Source: Antedon mediterranea
Taxonomy: Eukaryota > Echinodermata > Crinoidea > Comatulida > Antedonidae
Reading direction: 5' to 3'
NCBI RefSeq assembly: GCF_964355755.1
Contig: NC_092670.1
Location: 1,761,001-1,825,000 of the forward strand
DNA: 64,000 bases
This document shows positions 1 to 64,000 of this stretch, one piece after another; position 1 is the stretch's first letter; each line of letters starts with the position of its first letter. A program made the position numbers and the translations under genes. Below the pieces are notes generated by a model. It was given only the letters and a program-made list of their open reading frames with translations, had not been told where the DNA came from and ran no database searches.

Positions 1-56
1 ATTTCTAAGTTCATTGAGTTTTATAGTATATTCTTAGAGTATATTTGACATCTTAC

Positions 57-1350
57 CGGAAAGACGATTGGTTGATTTGGCACTTGCCGTAGAACTGCGC
101 AAACTCTGTAAAAAAAAGTAAGTACAATTTCATGTAAATAAACACAGCAGACTACCTTAGCTATGTAGATTTGAACTGGGCCACGAATGGCGCCATTTAC
201 AAATGAAGCAATCACAACGATTTTATCCGGCTACCAAGAGTTTAAACATTTCTTTAACAAATATCAAATGGGCCTACAGACACTTACGATCCAGTCTGCA
301 ATGCTGCCAACGACATAAGCAAGGTTTCAGCGTCCGTTAGAGCATCCGGAGGACTAGAAGATAATTGAGGAGTGCATCGGCATAAATGTAAATTTCAAAT
401 AAACAAAACAAAGATATTTATACTTTACGAAAAAATAAATAGATACCTGTCTGTGTTACTACCGCCAGTAATGTAGAGGAACGCGGAGTCTGGTCGAGTG
501 ATCTCATCTGGGATGGTAATCGCCAAATAATGCCACCAAATGGACTGGCCAACTTGTTCGTCTGACGACAAAGAAAGTAAGTTGTCATAACATTAATTAG
601 TGCTGTGCAATGCCGTTTAGCAAACTTAATTCACTAAATTTGTCACCAACTTAAGCTTGGTTCCCACTAGAACGTAACGCAAGGACGTAAACGCAACGCA
701 AGCATTTTAACAAATGGCAAGCGAAGTTATAGACAGTTAGCAATCACAAGCGAATAAGCCATCGCTTGTGATTGGTCAATTCACTTGCGTTGCGTCCTTG
801 CGTTGCGTCGCTAGTGGGGAACCACGCTTTATGCGTGGATTTGTTTTGGCGACTATTCATTGTACAATAAATAATTATATTGGTATAGTTATAATTATTA
901 TAAATAATATTGAGATGATGAGATATAAATTGTTGCGCTAATCAAAAGTAACTGTACACAATGAGTTTTGTTCACAAAGAGAAAACTATACACCATAGGT
1001 AGACTTAATATCTATAATAATAGTAAATCCGGTTCTTTTATGTGAAATTTGTAAGCCGATTCTGTGAGTAATTCAGCAACGTATAGGAATTAATAATAAG
1101 AAATATAAAAGCAAGAAATATAAAATTCAGTCATTTGAGGCTAATACAAATAATTATTTACTTTACCTGTCAGCCATTTCTGTGACGTCATATTCAACAT
1201 GTACGTTGTGTATCCTTTTACGCGTACTGTGTAGTCGCTTAGCAACTTGTATGAGTAGTGCGAGTCCGGTGCGTTTACATAGTCGTCCAATGGGGTGCCA
1301 GCAGCGAGAAATATGAACATCTGCAATATAAACACGCTAAAAAATGCCAT
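57..1350 (-). CDS. PhoPQ-related / AprA-like secreted protein, 5' part (3' end beyond window)
   Basis: Four consecutive coding exons on the minus strand: 1167-1350, 447-561, 288-353 and 57-105. Each has AG/GT borders and codon phase is kept across all junctions. Exon 1 starts at ATG 1350 with a hydrophobic signal peptide (MAFFSVFILQMFIFLAAG) and continues with TPLDDYV and HYSYKLL. Exon 2 holds QSIWWHYLAITIPDEI and AFLYITGGSN; exon 3 has LTDAETLLMSLAALQTGS; exon 4 has VLRQVPNQPIVF. These blocks, in this order, are hallmarks of the PhoPQ-activated pathogenicity-related family (Pfam PF10142). It includes bacterial AprA-type proteins and Dictyostelium AprA, and many marine invertebrates carry members. 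I infer a secreted protein; its molecular activity is not established. A stretch at 138-232 (DKIVVIASFVNGAIRGP) is open but breaks phase if spliced in, so I left it in the intron. The rest of the gene lies left of position 1. Confidence 0.85.
653..830. mobile_element. MITE family 1 copy (TIR AGCTTGGTTCCCACTAG)
   Basis: A 178-bp palindromic element lies in the first intron of the AprA-like gene. Its left end reads AAGCTTGGTTCCCACTAG and its right end CTAGTGGGGAACCACGCTTT. Just inside the termini are CGCAACGCAAG / CTTGCGTTGCG repeats. Another copy lies at 38076-38236 and a related, tandemly duplicated form at 21675-21935. No coding capacity; probably a non-autonomous DNA transposon. Confidence 0.75.
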
Positions 1351-2176
1351 ATTTCAGCAAGATGAAAACTTCTCTTTTTGTAAAGGGGCTTCACTAGTTT
1401 GTCACGAGTTCAAACAGGAGACAAAGTCGATCCTGTTATCTCCTAAACTGAGCTTGTATTTAACACTCTTATCTAGGCTGTATTTATATTACACTGTATA
1501 CTTTAAAAGACGAAAATAGACGACAACACAAACAAAAGCAATTATATATAATTGTTAAGAACCAGTATTGGATAAAGTTACACTTCCTTGTCACGTGGTA
1601 GACCATGTTACTATTAAGCACCAGCTTCGGTTTCGATCGTGACTAACCGGTAATTTATTTATTTCCGCTGATTTAATAATTGATTTTATTGTGTTTCAAG
1701 TTATAAATACACATCCTAAACCCTCTTTTTGAACTAAAATCACTAATTTGTATGATATTTAATTGTTCAATTGGTAAACAAATACTGTACAAATGGGTTT
1801 CCCCTAAATTTATACTAAAAGAAAAAGACAGAAAGACGAAAATAAGTGGTACAAACTTGTATATTTATTCAATACTTTCTATAGGCCTATCATTTGTTAA
1901 AAGTTTTGTTTTTTTCTGCTTTCATTTATTTCCCTCGGACCAAAATCCTTTACTGATTTAATCAAGATAGTTCCGTTTTGGAAGTCTACACTTACATTAA
2001 ACATTTGTAGGTTTGTTTGTTTTTTCCAGTGGTGAGAAAATGAACAAAGTTATTGAAAATTATTACATACAGGTAAAAGAAAGCTTCTGATTATTGTTTC
2101 TCTATCAACTTTTATTTCTTTGTTTTTAATGCAAACAAGTTTAGCTATGATTAACATGAGTGAGTGTAACCGCAGC
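1351..2176. other. Intergenic, AprA-like gene to ARPC1
   Basis: Both neighbours are transcribed leftward, so this interval holds the upstream region of the AprA-like gene and the 3' flank of ARPC1. A minus-strand AATAAA at 2111-2116 lies about 60 bp past the ARPC1 stop and is the likely polyadenylation signal. The short open frames here have no recognisable protein signature. Confidence 0.6.
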
Positions 2177-5111
2177 TTAACTCATGTTCCAGACAACAAG
2201 TTGACCGTCAACACCGGTGCTGCTCAGTTTACTCACAGACTCTTTTGTTCCTGTGTGAATGGACACTTGACTGAAAATATTAAAATTGTACAAATTGTTA
2301 TTGTTATTGTTACTTTTATCAAACAGTTTACCAGTTTATTAACTAAAAATGCTTCAATTTCGATGAATTTGCAGAATGTTTTGATGGTTTTTTTTTCTAA
2401 AAATCAATTATTTCTTTTCTTTATTTTTATGTTTTTTAATTTTTAATGTTATTATAAAAGAAATAAATGTGAAGAATAGTTTGTTATTTGAACCATTCAA
2501 ACAAAATTGAGATATTTAACATTTAATTCAAACTGCTTTTGTTAATGTATTGTATTGTGTATTTTATGGATAGCAATAAATATTACAAACAAACTTACGT
2601 AATAGAGTTCTGATGCACAGTGTTTTTGCCTTTCTCTTCATCAGTTGTTGCCAACTTGTCCATTTTCTGAAACATCGCCATGGCACTGACTTTGCCAGCC
2701 GCCTTCTTAGATGCCACAGCGATCTTCTTCACAAAAGTTATTTTACCATTGGCCTCCACCGAGTATCTCATCAGCTCACAGTCATGTCCCTAACATAATG
2801 AAAATAAAATGAATATAAGAATTAAGTAATAAAGTCATTTTCCACCTTGAAAACAAAATCATGCTTTATAGTGGTTGACTTGGTTATTCTTTGCTGACTT
2901 ACTTACTCTTTGCTGACTTACTTACTCTTTGCTGACTTAGTTACTCTTTGCTGACTTAGTTACTCTTTGCTGACTTAGTTACTCTTTGCTGACTTAGTTA
3001 CTCTTTGCTGACTTAGTTACTCTTTGCTGACTTAGTTACTCTTTGCTGACTTAGTTACTCTTTGCTGACTTAGTTACTCTTTGCTGACTTAGTTACTCTT
3101 TGCTGACTTAGTTACTCTTTGCTGACTTAGTTACTCTTTGCTGACTTAGTTACTCTTTGCTGACTTAGTTACTCTTTGCTGACTTAGTTACTCTTTGCTG
3201 ACTTAGTTACTCTTTGCTGATTGCCTAATAAAATCAAGTCACGGACCAATAAACCTTAAATCACAATCCACAACTTACACCAACGATCAAAGCACTTGGA
3301 TTGATCCAGGAGCATGTCAAGAATGGTAGGTATGGCGTCCTAGTTGTGGTGACTGACGAATCAGAAGCAGCATCCACCACGTTGATTGTGCTGTTGTGAC
3401 ACACCCAAGCTAGACGGTTACCATCACTACTGAAGCTGACATCATGGATCCAACCTCCGGCAGTGGTGACCTCGCTCATCAGGTTCCCAAAGGACATCTT
3501 TTTGCCCCATGGAGTACTGTCAGGTTTCTGAGCTTCTATCTCCTTTACATAGGTGGAGAAGACTCTAAAACAAAAAGATATATATAATTTGGTAATACAA
3601 GTTCCAGTACAAGTATACGTACACAGTATAAGTACATACTTGTAGCCAATTAAACTAGCTTTGTATAGTACTGTAAATGTATTAAGTACATATAATGATT
3701 GTGAGAGAGGTTTTAGAGTGGGAAAAGGCATGCTAGAGGTAGAGGAGAGAATAATGGGAGATGTCACATAACCATGCTTTAGTAATACCTGACTTTGAAG
3801 TCGGTTGAACCACAACCCAGCAGTACATTGTTGGGGTGCCAGTCAAGACAAGTCACAGTTGAGCGAATCGGCTTCTTGATATGTTTACTCACCCACCTAT
3901 GGATAAAAAATTACTATGAGTCTACTATCTATTTGGATTACTGGAGAAACTACATATTACTGCAGCAACTGTCTTGCTAATTTTGTTGTTTAGATTGACT
4001 GTACTGTAATAATTCACAGAAATGTTTTACATTTACTGCAGCAGTGTCTGCAATTAAAACACCAGTGTCTGCAATTAAAACGACAGTGTTTACAATTTCT
4101 GCAGCAGTGTCTAAAATGACTGTGAAAAGATCATTCAATTACTACAGGATATCCCTTTGATTTCTGCAATAATCTTAGTAAAATCAGTTCATCTTTAATA
4201 CTTACCAATCATTTTCCTTCTCAAAGTAACAGATAGAAATCAAGCGGGCACCACTTCCAACAGCGAACTTGTCCTCTAACAAAAAAGAAGCAAAACAAAA
4301 TAATTGTGAAAATTTGTTAAATATAATTCACTTTTTGATATGTTCAGACAAAAATGATTAACGAACCTCTAGGAGACCATTTGACGCAAGTTGCGGCACG
4401 ATTAATACGCAGAATGACAAGCGTTGGCCGCCATTCGCCTTTGCCGTTAAGTACCCACACATAAGCATTACGATCAGTACCACATGTGACAATGCGGTTA
4501 CTAGAGGCTGCCCAGTCAATACTTGTTACACGTTGAGTGTGCTGTAAAGAAAAAGGAAAGAAGGGTTGTAACTCACAACTCTCTCAACTCCACTCCTTAA
4601 GCCTCAAATGAGACTTAGTTTATAACCATGATCAATTATAAAATAGTTTATTAATCCTGTAATTGGCTGTTGGATGTGTATGAAATAAATAACAAAAACC
4701 TAAAAAAAACATTGTTATTTTGATAAATGAATTGTGCCTACATATGTACTCAGTATAGTAGTAGTGTTTTATACTGTCTACCATATTTTCATTCGTTACC
4801 TCATTCATTGTGAAGGTCTTCTCCCATCCACCGCCTTTCTTGTTGTAGATGTGTACCTCATGACTATTTGGTGAAATAGCAATTTCTATACAAAATAAAT
4901 CATCAATAAACTCAATCATAAAAATAAAAAAATAATCAATTCAATATATAAAATCAAATGTGTATTATTATATGGATTTTCAAACGTTTCAAAATACATT
5001 TAAAAAAAGTATGTTTAAAACTAATAACATTTGTACAAATGACTTACGGGTACGATCACCATTCCATGCATGGCATGTTACAGGTTCAACTCCAAAACTG
5101 AACTTTTCCAT
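2177..5111 (-). CDS. ARPC1: Actin-related protein 2/3 complex subunit 1 (ARPC1), complete
   Basis: WD40 beta-propeller subunit of the Arp2/3 complex, which nucleates branched actin filaments. Eight coding exons: 5048-5111, 4800-4885, 4367-4541, 4206-4275, 3789-3896, 3279-3564, 2599-2789, 2177-2270. They sum to 1,074 bp (357 aa plus stop) with consistent phase at all seven junctions. The start is [20 protein letters not shown]. Family blocks follow in order: [124 protein letters not shown], and the C-terminal [12 protein letters not shown]. Length matches the family (about 370 aa). The insert loop before the last repeats is rich in Lys and Ala, as in other ARPC1 proteins. Invertebrates usually have one ARPC1, so the vertebrate A/B labels do not apply. 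An untranslated 5' exon may lie upstream. Confidence 0.96.
2885..3222. repeat. 19-bp minisatellite in an ARPC1 intron
   Basis: About 17-18 nearly identical head-to-tail copies of TTACTCTTTGCTGACTTAG, within the intron between ARPC1 exons 3279-3564 and 2599-2789. The first two units carry a TTACT variant; the rest are almost perfect, which implies recent expansion. Confidence 0.95.
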
Positions 5112-6208
5112 TTTTTTATTTTTTTTTAATTATCTTTCCTTCTACAATTATGAACAAAATAAAACTTGATTAGATAGAGATCATGATAAAAGTGAAGGTA
5201 TTTTTATGAGCAAATTATTTTACAACTTTAATTTATTTTAATTTTACAACTAAAAAATTCTTGTTCCTTCTTTGATCAAAGGGTGTGGCATCGACAAGGA
5301 AGAAGCCATCGTTCAGTGTGACTTACTTCCCATAATAATGTTGTGTGCATACCGGCCTAACTAAGCTTCACTTAAATACGGTTAAATAAACCATATATGA
5401 CATAAAACTAGTAAATATTTTAACTCATACTTACATTATATGATTATAAACAACTGTGTTTGAATTTATAATAATTGGAAGGTAAATTTTTAACGATTTT
5501 GTCCGCGGACTCTGGTCAGTCTACACGAACTGTTAAGCGTAGAAAAAATTCCAAAAACCCAACGCGGAAGTAAGTTTTGGTATGGAATGCTTAGAGCGCC
5601 TTTAACTTACAACAAAATCAATATTTATATTATATTTACCGAGCCAGAGAGAGAACACTGTCAAAACGTACATGATATAAATTGAATTTAAAATTATGCC
5701 TAATTGTATTTGGTATTAAAAGTATCCACGAATTTGCAGGAAAAATAAAGTAAGGAGCATGCTGCATCAATTTTGTCCGTTTCAGAATTGCATACCCGGA
5801 CTGTTTACATAACACGGTTGGTTGACTTTCAGCGTTACGGATGAGAGAGTTTACTTTGGAACATTTTTCATTAAATCGAATAATATAAAAAATATTAATT
5901 TACCTAGCTTCAGATTCTAGAAACGGTAAGTGTAGTGTTATTTATGCAATATCTTGATATATAATATGATATTGGATGACGGATGCTTTTGATTCAAAAG
6001 TTGTTGTTGTCTAGCCCCATGAGGTTAGCACCAATCCGGTGCTGCCCTAAAAACTTCACCGACATTGATGAGCCTTCAATTTGGACGAATCGACCATTGG
6101 GATTACGGCCAGTCTTCTAGAGTTTGTACAAAATTCGGGTAGATTTCTACGGGCCTACAGTGAATTCATTTTCAATTACCTCAACTCAAGGTAATCAATT
6201 ACCTAGCC

Positions 6209-6249
6209 TAGGTGAATACAGCCTAGGTCCTCTAGGCTGTATTCACCTA
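6209..6249. repeat. Perfect 18-bp inverted repeat with 5-nt loop
   Basis: TAGGTGAATACAGCCTAG at 6209-6226 and its exact reverse complement at 6232-6249 are separated by GTCCT. It could form a hairpin or cruciform. It sits about 1.1 kb upstream of the ARPC1 start and is not near any gene I can define on the other side. The surrounding 5112-6490 otherwise shows nothing coding. Confidence 0.85.
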
Positions 6250-7708
6250 AAACACATTTTTATTTATCAAAGTCGATCGTATTCACAATTTGATTACTGG
6301 AGATCAAAGAAAGGCTGTATCTGTGATTGAGTCACATCAGTTACACACAACTTAACAGACACTGCACACTGCAGAGGATATGTAGATAGTATTAGTACAC
6401 AGTACTGTTGGTATTTGTCGCAGCCAGACTTAAGATCAAAGGACAGTTAGGAGTTCCTATTTCTTGGCAAGACGAGTTGTATCGGTTTACGATGAAATCG
6501 GTCGCGTTTGAAATCGGTCGCGATAAAATCAACTTCCGGTATTTTGTATGGCGCGCCGCTAGAGCTATACTTTTGATGATATCGGTCGCGTTTGAAATCG
6601 GTCGTCGCGCTATTTTGTATGGATCGAGCGGGATGCATGCTAGAGCAGGATATACATGTTTCGTTTTAAAATATAGATTTAATTAATATTTTTAGGAACT
6701 GAACTAGATTATTTATGTGGATATTTTTTACTTGGTTAATAAATATTTATTATCAATCATTAAATTATTTTTTTTTGTATTTCACAGGTCTCGGAGAAGG
6801 ACTGTGTCTTTTCAAAATGGCCATTTCTAAAACACATTTAAGAGCCATTGTCTGTAAAAATCAAAGATTTGGTGGCAGATGTAACAAAATGGATTTCTCT
6901 CAAATTTTTACCATGAATAGACATTTCAATAAAAAGCATATCTACAACATTCATTTTAATTTTTAGCCTCCGTTGCCATGACAACGGTCAATTATCCAAA
7001 TTTTGTTGTTTTTGCCATTTTTCACAGATTTTCTATAGTGAAAAAGTACAAACTTGTATACTTATTTTAACCAAAAATACTTACATTATACGGTTTTTGT
7101 TTATAGCAGTGTAAACAACATGTATTGAGTTCCATTTAATGTAGAAAAAAAATAAATTACAAAATGGATTTTGGTTGATACCATTATTTTAAAAAGGGGT
7201 GTTTTTAAAAAAATATTTTTTTTATAAAAGTATACCTCATAAACGTACCTATAACTTCCAAAGTGGTGTTTTTAAATCAATGAGGTTTTTTAATTTGATA
7301 GTCAATAGGTTTTTCAACAATAATCACGAAAAAAACACTGGGGTAAATTTCGTACATAGGTTTTGTGTTGCCAGGAAAATACGAAAAATGCAAAAAATAT
7401 AACAAAATATCAACAAACAAAACACATGAAACACAATTTAAATATGGCTAATCCAATAATAAAATGTATATATGGCTTGTCATATTGCTACTAGAGTCAT
7501 ACGAATAGTTTAGATAAAATAGGAGAATGTGTTGCCAGGTTTATTTCAATTAATTGCCAGAAAAACAGTATTTTGCATTGAAATATTTAGTTGATGGAAA
7601 ATAATGTTAAACTTGGAAATAATTGAGTCAATGGTTTTTATAAATTTTTAAATCTATTTTGTGTAAAGAGATACAGAAAGACCTCCCAAAAAATCTGACC
7701 TTGTAAAT

Positions 7709-7734
7709 AGGTCATTTGAGGTCAAAAGGGGTCA
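7709..7734 (+). promoter_or_regulatory. Three AGGTCA-type half-sites spaced by 4 nt (DR4-DR4)
   Basis: AGGTCA at 7709-7714, AGGTCA at 7719-7724 and GGGTCA at 7729-7734, each separated by four bases, match the direct-repeat-4 arrangement bound by nuclear receptor heterodimers. They lie inside the TTAA element, and related single half-sites recur in its internal repeats. Sequence match only; no binding evidence. Confidence 0.35.
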
Positions 7735-8580
7735 GATTGCAAAACAGGACAGGTCCCCACTTTACTACAACTATTAATGTTTGATCAAAATTTACAAGAT
7801 AGTTCATAACAATTCTCAACAATTTTCATATTTTACCTATAGTGTTACCTTAGCAACCATTTCTATGTGTAACTAAGGAAAGTAATTTTTAAAAAACGTA
7901 AAAAATGGCGTTTTTATAAATACAAAGAATTGATTGCATTTGTACATGTTTCTCAATTTTACTTCTACTGCATTCCATTAATGACAAACTTGACCTTGTA
8001 AATTCATTCATTTTGAGGTCAACATTTTACCATAGTAACTGTTTCTATGCGAAAATTTAAAAAAAATAAGGGGTTTTTCATAAATAAAAAACATTTTTTC
8101 TACATAGTTTTACATTTCTACTTTTTGCCAAATTTACTTTAAATACTGAATCCTAATAATCTCAGAAAGAAAGTCTTGACGAATCTGAATAAAGGTTAAA
8201 AAAAATGACCTTTAGTGTTATCTTAAACCTGTTTACGTAACAAATGATATTTTAAAAAAAAATTAAATATGGAGTTTCATGAAAAAATAAAAATTTTACA
8301 TATTGAGGTCAAATGACATCAACATTTTACCTATAGTGTATTGTAGCAACTGTTTCTATACGTAACTAAGTACAATATTTTTAATATGGGGTTTCATGAC
8401 TACAAACAATTGATTACATAGCTTTACTACCTTTTCCCAAATTTACTTATCTACTGAATCCCAGAAAATGTCTGACCTTGTGAAAAAAAATTTTTGGGTC
8501 AAGTTATGTCAAAATGTATTATTTATGTTATCTTAGAACCTGTTTCTATGCGTAACTAAGGATAATTGTTTTGTTAAATA

Positions 8581-9111
8581 CAGTTGAACCTCCCGTAAGT
8601 GGCCACCCTCGGGACCTGGAAAAGTGGCCGCTTACGGGCGGTGACCCCTTACGGGAGGTTCTGCCGATAAAGGGCCAAAATCACTTATTATGGCTATATA
8701 CGATATTCTTAACGAAACGAGCCTCTCAATTTTCCAGCTAATTGTAGGCATATTATTATTTATAATCAGGTGGTTTAGTATTTTTTAGCATTTTCAGACA
8801 AATTTTAAAAACTTTTATCATATGAAAAATGGTCGGTCAAAATCTGTGTAGTTTTCTCATCTCTTCACAGTAATGTTTTTAAAACCTCTTCAAAATAAAG
8901 CTAATATATAAAGAAATACAATAAACATGCACCTCTAATTCATAGGTCCATGCAATAAGTATCACATTTTTCGATTGGCCGCTTACAAAAAATCTCACTT
9001 TTAGTATAAAAAGGTGCTCGCAGCTGCTTACGGTAAGCACCAAATGCACTAATTAGATAGGAAGAACAAACAGGCTTTTCAAAGTGCGTCCGTTAAGGGA
9101 GGTGGCCGCTG
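8581..9111. mobile_element. 531-bp TA-flanked TIR element nested in the TTAA element
   Basis: The left end is CAGTTGAACCTCCCGTAAGTGG. The right end, read from outside, is CAGCGGCCACCTCCCTTAACGG. Both are flanked by TA (8579-8580 and 9112-9113). The CAG-TTGAACCTCC style of terminus with TA duplication resembles pogo/Tigger-type Tc1-mariner relatives. It has no coding capacity. The left end also holds a local palindrome (CTTACGGGCGG...CCTTACGGGAGG). Confidence 0.65.
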
Positions 9112-10954
9112 TAAATAAAATATGGGGTTTTCATGAATAAAAATAATCACAGAAGAAAGTGCTTACGAATATGACCTTGTGAAACGGTAATTTGAAAATG
9201 CAAATAAGGCATGCCTGCTAATAATCTACAAATTTAAATTTGTATGAGATAAATATGCAAAATCTAAAGAATATCTCATTTTTAGTTACCATAGTAACTG
9301 TTGCTATGCATAACTAAGGGAAATTAAATAATTATCAGATAATTATTAATTAATAATTATTACTGAATCCAACCATCACAGTAAAAAAATATAGAATTTA
9401 AAACCAATATTTAATAATAAAGTGTGATATTTTACATGCTGACCTTAAATGAAATGAAATTTCAAATCAGGGCTTCAATATTTGTTATGTAGCATTAACA
9501 TACCTGAGTATATCATTGACTTTTGATTGGTTCTATTTTGGGGAGGGGAAAGTGGTGGATCCAGGACTTTTAAATAGTTAGGTGGTTGAAGGCGAGGGTC
9601 TAAAAACTTAACTTTATGTCCTATCTTTTGCATTGCAATTTTTAACTTGGGGTGGGTGGGGGCTTGGAGAAAAGGGGGAGGTGGTTGGATGGAGGAGTTT
9701 GAATCCGTCTATTCATTGGGGCGATAGTAGCGGCAGTGTGGGTGGTGCTTGAATGCATGCATTTGACACTCTATAGTGGATGATCGACCAAAGTGTTGCA
9801 GTTTATCTTTTTGTGGTTATAGTCGGGGTGGGGGTGGGGAGGGGTGGTAGTCGAAAGTGGTGGTGGATGGGCATATGGGATCTGCTTAGGTTAGCAAATA
9901 AAAGAAGTAAACAAATGAAAGAGGAGCTTCAAAATAAGAGAGGAGTAATCTGTTGCAAAGATTAAAATTCACAACGATCTGATAATTTATTCAAATTTCC
10001 AGAGGATATAACCTATAAAATGACATTAAAACTGGGAATTACAGAATCTATAATTAAAAATTAATTTTTTTTCTCACAATTCAACACAACTAGAACTATA
10101 TAAAACATTAAGAATTTTTCTGACCAATGAGTTTCAAATCAAATAATCAAAGAAAATAAAATGTTTTTACTAATATACCATGTTTTTTTTTATATAAAAA
10201 TGCCTATGTTTCTCGCAACACTGCTTGTAGATTTTAAATTTACCCCAGTATTTTATTTTAGAAATCAATTATTAAACATTAGAACTACCTATTTGTAATA
10301 AATCAGCTAAAAAAATACACCACTTTGGGCGTTATGGTGAAGTAAAGTTTAGTTGCATTGAACAATTTAAAAAAAGTGAAAAACACCCCTTTTTAAATAA
10401 ATGGTATCTCCCAAAGTATGAAATAAAAAAAAATAAAAAATTTGAAACAGGTACACAATGCATTGTTATTATGCATACACTAATTATTTTTTATAATTAA
10501 ATGAACAACACAAAAATATCGCTCATCAAAGTAGTGCCAATATCCATTTTAAAAAACCTTAAAAAAGGACAAAATTTGTCAAAAACACAAATTTGGCCGT
10601 TGCCATGGAAATATACGTTTGAAATAAAAAATACTTCATATTTGATTTCTCTCAACACATATATAGCCATGTGCAAAATTTGAAAGAAATCCATTTTTTT
10701 GAGTCTGCCACTTTTTTTGATATTTCTTTGATTCTTACAGACAATGGCTCTTAAATATTATATTAGGCATAATGTTATATTAGGCATATAATAATTTACC
10801 TCTATTTATATGTACTGTAATTAATATATTATTATATAGAGAATATACGTCTGTCGTGTCTTTTATTATGCAAACAATTACGTAAAAGAGAATAATTTAT
10901 TTAAAAACAATAATTTTTACAATATAGCCCGCAAAGCCAGCGTATCCATTTTTT

Positions 10955-11270
10955 ACTCGGGGTACCCGAGTCTAGGACTTACTCATTTTCTCCTCTTCTT
11001 CCATCTGGACACTATTGAGTAAAAAGTGCGATTTTTAAAGTACTACTCCTCCCTTATTAGTTGTAGTATTGAGCTGGGATTTGCCATGAATATACTACAG
11101 GGACATGTCCTAAAATCTATAGAGCCGGATTTTTAAACTTCAAACCGGATGCAGCCATATGACGTCTCGAAGATGGTACCATATAGCCGTATTTGGTAGG
11201 TTATTGATGTGTATGTGACGTCACATCCGTCTTATGACGTCATTACAGCTTCATTTGCTGTACCCCGGGT
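10955..11270 (+). mobile_element. MITE family 3, copy 1 (TIR ACTCGGGGTAC)
   Basis: A 316-bp element with ends ACTCGGGGTACC and GGTACCCCGGGT. It is about 90% similar by eye to the copy at 11796-12127. Shared blocks include GAGTCTAGGACT, CTATTGAG, AAAAGTGCGATTT, TACTACTCCTCCCTTATT, ATACTACAGGGACATGTCCT and TATGACGTCATTACAGCTTC. Several TGACGTCA-like CRE palindromes occur in both copies. Non-coding. Confidence 0.75.
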
Positions 11271-11356
11271 ATCGCACATTCGTGCTTTTTTGTTAATTTG
11301 TTTAATTAAGAAGCCACAATGTGTGACACACCACACAGCGTAAGGTAGTTATATGC

Positions 11357-11432
11357 GGCTTCTTGGCGTAGTGGTTATCACGTTTGCTTAACACGCAGAA
11401 GGTACCTGGTTCGAGCCCGGGCGATCGAAACC
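11357..11432 (+). pseudogene. tRNA-Val(AAC)-like sequence, degenerate acceptor stem
   Basis: It contains an A box (TGGCGTAGTGG), a B box (GGTTCGAGCCC), an anticodon arm TTTGC-TTAACAC-GCAGA giving anticodon AAC, and a T arm with pairing CCTGG/CCGGG. It is followed by a T run that could end pol III transcription. The 3' acceptor strand (CGATCGAAACC) does not pair with the 5' end, so it is probably a pseudogene or a tRNA-derived retroposon head. Confidence 0.6.
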
Positions 11433-11648
11433 TTTTTTTTTAAATTTTATGGTGAAAAGTACTGTATACGGAATATGATAATTATACACAGTATATCTTA
11501 TTTTTATTATTTTTTGAAATAACTATTTTGTGTAATCGGTAATTATCACTTTTACACATGTTTCTTTTGCTTTGTGCTTATTACCATATTTATTCTGTAA
11601 TGTAAATGGATTAAAAAACTTTGTGTAACCCACATTTTTAGTGCAAGA

Positions 11649-11725
11649 GGTTTCGTAGTGTAGTGGTTGTCAAGTCTGCTTAACAACACGCAGAAGGTCC
11701 CGGTTGTTCGAGCCCTGGCGAAACC
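11649..11725 (+). pseudogene. tRNA-Val-like sequence with enlarged loops
   Basis: The acceptor strands GGTTTCG and CGAAACC pair perfectly, and the A box (GTGTAGTGG) and anticodon stem TCTGC/GCAGA are kept. The anticodon loop is 10 nt (TTAACAACAC) and the T loop is also enlarged (TTGTTCGAGC). Three extra bases in each loop make a working tRNA unlikely. It lies about 290 bp from the first tRNA-like copy and shares its 3' flank (TTTATGGTGAAA...TACTGTATAC). Confidence 0.6.
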
Positions 11726-11795
11726 TATTTTTCTTTAACTTTATGGTGAAATATACTGTATACGTAATATGATATAGAGTATATCTCGTTTTATT

Positions 11796-12127
11796 ACTCG
11801 GGGTACCTGAGTCTAGGACTCTCTCATCTTTTCCTCTTCTTCTACCATCCAGACACTATTGAGCAAAAAGTGCGATTTATAAATTTATAAAGTACTACTC
11901 CTCCCTTATTCGTTGTAGTATTGAGCTCGGATTTAGCATGAATATACTACAGGGACATGTCCTCAAAGCTATAGAGCCGGATTTTTTAATTTCAAACCGC
12001 ATGCAGCCATATCACGTCTCGAAGATGGTACCGTATAGCCGTATTTGGTAGCGCGGTTATTGATGTGTATGTGACGTTACATCCGGTTTTATGACGTCAT
12101 TACAGCTTCTTTCACTGTACCCCGAGT
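11796..12127 (+). mobile_element. MITE family 3, copy 2 (TIR ACTCGGGGTAC)
   Basis: Same orientation as the copy at 10955-11270. The termini ACTCGGGGTACCT and GTACCCCGAGT form a better preserved inverted pair. The two copies bracket the two tRNA-like sequences, so the segment looks like a local duplication with rearrangement. Confidence 0.75.
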
Positions 12128-13182
12128 ATTGCACATTCGTGCTTGTTATACTTATGCATACTGTGGCAGATTATATCATATCCATGTCGTTAACAACATT
12201 ACTATTCGATCACCTTATTTTTATTTCTATTTTATTTCTATCCGTTATGTAGGATAATATTAAGTGTATAATGATTATTGTTGAGGCAAATCACGTGTAT
12301 ATTTTTATTTCTAATGTTTAAAATAGTTTTTAGTAAAATGATCATTATATGCGGATGGTTAAAAGGCGAGTTACTGAAATAACCCCCCCGAATAATCCAT
12401 ATTGTGGAGATGCGCCTTCTATGATCGTGCAGCCCTTAACAATACGTTATTTTGCTGACGGGGTTTCCCCTTTTTAAAAAACACGCACTTGTTAGTGTTA
12501 AATCATGGACAAAACACGTACGATCGCTGTCCATGGCGAAGTAAAGATGACGTCTATTTACTAATAACCATACGTTTGAAACGTCTATAGGCCTCTTGCA
12601 TGTGTTTTTGTGAAACGATCCAACGAGCTAGATGCTCGACGCGATTATGAGATCATGTTCATTCATTCATTCATTCTTTATTTAGCATTTAAAATCGAAA
12701 TACATTTAAAACATATAGGTAACAAAAACAAGACAGGTGGAAATCTAAGGAGGCAAGGATAAGCAAAAGCAATTAAAATCGCTGTAGCTCACAGGCTTGT
12801 TTATCCATAATAATTCCGAATAAAGCACTGTTTCTATAATTTGACAGTATGATTTATATATAATTTACGTATATACGTCGGCGATAGGCCTACTGTAGAT
12901 TTTAATTTGAATATCTTTTATTTCTTCATTTATAATAAATTAATCATTTAATGTAAATAATTAAGTAAGTGCAACTAAGTGTCTCACATTCATACGCCGT
13001 TCGTAAATCTAAATGTTTAAATATCAGTGCAGATTACCTCTTTGAGAATCGTGTCCACCTTTATTATCATCCATATATTATTATTCTCACATCTATCATT
13101 GTATATCATATTCCTACTGTAGGCCGGTAGATTGATTTATAACAGCATATTATCTATATATTTTATTAATATCCTAAAACCA
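12128..13182. other. Non-coding interval inside the inverted repeat pair
   Basis: AT-rich sequence with no gene I can support. A CATTCATTCATTCATTC microsatellite at about 12658-12676 is followed by TTTATTTAGCATTTAAAATCG and looks like the decayed tail of a retroelement. Nothing else stands out. Confidence 0.5.
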
Positions 13183-13645
13183 TACGTAATTGTTTGCATA
13201 ATAAAAGACACGACATACGATATTCTCTATATAATATATTAATTACAGTATATAGAGGTAAATTATTATATGCCTAATATAACATTATGCCTAATATAAT
13301 ATTTAAACGTGTTTAGAAATGGCCATTTTGAAAAGACACAGTCCTTTTCCGAGACCTGTGAAATACAAAAAAAAAAATTAATTTAATGATTGATAATAAA
13401 TACTTATTCACCAAGTAAAAAATCTCCACATAAAAAATCTAGTTCCTAAAAAATATCAATTAAATCTATATAAACGAAAAATGTATATCCCGCTCTAGCA
13501 TGCATCCCGCTCGATCCATACAAAATAACGTGACCGATTTCAAATGCGACCGATATCATCAAAAGTATAGCTCTAGCGGCGCGCCATACAAAATACCGGA
13601 AGTTGATTTTATCGCGACCGATTTCAAACGCGACCGATTTCAAGC
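13183..13645 (-). mobile_element. Right arm of the inverted repeat pair (uninterrupted copy)
   Basis: Reverse-complement counterpart of 6491-6841 plus 10751-10884, without the 3.9 kb insertion. It ends about 115 bp before the MPST start codon, so repeat-derived DNA forms the immediate upstream region of that gene. It carries three tandem CGCGACCGATTTCAAA units and the palindrome GGCGCGCC. Confidence 0.85.
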
Positions 13646-13759
13646 GCGACCGATATCCTGTTGTTAGATTGTCTTGGTCTTGCCAGCCACCATGCTTTTC
13701 ATATATTTTAAGAATCTTACTCACTAAATAAAATTATTTTTGTTGTCCAAATTGCAGCA

Positions 13760-15017
13760 ATGGCTTCCAAGATATCAACTCTTGTGTCAACAAAGTGGTT
13801 ATTTGAGCAGATATCACAAGGTATGAAGAACCTCTGCGTTGTCGACTCCTCTTGGTACCTGCGATCAGCAAAACGCAACCCGTTTGAGGAATACAAACAA
13901 AAACATATTCCTGGTGCCTTCTTTTACAACCTTGCTGCCAACTGTGATAAGACCTCCGCATACCCTCATACCATACAATCTCCTGATGCTTTCTCAAAGT
14001 CTATTGGTAAACTTGGAGTGTCATCGGACACTCATGTAGTTGTGTATGATGCTAGTGACAAGGCTGGGTTTTTCTCCGCTCCTCGTTTATGGTGGTTGCT
14101 AAAGTTTTTCGGACATAAACAGGTGTCCATCCTAAATGGCGGCTTTGTGAAATGGGTCAGTGACGGATATGATGTCACTGATGAAATACCAGAAGTAAAT
14201 GAGGCTCAATTTGTAGCAAAGTTTCATCCAGAAAAACTAAAGAGCTTTGACGATATGATGAGCAACATCAAAGAGCAGGAGTACCAGGTCATGGATGCAA
14301 GATCTAAAGGAAGATTTGATGGCACCTCACCAGAACCAAGAGCAGGTATAGTACAAGTAAAATTTCTTTTTTTTAAATGATTTTTTAAAACAAACTTACA
14401 GCACAAAATTCAACATCTTGAATTTTCAACACGTGTCTTCATCAGAAGAATCCGATGAGTGTTATGAGGATAAGTGACCTTCTATGACTTGATAATGTCA
14501 GTCAGAAGATTTCACTTTACAAGGACGGTAACACCCGTCCTTGGTCACAGTTCAGAGGTTTCTTCTTTCTTTTTTGGAGTTTTTCTTTTTGTCTCTGCAT
14601 AAATGCAAGGTTGGTCAGAAATGTAAAAGAATTTTATAAAAAGAAAATTGATTTGAACTTGTTTTTAGTGTTCATTAACATACCTTAATAAAATATATTA
14701 TAAATTTTGTTTCCCTTTTTTGTAAAGATATCAAACCTGGTCACATGGCTAATTCCATCAACATGCCGTATTCCACCATCATCGATATAGAAAACAAATT
14801 ATTCAGAAGTCCAGACGAAATTAAGAAGATTTTTGAAGAAAAAGGCATTGACTTAAGTAAACCGCTAACTGCTACGTGCGGTTCTGGAATATCTGCATGT
14901 ATATTGATCCTCGGGGCTCACCTTGCCGGCAAGGACGACACTTTCCTTTTCGATGGTTCATGGGTAGAATTCTTTTTAAGAGCAAAACCAGAGGACATTC
15001 ATAGTATAATTCATTAG
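13760..15017 (+). CDS. MPST: 3-mercaptopyruvate sulfurtransferase (rhodanese family), complete
   Basis: Two coding exons, 13760-14345 and 14728-15017 (876 bp, 291 aa), joined in phase (GCA G|AT ATC). There are two rhodanese domains: the N-terminal one (about residues 10-150) with VVVYDASDKAGFFSAPRLWW and LNGGFVKW, and the C-terminal one with the active-site loop CGSGIS (cysteine in ATCGSGISAC) and DGSWVEF near the end. CGSG(V/I)(S/T) is the mercaptopyruvate-type loop; thiosulfate-type rhodaneses have CRKGVT. The enzyme moves sulfur from 3-mercaptopyruvate to thiols or cyanide in cysteine catabolism and is a source of hydrogen sulfide. Length fits the family (about 297 aa). A likely 3' splice site (AAATTGCAG at about 13750-13758) directly precedes the start, so a non-coding first exon probably lies upstream. 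AATAAA occurs at 15368-15373. I see no clear mitochondrial presequence. Confidence 0.95.
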
Positions 15018-17799
15018 CCATTAGGACACAAACTTAGGTGTGCACTTAATATGGCTCTGAATTATTAATTGTCTGAGAATGCAAAGTTAACATGTTGAGG
15101 GTTATATGCACTGCATTCCATGTGATTTATTATGCAAGTATATCAATATTTAAGTTTAATATTTATTATATCAAATATTTAAAATGTGATCCTAGCTACA
15201 GTAATGGTATCAGGTAATGGTATCAGGTAATGGTAATGGTACAGTAATGGTATCAGGACATTAAATCTACCTGTAATTTGTGCTTCGTTTGTGTTCCATT
15301 TTTTTATGTTTTAAATTGGTACGTCATTGTGCAATATCAAGTTTATTCCTCAAACAATTCTGCAAAAAATAAACCTGGGCTTCATAGTTAGAATGATGTG
15401 GCTGATCTCTGGAAGAACTTAAACCAAACAATAAAGACAGTTTGGTGGAACCAGTTCAGTGTTCCTTCTGGAACATGTTCATCTCTACCATCACCCAAAT
15501 CCTTCCATCAATTGCTTACTATAAACAAAGATGCCATTTAGTATTCTTCAATCAATAAACATTTAATAATATCATTTAAATTACTATTTCCAACATACCT
15601 AAAATAAATAATAATAATCAGTTGTGACAACAGACTAGATTTATCGAAAGATTTTGAACAGGTCTAAATATAAATTTAACAGTCTTCTCTTAAGCTCTGA
15701 CTACACTATCAAACAAGTTTGACAAAAAAGGTGTGATATGCTTAAATAAGGTAGTGATATGCCGTCATCATCACATAAAGTTTGATAGTGCAGACAGAGC
15801 TTTACTAAGGAGGACCCTAATGAAATATAGTATTGTTTTACAAAATCATATATTACCAAGATATTCAGACAGATATTCTCATATTTAGATTCTAAACTGA
15901 ATACAAATGTTGTATCCATTTTAATACCACAAAAAGCGCATCAAGTTGTCAAATTAAATGTAGTAACAATTATAATATAATAATAACAGAATGTGTACTG
16001 AATACACAAAACACGACAACTAAAGTTAAAAAGATTTTTTCACTTAAGTTACTTGAAGGAGTTCTGCATAGGTATTTTTACAAATTAATTTATATACACA
16101 CCCACCAACAAGAACTTGGCAGACCAACTATGCCTGGTTCTATGTTGTTGTTTTTTTTTTAAATTGAGAACTGTTTAAGTTTTGTATTTTCTATCCTTTT
16201 CCATGCCTAGCTTTGGGACAGTTGACAAACAGTAAATATTATCTTAAAAATTCTATAGTAACAAAATTACTTTATTGGTGGCCACTATCACTACCATTCC
16301 AATATACATCTATAGAATATATTAAAATATTAAAAATCTTTAAACAGAGGAGTATATATTATATCGGCGAGTCTTGGATCAGAAAACATAACCTCCATTT
16401 TCATGTATTGCAGAAGAATATTCAGCCTCCCCAATAGTGGAACAACACAATATCAAGTGATGCATTGTGGGAGTCCCATATTTAGTCTGAATGCGGGAAT
16501 GACACTTTCTGGAAGAATATTATTGTCAGCAATGCCCTTTTTGTATGATAGCTAAGTCTTCTAACCACTTGGTTACTGCGATACCATTTATGTAATGTAC
16601 CAAAGTTGATCCATCTCAATTAGATTGTGGCTTATACAATATATTTGATTATCTCGACATTTGGTCAAGGATATTAAATTATAATAATCATTAAAATATT
16701 ACTTAAATATTTATTTACATCACCTCAAAGCTCTGCATTCAAACTTTTAAAATAACTAATAAATTAATTTCACAATCATTTGGTGGTAAGATTTAGGCGA
16801 CAAGTAAAAAATATATTAATACTGATGAAAAGTAACAAATACAAGTGCCATTGATGGGAAGTACCGTTTGGAGTAAAATGGATTTGTCAAATACAGAATT
16901 GTGACAAGTGTTTTCATTCCAAATATGACATTCTGAATAAATTAAAACAGAAAAACAATTTCTTGCACAGAATAAAACAAACATTCTTATATACTGTATA
17001 TATTGCTAGTTTTATATGTACATATCTTTCTTCTACAGATATCTATATATTTCCTTTTTACATAAAGTTTTAGAAATTTGAATAAAAAATTAGGTTTCAA
17101 GAAGGAAGCCTATATAAAATAAAGAAGTCAAAACAGCAACCAGGTTCATTAGTTAGAGGGTTAGACTTTATCTACAACAATGGGGACCTTCAGCCATCCT
17201 CAACCTTGAGTGAGTGAGAGTTAGACTTTATCTACAACAATAGGGACCTTCAGCCATCCTCAACCTTGAGTGAGTGAAATTTTTAATGTGGTTACTTTCT
17301 ATACCACAAAAATACATAACATCCATGACTATATATCAATTATTTATAGTTAAGTTCTCTCCCAGACAAATAATTTCAACAGCATTTTTTTTCAAAATGT
17401 GATTAAAAAACTAAATTGTTGATGTATTTCAACAACATAAACCTGACTCAGGTGTAAGAAATTTAAATATTCTAATTTAACAGTGGCAGATACATTATCT
17501 AATACAGGTGGTCACTTAGCCTCATCAATACAGCTTTTACTGAAGAAGACAAATGTACGGTGTTGGAGGTAGCTTAAAACTCAAGGTTAATCTACCAGAG
17601 GCTACAAAATGCACCTTTATATATTATTTGTTATCCCACCTAAATATGACATTTCTCTCAGTAAATATTCTGACTAAGGTGTAGTCTATTCCCTTACCTT
17701 CTCTGGCCCTATTCCCCATTACCCCTTTGCCCTATTACCCCTGTCCCCACAATTTTCCCCATTACCCCCAGTCTCCACAATGTTCTCTTCTACATGTTC
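15018..17799. other. Intergenic between MPST and PITPNC1 (convergent 3' ends)
   Basis: The MPST 3' UTR and the PITPNC1 3' UTR run toward each other. It includes TAATGGTATCAGG short repeats near 15200-15260, one MITE copy, and a 60-bp duplication at 17160-17276 (TTAGACTTTATCTACAACAA...). A pyrimidine-rich CCCCATTACCCC stretch spans 17700-17780. The small open frames have no protein signature. Confidence 0.6.
15690..15804. mobile_element. MITE family 2 copy (TIR AAGCTCTG.CTACACTATCAAAC)
   Basis: The termini TTAAGCTCTGACTACACTATC and GATAGTGCAGACAGAGCTTTA are inverted repeats enclosing ACAAGTTTGACAAAAAA and TCATCACATAAAGTTTG. Two more copies occur in this window (44003-44132 and 51472-51672). 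Non-coding, short, probably TA-targeted. Confidence 0.75.
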
Positions 17800-20700
17800 T
17801 CATGATTCAACCTTCTCAACATCTGTTGCTCCTGTAGACAGCATAGCAGGATCGATGGCATCACCTGCAGATATCTCTTGTGCAGACTCTGTGCTGTCAG
17901 TGCCCTCAAGTCCAGCACTAACCTTCTTGTTTGTCTTCTCTTGCTGCTTCTGTTCGAAGTCTCTGACATCTTCAATAGTTAAATCTAAAAAATAAAAAAT
18001 GTTAACTGATGATCTTAACACACAATTTCACATAATACTTTTATTATATTATTTAAAGATATATTGTAGCCCTAAAAAAAAATTTTTTTTTTTTAAATTT
18101 TTTTTTGAATATGCCATTTTAATGTCACGTAATAGTGACTGGATCGAAACAAAAATGATTTACCTGAAAAAAAAAAGGAATTTAAAGCAAAAAATTATTT
18201 TTAAATGGTTTTTGGTTAAAATTAACCGTTTGGTTTGTCTTTTTATAAGTGAAATTTTTTTTTTTTACAGAAGCTAATAACTTGATTAAAACTGCAAAAT
18301 GGCCAAATTTAGTCTGATTTTATTAATCTTTTTTCATGTTTTGTGGGGAAAATACATCTTTAAAAATGGGTTCACAAATACATTTATTGAGCAAATTGCT
18401 TGTGACTATTTAAATCCTTTACAAGTCTCTTTGAAGCCAACTTTGATTTACTTGTTGATGTGTATACGTTATAGCTACTGTAAATATGACTGTACATAGG
18501 AAATCCAGGTTTAATTTTGTTAAAGTTATTTTTATCAGGATGCGTTTAAAAACGACCAAAATAGCTACCCAGTCATTGATATCATAAGAGTTGATATTAC
18601 TGAGCGTGCCATTAACACCAACGACGTTAAGACAAGACTTAGCAAATGCTACTCAACTTAACCTATCAGCATAATCCTCATATCCATTTACAATTTGCGT
18701 CAAAGGTCACACGTTACAGCCGTTTTCGTTAAACATTAAATTAAGCTTATTTTATAGTTTGACTTTTTTCAAAACATTTGAGTTCATATATTGGATTTAT
18801 TTATTTAGAAACCAAATTAGGTGAAGTTTAACTTGTTTAGAAATTGGGAACAAATACATAAACAAAGTCATTTAAACAAATTTAAAAAAAAGCACTAACA
18901 ACATATACACTATGTAAAATGCAGGCACTAACAACATATACACTATGTAAAATGCAAGCACTACAACATAATTATACACTATGTAAAATGCAAGCACTAA
19001 CAACATATACACTATGTAAAATGCGATATATTTAATTTAAAACAAGCACTAACAACATATACACTATGTAAAATGCGATATATTTAAAACAAGCACTAAA
19101 AACATATACACTATGTAAAATGCAATATATTTAAAACAAGCACTAACAACATATACACTATGTAAAATGCGATATATTTAAAACAAGCACTAACAACATA
19201 TACATTATGTAAAATGCGATATATTTAAAACAAGCACTAACAACATATACACTATGTAAAATGCGATATATTTAAAACAAGCACTAACAACATATACACT
19301 ATGTAAAATGCGATATATTTAAAACAAGCACTAACAACATATGCACTATGTAAAATGCGATATATTTAAAACAAGCACTAACAACATATGCACTATGTAA
19401 AATGCGATATATTTAAAACAAGCACTAACAACATATACACTATGTAAAATGCGATATATTTAAAACAAGCACTAACAATACACTATGTAAAATGCGATAT
19501 ATTTAAATATCAAACTGTTAACATTTTATTCTGCTGTAACCTAGAGTTTAATAAGTTCATTTAATTTAATTAATTTTTGTTTGTTTTCATGTTCCTTGCA
19601 AAGTTCAGTGTAAGCTGCTCAAACCTTTTTTTTGGACATTTCTTTATTTTATTTAAAAATTTAAAAAAAGAGTTTATGTGAAAAAGTGAACTATCGCCTT
19701 TTAATCTGCCTTAACTTCTTTCAAATTGAGCTCTCTCATACACCGCAACTTTGATCGCTTACTGCTGAAATTGGCGCATTACAAATTCGTATTATTATTA
19801 TTGTTTCTGGACTTTATGGACTATACATGCGCTTTAATCTTAAATCTTTAAGTATAAGTAAATGTTTAAAAAAAAGAAATAAACTTGACTAGCTACCTAT
19901 CCATTCATCAATCCATGTGAACGCTTGCCTATGACCCAGTATCAATATCTCTTGAATGGACTGAAAACAAAATAATTTATTAAATTAAAAGTTTAAATAA
20001 TGTACGGAGTTGATTGACATTTGTTTGTATCATGGTAAAACAATAGATGAGGGCTGCATCACTGGGACTGGCCAAATACAGTTCAAATATTAGTGTATTC
20101 AATAAAATAATCATGTTACATAAAAACAATGTTACACAAAAATTTAATTTACCCTATGAACAAAATCCTCGACCCTTGACCTCAATCCCCACACATCAAA
20201 GCGTACTTTAGTTCCTTTGTATGAGCACATAATTGGTTTTGTGTTTTCCTGGAAAATAACATTTCATATCCCTGTTATATATAACACAGCTGTTTACAAG
20301 TGAACAATTCAATGTCATTGATACTTGAAAGCACTTTAATTTGGTGTCCAGAAATGTTTGCTATTAAAGTATGTCAGTATTATAGCAAGCTTAGGTTTAT
20401 TAAAAAATATTACAATATGAAGGATGATGATGATGAGATGTAATGTTTTTTGATAAATTTCTCATTTTATGTGTATTATTTTGTGTGTATGATTTAGTAA
20501 ATTATAATAATATAATGATACATTTATTATTATTTATTACAGTTCACATTACTCCATGTTCCGCATGAGCGATTTGTGTAACACCATTGACCATCACATA
20601 AATTTGATACTTCAAGTTATATTAATGTTCTTTCATGCGTGACAGATGAATTTGTAACACAAGTATAAAACAAGCTCAGTACAAATGTCTCGCTTAATGC

Positions 20701-23700
20701 ATGGATTTTATCGTCTTAATTCTGAAATCTAACATCTCAATCTAAAATTATTTCAATCAATGTTAAAATATTTCTGTCACATTGAATAGTGTTTTTCTAG
20801 AATGTATTATAAAATGTGACATTTCTTTATATGAATGTTATCAGTATATGTCTGTTTGATAGGTATTCACAATGTATCATAATTAAATGTCTCATTTCTT
20901 AGATGGATTTTATTGCAATTACTACATTATAACGTTTGATTTAAATTGATATACTGAACATATATCACCATCACATGTATTATAAATAGCTCGCTAATTA
21001 TATAATGAAGGAACATGTCTGTTTTAAGTATGTAACACAATATATTTTGTAACTTAACACTGTATAATTTGGATTGATTACCTTGACTGCTATTTTTACT
21101 CACCCTCCATCCGGCAGTTAGTGGCCCTCTACCTGTTTTTGCAGATTTAAATTTAGTAGGGTCCTGAAATAAATAAAGAAATCATGATTTTGATGAAAGT
21201 TTACAGGGGAATCCCAAAACATGTTTTCAAGGTCTTGCATACATTCTAACACCAGAGGTCTTTTAACTTGGAAAAATGAAAAAATAAAATGTTTACATTG
21301 AAGAGAAATTGCTGGAAAATCTAAGGAGTATTACCTCAAACCACAAAACCTGATAAACAGAGTTTCTATTAATTTGTAACTGACACGTTAGCAATTAGCT
21401 CTCAAATGACAAACACCAATTGTTGATTGATGTCTCAGTTACCTTGAAGGTAACAAGACTACTGCTAATGCATGATGAACACAAAGCGATTGTTCAATTT
21501 AATTAAATATATGATTCATGATAATATATTAATTTAGATTAAATTCTATTGCATATTACTGACGTCGCATTGAATATAAGTTTGTCGTTATCCTCCAATG
21601 GAAAGTATATTAGTCAGCTAGGTTTGATTCGCACTTGGATGTTGTAGGCCTACTGTACAACTACAACAAGCAATTTGATCAACGCTTGCATACATCCTTG
21701 ATAGTGGGAACCAAGCTTTATCCCAAATGTAGTCAGTTAAGCTTGATTCCCACTAGGATGCAACATAAGCTATTTGATCAACGCTTGCATACATCCTTGA
21801 TAGTGGGAACCAAGCTTTATCCCAAATGTAGTCAGTTAAGCTTGATTCCCACTTGGATGCAACATAAGCAATTTGATCCACGCTTTGTCAAATTACTTGC
21901 ATACATCCTTGATAGTGGGAACCAAGCTTTAGTCTCAAGTATCCCGGTGTAACTTAACTCGCCATGTAACACATTCACACTCAGACCTATAGTCTCCAGT
22001 TACTCTGTATTTTTATGTTGTTAGTATTTAATATCGCCTCCAGCTAACATTTTAGTCTGTAACAACCTCAGGTATACATATGACATTAATTTTGTGCCAA
22101 AATGTTTACCTTTTTTACCAATATTAAACCGAATTAATTGACTAGCTGGACTAACTCTGGAGTTGCAGATTCAATAAATTCGTAACACTTTTATTACTGG
22201 CATTCACTACGCCGTAGTGTTATTAACGATACACATGGAATTAAAATCAGTTGTTTTATTATTTCAACATCTATTTTTATGCTTTAAATAGTATTTGGTT
22301 GATATTTAAATATTTTCCATAAAGGTCAAAGGTTACAAAGAATGAACTATGTACTACTGGAAGTTTAATGACAAAGAATCTCAAGTCAGTTCCTTATCAT
22401 ATACTACAATTTTAAGTGGAAACAACAGAGGTATAATAACATTTGAGAGCAACTGTTAAAATTATTATCAAAAGTGTATAAATAATAAATCAGAAATCTA
22501 TGGATAAAATAAATATAAGGTTTTTTCTGATCATTAGAAAGAAATCCTTGTCAGAAGCAAAGATGTTGGCACATATCAGGGTCGTAGCCACCAGTACGGT
22601 TGGTAAGGTTTGAACCTGATCACTTTTTCACCGACGCTTTTGACAACCCAGTGGCTTGAAAACAGATTGTTCCCTTTTCATGCAACAACCGCATCACTTT
22701 CTTGTGGCTACTGTACATCACTGCATAGCCAAGACTTGTGGAAGGTACTGGCGATATAGTCAATTACGAAGCGACCCTACAACCACACTTGGTCACAGGA
22801 CCAAGACTTGTGGAAGGTACTGGCGATATAGTCAATTACGAAGCGACCCTACAACCACACTTGGTCACAGGACCAGTAACATAAATAAAAATTATTATAC
22901 AAAAAAAATGTTATGTAAATGCTGAATGTTAAAAAATGTGAACATTAAATGCACAACGACGACAGAAAGGATACCTGAAATCCAGCTGACATAATCTTTT
23001 TAAAATCAATAAAAATTGTCATTGACAATCATACATTGCCATGGCAACAGAGGTTAAAGGGATTCTAATTGCACACATCAGGTTGTCATAGCTGCAAGCA
23101 ATTTAACATAAATCAAACATTTTTATTTTTTCTTACTGAGATTCATTTTTTTTTATATAATTTGTAATTTACTTGTACATAGATCATTGCTAACTCATTT
23201 CTTAATATATATTTCAAATTAAGTAAATAATAAATCTTCCAATAGTTGGTACATAATTATTTACGTGAAAAACGTAAATCCAACTTTAAAAAAAAATTAA
23301 ATCTGACCGACCGACCCTGTTTTTAATTAATGTTGTGATTGGACATCATGTTTTAGGCCCAATCAACACGACTTGTTCGAAATTGGACATCATGTTTTAG
23401 GCCCAATCAACACGACTTGTTCCAAATTGATTGAAGTATGCGTGGGCTGTCGTACATTCTAGCCTAATTAGTGTTGCTTGCAATAAATAGAGTTACAACA
23501 AAACATAAATTAAGAAGCAATAGTTTATATGTTTATTAACAAAGTAAGAACATTATGTTGAACATGACATTGTTTATGTCTCTGTAAACATGTTGTAACT
23601 AGTGTGTGTTTACACTGACATTCAGGTGTTTGTACAATCAGACTGTAACTAGTGTGTGTTTACACTGACATTCAGGTGTTTGTACAATCAGACTGTAACT

Positions 23701-26700
23701 AGTGTGTGTTTACACTGACATTCAGGTGTTTGTACAATCAGACTGTAACTAGTGTGTGTTTACACCAACATTCAGGTGTTTGTACAATCAGACTGTAACT
23801 AGTGTGTGTTTACACTAACATTCAGGTGTTTGTACAATAAGATCATTTGAAATCAAATAGGAAGCACTCTAACATTTCACAAACATAAGTAAAAGGCTTG
23901 GTTTGAAATTTATCCTGGGATAGAAGTTAGTACACCAGAGGTCTGTAACCAACTTCCTCATTCCATCCATTACACTCCATCCTCTTTTCTCTCCTGAAAA
24001 CTCACCTATTTCAATAGTTATTCTTTTCATATTGCGCTGTGAGACTGTGGTAAAGAGCGCTTTATAAATGTTGCGCTGTGAGATTGTGGTAAAGAGCGCT
24101 TTATAAATGTTGCGCTGTGAGATTGTGGTAAAGAGCGCTTTATAAATGTTGCGCTGTGAGATTGTGGTAAAGAGCGCTTTATAAATGTTGCGCTGTGAGA
24201 CTGTGGTAAAGAGCGCTTTATAAATGTTTGATATTGTTATTATATCATTATAATAAAGTATTTACCTCATTTTCTTTATAATGTTTTTCCGATATTTCAT
24301 CAAATGCAATGTCTAAAGGTAACACCTCACGTTGTAGTAGATCTTCTTCAGAATAACCTAAACACTGTCAAGAAAAACATCATCATGAGATGAACCAACA
24401 AATATTATACTTTTTTTCTTTAAAAAATGTCTTTTACTTACATTGTCTGTTGTTCCGCTGTTATTTTCATATTTTGTTTCGATTTCTATACTGAACTTGG
24501 GCACAAAAGAACACTGAAAAAAAAAATGAAAAGTTAAAAAACTTTAACTTTAAAGTTATATTTTTACAGAACTTTTATTCAAATCTACGGACATATTTTG
24601 CAGGTACTGTATTCTTGTTGTTCAGTAAAATCTTTGGTTTGAAATAAAAAATCAATTCTATTATATTTCATGAATTGTACTAAAAATACTGGCTATACAT
24701 TTAAAATGATTTAGCAAATAACAAACAGATTTTATCTTGACTCTGTAATGACATTGTGGTATTAAATAGTACAGTAGGAACTGATGAGTTTAGGACGACA
24801 ACGTTACATCTATCCAGGTCAGTAACAGGAAAGTGTTGCATGTAGAATATGAATTAATAAAATGCATATTTGTTTTCACTTGAAATGCAATTAAGCCAAT
24901 CTCTGATGCATCTAACAGGATGTTTTGAATATCAAATGAAACTCTATCAGGGAAGAGAAAATTGATTGAAAACTACGCATGTTAAATCAATTATTATTCA
25001 AATATACTGGTTTGGGGATTCAATTTCTTCAATTTCTTTCTTTCTACACATTTTGATTATTCAATTAAAATTTTAAAAGTTTTAGTACTATTTTTAGTTT
25101 CATTATTTTAACCGTCAAAATAAAGTATACTGGAAAATAAAAACATCCATACAAGTGCTGGGTCAAAATTTCAGGTTTAAAGAACACATGTAACATGAAA
25201 CAAATTTTAGACCTTGAGAAATTCAATTTTTGGTAAATTTTCAACTTGGTCCAAACCAGTAGTGTATAGTTTATACACATTAATAATAAGGATCCTAGTA
25301 TTGTGACAGTGGTTAAGATTTGAACCTGAACCCTTGTATTAGTAAGCAATAAACAATACTTACTGTGTATTCTGATGAGTCAACAATATGAAAAAAAAAG
25401 AAGAAAACATTTTTTTTTATATGTACTGTAGTACGTATATTGAATAAATGCAAAACCAGATCCTTGATGATAAATAAAGATCCAGTCCATTATAGTGAAG
25501 GGTTGCATTCAACTGTTCATATTATATGGTCTCCTCAGGGAGAACAAGGGCTATTGTTGGCTTATCCAGAAAAGCTAGGCATGAAATAGACTTTCTTGTT
25601 TATTGCTTAAATGATTAGTTTATATTCATTGTCATCTCCAAATTATTACAGAAAACAAATTAGAACACAAATGCATTTTTGATTGCGTCGCAACCTCTGA
25701 AATTGCAAAGTTTGGAGGACATGCCTGGATGTTCACGTTGACAACATTTTAATTCCAAACAAATTGTTTACAAGATGTTCAACTTTTTTAATTGCCCTAA
25801 GTGCAAGTGAGGTGAAGTGAAGTTAATATTCACATAGTACTCATGAGAACAGATACCCGGCGGGGCTCAATATGATAAAGAAGCATGCTTAGTAAAGTAC
25901 AAGGTATTAGCACTAAACCTAATCAATCAGTAATTATCAAGGTAATGTTCATTATCATAGCATGCTATATTCAAACAAGATTCAATTTATCAAAAGGATA
26001 CTTTGATATATATTTTGAATGCAATATTCATTGATTTTTATGTTAAGGATCATTGTGCTTTTTGTATATATGCATTTTTAATATAATTTTATAAACGAAT
26101 TTCCCATTTTGAGATAACAATGTTATTGAATTAAATACCAAACATGATCTACTTTCTTGTTTGAGAGGGTGGGGTGGGGCGGTCAGGGGTCAAATCAATA
26201 CAGGTTACTTTAATTAATCATTCGTTTATCCGTGAAGCCAAAAATTGACACCGCGTGTTGTCTTGGATTTTTTGTTTTCAGAAAGTGAAAGTGACACTAT
26301 TGACTAAGTTCAGTCTTAATATAGTAATAGTATACCAAGTGATTAATTTACAAGATTATAAATTTAAACTACAGCTTTCAAAGGCTGAATTCTCTATGTA
26401 TAAATTACACATGAAAATGTCTAACTAAAACCATGACATTTCAACGTTGGTCTTTATCATGTTTTTTCACAAAAAAAGCAGTCACGGTTAGTGTCACTTT
26501 GTGGCGCCACTAACGAATGAAACCAGTTAAACGACAATTAAAACCTGTCATTTATTCCATATTCACTCGGAAACAAGTTTCAAATTCTTAATATTGAATT
26601 ATAAAATCTACATTTCCATCGTCACCGTACTACAACATTTGAGATTGTCGTAAATCGTCGTCCTTATGAGAATCACTTGATTATGAATAATTTGCGGTAA

Positions 26701-29700
26701 TACGATCTGAAAGCGTGTCATTTAATCGTTGTTAATTCTGTTTGTAGATCACTACATATATCTATAAAGTAGGGTGGTGAAGTAGAGTCTAGTATACAAG
26801 AGGTTAGGTTACAAGTAAGCACCTAGATGGCGGACATAATGAACTATACAGCATGTAGTAATGCTAAATGCTGCCAGCCAACACAAAATGAACACATACT
26901 ACAATGAAGGTTGAAGAAATCATTGAACCTACACAAATCTTTTAATATCTTTATAGTAAGTAGATAAGATTTAAAGTGTATTAATTATACACTTTACATA
27001 ATATATTTTCAAAACGTATTATAATAATTAATATTGTCAGAACAGTAGTTAATTATTAATTATTATAACATTGGTTAGTTATTTCGCTGCCACTAAGACC
27101 ACTTTAATAAAATGTCTTTCTTGTCAGTCAGTGAGTCACTAGGACGTCACGTACACAAAACAAAAGTAATTTGACCATAACATACAGTTTACATTGCTTA
27201 TGTACAGTGTGGTTGAATCACTAACATCCAGATCTTAGTGGCAACCAAAGCACCATACCACTTAATTGGACAGCAACTGTATTAAGGTGTCTTCTTATAT
27301 AATGCATGATTGTAAAATAAACATTTCTAAGTTGGTTTCTTCTGTATATTTAAGTGTATTTCATGGCATTCATAAACTGTACCATTTGGTACGATTGTCA
27401 CCATATTTGGTACGATTGTCACCATATATGTGGTACGACTGTCACCATATTTGGTACGATTGTCACCATATTTGGTATGATTGTCACCATATTTGGTATG
27501 ATTGTCACCATATTTGGTATGATTGTCATCATATTTGGAACAATTTTCACCATAATTTGCACTATTGTCACCATGTTGTGAGGTAATTTCCTGATTGATC
27601 GTAATCAAAACAGTACTGGGTTTGGTCTACTAGCGTTCCTGCTCCCAACCAGTACATCCTTAATGAAGTAAGCCTACCTGGTGGTGGCCATAGAACGGTC
27701 CCGAGATAACGACTATACTTCGGCTTTAGTCGATAAAAGATTGAAAAAATTGTTACAGATCGAGTATACGATGTTTGATTATGTGTTCTATAGGGAAATT
27801 ACCTCACGACGTTGGTACCACCATATTTGTGGTACGATTTTCACCATATTTGTGGTACGATTGTCACCATATTTGTGGTACGATTTTCACCATATTTGTG
27901 GTACGATTTTCACCATATTTGTGGTACGATTGTCACCATATTTGTGGTACGATTGTCACCATATTTGTGATACGATTGTCACCATATTTTTGGTACGATT
28001 GTCACCATATTTGTGGTACGATTGTCACCATATTTGTTTAGAAAATATAACATTGTATATTAATAACAGTAATATTTCCGGTTAAGTTGTCATATCATAG
28101 GAAGTTAATTGCTAGTGTATTAAAAGCCATGACCCTTTTATATCATTGTTTGTATTCAAATGGCAAACACTCTCTCACCTGTAAATGTGTGTGGATAGTA
28201 GTTCCACGCCTTTTCTGTCACATAAAAGAAACTGCAGATTTTGGAAAGCATTGTTTGTATCCAACCAGGTAAACGACTAAAATAAAATAAATAAAAGTTA
28301 CGGTTTTACAAAAACATACCCTACTCACTATAGATTCAATATTTATGAAAATCTGTAAACAAATCGAAAATAATCTAAAATAAAAATAAAATTTCTAGTG
28401 CTACTGTAACCAGTAAATATAATTTTTTCTGTTAAAATACTGATACAGCTAAGAACAATCAATATTTTCTTTTAACATGTTATTATAATATAAATTTGCA
28501 TAATAATTGTTGGAAAGTTTTGACATGGTCCCTAGGTCCTTAAAGCAACTTGCCCTTTAAATGAATTATTGAATGTTTTAATTAATTTATCAATATTAAT
28601 ATCCACTCTCAAAGTTCATCTTAACTATGATTACAGTGTGTACGGGGTGCAATACGAAGCACAAGTGTACTGTATTAATTAGTTTACAGTGTGGTATGGG
28701 GTGCAATACGCTGCAGAAGTGGACTGTATTAATTAGTTTACAGTGTGGTATGGGGTGCAATACGCTGCAGAAGTGGACTGTATTAATTAGTTTACAGTGT
28801 GGTACAGGGTGCATTACGCTGCAGAAGTGGACTGTATTAATTAGTTTACAGTGTGGTATGGGGTGCAATACGCAGCGCAAGTTTACTGTATTAATTAGTT
28901 TACAGTGTGGTATGAGGTGCATTACGCTGCAGAAGTGGACTGTATTAATTAGTTTACAGTGTGGTATGGGGTGCAATACGCAGCACAAGTTTGCTGTATT
29001 AATTAGTTTACAGTGTGGTATGGGCTGCAATACTCAGCACAAGTTTACTGTATTAATTAGTTTACAGTGTGGTATGGGGTGCCTTACGCTGCAGAAGTGG
29101 ACTGTATTAATTAGTTTACAGTGTGGTATGAGGTGCAATACGCAGCACAAGTTTACTGTATTAATTAGTTTACGGTGTGGTATGGGGTGCATTACGCTGC
29201 AGAAGTGGACTGTATTAATTAGTTTACAGTGTGGTATGGGGTGCAATACGCTGCAGAAGTGGACTGTATTAATTAGTTTACAGTGTGGTATGGGGTGCAA
29301 TACGCTGCAGAAGTGGACTGTATTAATTAGTTTACAGTGTGGTATGGGGTGCAATACGCTGCAGAAGTGGACTGTATTAATTAGTTTACAGTGTGGTGTG
29401 GATTACATTAAGCTGCAGAAGTGGACTGTATTAATTCATTAATTGGGTCACAATTAAGCAGTGTAATACAATTATTACTATTATTTAACACTGTTGTATA
29501 GGCACCAAAGTGTCTTTTAAAAACAAACTAACTATTAAAGTATTCCCATTTAGTTTTGTATGGGGTGCCACAAGCAGCACAGCAAGTGTTCTGGATATTA
29601 TACATGGTTCTCTTCTCTACCAAAAACATACTCATTCTTTTAGTACTCATAAAATCATCCCCCATAGTAGGAATTTTATTGCACCCTAAAGTATTGCCCA

Positions 29701-32481
29701 TCTTTATCATTACTTTTTTTTGCTGCAGTGGCACCCCGTAGTATTCTACTCTGAAACATTTTTACTTAATGTCGTTCAATAATTTTATTTAATGTAGCAG
29801 GAAATGGTTGCCACATTACGAGTGCATCTTCACATATTCAATTTCATTCAACAGGATGCAACACAATACAGCATTGTATTTGCATATGTCAACTATTTAG
29901 TGTATTCTTTGAAATAAAGTCAATACATGTGTATGTACTTTAGATGCTAAACAATTTAAGTGACAGTTTTTAGTCGATTAACATTTTGAATGCATAATGC
30001 TTGATGTATGTATTATATAATTGTTATAATATTCAACAAACAAATTTTTCATTTTTTTTTCCATACATTTTTTGTTTATTCTTTTCCCCTCGAAACATCT
30101 ACAGTAAAACACTCATTAAAAATATAATAACTTTAATTGAATGATTAATCAAAATAAAACTACTAATGAAATAATGGCACTTGCCGAGTGGCTCACAAAT
30201 TCCAAGGTTCAAATCCTGACCATGTCACAGTATCAGAAATGTTTGAATGGCTAATTTTAAAGACAGCACAATTTAGCAAACATGAATATTATGGCAAGTC
30301 ATGTGATAGCACATTTTAATGTCTCATGACCAACAATTGGATCATAAAAATAATTGTTCCCTTAATAATCTGCAATTTTATAGATTAATAAAAGTCTGGA
30401 AGTCAACCGTTTTGGGTAAATTTAACCATTTACTTTGTGAAGTGAATTAACATTACAATATGGCATATTTAAAGTTTGATTTTATTAATCTGTAGTGTAA
30501 ACTGTTCATACATAGATTATCTTAAAAAAAATATATATAGTGTTTAATAATAATATGAAACGTATGGAACACGAAATGTAAGGAAAATAAGGAAGCCCAG
30601 CTCTGCATAAATGTAACCAACCATGTGTATAATGAAATGAGGCTCTGGACAGTATTACTATAAGAAGATAATGATGATGATGATAAGCAGTAATTTTATT
30701 AAATTATAATAAACTTATCTTACTTAGATATATAGATACGCTTTTCCGTAAATTGACCAGCACCGTGTACTTCATGTTGGCATGGTTCGTTCTTGACCAC
30801 CTCAACACCCTCGCCGTTTGACGACTGTTCATCGCTGTGTTTCGCTATCATATACAACTGTCCAACTTTGTACTGAAAGTATACAAAAGAACAAGCATTA
30901 ATTATTTTAAAGTATGCCTCAATCTCATGGAAAGCTTAAATACCCTATGATCATTTAAATCTATTTTACACCTCCAGGCTTCATATTATGCTCTAAAACT
31001 TGTCAGCCCCTCCTCCCTCCACACAATAAAAAGTAAGTGTGATTGGTGCAGAAGTGTAAGGAGTGAATGGCCGATGCATCTGACTGTCTGCCCAGCCATC
31101 AGTAAGCAACAACTTATAAATATAAATAAGCAAATTAGACTAATATTATAGTACTAGCATAAGCCTAGGCCTGGCCTTAGTTGAAGTTAAGGCGCTAGTT
31201 CCGTTTCGCACCTGTCGTTTATTTCGACTCAAAATTGGTTAAGTAACTTTATCGTGAGTACCACACCTTAGAATTAGGCCTCAAAAATATTTTTACGAAG
31301 GAGATCACACAAAAAGTAAAAAATAAATCCTTTAAATTGATGAATTTACAGACGTGTTTCTCGCACATCGGTTCGTGAATTTCGCATATACTCCATGTTC
31401 AATGTTGTTGTTTCTATGGAGCGCCAAAAGAGCAATCATAATAGAGGGCTAAAAACTCAAGAAATTGCGTATATTTAATGCATTTGTTGGTGAAAATTAC
31501 GTTCAATTTTATCATATTTTGTCAATGTCAATGCAACAAAAATATTACTGTTGATACTGTACATGGTTTTTGCAGGAACTTTTAAGAATGAAAATCGACA
31601 AATTCATCATCTTATTACATGTACTGTGTAGGGGTATACCTATTACCTGATCTAAATAATATTCCTCTTAGTCTTAGTAAGACTGACTAAGAGGTTACTT
31701 ACTCTTAGTTAGGTCTAGGGTTGGTTGCTATTTGAAAACAGCAAATTATTAGCAGTAAAATGTTACAGCATTTTTATTGACAAAATATATTAAAATCAAA
31801 CGTGTATTTCAATAATAAATGCATTAAAAGAAGACGCATTCCACTGAGTTTTTAACCATCTATATTGTTGTTGCTCTTTTGGCGCTCCATAGAAACGAAA
31901 ATATTGAACTTCGAGTACGCTAAATTCGCGAACGGTATGCGAGAAACATGTCTGTAAAAAAATCATCAATTTAAGGATTTATTAGTTACTTTTTATGTGA
32001 TTCTTCTTCATAAAAGTACTTATGAGGCCCAATTTTAAGGTGTGGTATTCACAATAAGTTGCTTAACAATTTGGAGTCAAAAGGAAGTCGAAATAAAAAC
32101 AGGTGCGAAACGGAACTAGCGCCGAAGTTAATAAGCCAGGCCCATTCCTAAATACAAATACAATACGTTTTATTTCTTAGAAAGAAATAGTCTAATATAT
32201 AAGATTTGAAACAAATGACATACACAAACAACTGACATACACAAACAACTTTTTAAAAGTGTATAGCCTAGGTTAGGCCTATAGCTAAACTTCAGCCAAA
32301 AAGGGCAGTTCAATCAACTCATACCCCGCAGCGCAGAACACTCACACACGAAACTGTACGCTAGCTGCTTCTCTATATAAAACGTATCCGTTTATCATAT
32401 TGAGCAAAATAACTGATTTAAAATACAGCTTACCTCTTCTACAGTCAAAGGCATACATATCCGATACTCTTTAAGCATCAT
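17800..32481 (-). CDS. PITPNC1: Cytoplasmic phosphatidylinositol transfer protein 1 (RdgB-beta), complete
   Basis: Ten coding exons: 32434-32481, 30724-30872, 28179-28276, 25364-25371 (8 nt), 24442-24513, 24266-24364, 21104-21163, 20153-20248, 19897-19960, 17800-17984. They sum to 879 bp (292 aa) with phase preserved throughout. The start MMLKEYRICMPLTVEE is diagnostic of the class II PITPNC1 group. Then come YKVGQLYMIAKHS, FYVTEKAWNYYPHTFTEYTC, PKFSIEIETKYENN, KTGRGPL, KPIMCSYKGTKVRFDVWGL, HRQAFTWIDEWIDLTIEDVR and FEQKQQEKTNKK, all in family order. The protein binds and moves phosphatidylinositol or phosphatidic acid between membranes. The C-terminal about 45 residues are acidic and Ser/Thr-rich, as in the longer vertebrate isoform, which binds 14-3-3; no binding motif is evident here. 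The 14.7 kb span comes from introns full of minisatellites and MITEs. The second Met (32476-32478) could also serve as start. Confidence 0.96.
18898..19505. repeat. 47-bp minisatellite in the last PITPNC1 intron
   Basis: About 13 copies of AAGCACTAACAACATATACACTATG followed by TAAAATGCGATATATTTAAAAC. The first three copies are shorter because they lack the GATATATTTAAAAC part. The core of the array is nearly uniform. Confidence 0.92.
21675..21935. repeat. Tandemly duplicated MITE family 1 relative
   Basis: Repeats of TTGATCAACGCTTGCATACATCC, TTGATAGTGGGAACCAAGCTTTA and AGCTTGATTCCCACT alternate about 2.5 times within a PITPNC1 intron. The termini match MITE family 1. The period is about 114 bp, so an internal unit has been duplicated after insertion. 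Confidence 0.75.
22729..22872. repeat. Direct 71-bp duplication
   Basis: Two identical consecutive copies beginning CCAAGACTTGTGGAAGGTAC and ending TTGGTCACAGGA, in a PITPNC1 intron. Confidence 0.9.
23595..23838. repeat. 50-bp minisatellite, five copies
   Basis: Five copies of GTAACTAGTGTGTGTTTACA followed by CTGACATTCAGGTGTTTGTACAATCAGACT in a PITPNC1 intron. The fourth and fifth differ at ACTGACA (ACCAACA, ACTAACA). Confidence 0.9.
23950..24235 (+). mobile_element. 3' end of a LINE/SINE with its tail unit amplified five times
   Basis: Sequence at about 23993-24020 (CTCCTGAAAACTCACCTATTTCAA) encodes LLKTHLFQ, a common end of CR1/L2-type reverse transcriptases. It is followed by five 39-bp copies of TTGCGCTGTGAGATTGTGGT plus AAAGAGCGCTTTATAAATG, then TTGATATTGTTATTAT. 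GCGCTTTATAAATG is a typical retroelement 3' tail in marine animals. This copy is a truncated remnant in a PITPNC1 intron. Confidence 0.6.
25364..25371 (-). CDS. PITPNC1: 8-nt microexon of PITPNC1
   Basis: On the minus strand, TCATCAG|AATACACA|GTAAGTATTG. The upstream exon (28179-28276) ends in one leftover G and the downstream exon (24442-24513) begins TGT TCT TTT. Only by including AATACACA does the join read ...TFT-E-Y-T-C-SFVPKF, restoring the conserved TEYTCSF block. Skipping it gives a frameshift and an early stop. Both splice sites match consensus. Confidence 0.9.
27386..28036. repeat. Two GTACGATTGTCACCATAT minisatellites split by a MITE
   Basis: The left array (27386-27577) has a 21-bp period (TTGGTACGATTGTCACCATAT). 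The right array (27812-28036) has a 23-bp period (TGTGGTACGATTGTCACCATATT). They share the same core and flank the 229-bp element at 27578-27806. The open frames here (WYDCHHI, VTIFG) are repeat artefacts. Confidence 0.92.
27578..27806. mobile_element. 229-bp MITE with TIR GTGAGGTAATTTCC
   Basis: GTGAGGTAATTTCC at the left end and GGAAATTACCTCAC at the right end are exact inverse complements. The interior is unique in this window. It interrupts a minisatellite, so insertion and array divergence can be ordered. I could not read a clear target-site duplication. Confidence 0.7.
28640..29440. repeat. 54-bp minisatellite open on both strands
   Basis: About 15 copies of GGTATGGGGTGCAATACGCTGC followed by AGAAGTGGACTGTATTAATTAGTTTACAGTGT. 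There are two alternating variants: CTGCAGAAGTGGAC and CAGCACAAGTTTAC. Because 54 is a multiple of three and the unit lacks stops in one frame each way, long open frames appear on both strands (plus repeat CNTLQKWTVLISLQCGMG). The array sits inside a PITPNC1 intron, so I do not call it a gene. Confidence 0.93.
31191..32123. mobile_element. 933-bp foldback element with 8-bp target duplication
   Basis: Arms of about 265 bp (31191-31455 and 31860-32123) are inverted copies at high identity. They start GGCGCTAGTTCCGTTTCGCA and end TGCGAAACGGAACTAGCGCC. GAAGTTAA flanks both sides (31183-31190, 32124-32131), an 8-bp duplication. It lies in the first PITPNC1 intron, about 300 bp from the start codon. 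There is no transposase. The superfamily is uncertain: 8-bp duplications are found in hAT and P-type elements. Confidence 0.85.
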
Positions 32482-35400
32482 ATTGATTATTCTGAGTGTT
32501 TCTACCAATTATTAAAACTGTTGAAACTCAGCGACAGTGTTACTCTACTGTTTTTTGAGTTGACGGTGTGAAATGATGGGTTTTGTTATGACACTTTGAA
32601 AACGATAGATGGCGCTATATCATTTTGTGATAAAAACATTTTTCACACTTTTTAATATTTTTTTAGGGGAAATGGCGAAATCAGCACTGTGGTCATGTTA
32701 CAAGAGTTGTGAAAACAATATAGATTATCTGATAAAACTTCTAAAAAAAAGGAAGTCTTTTGTCACTTTTCCTGTTTTCTCGAAATTCTCAGGCATCGAC
32801 GTGATTCATTTACATAAATTTGTATTATTGACTGCACTAGGAGTACTTATTTGTTTATTAATTGTTTACCATACAAAGTGTGGTGTGGTATTTATTATAC
32901 ATATTTAAATTATACAGAGCAATGCTGTAATACAATTATCCATCATTTTATGTTACTACATATTTATAATAAAATAATATAAAACAAATAAGTAAATAAA
33001 TAAAATAATGTAAAAAATAAATCAAAACAATCAAAACTAAACCCAAAACCAGTTGTGAATACTGCCACCACAGCAACTAGTTCGTGATAATCAACATGAT
33101 GAGTGCGGGAACTCAGAATGATGAAGATGAAGAATTATTTTGTTCATTTTATATTTATGTCAACTATCTTTAAAAAGGGTTCCAGTTTAGCCCAGTGGGT
33201 TAATTGATGTTAAGTGGCCTTCTTTAATCAAATTAAAATACATTTAAAAAAACATTTCACAATAACAAGCATTTATACTAAACATTAAATTAGGAATTAT
33301 AGTATCCTAAAAAGGATATATCTATTTATTGATATATATTATGACTATGATTTTTAATATTTTGCCTATAGAAACGTACAGTATGACATCACTATATGGT
33401 TAGTATGTTATACCGTATTAGGTAAATAATACAATCAGCTAGTCAGACATTTAGGTCTATTATGCCAATGTGTGTTGAAATAAACATTACATTTCTGTTT
33501 TGTTTAAAAAAACTCTTGATATCAGGTAAAAAACATAAAAAGCCTCCCCAGCACGACCTCACCCACCTCCCCTCCCTCAGAGAAAATATCTGCCCAACTA
33601 CACGTCACATACCTATAATTACAGGTTGGAAGTGATCGTCTGAACGTGTTTATTTAACCTTTCACATGTATACATAACAGCAACAAATAGTGCAATAATT
33701 TATCATACCTGTTAATTAGATTATAAGACACATTGTATTACTTTAATAAATTAGTATCGTCGGCTTTCATGGCCATATATTACCATATTCATTACAAACT
33801 ATTAACAAAACATGTAATTTAGTGCATCTGAGAGACACGTGCCGACACTTCAATCGGTTCGCAAAAGGGAATAAATGCTACTTGACCTCCGTTAGTGAAA
33901 TAGTATTCTGTATAATGAATGCGTGGACCTTCAACTACACCTTCTGATATTTCCACACAAAAATAATAGCACACTCGATATATTATAACAGATTTTTTAA
34001 TTTCTTTTTCCTAACTGACTGTTTATAATTGTTATGAATTAATGATTAACCATAATAAAACAGTGTGTGTATCGTTACCATGGAAAGTAACACCTGAAAC
34101 GAGTTTAAAGTACTCTCGTTACTGTCAAAAATATTTACTTTCAACACTAAATTAATTATCATACAATACCAAAGTTCGTATACAAAACAGTACTATGAAC
34201 ACCACCACCGAAGTATTGTCGATAAACCGGATGTGCGTCCACCTAAAGCACGCGCATATCGGAAGTGCGTGGGAATTATTCATGTAATTGCGCGTGGACC
34301 GGAAGAGCGCACATTGTGTACTATTATACGTGCGCGTAAACCCAATACGCATGCACACAGATATGATAAATAGCCGGTGTGTTTTTTTTTCGCACGGCTC
34401 TCTATCCACACTTTTGACACTGACAGTACATGTTTATACTGTATCTTGCTTATCATTATGTTTGTATTGTGTCAAACACGTCACTTTATAAAAGAAATAA
34501 TCTAGCTTTCGTATAAACCGTCCTTTGGGGGTTTGCTTACAAGAGATTCAGTGTGTTTTATGTACATAGTAACGCGTGACGAAACAAGCGTCTTTCGACG
34601 AATCAAAGCAATTTGATTGATTGAGCAACCACAAAACCGCTGGTTTGTTGTATAAACTGGTATTGCACGAAGGCATAGTAGACGAAGATAGCAGTGCTGT
34701 TTGTAATCATAATACATTTATAATAGACCTACTTAACAAGCTTTGTTCATCTCGGTGGCTAACAGTTCTCCATAGATCATCATCAGTTAAAGTTGTTTGA
34801 TTTCTCAGCATTTAACCAACCACCTATACTATTTATTCAGTATCATTGAGTTTTTTTTCGCACTTTACGTTGAGCAATATAAGGACACTAAACTCAGAAC
34901 CTACAGTACTGTATTCGGATTTCAGCGAGTCTTGTGGATTTTTACTTAATTTTGTTCAACTAAACTGATTGCTTCAATCAACAAAATCGAACTTCAGACG
35001 TTCAAATATTTCGATAGTGCAACAACCGCCATACTTCTGCTGGATATTATACGACAATGCACGATTCATCACTATTTTAGATAGTTAAACATTACCACCA
35101 TCTGGCTACAATGAGTAGGCCTACTGTATTCTTCATTTGATAGAATTAAACAGTTATATTTCCGTAGTGACGACTATTTAGCAGTGTACGTTTCATGTAC
35201 TATTTCGTCTTTTCGGCAGTCAATTTAGTGTCATTTTGACACTAGTACATCCACATTTTAGTGTCACTTCGATACTTGTACAACCACATTTTAGTGTCAT
35301 TTCGACACTTGTACAACCACATGTTAGTGTCATTTCGACACTAGTACAACCAGGAAGCTTATTCACGTTAAATTACACTTTTACATTGTTTGCAGCAAAT

Positions 35401-36449
35401 GTTTTCTGATTTAGTTTCATTTTCCGTGAAATATGTGTCAAATAAACCCGGAATTAATACATAAACACATGAATTGTGGTTGTGGCTGTTGGTATAGAGA
35501 TGCAGATTGTTTATAGACAACAGGTTGTGTTCAAAACAGACAACCATTATATTACTTGTCATTCATATTCAGTTGTTAAATTCAGGAAACGTTACAACAA
35601 CAATTACATCGACCTGACCCAAGCTTGACACGTGTTTTAGTCTAAACTGTTACCACGGAAACGATCGACGCATAAAATATTCAGCGAAGGTAAATCATCC
35701 GGAAAAAAATTCGTTTTAAAATTATTTGGTGCGTGTTCAATAGTAATCGATAAGTCTATAATAAGAAAGCCGCTAAACAAACAGAGACATATTAACTCTC
35801 GTCGTCGAGATTAATTGCAGAATATGACCTAAATACAGCTCTTTACAAAATTGTCAGATAATTTACATATCATATTTCACATATAAAGCTTATATTACGT
35901 TTGGAGTAAAGCTTATATTACGTTTGGAGTAAAGCTTATATTACGTTTGGAGTAAAGCTTATATTACGTTTGGAGTAAAGCCTATATTACGTTTGGAGTA
36001 AGGCTTATATTACGTTAATTTGGAGTAAAGCATATATTACGTTTGTAGTAAAGCTTATATTACGTTTGGAGTAAAGCATATATTACGTTTGGAGTAAAGC
36101 ATATATTACGTTTGGAGTAAAGCATATAACGTTTGGAATACCGTAAGCCTATATTCAGCAGTCAAATTAAATTCTCAGTCGTCATTTTTACACTACAGCG
36201 TTTTATAGATCCGTGTTGCTATTTCAAAATATTCGGAGCCATAGTTTTGAAGAAATTTAAAAAAAAAGTCCGGTGAACTTTTATTCATGAACACAGAAAA
36301 AGCATTGTTGAGTATAATAACTGGGATATTTACGACCTTGTATGACGCCATGGGGATACTTATGATCGGTTACCATGGGCTTGTTTTGAGTGTTTAACCC
36401 CGTTGCGAGGTATAACATTTTATTTTAGTGTTTTCCTTCTTACTCTACA
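32482..36449. other. Divergent intergenic region, PITPNC1 to ankyrin gene
   Basis: Holds the upstream regions of PITPNC1 (leftward) and the ankyrin gene (rightward). Around 34210-34350 is a CpG-richer patch with ETS-like CCGGAAG and NRF1-like GCGCATG/TGCGCGT motifs, plausible promoter material. A 33-bp repeat (about 3.5 copies of ATTTTAGTGTCATTTCGACAC plus TTGTACAACCAC) spans 35225-35352. One open frame (32673-32908) would encode MAKSALWSCYKS... with one hydrophobic segment (FVLLTALGVLICLLIVY); it has no homologue I recognise and I do not call it a gene. Confidence 0.5.
35885..36130. repeat. 23-bp minisatellite upstream of the ankyrin gene
   Basis: About 11 copies of GCTTATATTACGTTTGGAGTAAA, with CTTA/CATA variants, ending about 320 bp before the ankyrin start codon. 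Each unit contains a TTACGT core. Confidence 0.9.
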
Positions 36450-37949
36450 ATGTCGAGTAGATTGTTTAACGCCGTGGCAGCCATACGTTACCGTCAAATT
36501 GAAATACTGCTTCAATGTGGAGTAAATGTGAACAGTAAAAACCATGAAGGTAAAAACGTGTTAATGATGGCGTGCGATTTAGCAGACCATAAAAAACGGT
36601 ACAAAATGTTCCGGTATTTGATTCAGAAAGGAGCAGACGAGTTTGAAACTAGCCATGATGGAGTGAGCGTCTTCCAGTACGCTTGTAAAACCGGAAGGAA
36701 AAAGATTGTGAAACGAATGATGAAAGAGAGAGGACTACACGTCGTGCACTTGTCGTGTAAAGATAACAACAACAGATCAGCTTTGTATCATTCGGTTTTA
36801 AGTGGTGATATAGATATTGTACGTTTAGTAACCATTGCCATGAGGAATCAGAATATACCCATTGATCAGGTTGACACGGAAGGCAACACGCCATTGATCA
36901 TGGCGTATAAACTAAAGTTTCCCAAAATAGCGGAATTGTTGATGGATGAGGGAAAGGCTAACCCAAGAATATGCGACCGACAGCGTCACCTTAGCGCGAC
37001 CGAATGGGCCGAGGTGTGTCAAAATGAATTAGAGGAGGAAAGGCTGAAGAAGACTGAAAAACACCGCGAGAGGAGAATGATCTTCCCACGACTTGATCAT
37101 GTTGTTTTTAGAAGGAAGCAGGCCAAGAAAAGACAACTGGCTGCTTATAGTTTACCAATGGTTGATGAGTCAAATATGAATAGTACCTCAAGGTATGATA
37201 ACTATTCAGGAGTGAATATACATGGCCGTATGTACCCACACATTGGGAAGACGACCTCTTGGTCGGATAACCACGGACAAACACAGACTTCTGAAAGTTC
37301 CGTGTACACACACGTAACTAGAGGCAACCAGACGCAGCAGTCATCCATTCGCGGGAAATCTATTGATTCCGCTATGGAGCTGTTAGAGCTTGCCTCGAGA
37401 GGTGGGGGTAAAAGACACTATGCAACGGAATTTGTTGGCAGCGAACTAGATACCACCAAAGTACTAGCTAATGGCGGTATTATCACCAGTATGATGGACA
37501 CTTATTCCGTTCAGAATTCTCAATCTTTTAGAAAGACTGTTAAACCACAACCTAAGCCTGTTCCGCACGTACCTCCACCAAAGGAAACCAAGAAACGCGT
37601 ATCAACTCTTGCCATCATCATGAGTAGAGGAGGTCGATCGGGGTCACGGGCTACACGGAAGGGATCCAGATCATCAATAAAGGTTTCCCAAAACCAAAAT
37701 AGGCCTAGCAGTCGCCAAAGAAAACACAGTAAACACCGTTTACCCAAACAACCATCAGCATCAAACGAGCCCATAGTTCGAGATGATAAACCAGCGACAG
37801 AGTCCGATGACGTCACTACTAGACATTCTCTAGAACAAATTCCTGAAGAAGAGAGAACATCGCGAAAAAGACATTCTAAAAATCCTTCGCACAAGGATCA
37901 CCAGTTTCCAAGTATAGGAATGCGTCTTGTGACGCAGGGTGTCAGGTGA
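36450..37949 (+). CDS. Ankyrin-repeat protein of unknown function, single exon
   Basis: A 499-residue uninterrupted frame from ATG 36450 (ACAATGTCG context) to TGA 37949. Residues about 1-185 form four to five ankyrin repeats. Visible consensus parts are LFNAVAAIRYRQIEILLQCG, GKNVLMMACDLADH, GVSVFQYACKTGRKKIVKRM, NRSALYHSVLSGDIDIVRLV and GNTPLIMAYKLKFPKIAELL. Residues about 190-235 are strongly basic (ERLKKTEKHRERR, FRRKQAKKRQ) and could be a coiled or nuclear-targeting segment. The C-terminal 150 residues are Ser/Arg/Lys-rich and low complexity, with PKPVPHVPPPKE and a run of basic RSGSRATRKGSR-type stretches. I do not recognise an orthologue. Codon use looks natural, and the opposite-strand open frames are shadows. 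The lack of introns, unlike its neighbours, could mean a retrocopy origin or a lineage-specific gene. An upstream non-coding exon cannot be excluded. Confidence 0.85.
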   Translation: MSSRLFNAVAAIRYRQIEILLQCGVNVNSKNHEGKNVLMMACDLADHKKRYKMFRYLIQKGADEFETSHDGVSVFQYACKTGRKKIVKRMMKERGLHVVHLSCKDNNNRSALYHSVLSGDIDIVRLVTIAMRNQNIPIDQVDTEGNTPLIMAYKLKFPKIAELLMDEGKANPRICDRQRHLSATEWAEVCQNELEEERLKKTEKHRERRMIFPRLDHVVFRRKQAKKRQLAAYSLPMVDESNMNSTSRYDNYSGVNIHGRMYPHIGKTTSWSDNHGQTQTSESSVYTHVTRGNQTQQSSIRGKSIDSAMELLELASRGGGKRHYATEFVGSELDTTKVLANGGIITSMMDTYSVQNSQSFRKTVKPQPKPVPHVPPPKETKKRVSTLAIIMSRGGRSGSRATRKGSRSSIKVSQNQNRPSSRQRKHSKHRLPKQPSASNEPIVRDDKPATESDDVTTRHSLEQIPEEERTSRKRHSKNPSHKDHQFPSIGMRLVTQGVR

Positions 37950-38075
37950 TAATAACATCTGTAGCTTCACTGTTGATGGTAACAACAAACTACCGTGTTC
38001 ATTTCATCATAGATGACATTGCCCACTGATCGCGTACCGTAAAACGGCGGCCAGTCTTTACGCACATTTGTCAAT

Positions 38076-38236
38076 AAAGCGTGGTTCCCACTAGCGACGC
38101 AACGCAAGGACGTAACGCAACGCAAGTGAATTGACCAATCACACGCGGCTGTTCGAATAAACCATCGCTTGAGATTGGTCAAACCACTTTGCGTTGCGTT
38201 ACGTACTCGCGATGCGTCCTAGTGGGAACCAAGCTT
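38076..38236. mobile_element. MITE family 1 copy
   Basis: Starts AAAGCGTGGTTCCCACTAG and ends CTAGTGGGAACCAAGCTT, with CGCAACGCAAGGACG inside the left end and the mirror motif GCGTTGCGTTACG inside the right. It matches 653-830 in structure and much of its sequence (GAATTGACCAATCACA, ACCATCGCTTGAGATTGGTC). Confidence 0.75.
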
Positions 38237-39494
38237 CAGAGCTTTGTAATCATACCTTATCATGTCAGTTTATAAACGTAGCAGTAAAACAATGTTCAAA
38301 AATATTAAATTGTTGCCAATTGATTTGAATGTAATATAATAATTAAATAAAATTAGAACATTTAAAAAAAAAGAATATGTAGGCCTACGGGAAAGTTCTT
38401 TCTGTTGGTGAATTATTGGCCCGGGGCCATTTTTACTTGAATAAAAGGAAATATTGTTTAATGGATGATAGTAAATGTTGTTTTAAAATTACTGTACATT
38501 CAAAATGTAAAAGAAACTCTACCGGAATATAAACAAATAATTACAACATCGTGAGACATTCAACGGGGTATTTTAATCGTTTTTGTGTGTGGTATTTTCT
38601 GGTTATTTTACTTCTATATACATAATCACAATATAAGTGGGGTATCATAACAATTGACATTTTACGCCGACTTTATGAATAGATTTGTTAATAATAGCTT
38701 TCGTTATTTGTGATTCTTCAACAGAACTATAGGGGATATTATCGACATTCCCTGTACTTCCAGGGAGGTAATTAAAATCATGTTTTAAAATGCCATGACA
38801 CTTACACATCGATTTTTAAAAATAACAAAATATTAATTTGAGTCATATCCTGTTAACACTATCATTCATTTAACAGAATGTAGAAAGTTTATATCAACAT
38901 CGCTTGTCACCGCACTCACAATTGGTTTATTTTCTCTTTCGTTCTGCTTATTTTTTTTTATAAATCGGTATTTCGAGAAAGTAAGATCGGTTTTCGTCGT
39001 GGTTATTATGTCACCATCTCCACTCTATTCAGTATACGACCTGTTTGTTTTGCATTTATTGTATTTACATTTTATCGTACTACAGGGGGTAAAATCAATA
39101 TCTCTTGCTCTACAAAAATTATAAATGATTGTAAATGACTTTACTAAACACATACCGACTACTGTATTCTTATCCCAAAAATAATTTATTCACGTTTTTG
39201 ATTACTTAAAATGAAACATATCAAGGCTTGTTATCGTGAAGATCGTTAGTAGATACTTAGCCGAGTCTAACGCGTCGTTGTCCAGACAACTAAGGGGTGC
39301 ATTAAAATGTTAGTGTTTGTATTATGATAACAAAGGTTTTAAAGGGCAATGCTAAATGTATCACCTTTTATTAATAGGTTTCAAGTATGTATGATGTTCT
39401 GATACTTTGATTCCACTAAATACAATAATATGAATAATCACAGGCGATGCATTATCCCCATCTGAACTATCGCTTGATTGGTCAAATTATGCTG

Positions 39495-39695
39495 CGTGTA
39501 CACGCTCTTGCATTGCGCGTACACTCCCTTGCATTGCGCGTACACTCCCTTGCATTGCGCGTACACTCCCTTGCATTGCGCGTACACTCCCTTGCATTGC
39601 GCGTACACTCCCTTGCATTGCGCGTACACTCCCTTGCATTGCGCGTACACTCCCTTGCATTGCGCGTACACTCCCTTGCATTGCGTCCAAAATGT
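39495..39695. repeat. 21-bp minisatellite GCGCGTACACTCCCTTGCATT
   Basis: About nine copies, open in several frames on both strands because 21 is a multiple of three. The flanks TTGATTGGTCAA and TTGCATTGCGTCC resemble the inner part of MITE family 1, so the array may have grown from such an element. Confidence 0.92.
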
Positions 39696-40172
39696 GATAT
39701 ATAGAATACTTACAAGGCATTTTATTTGAAAAATGAAAAATCAGTTGTGAATAAAGTTTTGATGCTCTACAGAAGCACCTTACACCATTTTCAGCAAAAT
39801 AAAAATAACTTGTTGCTATCCATAACACATCATGTAAACAAACAACACAATAGATAACCAATCTACTACTGATAATGTGTATATTTAAATAAATATATTA
39901 ATATATTTCACAATGTTTATATTATACAATAAATAAGAGTAAACTGTATCAATTTCACAATTTTCTGGTGAGACTCCACTCTTTTCCTGAGATAAAAGGT
40001 GAGGATTTGAACCCCGGATATCTGGATAACACGCCACAATGTCACTTTGAAATGCAATACATTAATACGTTTATTTGTCTTCATAAACCAATTTTTGGTT
40101 GACAGATATAAAGTACAAAAACTGACTAAAAAACAACAAAAGGTTTAACACAGTAACATTTACAATCGCGTT

Positions 40173-43100
40173 TTATTTTCGACAAGCAGGAACATTGCGC
40201 TTCCAGTCACAAACACGGCCGTTAAATCCGGTTCCAGGAAAACATGCTCGACGAAACAATAATGATTGTGTACAAATGTAAAAATAACCGCAGTCTGTTG
40301 GGTCAACAAAGTATCCATACGGAACTGGACATTCAAATTCTGAACGAAAATATACAGTATTTTATCTTTTTAAGCTGTCTAAATTTAGAATCAGGTTTTA
40401 TACTACACTATTGCTATCTAAACATATTAGACATGCTATATTATACACATTTCATTTATACGAAAAATAAAAAAAATTGACTTAACACAATTTAACATAA
40501 AAGAAATAGTTTACCTTGGGTACCACTAGGGTCAGTTGGTTGCGCTGCAGCCTCGGTTGGTTGCAGATAAGTTGGTTGCGCTGCAGCCTCAGTTGGTTGC
40601 GGATAAGTTGGTTGCGCTGCAGCCTCGGTTGGTTGCGGATAAGTTGGTTGCGCTGCAGCCTCGGTTGGTTGCGGATAAGTTGGTTGCGCAGCAGCCTCAG
40701 TTGGTTGCGGGTAAGTTTGTGGCGCTGCAGACTCGGTTGGTTCTGGTTCAGTTGGTTCTGGTTGACCTGAAAAGTTTACCAACAAAAATTATTTGAAGAT
40801 AATGTGAATGAGTTCAAAGGTTAAAATCAGAATATATATGACAGCAATGATACCTACCATTATTACCAAAATCAAATCAAATCAAATCAAATCTTTATTC
40901 GTTCCATATATATATAAAAAAAATGTACACGGAAAAATTGTTTTCCTCGACAGAAAAATACGGTAAAACATTTACAATTACATCATACATAGAACAAAAT
41001 TACAATTTAAAAACATTAATTAAAACATCCATCAACTGTAAAACTTTAAAATAATATATTGCATGTGCACTATTATGATCTAACAATCTTTGAGTTATAT
41101 TTGGTACAAAAGACAGTCGGTTTCTTGACGTATCGGCTCTAGGAGCCTGTAGACTTATAAAATATCATATCTAATGGATGTTTCTTATCTTCTAAAATTT
41201 TACTTAATTTACGTAGGACCTGTTTTTCATAAAGATATTTTAAATCATTAACCGTACAACCAATTATATTTGATGCTATCTTAGTAATTCTAATGAGACC
41301 TTTCTCGTATGTTTCATTTAAATTACCGAACCGAGCAATAAAAGAGATAACTAGAGTACTGATTGAATAACTGTTTCATAGAATAATTTCAAAGTACAAC
41401 AGCTAACATTAAATTTATTTAGCTTTCTTAGGAAATATAACCTTTGGTGACCTTTCTTAATTATCTCGGCCGTATTTTTTTCAAAGCTAAGTTGATCATC
41501 AATATGTGTACCAAGATATTTGGTTTCATCGTTCAATTGTCTGATCATTAACTATCAGATAACTTTTTCCATTTTTCTTTTTCCTGAAATGCCATTTAAT
41601 TTCTTTAGTTTTATTAAAATTAATCTTAAGGTAATTGTCATTGCACCATGACATTATTTTAACATATTCAGCCTTATACACATGATCGTCAGTATCTTTC
41701 AACAAACCAATCAGTACCATGTCAACTGCGTATTTGATTATATGACACATGCTACATGAAGATCGACATTAGCTAGTATATATTGTAAATAAACTTGGTG
41801 GTAGACAACACCTCTGGGGTGTGCCAGTGTTGATCCTTCTCATCTCTGAGATAGATTTACGAACTTTAACATACTGTAACCGATTTGTAAGAAAATCACC
41901 AACCCACAGAGTAAGGTAAGGATTAACCTTCCATTCAGACATTGTATTCATTAAAATATGAGGCTGCATCAAGTTAAATGCAGATGAAAAGTCTATGACA
42001 AGCCCTCAAGCATAGGTCCCCTTCTTGTCTAAATGTGAAACCACCAGGTCTAACAAGGTTATAATAGCACCATCGACCCTCTATTACATTGATATGCAAA
42101 TTGGTTATTATCCATAAAATCACTACATTCAGATTTCTAACAATCTTCTCAAGAATCTTCATTAGAATAGATGTTAATGCCACTGGTCTGAAGTCGTTAA
42201 TGATTTTAAGGTTACAATTTTTTGAAACAGGTATTATCTCAGAGAACTTCCATAAATCAGGTACCACCCCCGTGTTTAGTAACACTGGAAAAGCTTACCA
42301 AATACACGCTTTATTGTGTTGATGAGGGGGTACTTCCCCTGGCCGCACACTTCACCCGTGAAATCATCAAAGTCAAGACTCCACACCATGGCACCAGCCA
42401 AGCCCTCTGACTTGATCCAATTAGCCTGTAAGCAACATATGTACATATTAAATGACAACCATTTACATAAATGGCATTTGCATAATAAAAATATTTTTAA
42501 AATTAAAGAGTTTTAAATTACTTACAATAACTTCAAAACTTTGTGGGTTGTGATAGCCAACCCATTGGTTGCCTTTATAAGCATAAGGTGCTTTGATGGT
42601 CGAACTGTTACCCTCCCTCCAGTCACTTTGAAGTAATCCACAAATCTGTTTAAAAGATGCAAATATATTCATTTATAAATAACAGCAGAAAATCATGGGT
42701 TTAATTCCAACACTGTAGTCTGTTTAACAAGTTTAATGAAGCAAGCTTATTTATTCAAGACAAAAAAGGAAGAACTTGACTAGGCAATAAAAATTATAAA
42801 AAAAAACCTCTCTAACTTAGCTAAATTTATTCACGAAATTTTGTATTTGTTTAGTTAGGTGTTGATGTTCGATATATAAACTATGTATAAGATACACCAA
42901 ATATGTATGTCTGGAAGTTGACGAGTTTAGTTATTTTATTAAGGTTGAAAGAACATTCTTTCACTGAAAAGGGTCGCCAAAGAAATAAATTATATTGTCA
43001 TTGTCACTTGAATTTAGGGGCACCTGCATTGCATTGCACCAGTATCCATTAGATTCTCATGACACCGTATATAACCATAGCTTCTCTAGAGTTCGATTTT

Positions 43101-46100
43101 GGTTAAATGACCTTTCAGTTCATAGTTTCCAACTTTTTTTTATCGATACATCAATAATAACAATTGCACATTTTTACTATACCTCATAATAGGATAAGAT
43201 ACCAGGTGAGTTAGTGTAAACTCCAGCCTGTCCTGAACCAAAGGACAGAGATCCTAGGCCTGTCACGATGCTTGAAGCTAGCCTGAATGAACGACCATAC
43301 GTAGGTAAACCAACAACCAGCTTATTTTTAGGCATACCGCCACTCAGCCATCGCCAAACTGCCCATGACTAAATTTGAATATAAATCATAACAAATTATT
43401 TGGAGTTATTTTGAATTAAGTTTACACACACTTTTTTCAAAGACCAGATTCTCTAAGAGTGTCATATGATATACTGTAGAGGTAAGGGTCAATACAACTC
43501 TCAAACAAGATGAATAATAAACATTTAGTTCTAAAATCAAATACAAAATTATATTATATTAGCGATACTTACAATGGTCAACTTTGAGTTCCTTGTATTA
43601 TGGGAATAGAGGGCGCTATGGTGGCCTGTGTAATGACCCCAATTGCCATAGAAGTCATAGGCCATTACATTTACCCAATCCAAATAACTTTAAAGAAAAA
43701 ATGTTTGTACTGTTTTATTATTCCTTCATTTGATTATATACACTGTGCCTTTTATTTCAATACCATGGTATATTGTCTTTTACCTTGCCAATCTGGCTAT
43801 TTCATATCCAGCATTGATATACTGTTCACCAGCAGCAACAGCTGCTGTCAGGAGGAGTCGGTTACTACCAGCCGGTCTAACCTCAACATTAAATGCTGCC
43901 CTCAATTCCTTTAAAAAAAATGTTTAATTGTTTATTGAAATATAAATGAAATGGTTGGCCTTACTCTGATGGTCATGTAATTGTACTGATGGACTGGTAA
44001 ATCTTAAGCTCTGTCTACACTATTAAACTAGTTTGACAAAAAAAGCGTGATGTACTCAAATATGGCAGTGATATGACATCATAATGTCCATATATGGGCA
44101 CATCACATAAAGTTTGAGTAGACATATCTTAAGTCCCCTGATTCAAAGCTACTTTGTGGTAGTTATGATAATTATAAAAGGTTTTAGACACAATAGATTT
44201 GGTAAAAAAAAATGATTACCTGTACAAGTGTTGTGAACCTATACTTGTCAACTCCAGAAGGATATTCCCAATCAAGATCAAGACCGTCAAATCCATAACG
44301 GCGAAGGAAGGCTACAGCGCTACGTATGAACTGTTGACGATTTGAAGAAGTAGAAACCATTCGTGAAAAGCCTTCAGTGCCAAAGTTCCAACCGCCGACC
44401 GCTAACAAGACGGACAACTGCAGGTTTTGTTTTTTAGCATTCAAGACCTAGAAAGACAAAGTGGTTATTTGTATCAGTTTGCAAAAGGAATTGAGGTGAA
44501 ATAGAAGATTATTTTGTGCCTTTTTTTCCACCACAATTTGGTTACAAAAATTGGGCAAGTTTTTATATATATATATACTAGCAAGTGGGCAAGCAACATC
44601 TAGCAGACTGGTCTATTTGGGTATTAAGGCAAATGAATTTAAATCAAGTACAGTGAGTACTGTATCAATGTTTTACTTGTACCAATGTATTACCTGTTCA
44701 TATAAGCCTTCACGCCATGATGTTGACAAGTCATTCCACTCTGTCTCAACCAGCTCGTGGTTATTGTTCAGTACAGAAAAGGCATAAATGATGTGTGTAC
44801 AAAGAAACGGATCAATGTTACTTGGTGTGAATTCAGCAAGTCTTCCATTTCTATACTGCGACCAGTTTGTGAAATAGCACACACGTTTTAAATTATCGCC
44901 TTAAAAAGAAAATGCTTTTAAACGAATCTTTAAAGATGTATTGTCCCTTGAAACAAAAAAAATAAAGGCCAAAATATTCTAAATTTAAATTGGCCATATC
45001 AAAGTAATATTAAAGTTATTCAGTTAAAGTCGAAAATTCGAGCCAAAAACAACAAGTTTACATAATTAACATGTAAATTAATTTTATTACATTTCGTCTG
45101 GAAAATCGTCGTGAGTGAAAGTAAACAAAGTATCTATATGGAACTGGACATTCAAATTCTGAATGAAAATATGCAATATTTTATTGTTGCCTAAATTTAG
45201 AATCAGGTTTTATACTACACTATTGCTATCTAAACATATTAGACATGCTATATTATACACATTTCATTTATACGAAAAATATTTTTTTAATAAGAAGCTG
45301 ACCTAATTAACACAATTTAGCTTAAAATAGAGAAGTAGTTTACCTTGAGTACCACTAGGTTCAGTTGGTTGCGCTGCAGCCTCGGTTGGTTGCGGATAAG
45401 TTGGTGGTGCTGCAGCCTCGGTTGGTTTTGGTTTGGTTGGTTGTGGTTGACCTGAAAAGTTTACCAACAAAAATTTATTTCAAGATAATGTGAATGAGTG
45501 GTGGCGGACCTAGCGTCAGAAATTAGTAAGTTAATGTCATACAGATAAAGAAAACGGATTAGTACTTTTTAACTTATTATATTCACATATTTTTACATTT
45601 TCAATTAGAATGGTCACTGGGCAGTATCCTCTGGTCTTTATGTTCATTTTTCAAATTGACCCTGTAGCCAAGACCAAACCCGAGGTCAACTGTACCTTGT
45701 CCACCAAGCTCCTGTTTGATGACATTGAGCAGCGGATACTTCCCTTGACCACACCCTCTCCCTGAGAAGTCATCTAAATCTAAAGACCAAACCATCGCAC
45801 CAGCTAATCCCTCAGATTTTATATACTGGAGCTGGAAAATAATATAATTTAATTTTGAAATTAAAATGAGGTTTACAACATTCAATCAAGTAACACAAAC
45901 ATAAAATAAAATTTATACTAAAAAAAATTACTGTTCAACTTACAATAGTTCTAAAGCTATCTTGATTATGATAGCCAACCCATTGGTTTCCCTTGTAAGC
46001 GTATGGTGCGGCAATTGACGGACTTTCCGCAGACGGACTATCCACAGACGTACCGCCGCTTGATATCATTTGACAAATCTGAAAAAACGACACAAACAAT

Positions 46101-48906
46101 AATGGTTTTGAAAAAAAAAAAATTGATGAACAGCTTTTATGGTACAACAGGCAGCCAATCCTCAGTAGTGTATTTAAATTAGTCCCGAATCATAAGTAAA
46201 TTATGTGATGCTTACATCATACAGTAGGCCTAACCTAACCTTACATGATACAGGCACCATACAGTATGTGATACAGGCACCATACAGTATGTGATACAGG
46301 CACCATACAGTATGTGATACAGACACCATACAGTATGTGATACAGACACCATACAGTATGTGATACAGGCACCATACAGTATGTGATACAGGCACCATAC
46401 AGTATGTGATACAGGCACCATACAGTATGTGATACAGGCACCATACAGTATGTGATACAGGCACCATACAGTATGTGATACAGACACCATACAGTATGTG
46501 ATACAGACACCATACAGTATGTGATACAGGCACCATACAGTATGTGATACAGGCACCATACAGTATGTGATACAGGCACCATACAGTATGTGATACAGAC
46601 ACCATACAGTATGTGATACAGACACCATACAGTATGTGATACAGACACCATACAGTATGTGATACAGGCACCATACAGTATGTGATACAGGCACCATACA
46701 GTATGTGATACAGGCACCATACAGTATGTGATACAGGCACCATACAGTATGTGATACACTAGAGATGCTGTATTATGTAATTTGCTTATGATACTGGAGA
46801 AATATAGTCACATAATGTTGAGATACAGTACAGACAAGCTGGCGAAACAGGCACTCAAATAATCTGTGTAATCTCAGTCAATTCTATGATTTAAAAGCCT
46901 TTAGGGCACATTTACTTTTACAACAGTGCATTATAGTATGATCAATTTAATTTTTAAAATATTGATGACACTAAGATGTAACAAATGACACACCTCATAG
47001 TACGACAAGAATCCTGCCTCTCTTGTGTGTTGGCCTTGATCTCCACCACCGTTTGCTGCAGACCCTAAACTTGTTTTTGATGAACTTCTCAGTTTAAATG
47101 ACCTTCCATATGTAGCCAAGCCAATCACAAGTTTGTTTCTTGGTGTTCCAGCAATAAGCCACTTCTCTGCTGCCCATTTCTTTTGTAATAATGATAAAAA
47201 TGTACGGTCAATTCTCAGATCGGGAACTTGAAAGACAACTATAATATTTTACGTGAGAGAAGCAAGAGAGTGGTGTTCAAAACTAAAAATCATCAAGTTA
47301 ACAAAATACTTTGAATGTTACATACAATTGTAAGTTTTCGGTTGTTGGCAGATGAATCGTGTGAATAGAGGGCGCTGTGATGTCCAACAGTTGAATCCCA
47401 GCTGCCATGAAGATCGTAAGATAGAAGTCCTATCCAATCTAGTTCCCTGAAATTCAATGTTTTCAAAAAATGTTAAAGCCTTTCATTAAAGGTTTGTGGA
47501 AATATCAATATATGATGCCAATCTGGGGCATTTACTATTATGTACTACTAATGACTTACGTTGCTAATTTAGCAACTTCATATCCTCTGTCAATCTTAGA
47601 TTCTCCGGCTGAGACTGCTGCCGTCAATAGGAGGCGCTCTTTTCCAGTGGGAATTGCTTCGGCATTAAATGCTACTCTCATTTCCTAAAATTGTAAATAG
47701 CACAATTAACATTAAATGTGCGTGTAGCACTTCGTAGGTAGTCTGCACAGTGTTGCATGTACAGATTTTGAGCTTTGTTATTTTTTGTATTGCAAAATGT
47801 TGTGGATTGTAATTACCTGAACTAGGAGTGTAAAACGTTGTTTGTCTTCTAGTGGGCTACCACGGTCTGCAGGGTACTCCCAGTCAATGTCCAAACCGTC
47901 AAAACAGTGTTTTCTCAGAAATTTGATACTTTTTGTTATGAATTGTTGCCGCGTGTTTGAGGTGGCCACCATTCTCGTAAATCCTAAGCTGCCAAATGTC
48001 CAGCCACCAACGGCCAACAGAACTTTCAGTGATGGGTTCTGTGATTTCATATTAACTACCTAAAAATTGGAAATTTTGAACAATTTATTTAACTCGGTAT
48101 ATTAATTTACATACTTATCTGTTAACAGGAAACATTCATTCTTTGTTCAATGATATTTTCAGACTTAACCTGCTTTTAGTATTATATGATTTTTATATTA
48201 TACCTGAATAATGAAATATGCAAAAAGTGTTACCTTTTCGTACATACCAACACTCCATGATGTGGATTCGTCGTTCCATTCATACGCCTGCAGGCTGTTG
48301 CCAGAACCGATCTTTGCAAACGCGTACACAATATGAGTACACAAATAGGGGTCGATGTCTTCAGGCACAAATTTGGCTACATCTGCCGATCTGTACTGCG
48401 ACCAATTTGTATAGTAGCAGATGCGATAGTATGCTTGTACATCTAAGGACAAAATGTGATATTTTGAATCTAACAACACTTATACCTAGATTCTTGGAAT
48501 TAGTAGATGAGCACCTTATCACCACATTACCATTATATCGATTAACTATTTTAAATTTAATTACACTTACTTAAAATGTTGGCAAGTAATACCAACAGTA
48601 GCACAACCAGCAAACTGTATTCCTACGAACAAAAACATTTAAAAAATATATATACAGTACTTTGGTAAACAATTTCCTATTTGCAGAATATAATCATAAA
48701 GTTTGGCGATAAACAATTTGAAACATTGCATAACACTTGAGGTCGCTGTAAACTTTCATAGCCGAAAATGATTGGTCAAAAAACCAAATGACATCACACG
48801 TACACTAACATGTATGTTTGGCTTGTTTGCAAAAAGCTATATGCGCCCATCTAGTAGAAAACCTACAAAGAAAACCTATGCCTGTCTAAAAATATCATCC
48901 TACCAT
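40173..48906 (-). CDS. Chitinase, two GH18 catalytic domains plus C-terminal CBM14 (proposed single gene)
   Basis: Proposed exons: 48904-48906 (ATG ending exon 1), 48571-48622, 48234-48442, 47817-48059, 47560-47684, 47326-47446, 46994-47179, 45944-46078, 45705-45831 (or from 45696), linker 45344-45451, then 44694-44899, 44220-44447, 43784-43908, 43573-43687, 43183-43368, 42526-42645, 42299-42425, linker 40515-40766, CBM14 40173-40339. The total is 2,835 bp (944 aa) in one phase. Signal peptide [18 protein letters not shown]. Domain 1 has the catalytic motif [11 protein letters not shown] and domain 2 [11 protein letters not shown]; the proton-donor Glu is present in both. Both have [11 protein letters not shown] and [12 protein letters not shown]. 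Linkers are [12 protein letters not shown]-type repeats. The CBM14 has six Cys. GH18 enzymes hydrolyse chitin; CBM14 binds it. The second GH18 lacks its own signal exon and starts in the phase left by linker 1. Alternative: two genes, the upstream one ending at the TGA at 45601-45603. Confidence 0.85.
40872..42290 (-). pseudogene. Decayed non-LTR retrotransposon (CR1/L2/jockey type RT) in a chitinase intron
   Basis: Broken reverse transcriptase frames on the minus strand, in order: [18 protein letters not shown], then a [16 protein letters not shown] block (normally GxPQGxxLxPLLF), YAVDMVLIG (the YADD catalytic site with the second position changed), [17 protein letters not shown], and [15 protein letters not shown]. 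Frameshifts and stops separate them. The 3' end is GAATAAAGATTTGATTTGATTTGATT, a short-unit tail typical of these elements. It sits between chitinase exon 42299-42425 and the linker exon, in the same orientation. Confidence 0.85.
44003..44132. mobile_element. MITE family 2 copy, partial
   Basis: Left terminus TTAAGCTCTGTCTACACTAT with AAACTAGTTTGACAAAAAAA, and right part CATCACATAAAGTTTGAGTAGACATATCTTAAG. It lies in the chitinase intron between exons 44220-44447 and 43784-43908. Confidence 0.65.
45110..45172 (-). pseudogene. Decayed CBM14 exon between the two GH18 halves
   Basis: After a normal acceptor (TTTCATTCAG) the minus strand reads [13 protein letters not shown], matching the first 12 residues of the intact CBM14 exon ([12 protein letters not shown]). 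It then diverges and loses five of the six cysteines. The flanking intron (45173-45290) is also near-identical to 40340-40480. This is the copy of the CBM14 exon expected if a GH18-linker-CBM14 module was tandemly duplicated. Confidence 0.8.
46245..46757. repeat. 23-bp minisatellite in a chitinase intron
   Basis: About 22 copies of GTGATACAGGCACCATACAGTAT with a G/A variant (CAGGCACC or CAGACACC). The period is not a multiple of three and the unit has no stop in any minus frame, so all three minus frames stay open for 155-180 codons with the same 23-residue cycle. It is an intron artefact, not a protein. Confidence 0.95.
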
Positions 48907-48961
48907 CTTTGTATAAACGCCAGATATGCCGATGGTTGCTGTGACCGTGGTGGCATCATAC

Positions 48962-48992
48962 TGAGTACAGACTTAATTACTTTGCTTATATA
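48962..48992 (-). promoter_or_regulatory. TATA box and initiator of the chitinase gene
   Basis: TATATAAG (48985-48992) and an initiator TCAGT (48960-48964, A at 48962) lie 30 bp apart, the canonical TATA-to-start distance. They are about 55 bp upstream of the start codon at 48904-48906. This fits a compact, tissue-specific digestive or immune gene promoter. Inference from motif and spacing only. Confidence 0.6.
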
Positions 48993-49466
48993 CCACTAAG
49001 ATGTCTAACAGCTAAACTATAGTGCATTTGTTGTGGTATTTGCTTAAATCCAGTTGTTAATTCTACTAAGATCAAAACGAATCGGCAGATCAAACTAAAG
49101 AAAGACATATGTACAAAGATTAAATTATAATCTTGTTGAACTATGAAACAACCTAAAAAGACATTCATTCTGTGCATGTACAGTAGCGTGTATTGTGGTT
49201 TTGTATACAATCAATAGGCTGTCTCTTTTTTAATTTTGTAGTTTATAATTAACTTTATTCTAAATGTGATGATCAATTTAATCTGGTCTTAAATCATAAT
49301 TGAATTAAAATAATAAAAGCAATTCTACAAACTTTCATATTACATTTTAAAAAAACTGAGAAACAGGCAAATCTGCGACAATTATTTATGGTAATGATTT
49401 TATTTCATAAATATAAACACTTTTTTAAATGTAAAAAAACATACTTACAAACATACATACATACAA

Positions 49467-51515
49467 TCAGTTGTTCTTGATTTGTACTTTCCACAACTCC
49501 TAAATAAAATTAAAAATAAATAAAGAAATATAATTCATCACATTTAGAGCTAAAGATCATTATTCAAATTAGACTAAACCGATTTTTCTCAGCCAACACT
49601 TTAATACTATTATAGTTATGTCTCAATTATTTTTAAAAACTGGTGGGGGTGGAAAGTGGTGGGGAAGAAAAAAATGTAACAATTAATACTTCTGATATAA
49701 ATGCTGTTACAAGTTGAGAAAGAGTTTGTTGCGAGAATAGTACATACCAATTGTGGTGTTATTTTGTATTCAAACCTCTGCTTCCAGTCAATTGAAATCT
49801 GTTCAATTTTCAAATTGCAAATTTGCAGTTTTAATTCACTCAAACAACTTTGAAAGAAGTCATACTCTTTACAAGTAACGTCCAAGTCTTCTAATGTAAA
49901 GTTTAATCTAAGAAAAAAAGTTTAAACTTAGAAAAAAGTTTAATCTTAGGAAAAAGTTCAATCTAAGAAAAAAGTTCAATCTTAGAAAAAGTTCAATCTA
50001 AGAAAAAAGTTCAATCTAAGAAAAAAGTTCAAAGAAAAAAGTTCAATCTTAGAAAAAAGTTCAATCTAAGAAAAAAGTTCAATCTTAGGAAAAAGTTCAA
50101 TCTAAGAAAAAAGTTCAATCTAAGAAAAAAGATCAATTTTAGAAAAAGTTCAATCTTAGGAAAAAGTTCAATCTAAGAAAAAAGCTCAATCTTAGAAAAA
50201 TGTTAAATGTCAAAAAAAAGGTCAAATCTGAGAAAAACATTCAATATTAGAAAAACATTCAGGCTAAGAATTTTTTTTTTTTCATTTCTTTATTCGAATT
50301 CATAAATAACACAACATAAAAAAAATACAAAGAATGAATTCAGGGTAACACAAAAAAGTAACCAAAGGTCAAACTTTATTCCATTGTGAAAAAAGTTCAA
50401 TCTTAGAAAAAAGTTCAATCTTAGATAAAAGTTCAATCATAGACAAAAAGTTAAATATTATGAAAAGTTCAATCTTAGAAAAAAGTTCAATCATAGAAAA
50501 AAGTTCAAACTTAGAAAGAAGTTCACTCTTTAAAAGTTCAATCTAAGAAGATAATCTGAGCTACAGTATGTTTTAGTATTCTCTTGGATGTGTCATGTCA
50601 TTTTTCTTGGATTTTCTTACCTTTTTTCTGTTGCTATGTAAACAGCCTGTAAATTTTTGCTACTTTTGATCAATTCAGAGAGTTTGTAGAAGAAAGCTTC
50701 TGTCAATGTGTTGTCATAAATTACTAAAACACAAAATAAACAATAGCTATGTCAAATTAACAACTGCTTCTAATTTGTACTGTAGTATTTTACAATAGAA
50801 GGAACATTTTAAATGGTCTCTCATTAGAGGGGTCTTTAATTGGAGTTATGGTATTTTCTAAGATAAATCTAAAAGTCTGTAATAGTGTGTTTGACTGCCA
50901 TGTTTCTGGTTGTGGATTCAAAGTCAAGTGGCTATATGATTATCAGATTAAGATACGGAAATCTTTGTATTACAACAAAAACAAGTCTGTCTAATTGACG
51001 TTCCACAACTGAGACTGCGGATCATGTGAAGTTTAAGGGATTTATAACTTGTTGTTATGAGTTAAATATTTTCGAAACCAACAGGAGTTGAAAGGTGAAT
51101 GAAAGGTTATATAAAATGGAGCACTGGTCAATTTGTGAAGAGATTATTGTTGAGACTGATCATGATAATCCTATTAATCCACACTTGAGATTAACACTAC
51201 AAGCAATAGAAATGGCCAATCACCATCAGCTGCGATGATAAAATCGACATTTGACAAAAGATTTAGCTCCTCCACGAGCCAATCAAATTGACTGGTGCTT
51301 TCTGTTGAGTCATTCATCTTAGTCCCTTAAAAAAAAATAAATTGTGGTTATGAAAAATATTAGGAAGGATATGAAGAAAAGGAAGAATGTGAATTAGATT
51401 GGAAGAAAACAAAGAGCAGGGAAGGGACAAACTGTTTGACAGATGCTATGGAACCCTCTACCTTTAAAACATTAAGCTCTGTCCACACTATCAAACTTTA
51501 TGTGACAAAAACGTG

Positions 51516-51549
<34 letters not shown>

Positions 51550-54500
51550 CAGTATTTATATAGCGCCTAATGGATCAATGGACATGATGATGTCATATCA
51601 CTACCATATTTAATCATATCACTACCATATTTGGGCACATCACACTAGTTTGATAGTGTAGATAGAGCTTAAGGCTTAGTATTGGACATCCTTTTTGACA
51701 GATGGAAAGATTGATTGACTAAAGATCGAGGATGGTTTAGAAAATTATGCCAATTTGAGATATTTCAGCCTGTACCTTGTTTGTCTTTTTTCCAGTTCAG
51801 CTCCCGAACAATAGGTTTACACATTTCTTCATTGTTACAATTTCTATCAATGTTACGCAGACAAGTCTCTAAAACTTGAACACCAACATCTTTACGATAA
51901 AACAAAGAGTTCTGTTTTAGAATTTACTCAGGCTTTATTCCTGTTCATTTTTAATAAATTTGTAATTAGGATTGCTAAATTACTTTGTAAGAGAACACAT
52001 CAGGGGTGGCGCCAGGATCTTCCCGACGCGGGGGCTACATTCCCCGACGAGGGGGCTATGCGAGCATCACTAGGCTGGGGGCCAGGGGGCCGCCAAGGGC
52101 CCCCGGTGGGGGTCCAGGGGGGGCGAAGCGCCCTGGAAGCAACGCGTTCTAGCGTCATTTGAGGTAATTTTAATCAGATTTAGGGTAGCCATTTTTTCCA
52201 TTTTATATAATGCATAAATAAAACACTGCGTGCAAAAAAACGATGCGCGATGACTGTTTCAATCCATATTTTTCAATTTAAAAAATAAAAGTTCAAAGAA
52301 AATTTAGAAAAATAGAGTTGGAGGTCCCGGAAATTGGACTTATTATACTTCAAAACATGAAACAAAATATATAAGTCCCTATCAAGGTTGTGACTGAGCT
52401 AAGAAATGTTTGAAAAATAGAGATGTTAGGTCCCGGAAAATGCACTTCTTGTACTTCGAAATATGACCAGCTTTATTGTTGGTGCTGAGCTAAGAAACTG
52501 TTTAAAACTAGAGCTGCAGGTCTTCAAAAAATTGCATTTTATACTTCGGAAACATCAGGCCTAGAGGCTTAAAAAACGCAAGCGTAGACCATTTTCAGTC
52601 GGAGAAATAAGTTTATTCCTCCCAAGTGTATGCGTGCGTACCATCTGGACTTCCGAGTGGTGAGAAATTCATGACATACAGGACATTGAAAATGTAATAA
52701 CTTAGCTATAATAAGATGTTGGCTAAGCGAAAATGGCATGTTTTTTTGTTTAGTAATGGATGAAAATTTTATTTTAGGTGCCCCACGGTACAGAATGTTA
52801 CTTGTAAATTAAAAAAATTGGTGAACATACGAACAATTAACATAATTCGTTTTTGCTGTAGTGTAGCGTACGTCGACGCAGTACACGACGTAACCGTCAG
52901 TAAACTTCGCCTGGAAAATAACTGAACGATTCGTACAAAGGGATACCACCAGACAAGTGCGAACCTAGCTATTGTTTAGTAGTAAGTTAGATCGCTGGCA
53001 ATAATGAATGCATATAAAGTGCATAATATCACTCTGACGTACTCTCACGGTCAATGAAACGTCGCGGTTTTCTAGGCGCTGAAGCTAGCTACGAAGTGAA
53101 CGCGAACGCTTTTTACTGTATATTATATTCCCCGACAAAAAGTACCCGTGTTCCCTTCGGTAACCGTCGGTAAACTTCGCCTGGAAAATAACTACCTTAC
53201 ACATTTTGGTCCCTGGATGGAACTTGATATCACGCGTCTCGACCCAACGTTGAACGATTCGTACAAAGGGATACCGCCAGACAAGTGCGTACCTAGCTAA
53301 TGTTTAGTAGTAAGTTAGATCGCTGGCAATAAATGAATGCATAAAAGTGCATAATAGCCCTCTGACGTACTCTCACGGTCAATGGAACGTCGTGGTTTTC
53401 TAGGCGCTGAAGCTATATGAAGTGAACGCGAACGTTTTTTACTGTATATTATATTCCCCGACAAAAAGTACCCGTGTTCCCCGACGGGGGGGCTAGGCTC
53501 CCCGACGAGGGGGATAGAGCCTCCGTAGCCCCCCCGCTGGCGCCACCACTGGAACACATACATTTACATTAATCCAGAAAGCTCATTTTTATTCACAAAA
53601 CCAGTTCAAAGCTTGTAACAATTAACATTACCTGTACATATTACAACATTTGCAAATGCTGCCATGGTAATACTAGCTAAGCCTACACCACCACCAAGTT
53701 CAAGACATGAGCATCCCTTGAATAGTTGAACATTGTCAAGGATAAAATCACACAGGAGAAGAGACGCTTGCCAAACCTTCATCCATAAAAAAAACCAATA
53801 ATAAATGACCACCTAATAAATGGTGCTTATATAGCGCATTATGCAAAGCCTCAATATATTTAACAAAAGTAAAAGCGGAAAAGAGTAGTTTAATCAATCA
53901 ATATCAACCTACTATCATCAGCAGCAGAAGTCCTGTCAGTATGTCTGTGAGTCAATCACAGTACTGACTGTTTACAATGACCTTTTCTTGGCTTACCTGA
54001 AGTCCAACGTCTGTAAGTTTAGTTCCTAAAGAATGCTCTGTTAAACAAATAATAGTACTGTCAATACAGTATAAATAAGTTGGAAGTACTAAAATAAATT
54101 GCAATATTTTTATATATTTTATAAACATCATAATTTAACTATGAAATCGTTTTGAGTCGGAGCAGGGAGCTGCCTGGGCGACACTAGTTATTATCAATTA
54201 CCTATAATGATGCAGTCTTTGTTAACTGGTGATTTTCGTCTTCTTACTTCATAGTCACCATCTCCGTCCATGTGCACTGATGCATGACAAGCACCTCCTG
54301 AACAATCAGTTTCATCAGGAATAAGATACTCAAATCTTGTTACATATCCTACAAATAATACAGCATGCCTTTAGGAATTCAATACGGTAGTTTATTTTAC
54401 AGTATTTTTCTTGTACTGTTAGGCCGTATAATATTTGATAAAATACAGATATAACTATGTCGTATAACAAAGAAACATATGTAGATACAAACTTTTTTTT

Positions 54501-55020
54501 AAATATAATTAAATTACAGTACTGCGTTTAAGAGGAATTGATAAGAAGAAATAAAGTGGAATTTAAGTAATTTGCGAAGATAACTAAATGAATGACATTG
54601 TTGTTAAATAATTTTATTATTTTAGTTTTACTCCCTGTTAAAAGTATCATATTAGTTAAGTGTTTCTATGATTAAATTGGGGATCTGAGAACAATCTTTG
54701 CCCATACTGCACCCTGCGGCTGTTAGTATAGACTATACTACTAATCTATAGGGCCTGGGCCTGCAGGTATACCTAGTCCTGTACCCTATCTAGCCTTAAA
54801 CTTATCATGGGCTTTGCCTGGTGCTGGTGGTACACAGAGTAGAGTAGGTATTCTAGGGCCTACCTAGGCTTAGGCTATATATAGGGCCTAAAAAAATACT
54901 TTTAGGCCTAGGCTAGACTAAACTAGTGAGGTTTTTAAGATGTTTACGTTGGAATTCTGATTTATTATGCTTGTATTCAATGTGGACATCTGACAGAAAT
55001 ATTTTAGGTTCTTCTGCCAT
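49467..55020 (-). CDS. METTL22: METTL22-like lysine methyltransferase, complete
   Basis: Nine coding exons: 54948-55020, 54202-54348, 53997-54037, 53632-53776, 51776-51889, 51224-51325, 50621-50723, 49748-49907, 49467-49499. They sum to 918 bp (305 aa) with phase kept at every junction. The start MAEEPKIFLSDVHIEYKHNK matches the METTL22 N-terminal LSDVH block. Then come EHSLGTKLTDVGLQVWQASL, the S-adenosylmethionine motif I CLELGGGVGLASI, CTDVGVQVLETCLRNI, ELNWKK, FIIAADVIYDNTLTEAFF, EKRLNFTLEDLDVTCKEYDF and the C-terminal ELWKVQI. METTL22 is a seven-beta-strand methyltransferase of the FAM86/METTL21 family; human METTL22 modifies KIN17. It is about 100 residues shorter than human, mainly between the N-terminal block and EH. 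Minus-strand AATAAA near 49399-49404. The fourth intron carries a hAT-like insertion, and the penultimate coding exon is preceded by an amplified acceptor array. Confidence 0.94.
49901..50550. repeat. METTL22: Amplified intron-exon junction array in METTL22
   Basis: Roughly 30 imperfect 17-18-bp units. On the minus strand each reads TTTTTTCTTAGATTGAAC. The last unit is the real 3' splice site of exon 49748-49907 (TTTTTTCTTAG|ATTAAAC). Each unit therefore has a pyrimidine run, a TAG or AAG, and the first exon bases. The array is interrupted at about 50265-50385 by a retroposon remnant. Confidence 0.9.
50265..50385 (-). mobile_element. Short 5'-truncated retroposon with A-tail
   Basis: Read on the minus strand: CACAATGGAATAAAGTTTGACC ... 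GAATTCGAATAAAGAAATG, then a run of 11 A. AATAAA plus A-tail and no coding sequence suggests a truncated LINE 3' end. It lies within the acceptor array, so it came after array growth had begun. Confidence 0.6.
51472..51672. mobile_element. MITE family 2 copy containing an AAT microsatellite tail
   Basis: Ends TTAAGCTCTGTCCACACTATC and GATAGTGTAGATAGAGCTTAA. Inside, an (ATA)n run at about 51518-51549 followed by ACAGTATTTATATAGCGCC looks like a retroelement tail inserted into the MITE. It lies in a METTL22 intron. Confidence 0.75.
52001..53551 (+). mobile_element. 1.55 kb hAT-like element with 8-bp target duplication
   Basis: Ends CAGGGGTGGCGCCAGGATC and GCTGGCGCCACCACTG, flanked on both sides by GAACACAT (51993-52000, 53552-53559). 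CAG-NGGTGGCGCC termini with an 8-bp duplication fit the hAT superfamily. It is non-coding. The inside carries about 105-bp repeats of GGTCCCGGAAA...GAGCTAAGAAA and a direct duplication of about 240 bp (52890-53130 and 53160-53480: AAACTTCGCCTGGAAAATAA, GATCGCTGGCAATAA). It sits in the METTL22 intron between exons 53632-53776 and 51776-51889. Confidence 0.85.
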
Positions 55021-55857
55021 CTCCCAATGCTCCTATTTTTACTTTCAGGTCTTCTAATTTTCTGTACACGTCCTCCTCTGCCACCAAAGATCTTTGACAC
55101 CACCAAAAAAAGGAAATACACCACACCAGGCACATGGCACTAGAGCGCCACCAATTGCCGTGGTGGTTGGTGTGCAGTGGACCGTGAACATTTCCCGCGT
55201 GATCAATCAAGGTCAGTAATTTGACACCGATTTCATATTATGCATGTGAGGTGGTAAACTTTAGGTGGTTAGAATGAGTGAAGATACTCCTGCTTTTTCA
55301 GCATTGGTGTTTGGTATAGTACACTCTAATAAAAGGGCGAATTGGAAAACATTAAACCAATCTGTTAAACACTTAGAAATGATTATTTATCAGAAATTTT
55401 AAGATAAATAATTTAAACGACCTAATTAATTTGCGTGAGATTGCCAGCAACAGAAATAAGTGGCTTTTGTTATTTTGAATCTTTATTTTTACGTTATTTT
55501 ATATTTTTGTTTTGTTGTAGGATACATGCATATAAGAAGAATATATCAGATTTTGTAAATCCACAGTGCGTGGTTTTGTTACATTTTTTGGAATAAAGTT
55601 ACCTATATATATATGGGGTGTCTAGAAAATAAGATCTAGAAAACTATCACTACTCCACTAAGGCGCAGGATTGGTTAAAGCATAAAAAACATAAGCAGAA
55701 TATAGCCTTTGTATCTTTAGCTAATTTTGCACAATAAAGCATCATAATAAGTTCTTAAAGGCGCGGATTCAACACGGAAAAAAAATTGTAAATGAAAAAG
55801 TAAAAAAAAAGTTTTTAGATTTGAAACTGGGTAACTTCTTCTGTCAGTCTGTTTTAT
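55021..55857. other. Upstream flank of METTL22
   Basis: Upstream region and probable 5' UTR of METTL22. An open frame overlapping the start (55004-55210, minus) encodes CQRSLVAEEDVYRKLEDLKV, but METTL22 uses a different frame, so it is probably leader sequence. A segment at 55672-55760 (GTTAAAGCATAAAAAACATA, TAGCTAATTTTGCACAATAA) recurs at about 60940-61020. No other gene. Confidence 0.5.
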
Positions 55858-57430
55858 TGCCTCGTCGGGGAGCCTAGCCCCCACGTCGGGGAACGCGAGT
55901 ACTTTTCGTCGGGGAATATAGGCCTAATATAAAGTAAAAATCATTCGCGTTCACTCTACGTCGGAGGGCTATTACACTTTATTACGCATGCATTATTGCC
56001 AGCGATCTAATAAACAATAGGTATGCACTTGTCTGGCGGTGTCCGTTTGTACGAATCGTTTAACATTGGGCCGGGCCCATTGCGGTTTACGCGTGATATC
56101 ATATCATGTTCCACCCAGGGACCAGAATGTGTACTGTAGTTACTTTCCAGGCGAAGTTTACTGATAGTGTACTGTGTATCGACAGCAAAAGGGTACGAAT
56201 TATCTTCGCGATCTATTTTATTGTTCGTATGTTCAATTTTTTAATTTACGATTACCGTGGGGTACCTGAACCTGAAATAGACATTTTTCACTAGGTTCGA
56301 CCTACATTACTAAACAAAAAACATGCCTTTTCGTTTCCTGTATGTCATGAACTGCTCGTACATCGAAATTCCAGATTCACATCTGGGAATTGAAATAAAC
56401 TGATTTCCCCGACGGAAAATGGTCTACGCTTGTAGACGCATTCCCCTCCAAACAAAAGGTAAAAAGGGTAACTTGTTTAGGCCTCTATGTCTGAATGTTT
56501 TTAAAGTAGGCCTATAGGTCTAATTTTTGAAGACCTGCATCTCTGTTTTCAAAATTGTCTTAGCTCAATCGTCCCCAATTATAGAGCTGGTCATGTATAC
56601 TTACCGTACATTTTGTTTCATATTTCGATGTACAATGTAGTCAGTGCATTGAACCTAGAGCTCTATTTTTTCAATTTTTTTTATATCCATGGTAGGGCTG
56701 GTTCTGGAGACGTACCGGTATATATCTTGTTTTATGCTTCGAAGTATAATAAGTTAAATTTCCGGGACCTAGCAACTCTATTTTTCAGAATGTTCTTAGC
56801 TCCACCCCAACCATGGTGGGCTGGATCTATAATTTTGTTTCATATTTCAATGTTTTGCATGGGACCTAGCAGCTCTATTTTTGACAATTTTCTTAGCTCT
56901 GGTTCTGTAGACGTTTCATTTATCAATATGGGCCTATATAAGTGCAATTTCCAGGTACCTAGCAACTCTATTTTTCACAATTTTCTTAGCAGCTCAACCC
57001 AAATGGTAGGGCTGGTCTTGGAGCCTTATATATTTTGTTTCTTTTTTCCGAAATACCATAATCCAATATCCGGGGAGCGATTTTTTTTTCGTACATAAGT
57101 TGGGGACCCCCTCATGAAACGTCACAAAATAAACATGAATAATTCATCAGTTAAATTTTCTTGTTCCGTGTGCACCCAAGCGTATAGCAACCAGAAGTGA
57201 TTACAGTTTACACAAGTGCGGTACGATTCTAGGCCTATCTCCGCTGTGGTTGCCGTGTGCGATTTCATAATAGAAAAGCGGCGTTTTGTGTGGATTGTCG
57301 AAATAATCAGCCTTTAGTTTATGGTGTTTTTAATATAATTTATTACTAAAGAATTACGTGTTAAAATTATAGTTTCTATTGATACTATTAGGCCTAATTA
57401 CTAGTCTCTAAACCCATGTCTATTCTAGTA

Positions 57431-59442
57431 TATGTGTATATGTATATGATATGTCTCTTAAGAGATTTGGCTTTGGTAAAAATATGATAAATTGGATAAA
57501 AATATTATATAAAGACATTGTTAGTTGCGTTATAAATAACGGGGTAACATCAAAATTCTTCAATTTAAAACGAGGCCTGCGTCAAGGATGTCCCTTATCC
57601 CCATATCTTTTTATAATTTGTGCAGAAACACTAGGTAACATGGTACGTCAATCAGACACATTTAAAGGTATAGAGTACAATAATGTAGACATAAGAATTA
57701 GCCAATTTGCAGATGACACTGTGTTTTTTCTCAAAGACCAAAACTCAATTAAACCGATTATAGATATACTGGATGAATTTTCTATATATTCTGGACTCGG
57801 AATTAATTATGAAAAAAGTAACATTATGAGAATAGGATCGTTAAGAAACTGCGACTATAAAACGCCATCTGAGAAAAGTATTTCATGGACCAAAGGCCCA
57901 GTAAAATACTTGGGTGTTAATATTTCTTGTAATTTTAATGATATTTTCAGACTCAATTTTCCAGATAAGGCTAAAAATGCTGAACAAGTATTAAATATGT
58001 GGAAACAACGCTCACTTACTTTGTTTGGAAAAGCAACTATTATTAAGTCACTGTTTCTCCCGATATTCACGTATGTTTTCTCAAATTTACCAGACCCACC
58101 CGATTGTTTCCTTCAAGATATTCAAAGTAAAATTTTTAAATTTATATGGAACGGAAAACCCGATAAAGTCAAAAGAAAAGTCATGCTTAACAATTTTGAC
58201 AAAGGAGGGTTAAAAATTCCCCATATTAAGAGTTACTGTACATCTCTCAAATCATGTTGGGTGAAAAGATATCTTGATGGAAATCAATCCAAGTGGAAAG
58301 TGTTTTTAAAAAGTAAGATTAAAAAGGTTGGAGGAAATATTGTTTTCGAAACCAACTTTTCTAAATCTTCAAAAATATTAAAACAATTTGAAAGGTTCCA
58401 TAAAGATATACTCTCTGCGTGGAGTGAATACAATTTTGTAGAACCGTATACGATAGAGGACATCTTAAATCAATCTTTATGGAACAACTCATGTTTTGAT
58501 AAAAGAGAATTTAAAGTTGAAAAAAATTGGTTGGTTAAAAATGTAAACTATGTAAAAGATATCGTGAACAAAGAAGGGAAAATATTAGAACTAGACGAAT
58601 TTAACCAAAAATATAATTTTAAACCAGACTTCTTATTATATCACCAGATTGTAAATTCAATTCCAAAGCTCTGGAAACAGAAATTAATTGAACAAGGTAT
58701 AAACACAACGAATGAAGTTGAATCCAAATTACAGACATTCATTTCTGTGAAAACGAGAAATTGTCATTATATCTATAAACACATTATATTAAAAAATGTT
58801 GAAGAGCCAATTGGAATTGAATCCAAATGGGAAAAGGAGTTTGACAACAAACTTAATTGGAAAAACCTTTTCTCAAATTTACACGCCTGTACAAATGACA
58901 CTAAGCTAAAAAATGTTCAATTTAAATTTATTCATCGTATAATTTATACAAATACAATGCTCTTTAAGATGTCAAAGGTCGATTCACCAATGTGTAGTTT
59001 TTGCAAGGAAAAGCAGGAAACACTGCTACATATGTTCTTTGAATGTGATCTGGTAAAACAATATATGTATCGAAATATCAACAATAACTTAATTATCACC
59101 AAAGAAAGTATATGTTTTGGTTTTGGAAAAACACACAGTGATGCAAACATTTTAATTTTAATTACAAAGTGGTACATATTTAGTTGCAAAATCAAAAAAC
59201 AATTACTTAATTATAATCATTTATTTCACATTTACCAAAAATACAAGGCAACCATATTATTAGCAAAATGATTATTATTAAGTGTATTTTTGCGATACAT
59301 TATTTTTTTTTTCTTTAATTTCATTACTCTCTTATTTTTGAGAGAGTATTATATCGTTTTAATAGTTACGTTGCCTTTATATATTAATTTTGTATTATGT
59401 ATGTGATGAAATGAAATAAAAAAAAAAAAAAAAAAAAAAAAA
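57431..59442 (+). mobile_element. Young 5'-truncated LINE (L1/Tx1-type) with poly(A) and 15-bp TSD
   Basis: Flanked by perfect ATGTCTATTCTAGTA copies (57416-57430 and 59443-59457), ending in an approximately 25-nt A run after GAAATGAAATAAA. It contains an uninterrupted reverse transcriptase frame (next entry). The 5' end, including the endonuclease region and the start of RT, is missing. Perfect duplication, intact frame and long A-tail indicate recent insertion. Confidence 0.93.
57451..59271 (+). CDS. LINE reverse transcriptase, 5'-truncated ORF2 (606 aa)
   Basis: Residues 1-250 hold the RT palm: NGVTSKFFNLKRGLRQGCPL (RxGxRQGCPLSP motif), LFIICAETLG and the catalytic ISQFADDTVFF (FADD). Then comes the thumb with GLGINYEKSNIMRIG and KYLGVNISCNF. 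The C-terminus has a zinc-knuckle-like CSFCKEKQETLLHMFFEC (Cys-Cys-His-Cys), as in L1/Tx1-type elements. The frame has no internal stop to TGA 59271. The apparent start Met is simply the first ATG after truncation. The element copies itself by target-primed reverse transcription; this copy cannot, because it lacks the endonuclease. Confidence 0.93.
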   Translation: MSLKRFGFGKNMINWIKILYKDIVSCVINNGVTSKFFNLKRGLRQGCPLSPYLFIICAETLGNMVRQSDTFKGIEYNNVDIRISQFADDTVFFLKDQNSIKPIIDILDEFSIYSGLGINYEKSNIMRIGSLRNCDYKTPSEKSISWTKGPVKYLGVNISCNFNDIFRLNFPDKAKNAEQVLNMWKQRSLTLFGKATIIKSLFLPIFTYVFSNLPDPPDCFLQDIQSKIFKFIWNGKPDKVKRKVMLNNFDKGGLKIPHIKSYCTSLKSCWVKRYLDGNQSKWKVFLKSKIKKVGGNIVFETNFSKSSKILKQFERFHKDILSAWSEYNFVEPYTIEDILNQSLWNNSCFDKREFKVEKNWLVKNVNYVKDIVNKEGKILELDEFNQKYNFKPDFLLYHQIVNSIPKLWKQKLIEQGINTTNEVESKLQTFISVKTRNCHYIYKHIILKNVEEPIGIESKWEKEFDNKLNWKNLFSNLHACTNDTKLKNVQFKFIHRIIYTNTMLFKMSKVDSPMCSFCKEKQETLLHMFFECDLVKQYMYRNINNNLIITKESICFGFGKTHSDANILILITKWYIFSCKIKKQLLNYNHLFHIYQKYKATILLAK

Positions 59443-60356
59443 ATGTCTATTCTAGTAGTAGCTGTGTTGGTGTGTGTGTGACGTGTGTGTTAGTTTAGTT
59501 ATGACACAGTCAGAGTAATAAGTCAGCAAAATTAAACAATAAACATTACACAAAAATACATTTTTTATTCTCGTGGGTCTAATCTTCCCATCAGTCATGT
59601 GTTCATATACGCGCATTTTTAAAGTTCCTTTGAGTACATGCATATTGTTTGATAATAAAATAGCAGAATTAAAAAATTACAGTACACAAATTATACACAT
59701 TCTTTATTCTGGTGGGTCTAAGCTTTCTTTGGGCTATGTCCAATGAATTACTACTTAGTTTAATGTCTTGCCTAGCTGTCGATTAGCCTCGACTCGAAGA
59801 AGAGTGCGCGAAGGCAATCACGTGAATTGAATCCTAGGCCTACTGTAGAAAGTATCGTATCGCAGTTGTGTAATCACTTCTTGTTGCTATACGCTTGGGT
59901 GCACACGGAACAACAAATTGAACTGATGAATTATTCATGTTTATTTTGTGACGTTTCATAAAGGGGTCCCCAACTTATGTACGAAAAAAAAAATCGCATC
60001 CGGGGACCTAACGACTCTAGTTGTTTAAATGTCCTTAGCTCCATCTCAACCTCGGTGGGCTTGTTCTCTGATAGACTTTTAATTTCGTTTTATATATCAA
60101 TGTATAAATTGCAATTTCCGGGGACCTAGCAGCTCTATTTGTCAAAATTTTCTTACAGATCAGACCATGGATATCTCGCGCATTTACAATTTTCGCACCC
60201 CCAGACAGCAACCTGCCTACGTCTCTGCGACTATAACGATATATCTCTTGGGCCGTGGGTAGGTTTTACGTTCGCGTATATTTTCTATGATAGGCATATT
60301 GAACTTTAAAAACTTCATTTTTAAATTTGTCGGAAAGATCCTGGCGCCACCCCTGT

Positions 60357-61430
60357 CGGAAAGCGCAGCGTACTAAAATGTTCATTCAGAAGGCGAGCGC
60401 AGAAATGCATATTCATAATAATGCTCCCCTCTAAAATGGGACGAAATAGGACGCCCTCACTCGGATTTTCAGAGAAAGTCTTTGGGAAAAATACTTTCGC
60501 CACCCCTGCAAGAAGTTCGGAACTGTGAATAGGTGAGGTAAGGTGCTGTGCAACAGATGATCGAATCAGAGTGCGGTAAGGTGCTGTGCAACAGATGATC
60601 GAATCAGAGTGCGTTAGTAGTGATCTCGAACACCATAAAATGCATTTTTTTTCTGGTCTTCGCCCAGTGTATTTGCTCTCTACGATCGCGTGTGCCCCCC
60701 CCCCCCCACAAAAATAATCCTGGATCCGCCCCTGAATAATAATATATACCCTCTTTCCCCTTTTTTGCATTGCTTATGTTTTGCTTAAGCTTTAAAAGCA
60801 GCTATTTTGCGCTTTAGCACTGCTAATAATACTGTGTATGTTTTGCTTTGCTAATGCTAATTTCGCTTTTTTCATAGTAATTGCTATTGCTAATTTTAGC
60901 ATTGCTAAAGCTCTTTTTTTGCAATGCTAATGCTATTATTGGTTAAAGCATAAAAAGCATAAATAAGCAGAAAATAGCATCTTTAGCTAATTTTGCACAA
61001 TAAAGCATATAATAAGCTCTTATATAACCTTTTTTGCATTGCTTATGTTTTGCTTAAACTTTAAAGCAGAAGCTGCTTATTTTGCTGAATCATTGTAAGC
61101 TGCAATTTTTTTGCTGATTAATTGCTAATCTGCAACGATTCTTTTCCCTGTGAGATTACTGCTTAAGCTGCTTATTTTGCTGAATCATTGTAAGCTGCAA
61201 CGTTGTGCTGAATAGTTGCTAATTTGCAATGATTCCATTCCCTTTGAAATCACTGCTTAAGCTGCTTATTTTGCTGAATCATTGTAAGCTGCAACGTTGT
61301 GCTGAATAGTTGCTAATTTGCAATGATTCCATTCCCTTTGAAATCACTGCTTAAGCTGCTTATTTTGCTGAAGCACTGTAAGCTGCAATTTTTTTGCATT
61401 ATTAGAATTATTTATAGGGTTTTAGGTTTT
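60357..61430. other. Transposon debris and tandem repeats
   Basis: A fragment ending TCCTGGATCCGCCCCTG (about 60720-60735) is another CAGGGGCGGATCCAGGA-type transposon end next to a C run. A 49-bp direct repeat (GGTAAGGTGCTGTGCAACAGATGATCG...) spans 60535-60612. From 60770 to 61390 come AT-rich TTTGCTAATGC-type repeats and about three copies of a 104-bp unit (CTGCTTAAGCTGCTTATTTTGCTGAA...). No gene. Confidence 0.6.
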
Positions 61431-61479
61431 TAATATTAATATGAAGAACGTTTATATATTTTAGAGATGACTGAAATAT

Positions 61480-63260
61480 TTACAATTATTTAGAGTGTTA
61501 CGTTAAGTTGATAGTTGAGATTATTTAGAGGGTGGTTTGGTTCAGTTGATAGTTGAGATTATTTAGAGGGTTAGGTTTAGTTGATAGTTGAGAATATTTA
61601 GAGGGTTAGGTTTAGTTGATAGTTGAGATTATTTAGAGGGTTAGGTTTAGTTGATAGTTGAGATTATTTAGAGGGGTAGGTTCAGTTCATGGTTGAGATT
61701 ATTTAGAGGGTTAGGTTCAGTTTATAGTTGAGATTATTAGAGGGTTAGGTTTAGTTGATAGTTGAGATTATTTAGAGGGTTAGGTTTAGTTGATAGTTGA
61801 GATTATTAGAGGGTTAGGTTCAGTTTATAGTTGAGATTATTAGAGGGTTAGGTTTAGTTGATAGTTGAGATTATTTAGAGGGTTAGGTTCAGTTCGTAGT
61901 TGAGATTATTAGAGGGTTAGGTTTAGTTGATAGTTGAGATTATTTAGAGGGTTAGGTTTAGTTGATAGTTGAGATTATTAGAGGGTTAGGTTCAGTTTAT
62001 AGTTGAGATTATTAGAGGGTTAGGTTTAGTTGATAGTTGAGATTATTTAGAGTTTTAGGTTTAGTTGATAGTTGAGATTATTAGAGGGTTAGGTTCAGTT
62101 GATAGTTGAGATTATTAGAGGGTTAGGTTTAGTTGATAGTTGAGATTATTTAGAGGGTTAGGTTTAGTTGATAGTTGAGATTATTTAGAGGGTTAGGTTC
62201 AGTTCATGGTTGAGATTATTTAGAGGGTTAGGTTCAGTTCATGGTTGAGATTATTTTGAGGGTTAGGTTCAGTTGATAGTTGAGATTATTTAGAGGGTAG
62301 GTTCAGTTCGTAGTTGAGATTATTTAGAGGGTTAGGTTCAGTTCGTAGTTTGAGATTATTTAGAGGGTTATGTTCAGTTCATAGATGATTTAGAGGGTTA
62401 GGTTCAGTATAGTTGAGATTATTTAGAGGGTTAGGTTCAGTTCATAGTTGGGATTATTTAGAGGGTTAGGTTCAGTTCATAGTTGAGGTTATTTAGAGTT
62501 GGTTCAGTTGATAGTTGAGATTATTAGAGGGTTAGGTTCAGTTGATAGTTGAGATTATTTAGAGGTTTAGTAGATACCGTACTTGATATTATTTAGAGGG
62601 TTAGGTTTAGTTGATAGTTGAGATTATTTAGAGGGTTAGGTTTAGTTGATAGTTGAGATTATTTAGAGGGGAAGGTTCAGTTCATGGTTGAGATTATTTA
62701 GAGGGTTAGGTTCAGTTCATGGTTGAGATTATTTAGAGGGTTAGGTTCAATTTATAGTTGAGATTATTTAGAGGGTTAGGTTCAGTTCGTAGTTGAAATT
62801 ATTTAGAGGGTTAGGTTCAGTTCGTAGTTTGAGATTATTTAGAGGGTTAGGTTCAGTTCATAGATGAAATAATTATTTAGAGGGTTAGGTTCAGTATAGT
62901 TGAGATTATTTAGAGTTGGTTCAGTTGATAGTTGAGATTATTAGAGGGTTAGGTTCAGTTCGTAGTTGAAATTATTTAGAGGGTTAGGTTCAGTTCGTAG
63001 TTTGAGATTATTTAGAGGGTTAGGTTCAGTTCATAGTTGGGATTATTTAGAGGATTAGGTTCAGTTGATAGTTGAGGTTATTTAGAGTTGGTTCAGTTGA
63101 TAGTTGAGATTATTAGAGTGTTAGGTTCAGTTGATAGTTGAGATTATTAGAGGGTTAGGTTCAGTATAGTTGAGATTATTTAGAGGGTTAGGTTCAGTTC
63201 ATAGTTTAGATTATTCAGGGTTTGGTTCAGTTGATAGTTGAGATTATTAGAGAGGGTAGG
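61480..63260. repeat. 35-bp minisatellite, about 50 copies
   Basis: Unit GAGATTATTTAGAGGGTTAGGTTTAGTTGATAGTT (printed as GAGATTATTTAGAGGGTTAG and GTTTAGTTGATAGTT). Variants are TTAGAG/TTTAGAG and TTGATAG/TTCATGG/TTCGTAG, plus truncated units. Higher-order patterning of the variants is visible. It has no sustained open frame and no gene inside. Confidence 0.95.
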
Positions 63261-63466
63261 TATAGTAGACTGTACAAAAGTTAGTAAAAGGGGTGATTCA
63301 GTTGATATTATTTAGAGGATTGGGTTCAGGTTGATCTAAAAGTCAGATATCAGAGTTTTCTAGATCTAGAAAAGTCAGATATCTGAGTTTTCTTGATCTA
63401 AAAAACTCAAATATATCTAAGATCTGAGTTTTCTAGAAACCTAAAAAATAACATTCTTTTGTAAAG

Positions 63467-63546
63467 TGACCATCACCTGTCTCAGTTTTACCATATTTCA
63501 TCACCCTGTTTGTGAGAATGGCCCTACTACCACAGGACACCACCAT
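63467..63546 (+). other. Possible 80-bp exon of an unidentified plus-strand gene
   Basis: Flanked by TTTTGTAAAG and GTAAGTGTA; one frame is fully open (ITCLSFTIFHHPVCENGPTT). I recognise no family. No neighbouring exon is evident up to the right edge, so this is a weak candidate. The remaining 63261-64000 is AT-rich with a small GATATCTGAGTTTTCTAGATC palindrome cluster at 63340-63440. Confidence 0.2.
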
Positions 63547-64000
63547 GTAAGTGTACTGTAATGACAAGCCTCTGCTGTTTGTATTTACATGATAGTTAAA
63601 TAATGTTCGTTATACATGATTTTACAATCATGTTAATAATAATATTTATTAATAATTATTATTAGTTTACATATGGTACTTTCGAAAAGGCAATAATAAA
63701 TTCAAAAGAATACCGGAAACATGTTTTCAGACACAATATTTTCTTCCACACAATTCAATAAGAACATACAGCCTGGTATATTTATTTATTTGATACCCAC
63801 ATTTTTTCCACTAATTTGCATTTAGATATTATGTAAGTGTATATTTAAGAGAAGTAGCAAAACTTAATTTATTTAAAGAGGGGTTCCGGGTTTAAAATGA
63901 ATAGTAAAAAATGTAAAATATATTTGTTTGTCTCTTGAACGGTAAAAGTTTCAATTTATATAAGCGCCCAGTGAAGCAGAACGAAGGCTGTGAAATGACG

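Follow-up and report, generated by a model that had tools for sequence, protein, structure and literature searches.

The 8-nt segment AATACACA, on the minus strand of the window (the whole stretch of 64,000 nucleotides of Antedon mediterranea DNA that was analysed), is very probably a genuine and constitutively included coding microexon of the orthologue of PITPNC1, and the exon as such is almost certainly real. In minus-strand order the sequence runs CTTTTTTTTTCATATTGTTGACTCATCAG, AATACACA, GTAAGTATTG, with the exon at 25371-25364. Its borders, CATCAG on one side and GTAAGTAT on the other, provide a functional-looking AG and GT, and its length falls within the size used to define coding microexons (up to 27-30 nt). 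The upstream exon E3 ends in TTT ACA G, followed by GTGAGA, and leaves a single G in phase 1; E5 starts in phase 0 with TGT TCT TTT (C-S-F) and is preceded by TTTTTCAG. The leftover G of E3 and the 8 nt together encode E-Y-T, and the frame is restored from phase 1 to phase 0. The intervening introns measure 2,807 nt (E3-E4) and 850 nt (E4-E5). Re-reading of the minus strand reproduced the sequence, coordinates, phases and distances given in a preliminary description of this DNA.

We have built the whole gene (Table 1), placing the exons with paralogues as guides and by reading of the flanking sequence. The model comprises ten coding exons on the minus strand (32481-17800) and specifies a product of 292 aa that begins MMLKEYRICMPLTVEEYKVGQLYMIAKHS. 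All introns are of the GT-AG type, all phases are compatible and the other exons are intact. As had been claimed, the 8 nt are needed for the frame: only if the microexon is included does the ten-exon model keep an open frame of 292 codons. Spliced together, E3, microexon and E5 read NYYPHTFTEYTCSFVPKFSIEIETKYENNSGTTDN, and their joined translation contains the T-E-Y-T-C-S-F block that inclusion had been said to rebuild. When E3 is joined directly to E5 the translation becomes HTFTVFFCAQVQYRNRNKI and stops; the predicted frameshift thus amounts to 15 wrong codons and a stop within E5, located 25 nt before the E5/E6 junction and with four further junctions downstream.

Table 1. Coding exons of the gene and splice-site regions of its microexon (positions within the window)
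Feature	Position	Strand	Remarks
E1, coding part	32434..32481	(-)	MMLKEYRICMPLTVEE
E2	30724..30872	(-)	149 nt
E3	28179..28276	(-)	98 nt, ending in phase 1
E4 3' splice-site region	25372..25425	(-)	52-nt AG-free stretch, 100% pyrimidine 12-mer ending 19 nt 5' of exon, then CATATTGTTGACTCATCAG
E4, coding microexon	25364..25371	(-)	8 nt, AATACACA, completes E-Y-T codons
E4 5' splice site	25354..25363	(-)	GTAAGTATTG, sole GTAAGT in the 3,665-nt E3-E5 interval
E5	24442..24513	(-)	72 nt, phase 0 to 0
E6	24266..24364	(-)	99 nt
E7	21104..21163	(-)	60 nt
E8	20153..20248	(-)	96 nt
E9	19897..19960	(-)	64 nt
E10	17800..17984	(-)	185 nt, up to stop codon

Several tandem repeats are found within the gene. 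The intron upstream of the microexon is repeat-rich, as had been noted, and holds two minisatellite arrays: one of nine 21-bp units (27384-27574) and one of 9.5 units of 23 bp (27819-28037). Their units are related and both contain GGTACGATTGT and CACCAT. Tandem copies of a unit of about 40 bp, AACATTTATAAAGCGCTCTTTACCACAATCTCACAGCGC, start just downstream of E6 (24100-24235).

The product is matched end to end by the Pfam domain IP_trans (PF02121; positions 1-246/246, 357.3 bits). An in-frame deletion of EYT lowers the score to 345.6 bits, i.e. by 11.7, and the frameshifted product of skipping scores 145.7 bits. Moreover, the alignment between PITP-alpha structures and the gene product is free of gaps at the microexon residues. 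The protein ends shortly after the IP_trans domain; the long C-terminus of RdgBalpha is absent and an RdgB-type TxxTCxF block is present. On the basis of the short protein and the RdgB-type TCSF block, taken together with general knowledge of the family, the gene is assigned as an orthologue of PITPNC1/RdgBbeta, a class IIB phosphatidylinositol transfer protein, and not as a class I PITP or RdgBalpha. The start MxLKEYRICMPLTV, the whole IP_trans domain and the TEYTCSF block are features that we take to be common to vertebrate PITPNC1 and the gene described here; the likeness to PITPNC1/RdgBbeta in other animals (PF02121, class IIB) is one of protein sequence.

The paralogues encountered in a search of the same genome (a 354 Mb assembly of 18 contigs) have a different exon layout. 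In the class II paralogue (contig C3, 38.78-38.79 Mb) the stretch AWNAYPYTKTRFTCPFVEKF is encoded by one uninterrupted exon, and within it the segment KTRFTCPFVEKF has R-F-T exactly where the microexon gives E-Y-T (TRFTCPF versus TEYTCSF in PITPNC1). Since this paralogue encodes the block in one exon, the T of E3 should be separated from the C of E5 by three residues. In the class I paralogue (C3, 4.92 Mb) the only intron in the vicinity lies a few codons off, between RTE[FI]S and NPDYMKDNF, and no microexon is needed. The idea that the paralogues share the same microexon was therefore rejected in view of the continuous exon of the one and the single nearby intron of the other, and from these layouts neither of the introns that flank the PITPNC1 microexon is obviously common to the paralogues. 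In all paralogues the segment itself is part of the lipid-transfer domain core.

The class I PITP gene displays a separate peculiarity. It carries, on the minus strand, two tandem alternative copies of an exon (C3:4922790-4922888 and C3:4923138-4923236, locus L006) of 100 nt each, with good AG and GTAAGT sites, which specify two 33-residue versions of a segment that by our own count of positions holds the inositol-binding residues E86 and N90 (residues named in PMC6092267). Since the use of both copies would break the frame, they look like mutually exclusive exons within the lipid-binding domain. A literature search returned no publication on tandem alternative exons in class I PITP genes.

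Tiny exons that are always used are uncommon but known. An exonic enhancer can hardly be accommodated in 8 nt, and with so short an exon the complexes that form at the 3' and 5' splice sites stand almost side by side (PMC9929638 and general knowledge). In human MPC1, as shown by experimental tests, 67 nt of upstream sequence plus 6 nt of the donor are enough for a 4-nt exon to be included constitutively (PMC9929638). Like exon 2 of that gene, and like the microexons of TNNI1, KSR1, TMEM237 and MUSK (PMC9929638), the exon described here is coding, lies between introns, is shorter than 10 nt with a length not divisible by three, and is essential for the frame, and no skipped form is to be expected. 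Those are other genes in which inclusion was shown by RT-PCR (PMC9929638), whereas the near-complete inclusion in the mRNA that we propose here is inferred from the sequence. A literature search for publications that name PITPNC1 together with microexons returned none.

Recognition of the exon probably proceeds via its donor, the intronic part of which (GTAAGTAT) is fully complementary to U1, and via the uninterrupted pyrimidine tract upstream, which is the most uniform one in the gene (12/12 pyrimidines). The strong intronic donor and the uniform tract might compensate for the tiny size of the exon, in keeping with the stronger splice sites reported for constitutive microexons (PMC4317164). 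The end of this tract is 19 nt away from the exon, whereas the distance is 3-11 nt in the eight other acceptors of the gene; from a comparison of these nine sites it appears that the displacement could relieve the crowding of splice complexes. The AG exclusion zone of 52 nt compares with 19 to over 58 nt in the other introns of the gene. Two features count against a genuine, constitutive microexon. On its exon side the donor is poor (ACA instead of MAG; the overall match to the consensus is 7/9), and the long upstream intron departs from the tendency of constitutive microexons towards shorter neighbouring introns (PMC4317164).

It is unlikely, in our estimation, that the microexon is real but regulated, such that its tissue-dependent inclusion turns the PITPNC1 protein on or off and skipping leads to a premature stop. 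The unusual layout of the acceptor would suit such control, as would the expression of the zebrafish orthologue pitpnc1a in the nervous system (PMC6092267) and the sequence UACUAAU at 25338-25344. Situated some 20 nt beyond the 3' end of the microexon and well short of the next acceptor, the latter is a near-perfect branch-point sequence that is also of the SF1/QKI type; however, while UACUAAY is expected only 0.03 times per 150 nt of the minus strand, its rarity is a weak point because several motifs were tried. The position of the stop, upstream of the E5/E6 junction and four more, makes decay of the skipped mRNA plausible under a vertebrate-type rule. However, a premature stop would follow the skipping of every exon that breaks the frame, and it does not count as evidence of regulation. 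On the constitutive reading, mRNA without the exon would result from a splicing mistake, lack function and probably be eliminated by nonsense-mediated decay.

The signals of known regulated microexons also argue against such a switch. Microexons regulated via the eMIC domain have a UGC near the acceptor together with tracts of UCUC, and those of flies also have weak donors (PMC8797185). The PITPNC1 exon resembles the neuronal microexons that depend on eMIC/SRRM3/4 (PMC8797185) in its very small size, its long pyrimidine tract and perhaps its AG-free zone of 52 nt, a length within the range seen in the gene's other introns, but it differs from them in its strong intronic donor, the lack of UGC and UCUC, its core-domain residues and its non-3n length (regulated microexons being mostly multiples of three). 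More specifically, the 80 nt upstream are free of UGC (the nearest is 81 nt away), neither UCUC nor CUCU occurs in the 150 nt upstream, and both flanks lack GCAUG; the eMIC/SRRM4-type combination of a UCUC-rich tract with a UGC at short distance from the 3' splice site is absent. A search for the eMIC/SRRM_C domain (PF15230) gave no match in the genome, but none in any control either. In Caenorhabditis elegans, regulated microexons between introns of normal size need the U1-associated protein PRP-40 (PMC8378409). The preliminary description had held that exons this short usually need special splicing enhancers and that this one could act as an on/off switch. Given the absence of the motifs of regulated neuronal microexons and the resemblance to constitutive non-3n microexons (PMC9929638), the first idea is unsupported, and the same absence leaves the second, though conceivable, without support. 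A fully all-or-none switch, whereby cells that fail to include the exon make no PITPNC1 protein, perhaps through a factor that acts at UACUAAU and the displaced pyrimidine tract, appears less probable still.

The constitutive microexon was also weighed against chance and against other sources of E-Y-T. The 3,665-nt interval between E3 and E5 contains 82 frame-keeping open AG...GT candidates shorter than 60 nt, and ten of these measure 8 nt. Among all 82, E-Y-T is encoded by AATACACA alone, which is also the sole candidate with GTAAGT. Dinucleotide-preserving shuffles of the interval put the chance expectation for an EYT-coding AG-N8-GT at 0.003 occurrences, and any candidate that ends in [YF]-T and has a GTAAGT donor occurs in 0.15% of the shuffles. 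No other microexon of any frame-keeping length below 60 nt in this interval fits. An EYT-coding extension of either neighbour, which would have overturned the preliminary description, was not encountered: neither E3 continued past its donor nor E5 continued back across its acceptor encodes EYT. A search of the animal's own genome for an intronless retrocopy that keeps the E3-E4-E5 junction found none, and viral contigs contained no loci related to the gene. That the match is coincidental, with E3 joining E5 in another way or the gene (a pseudogene) not being expressed in this form, is thus highly improbable: the model is computational and 8 nt is little sequence, but no alternative segment fits, neither neighbour can be extended, and the other exons are intact, with phases that agree and a protein that matches its family end to end.

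Most likely, then, this is a constitutive ultra-short exon of an already known kind. Exons so short are often missed by gene prediction, and as a consequence a PITPNC1 model for this species may come out frameshifted, truncated or three residues short. For the study of splicing, the gene offers a clean natural case of how the spliceosome recognizes an exon of 8 nt whose flanking introns are 2.8 and 0.85 kb long.
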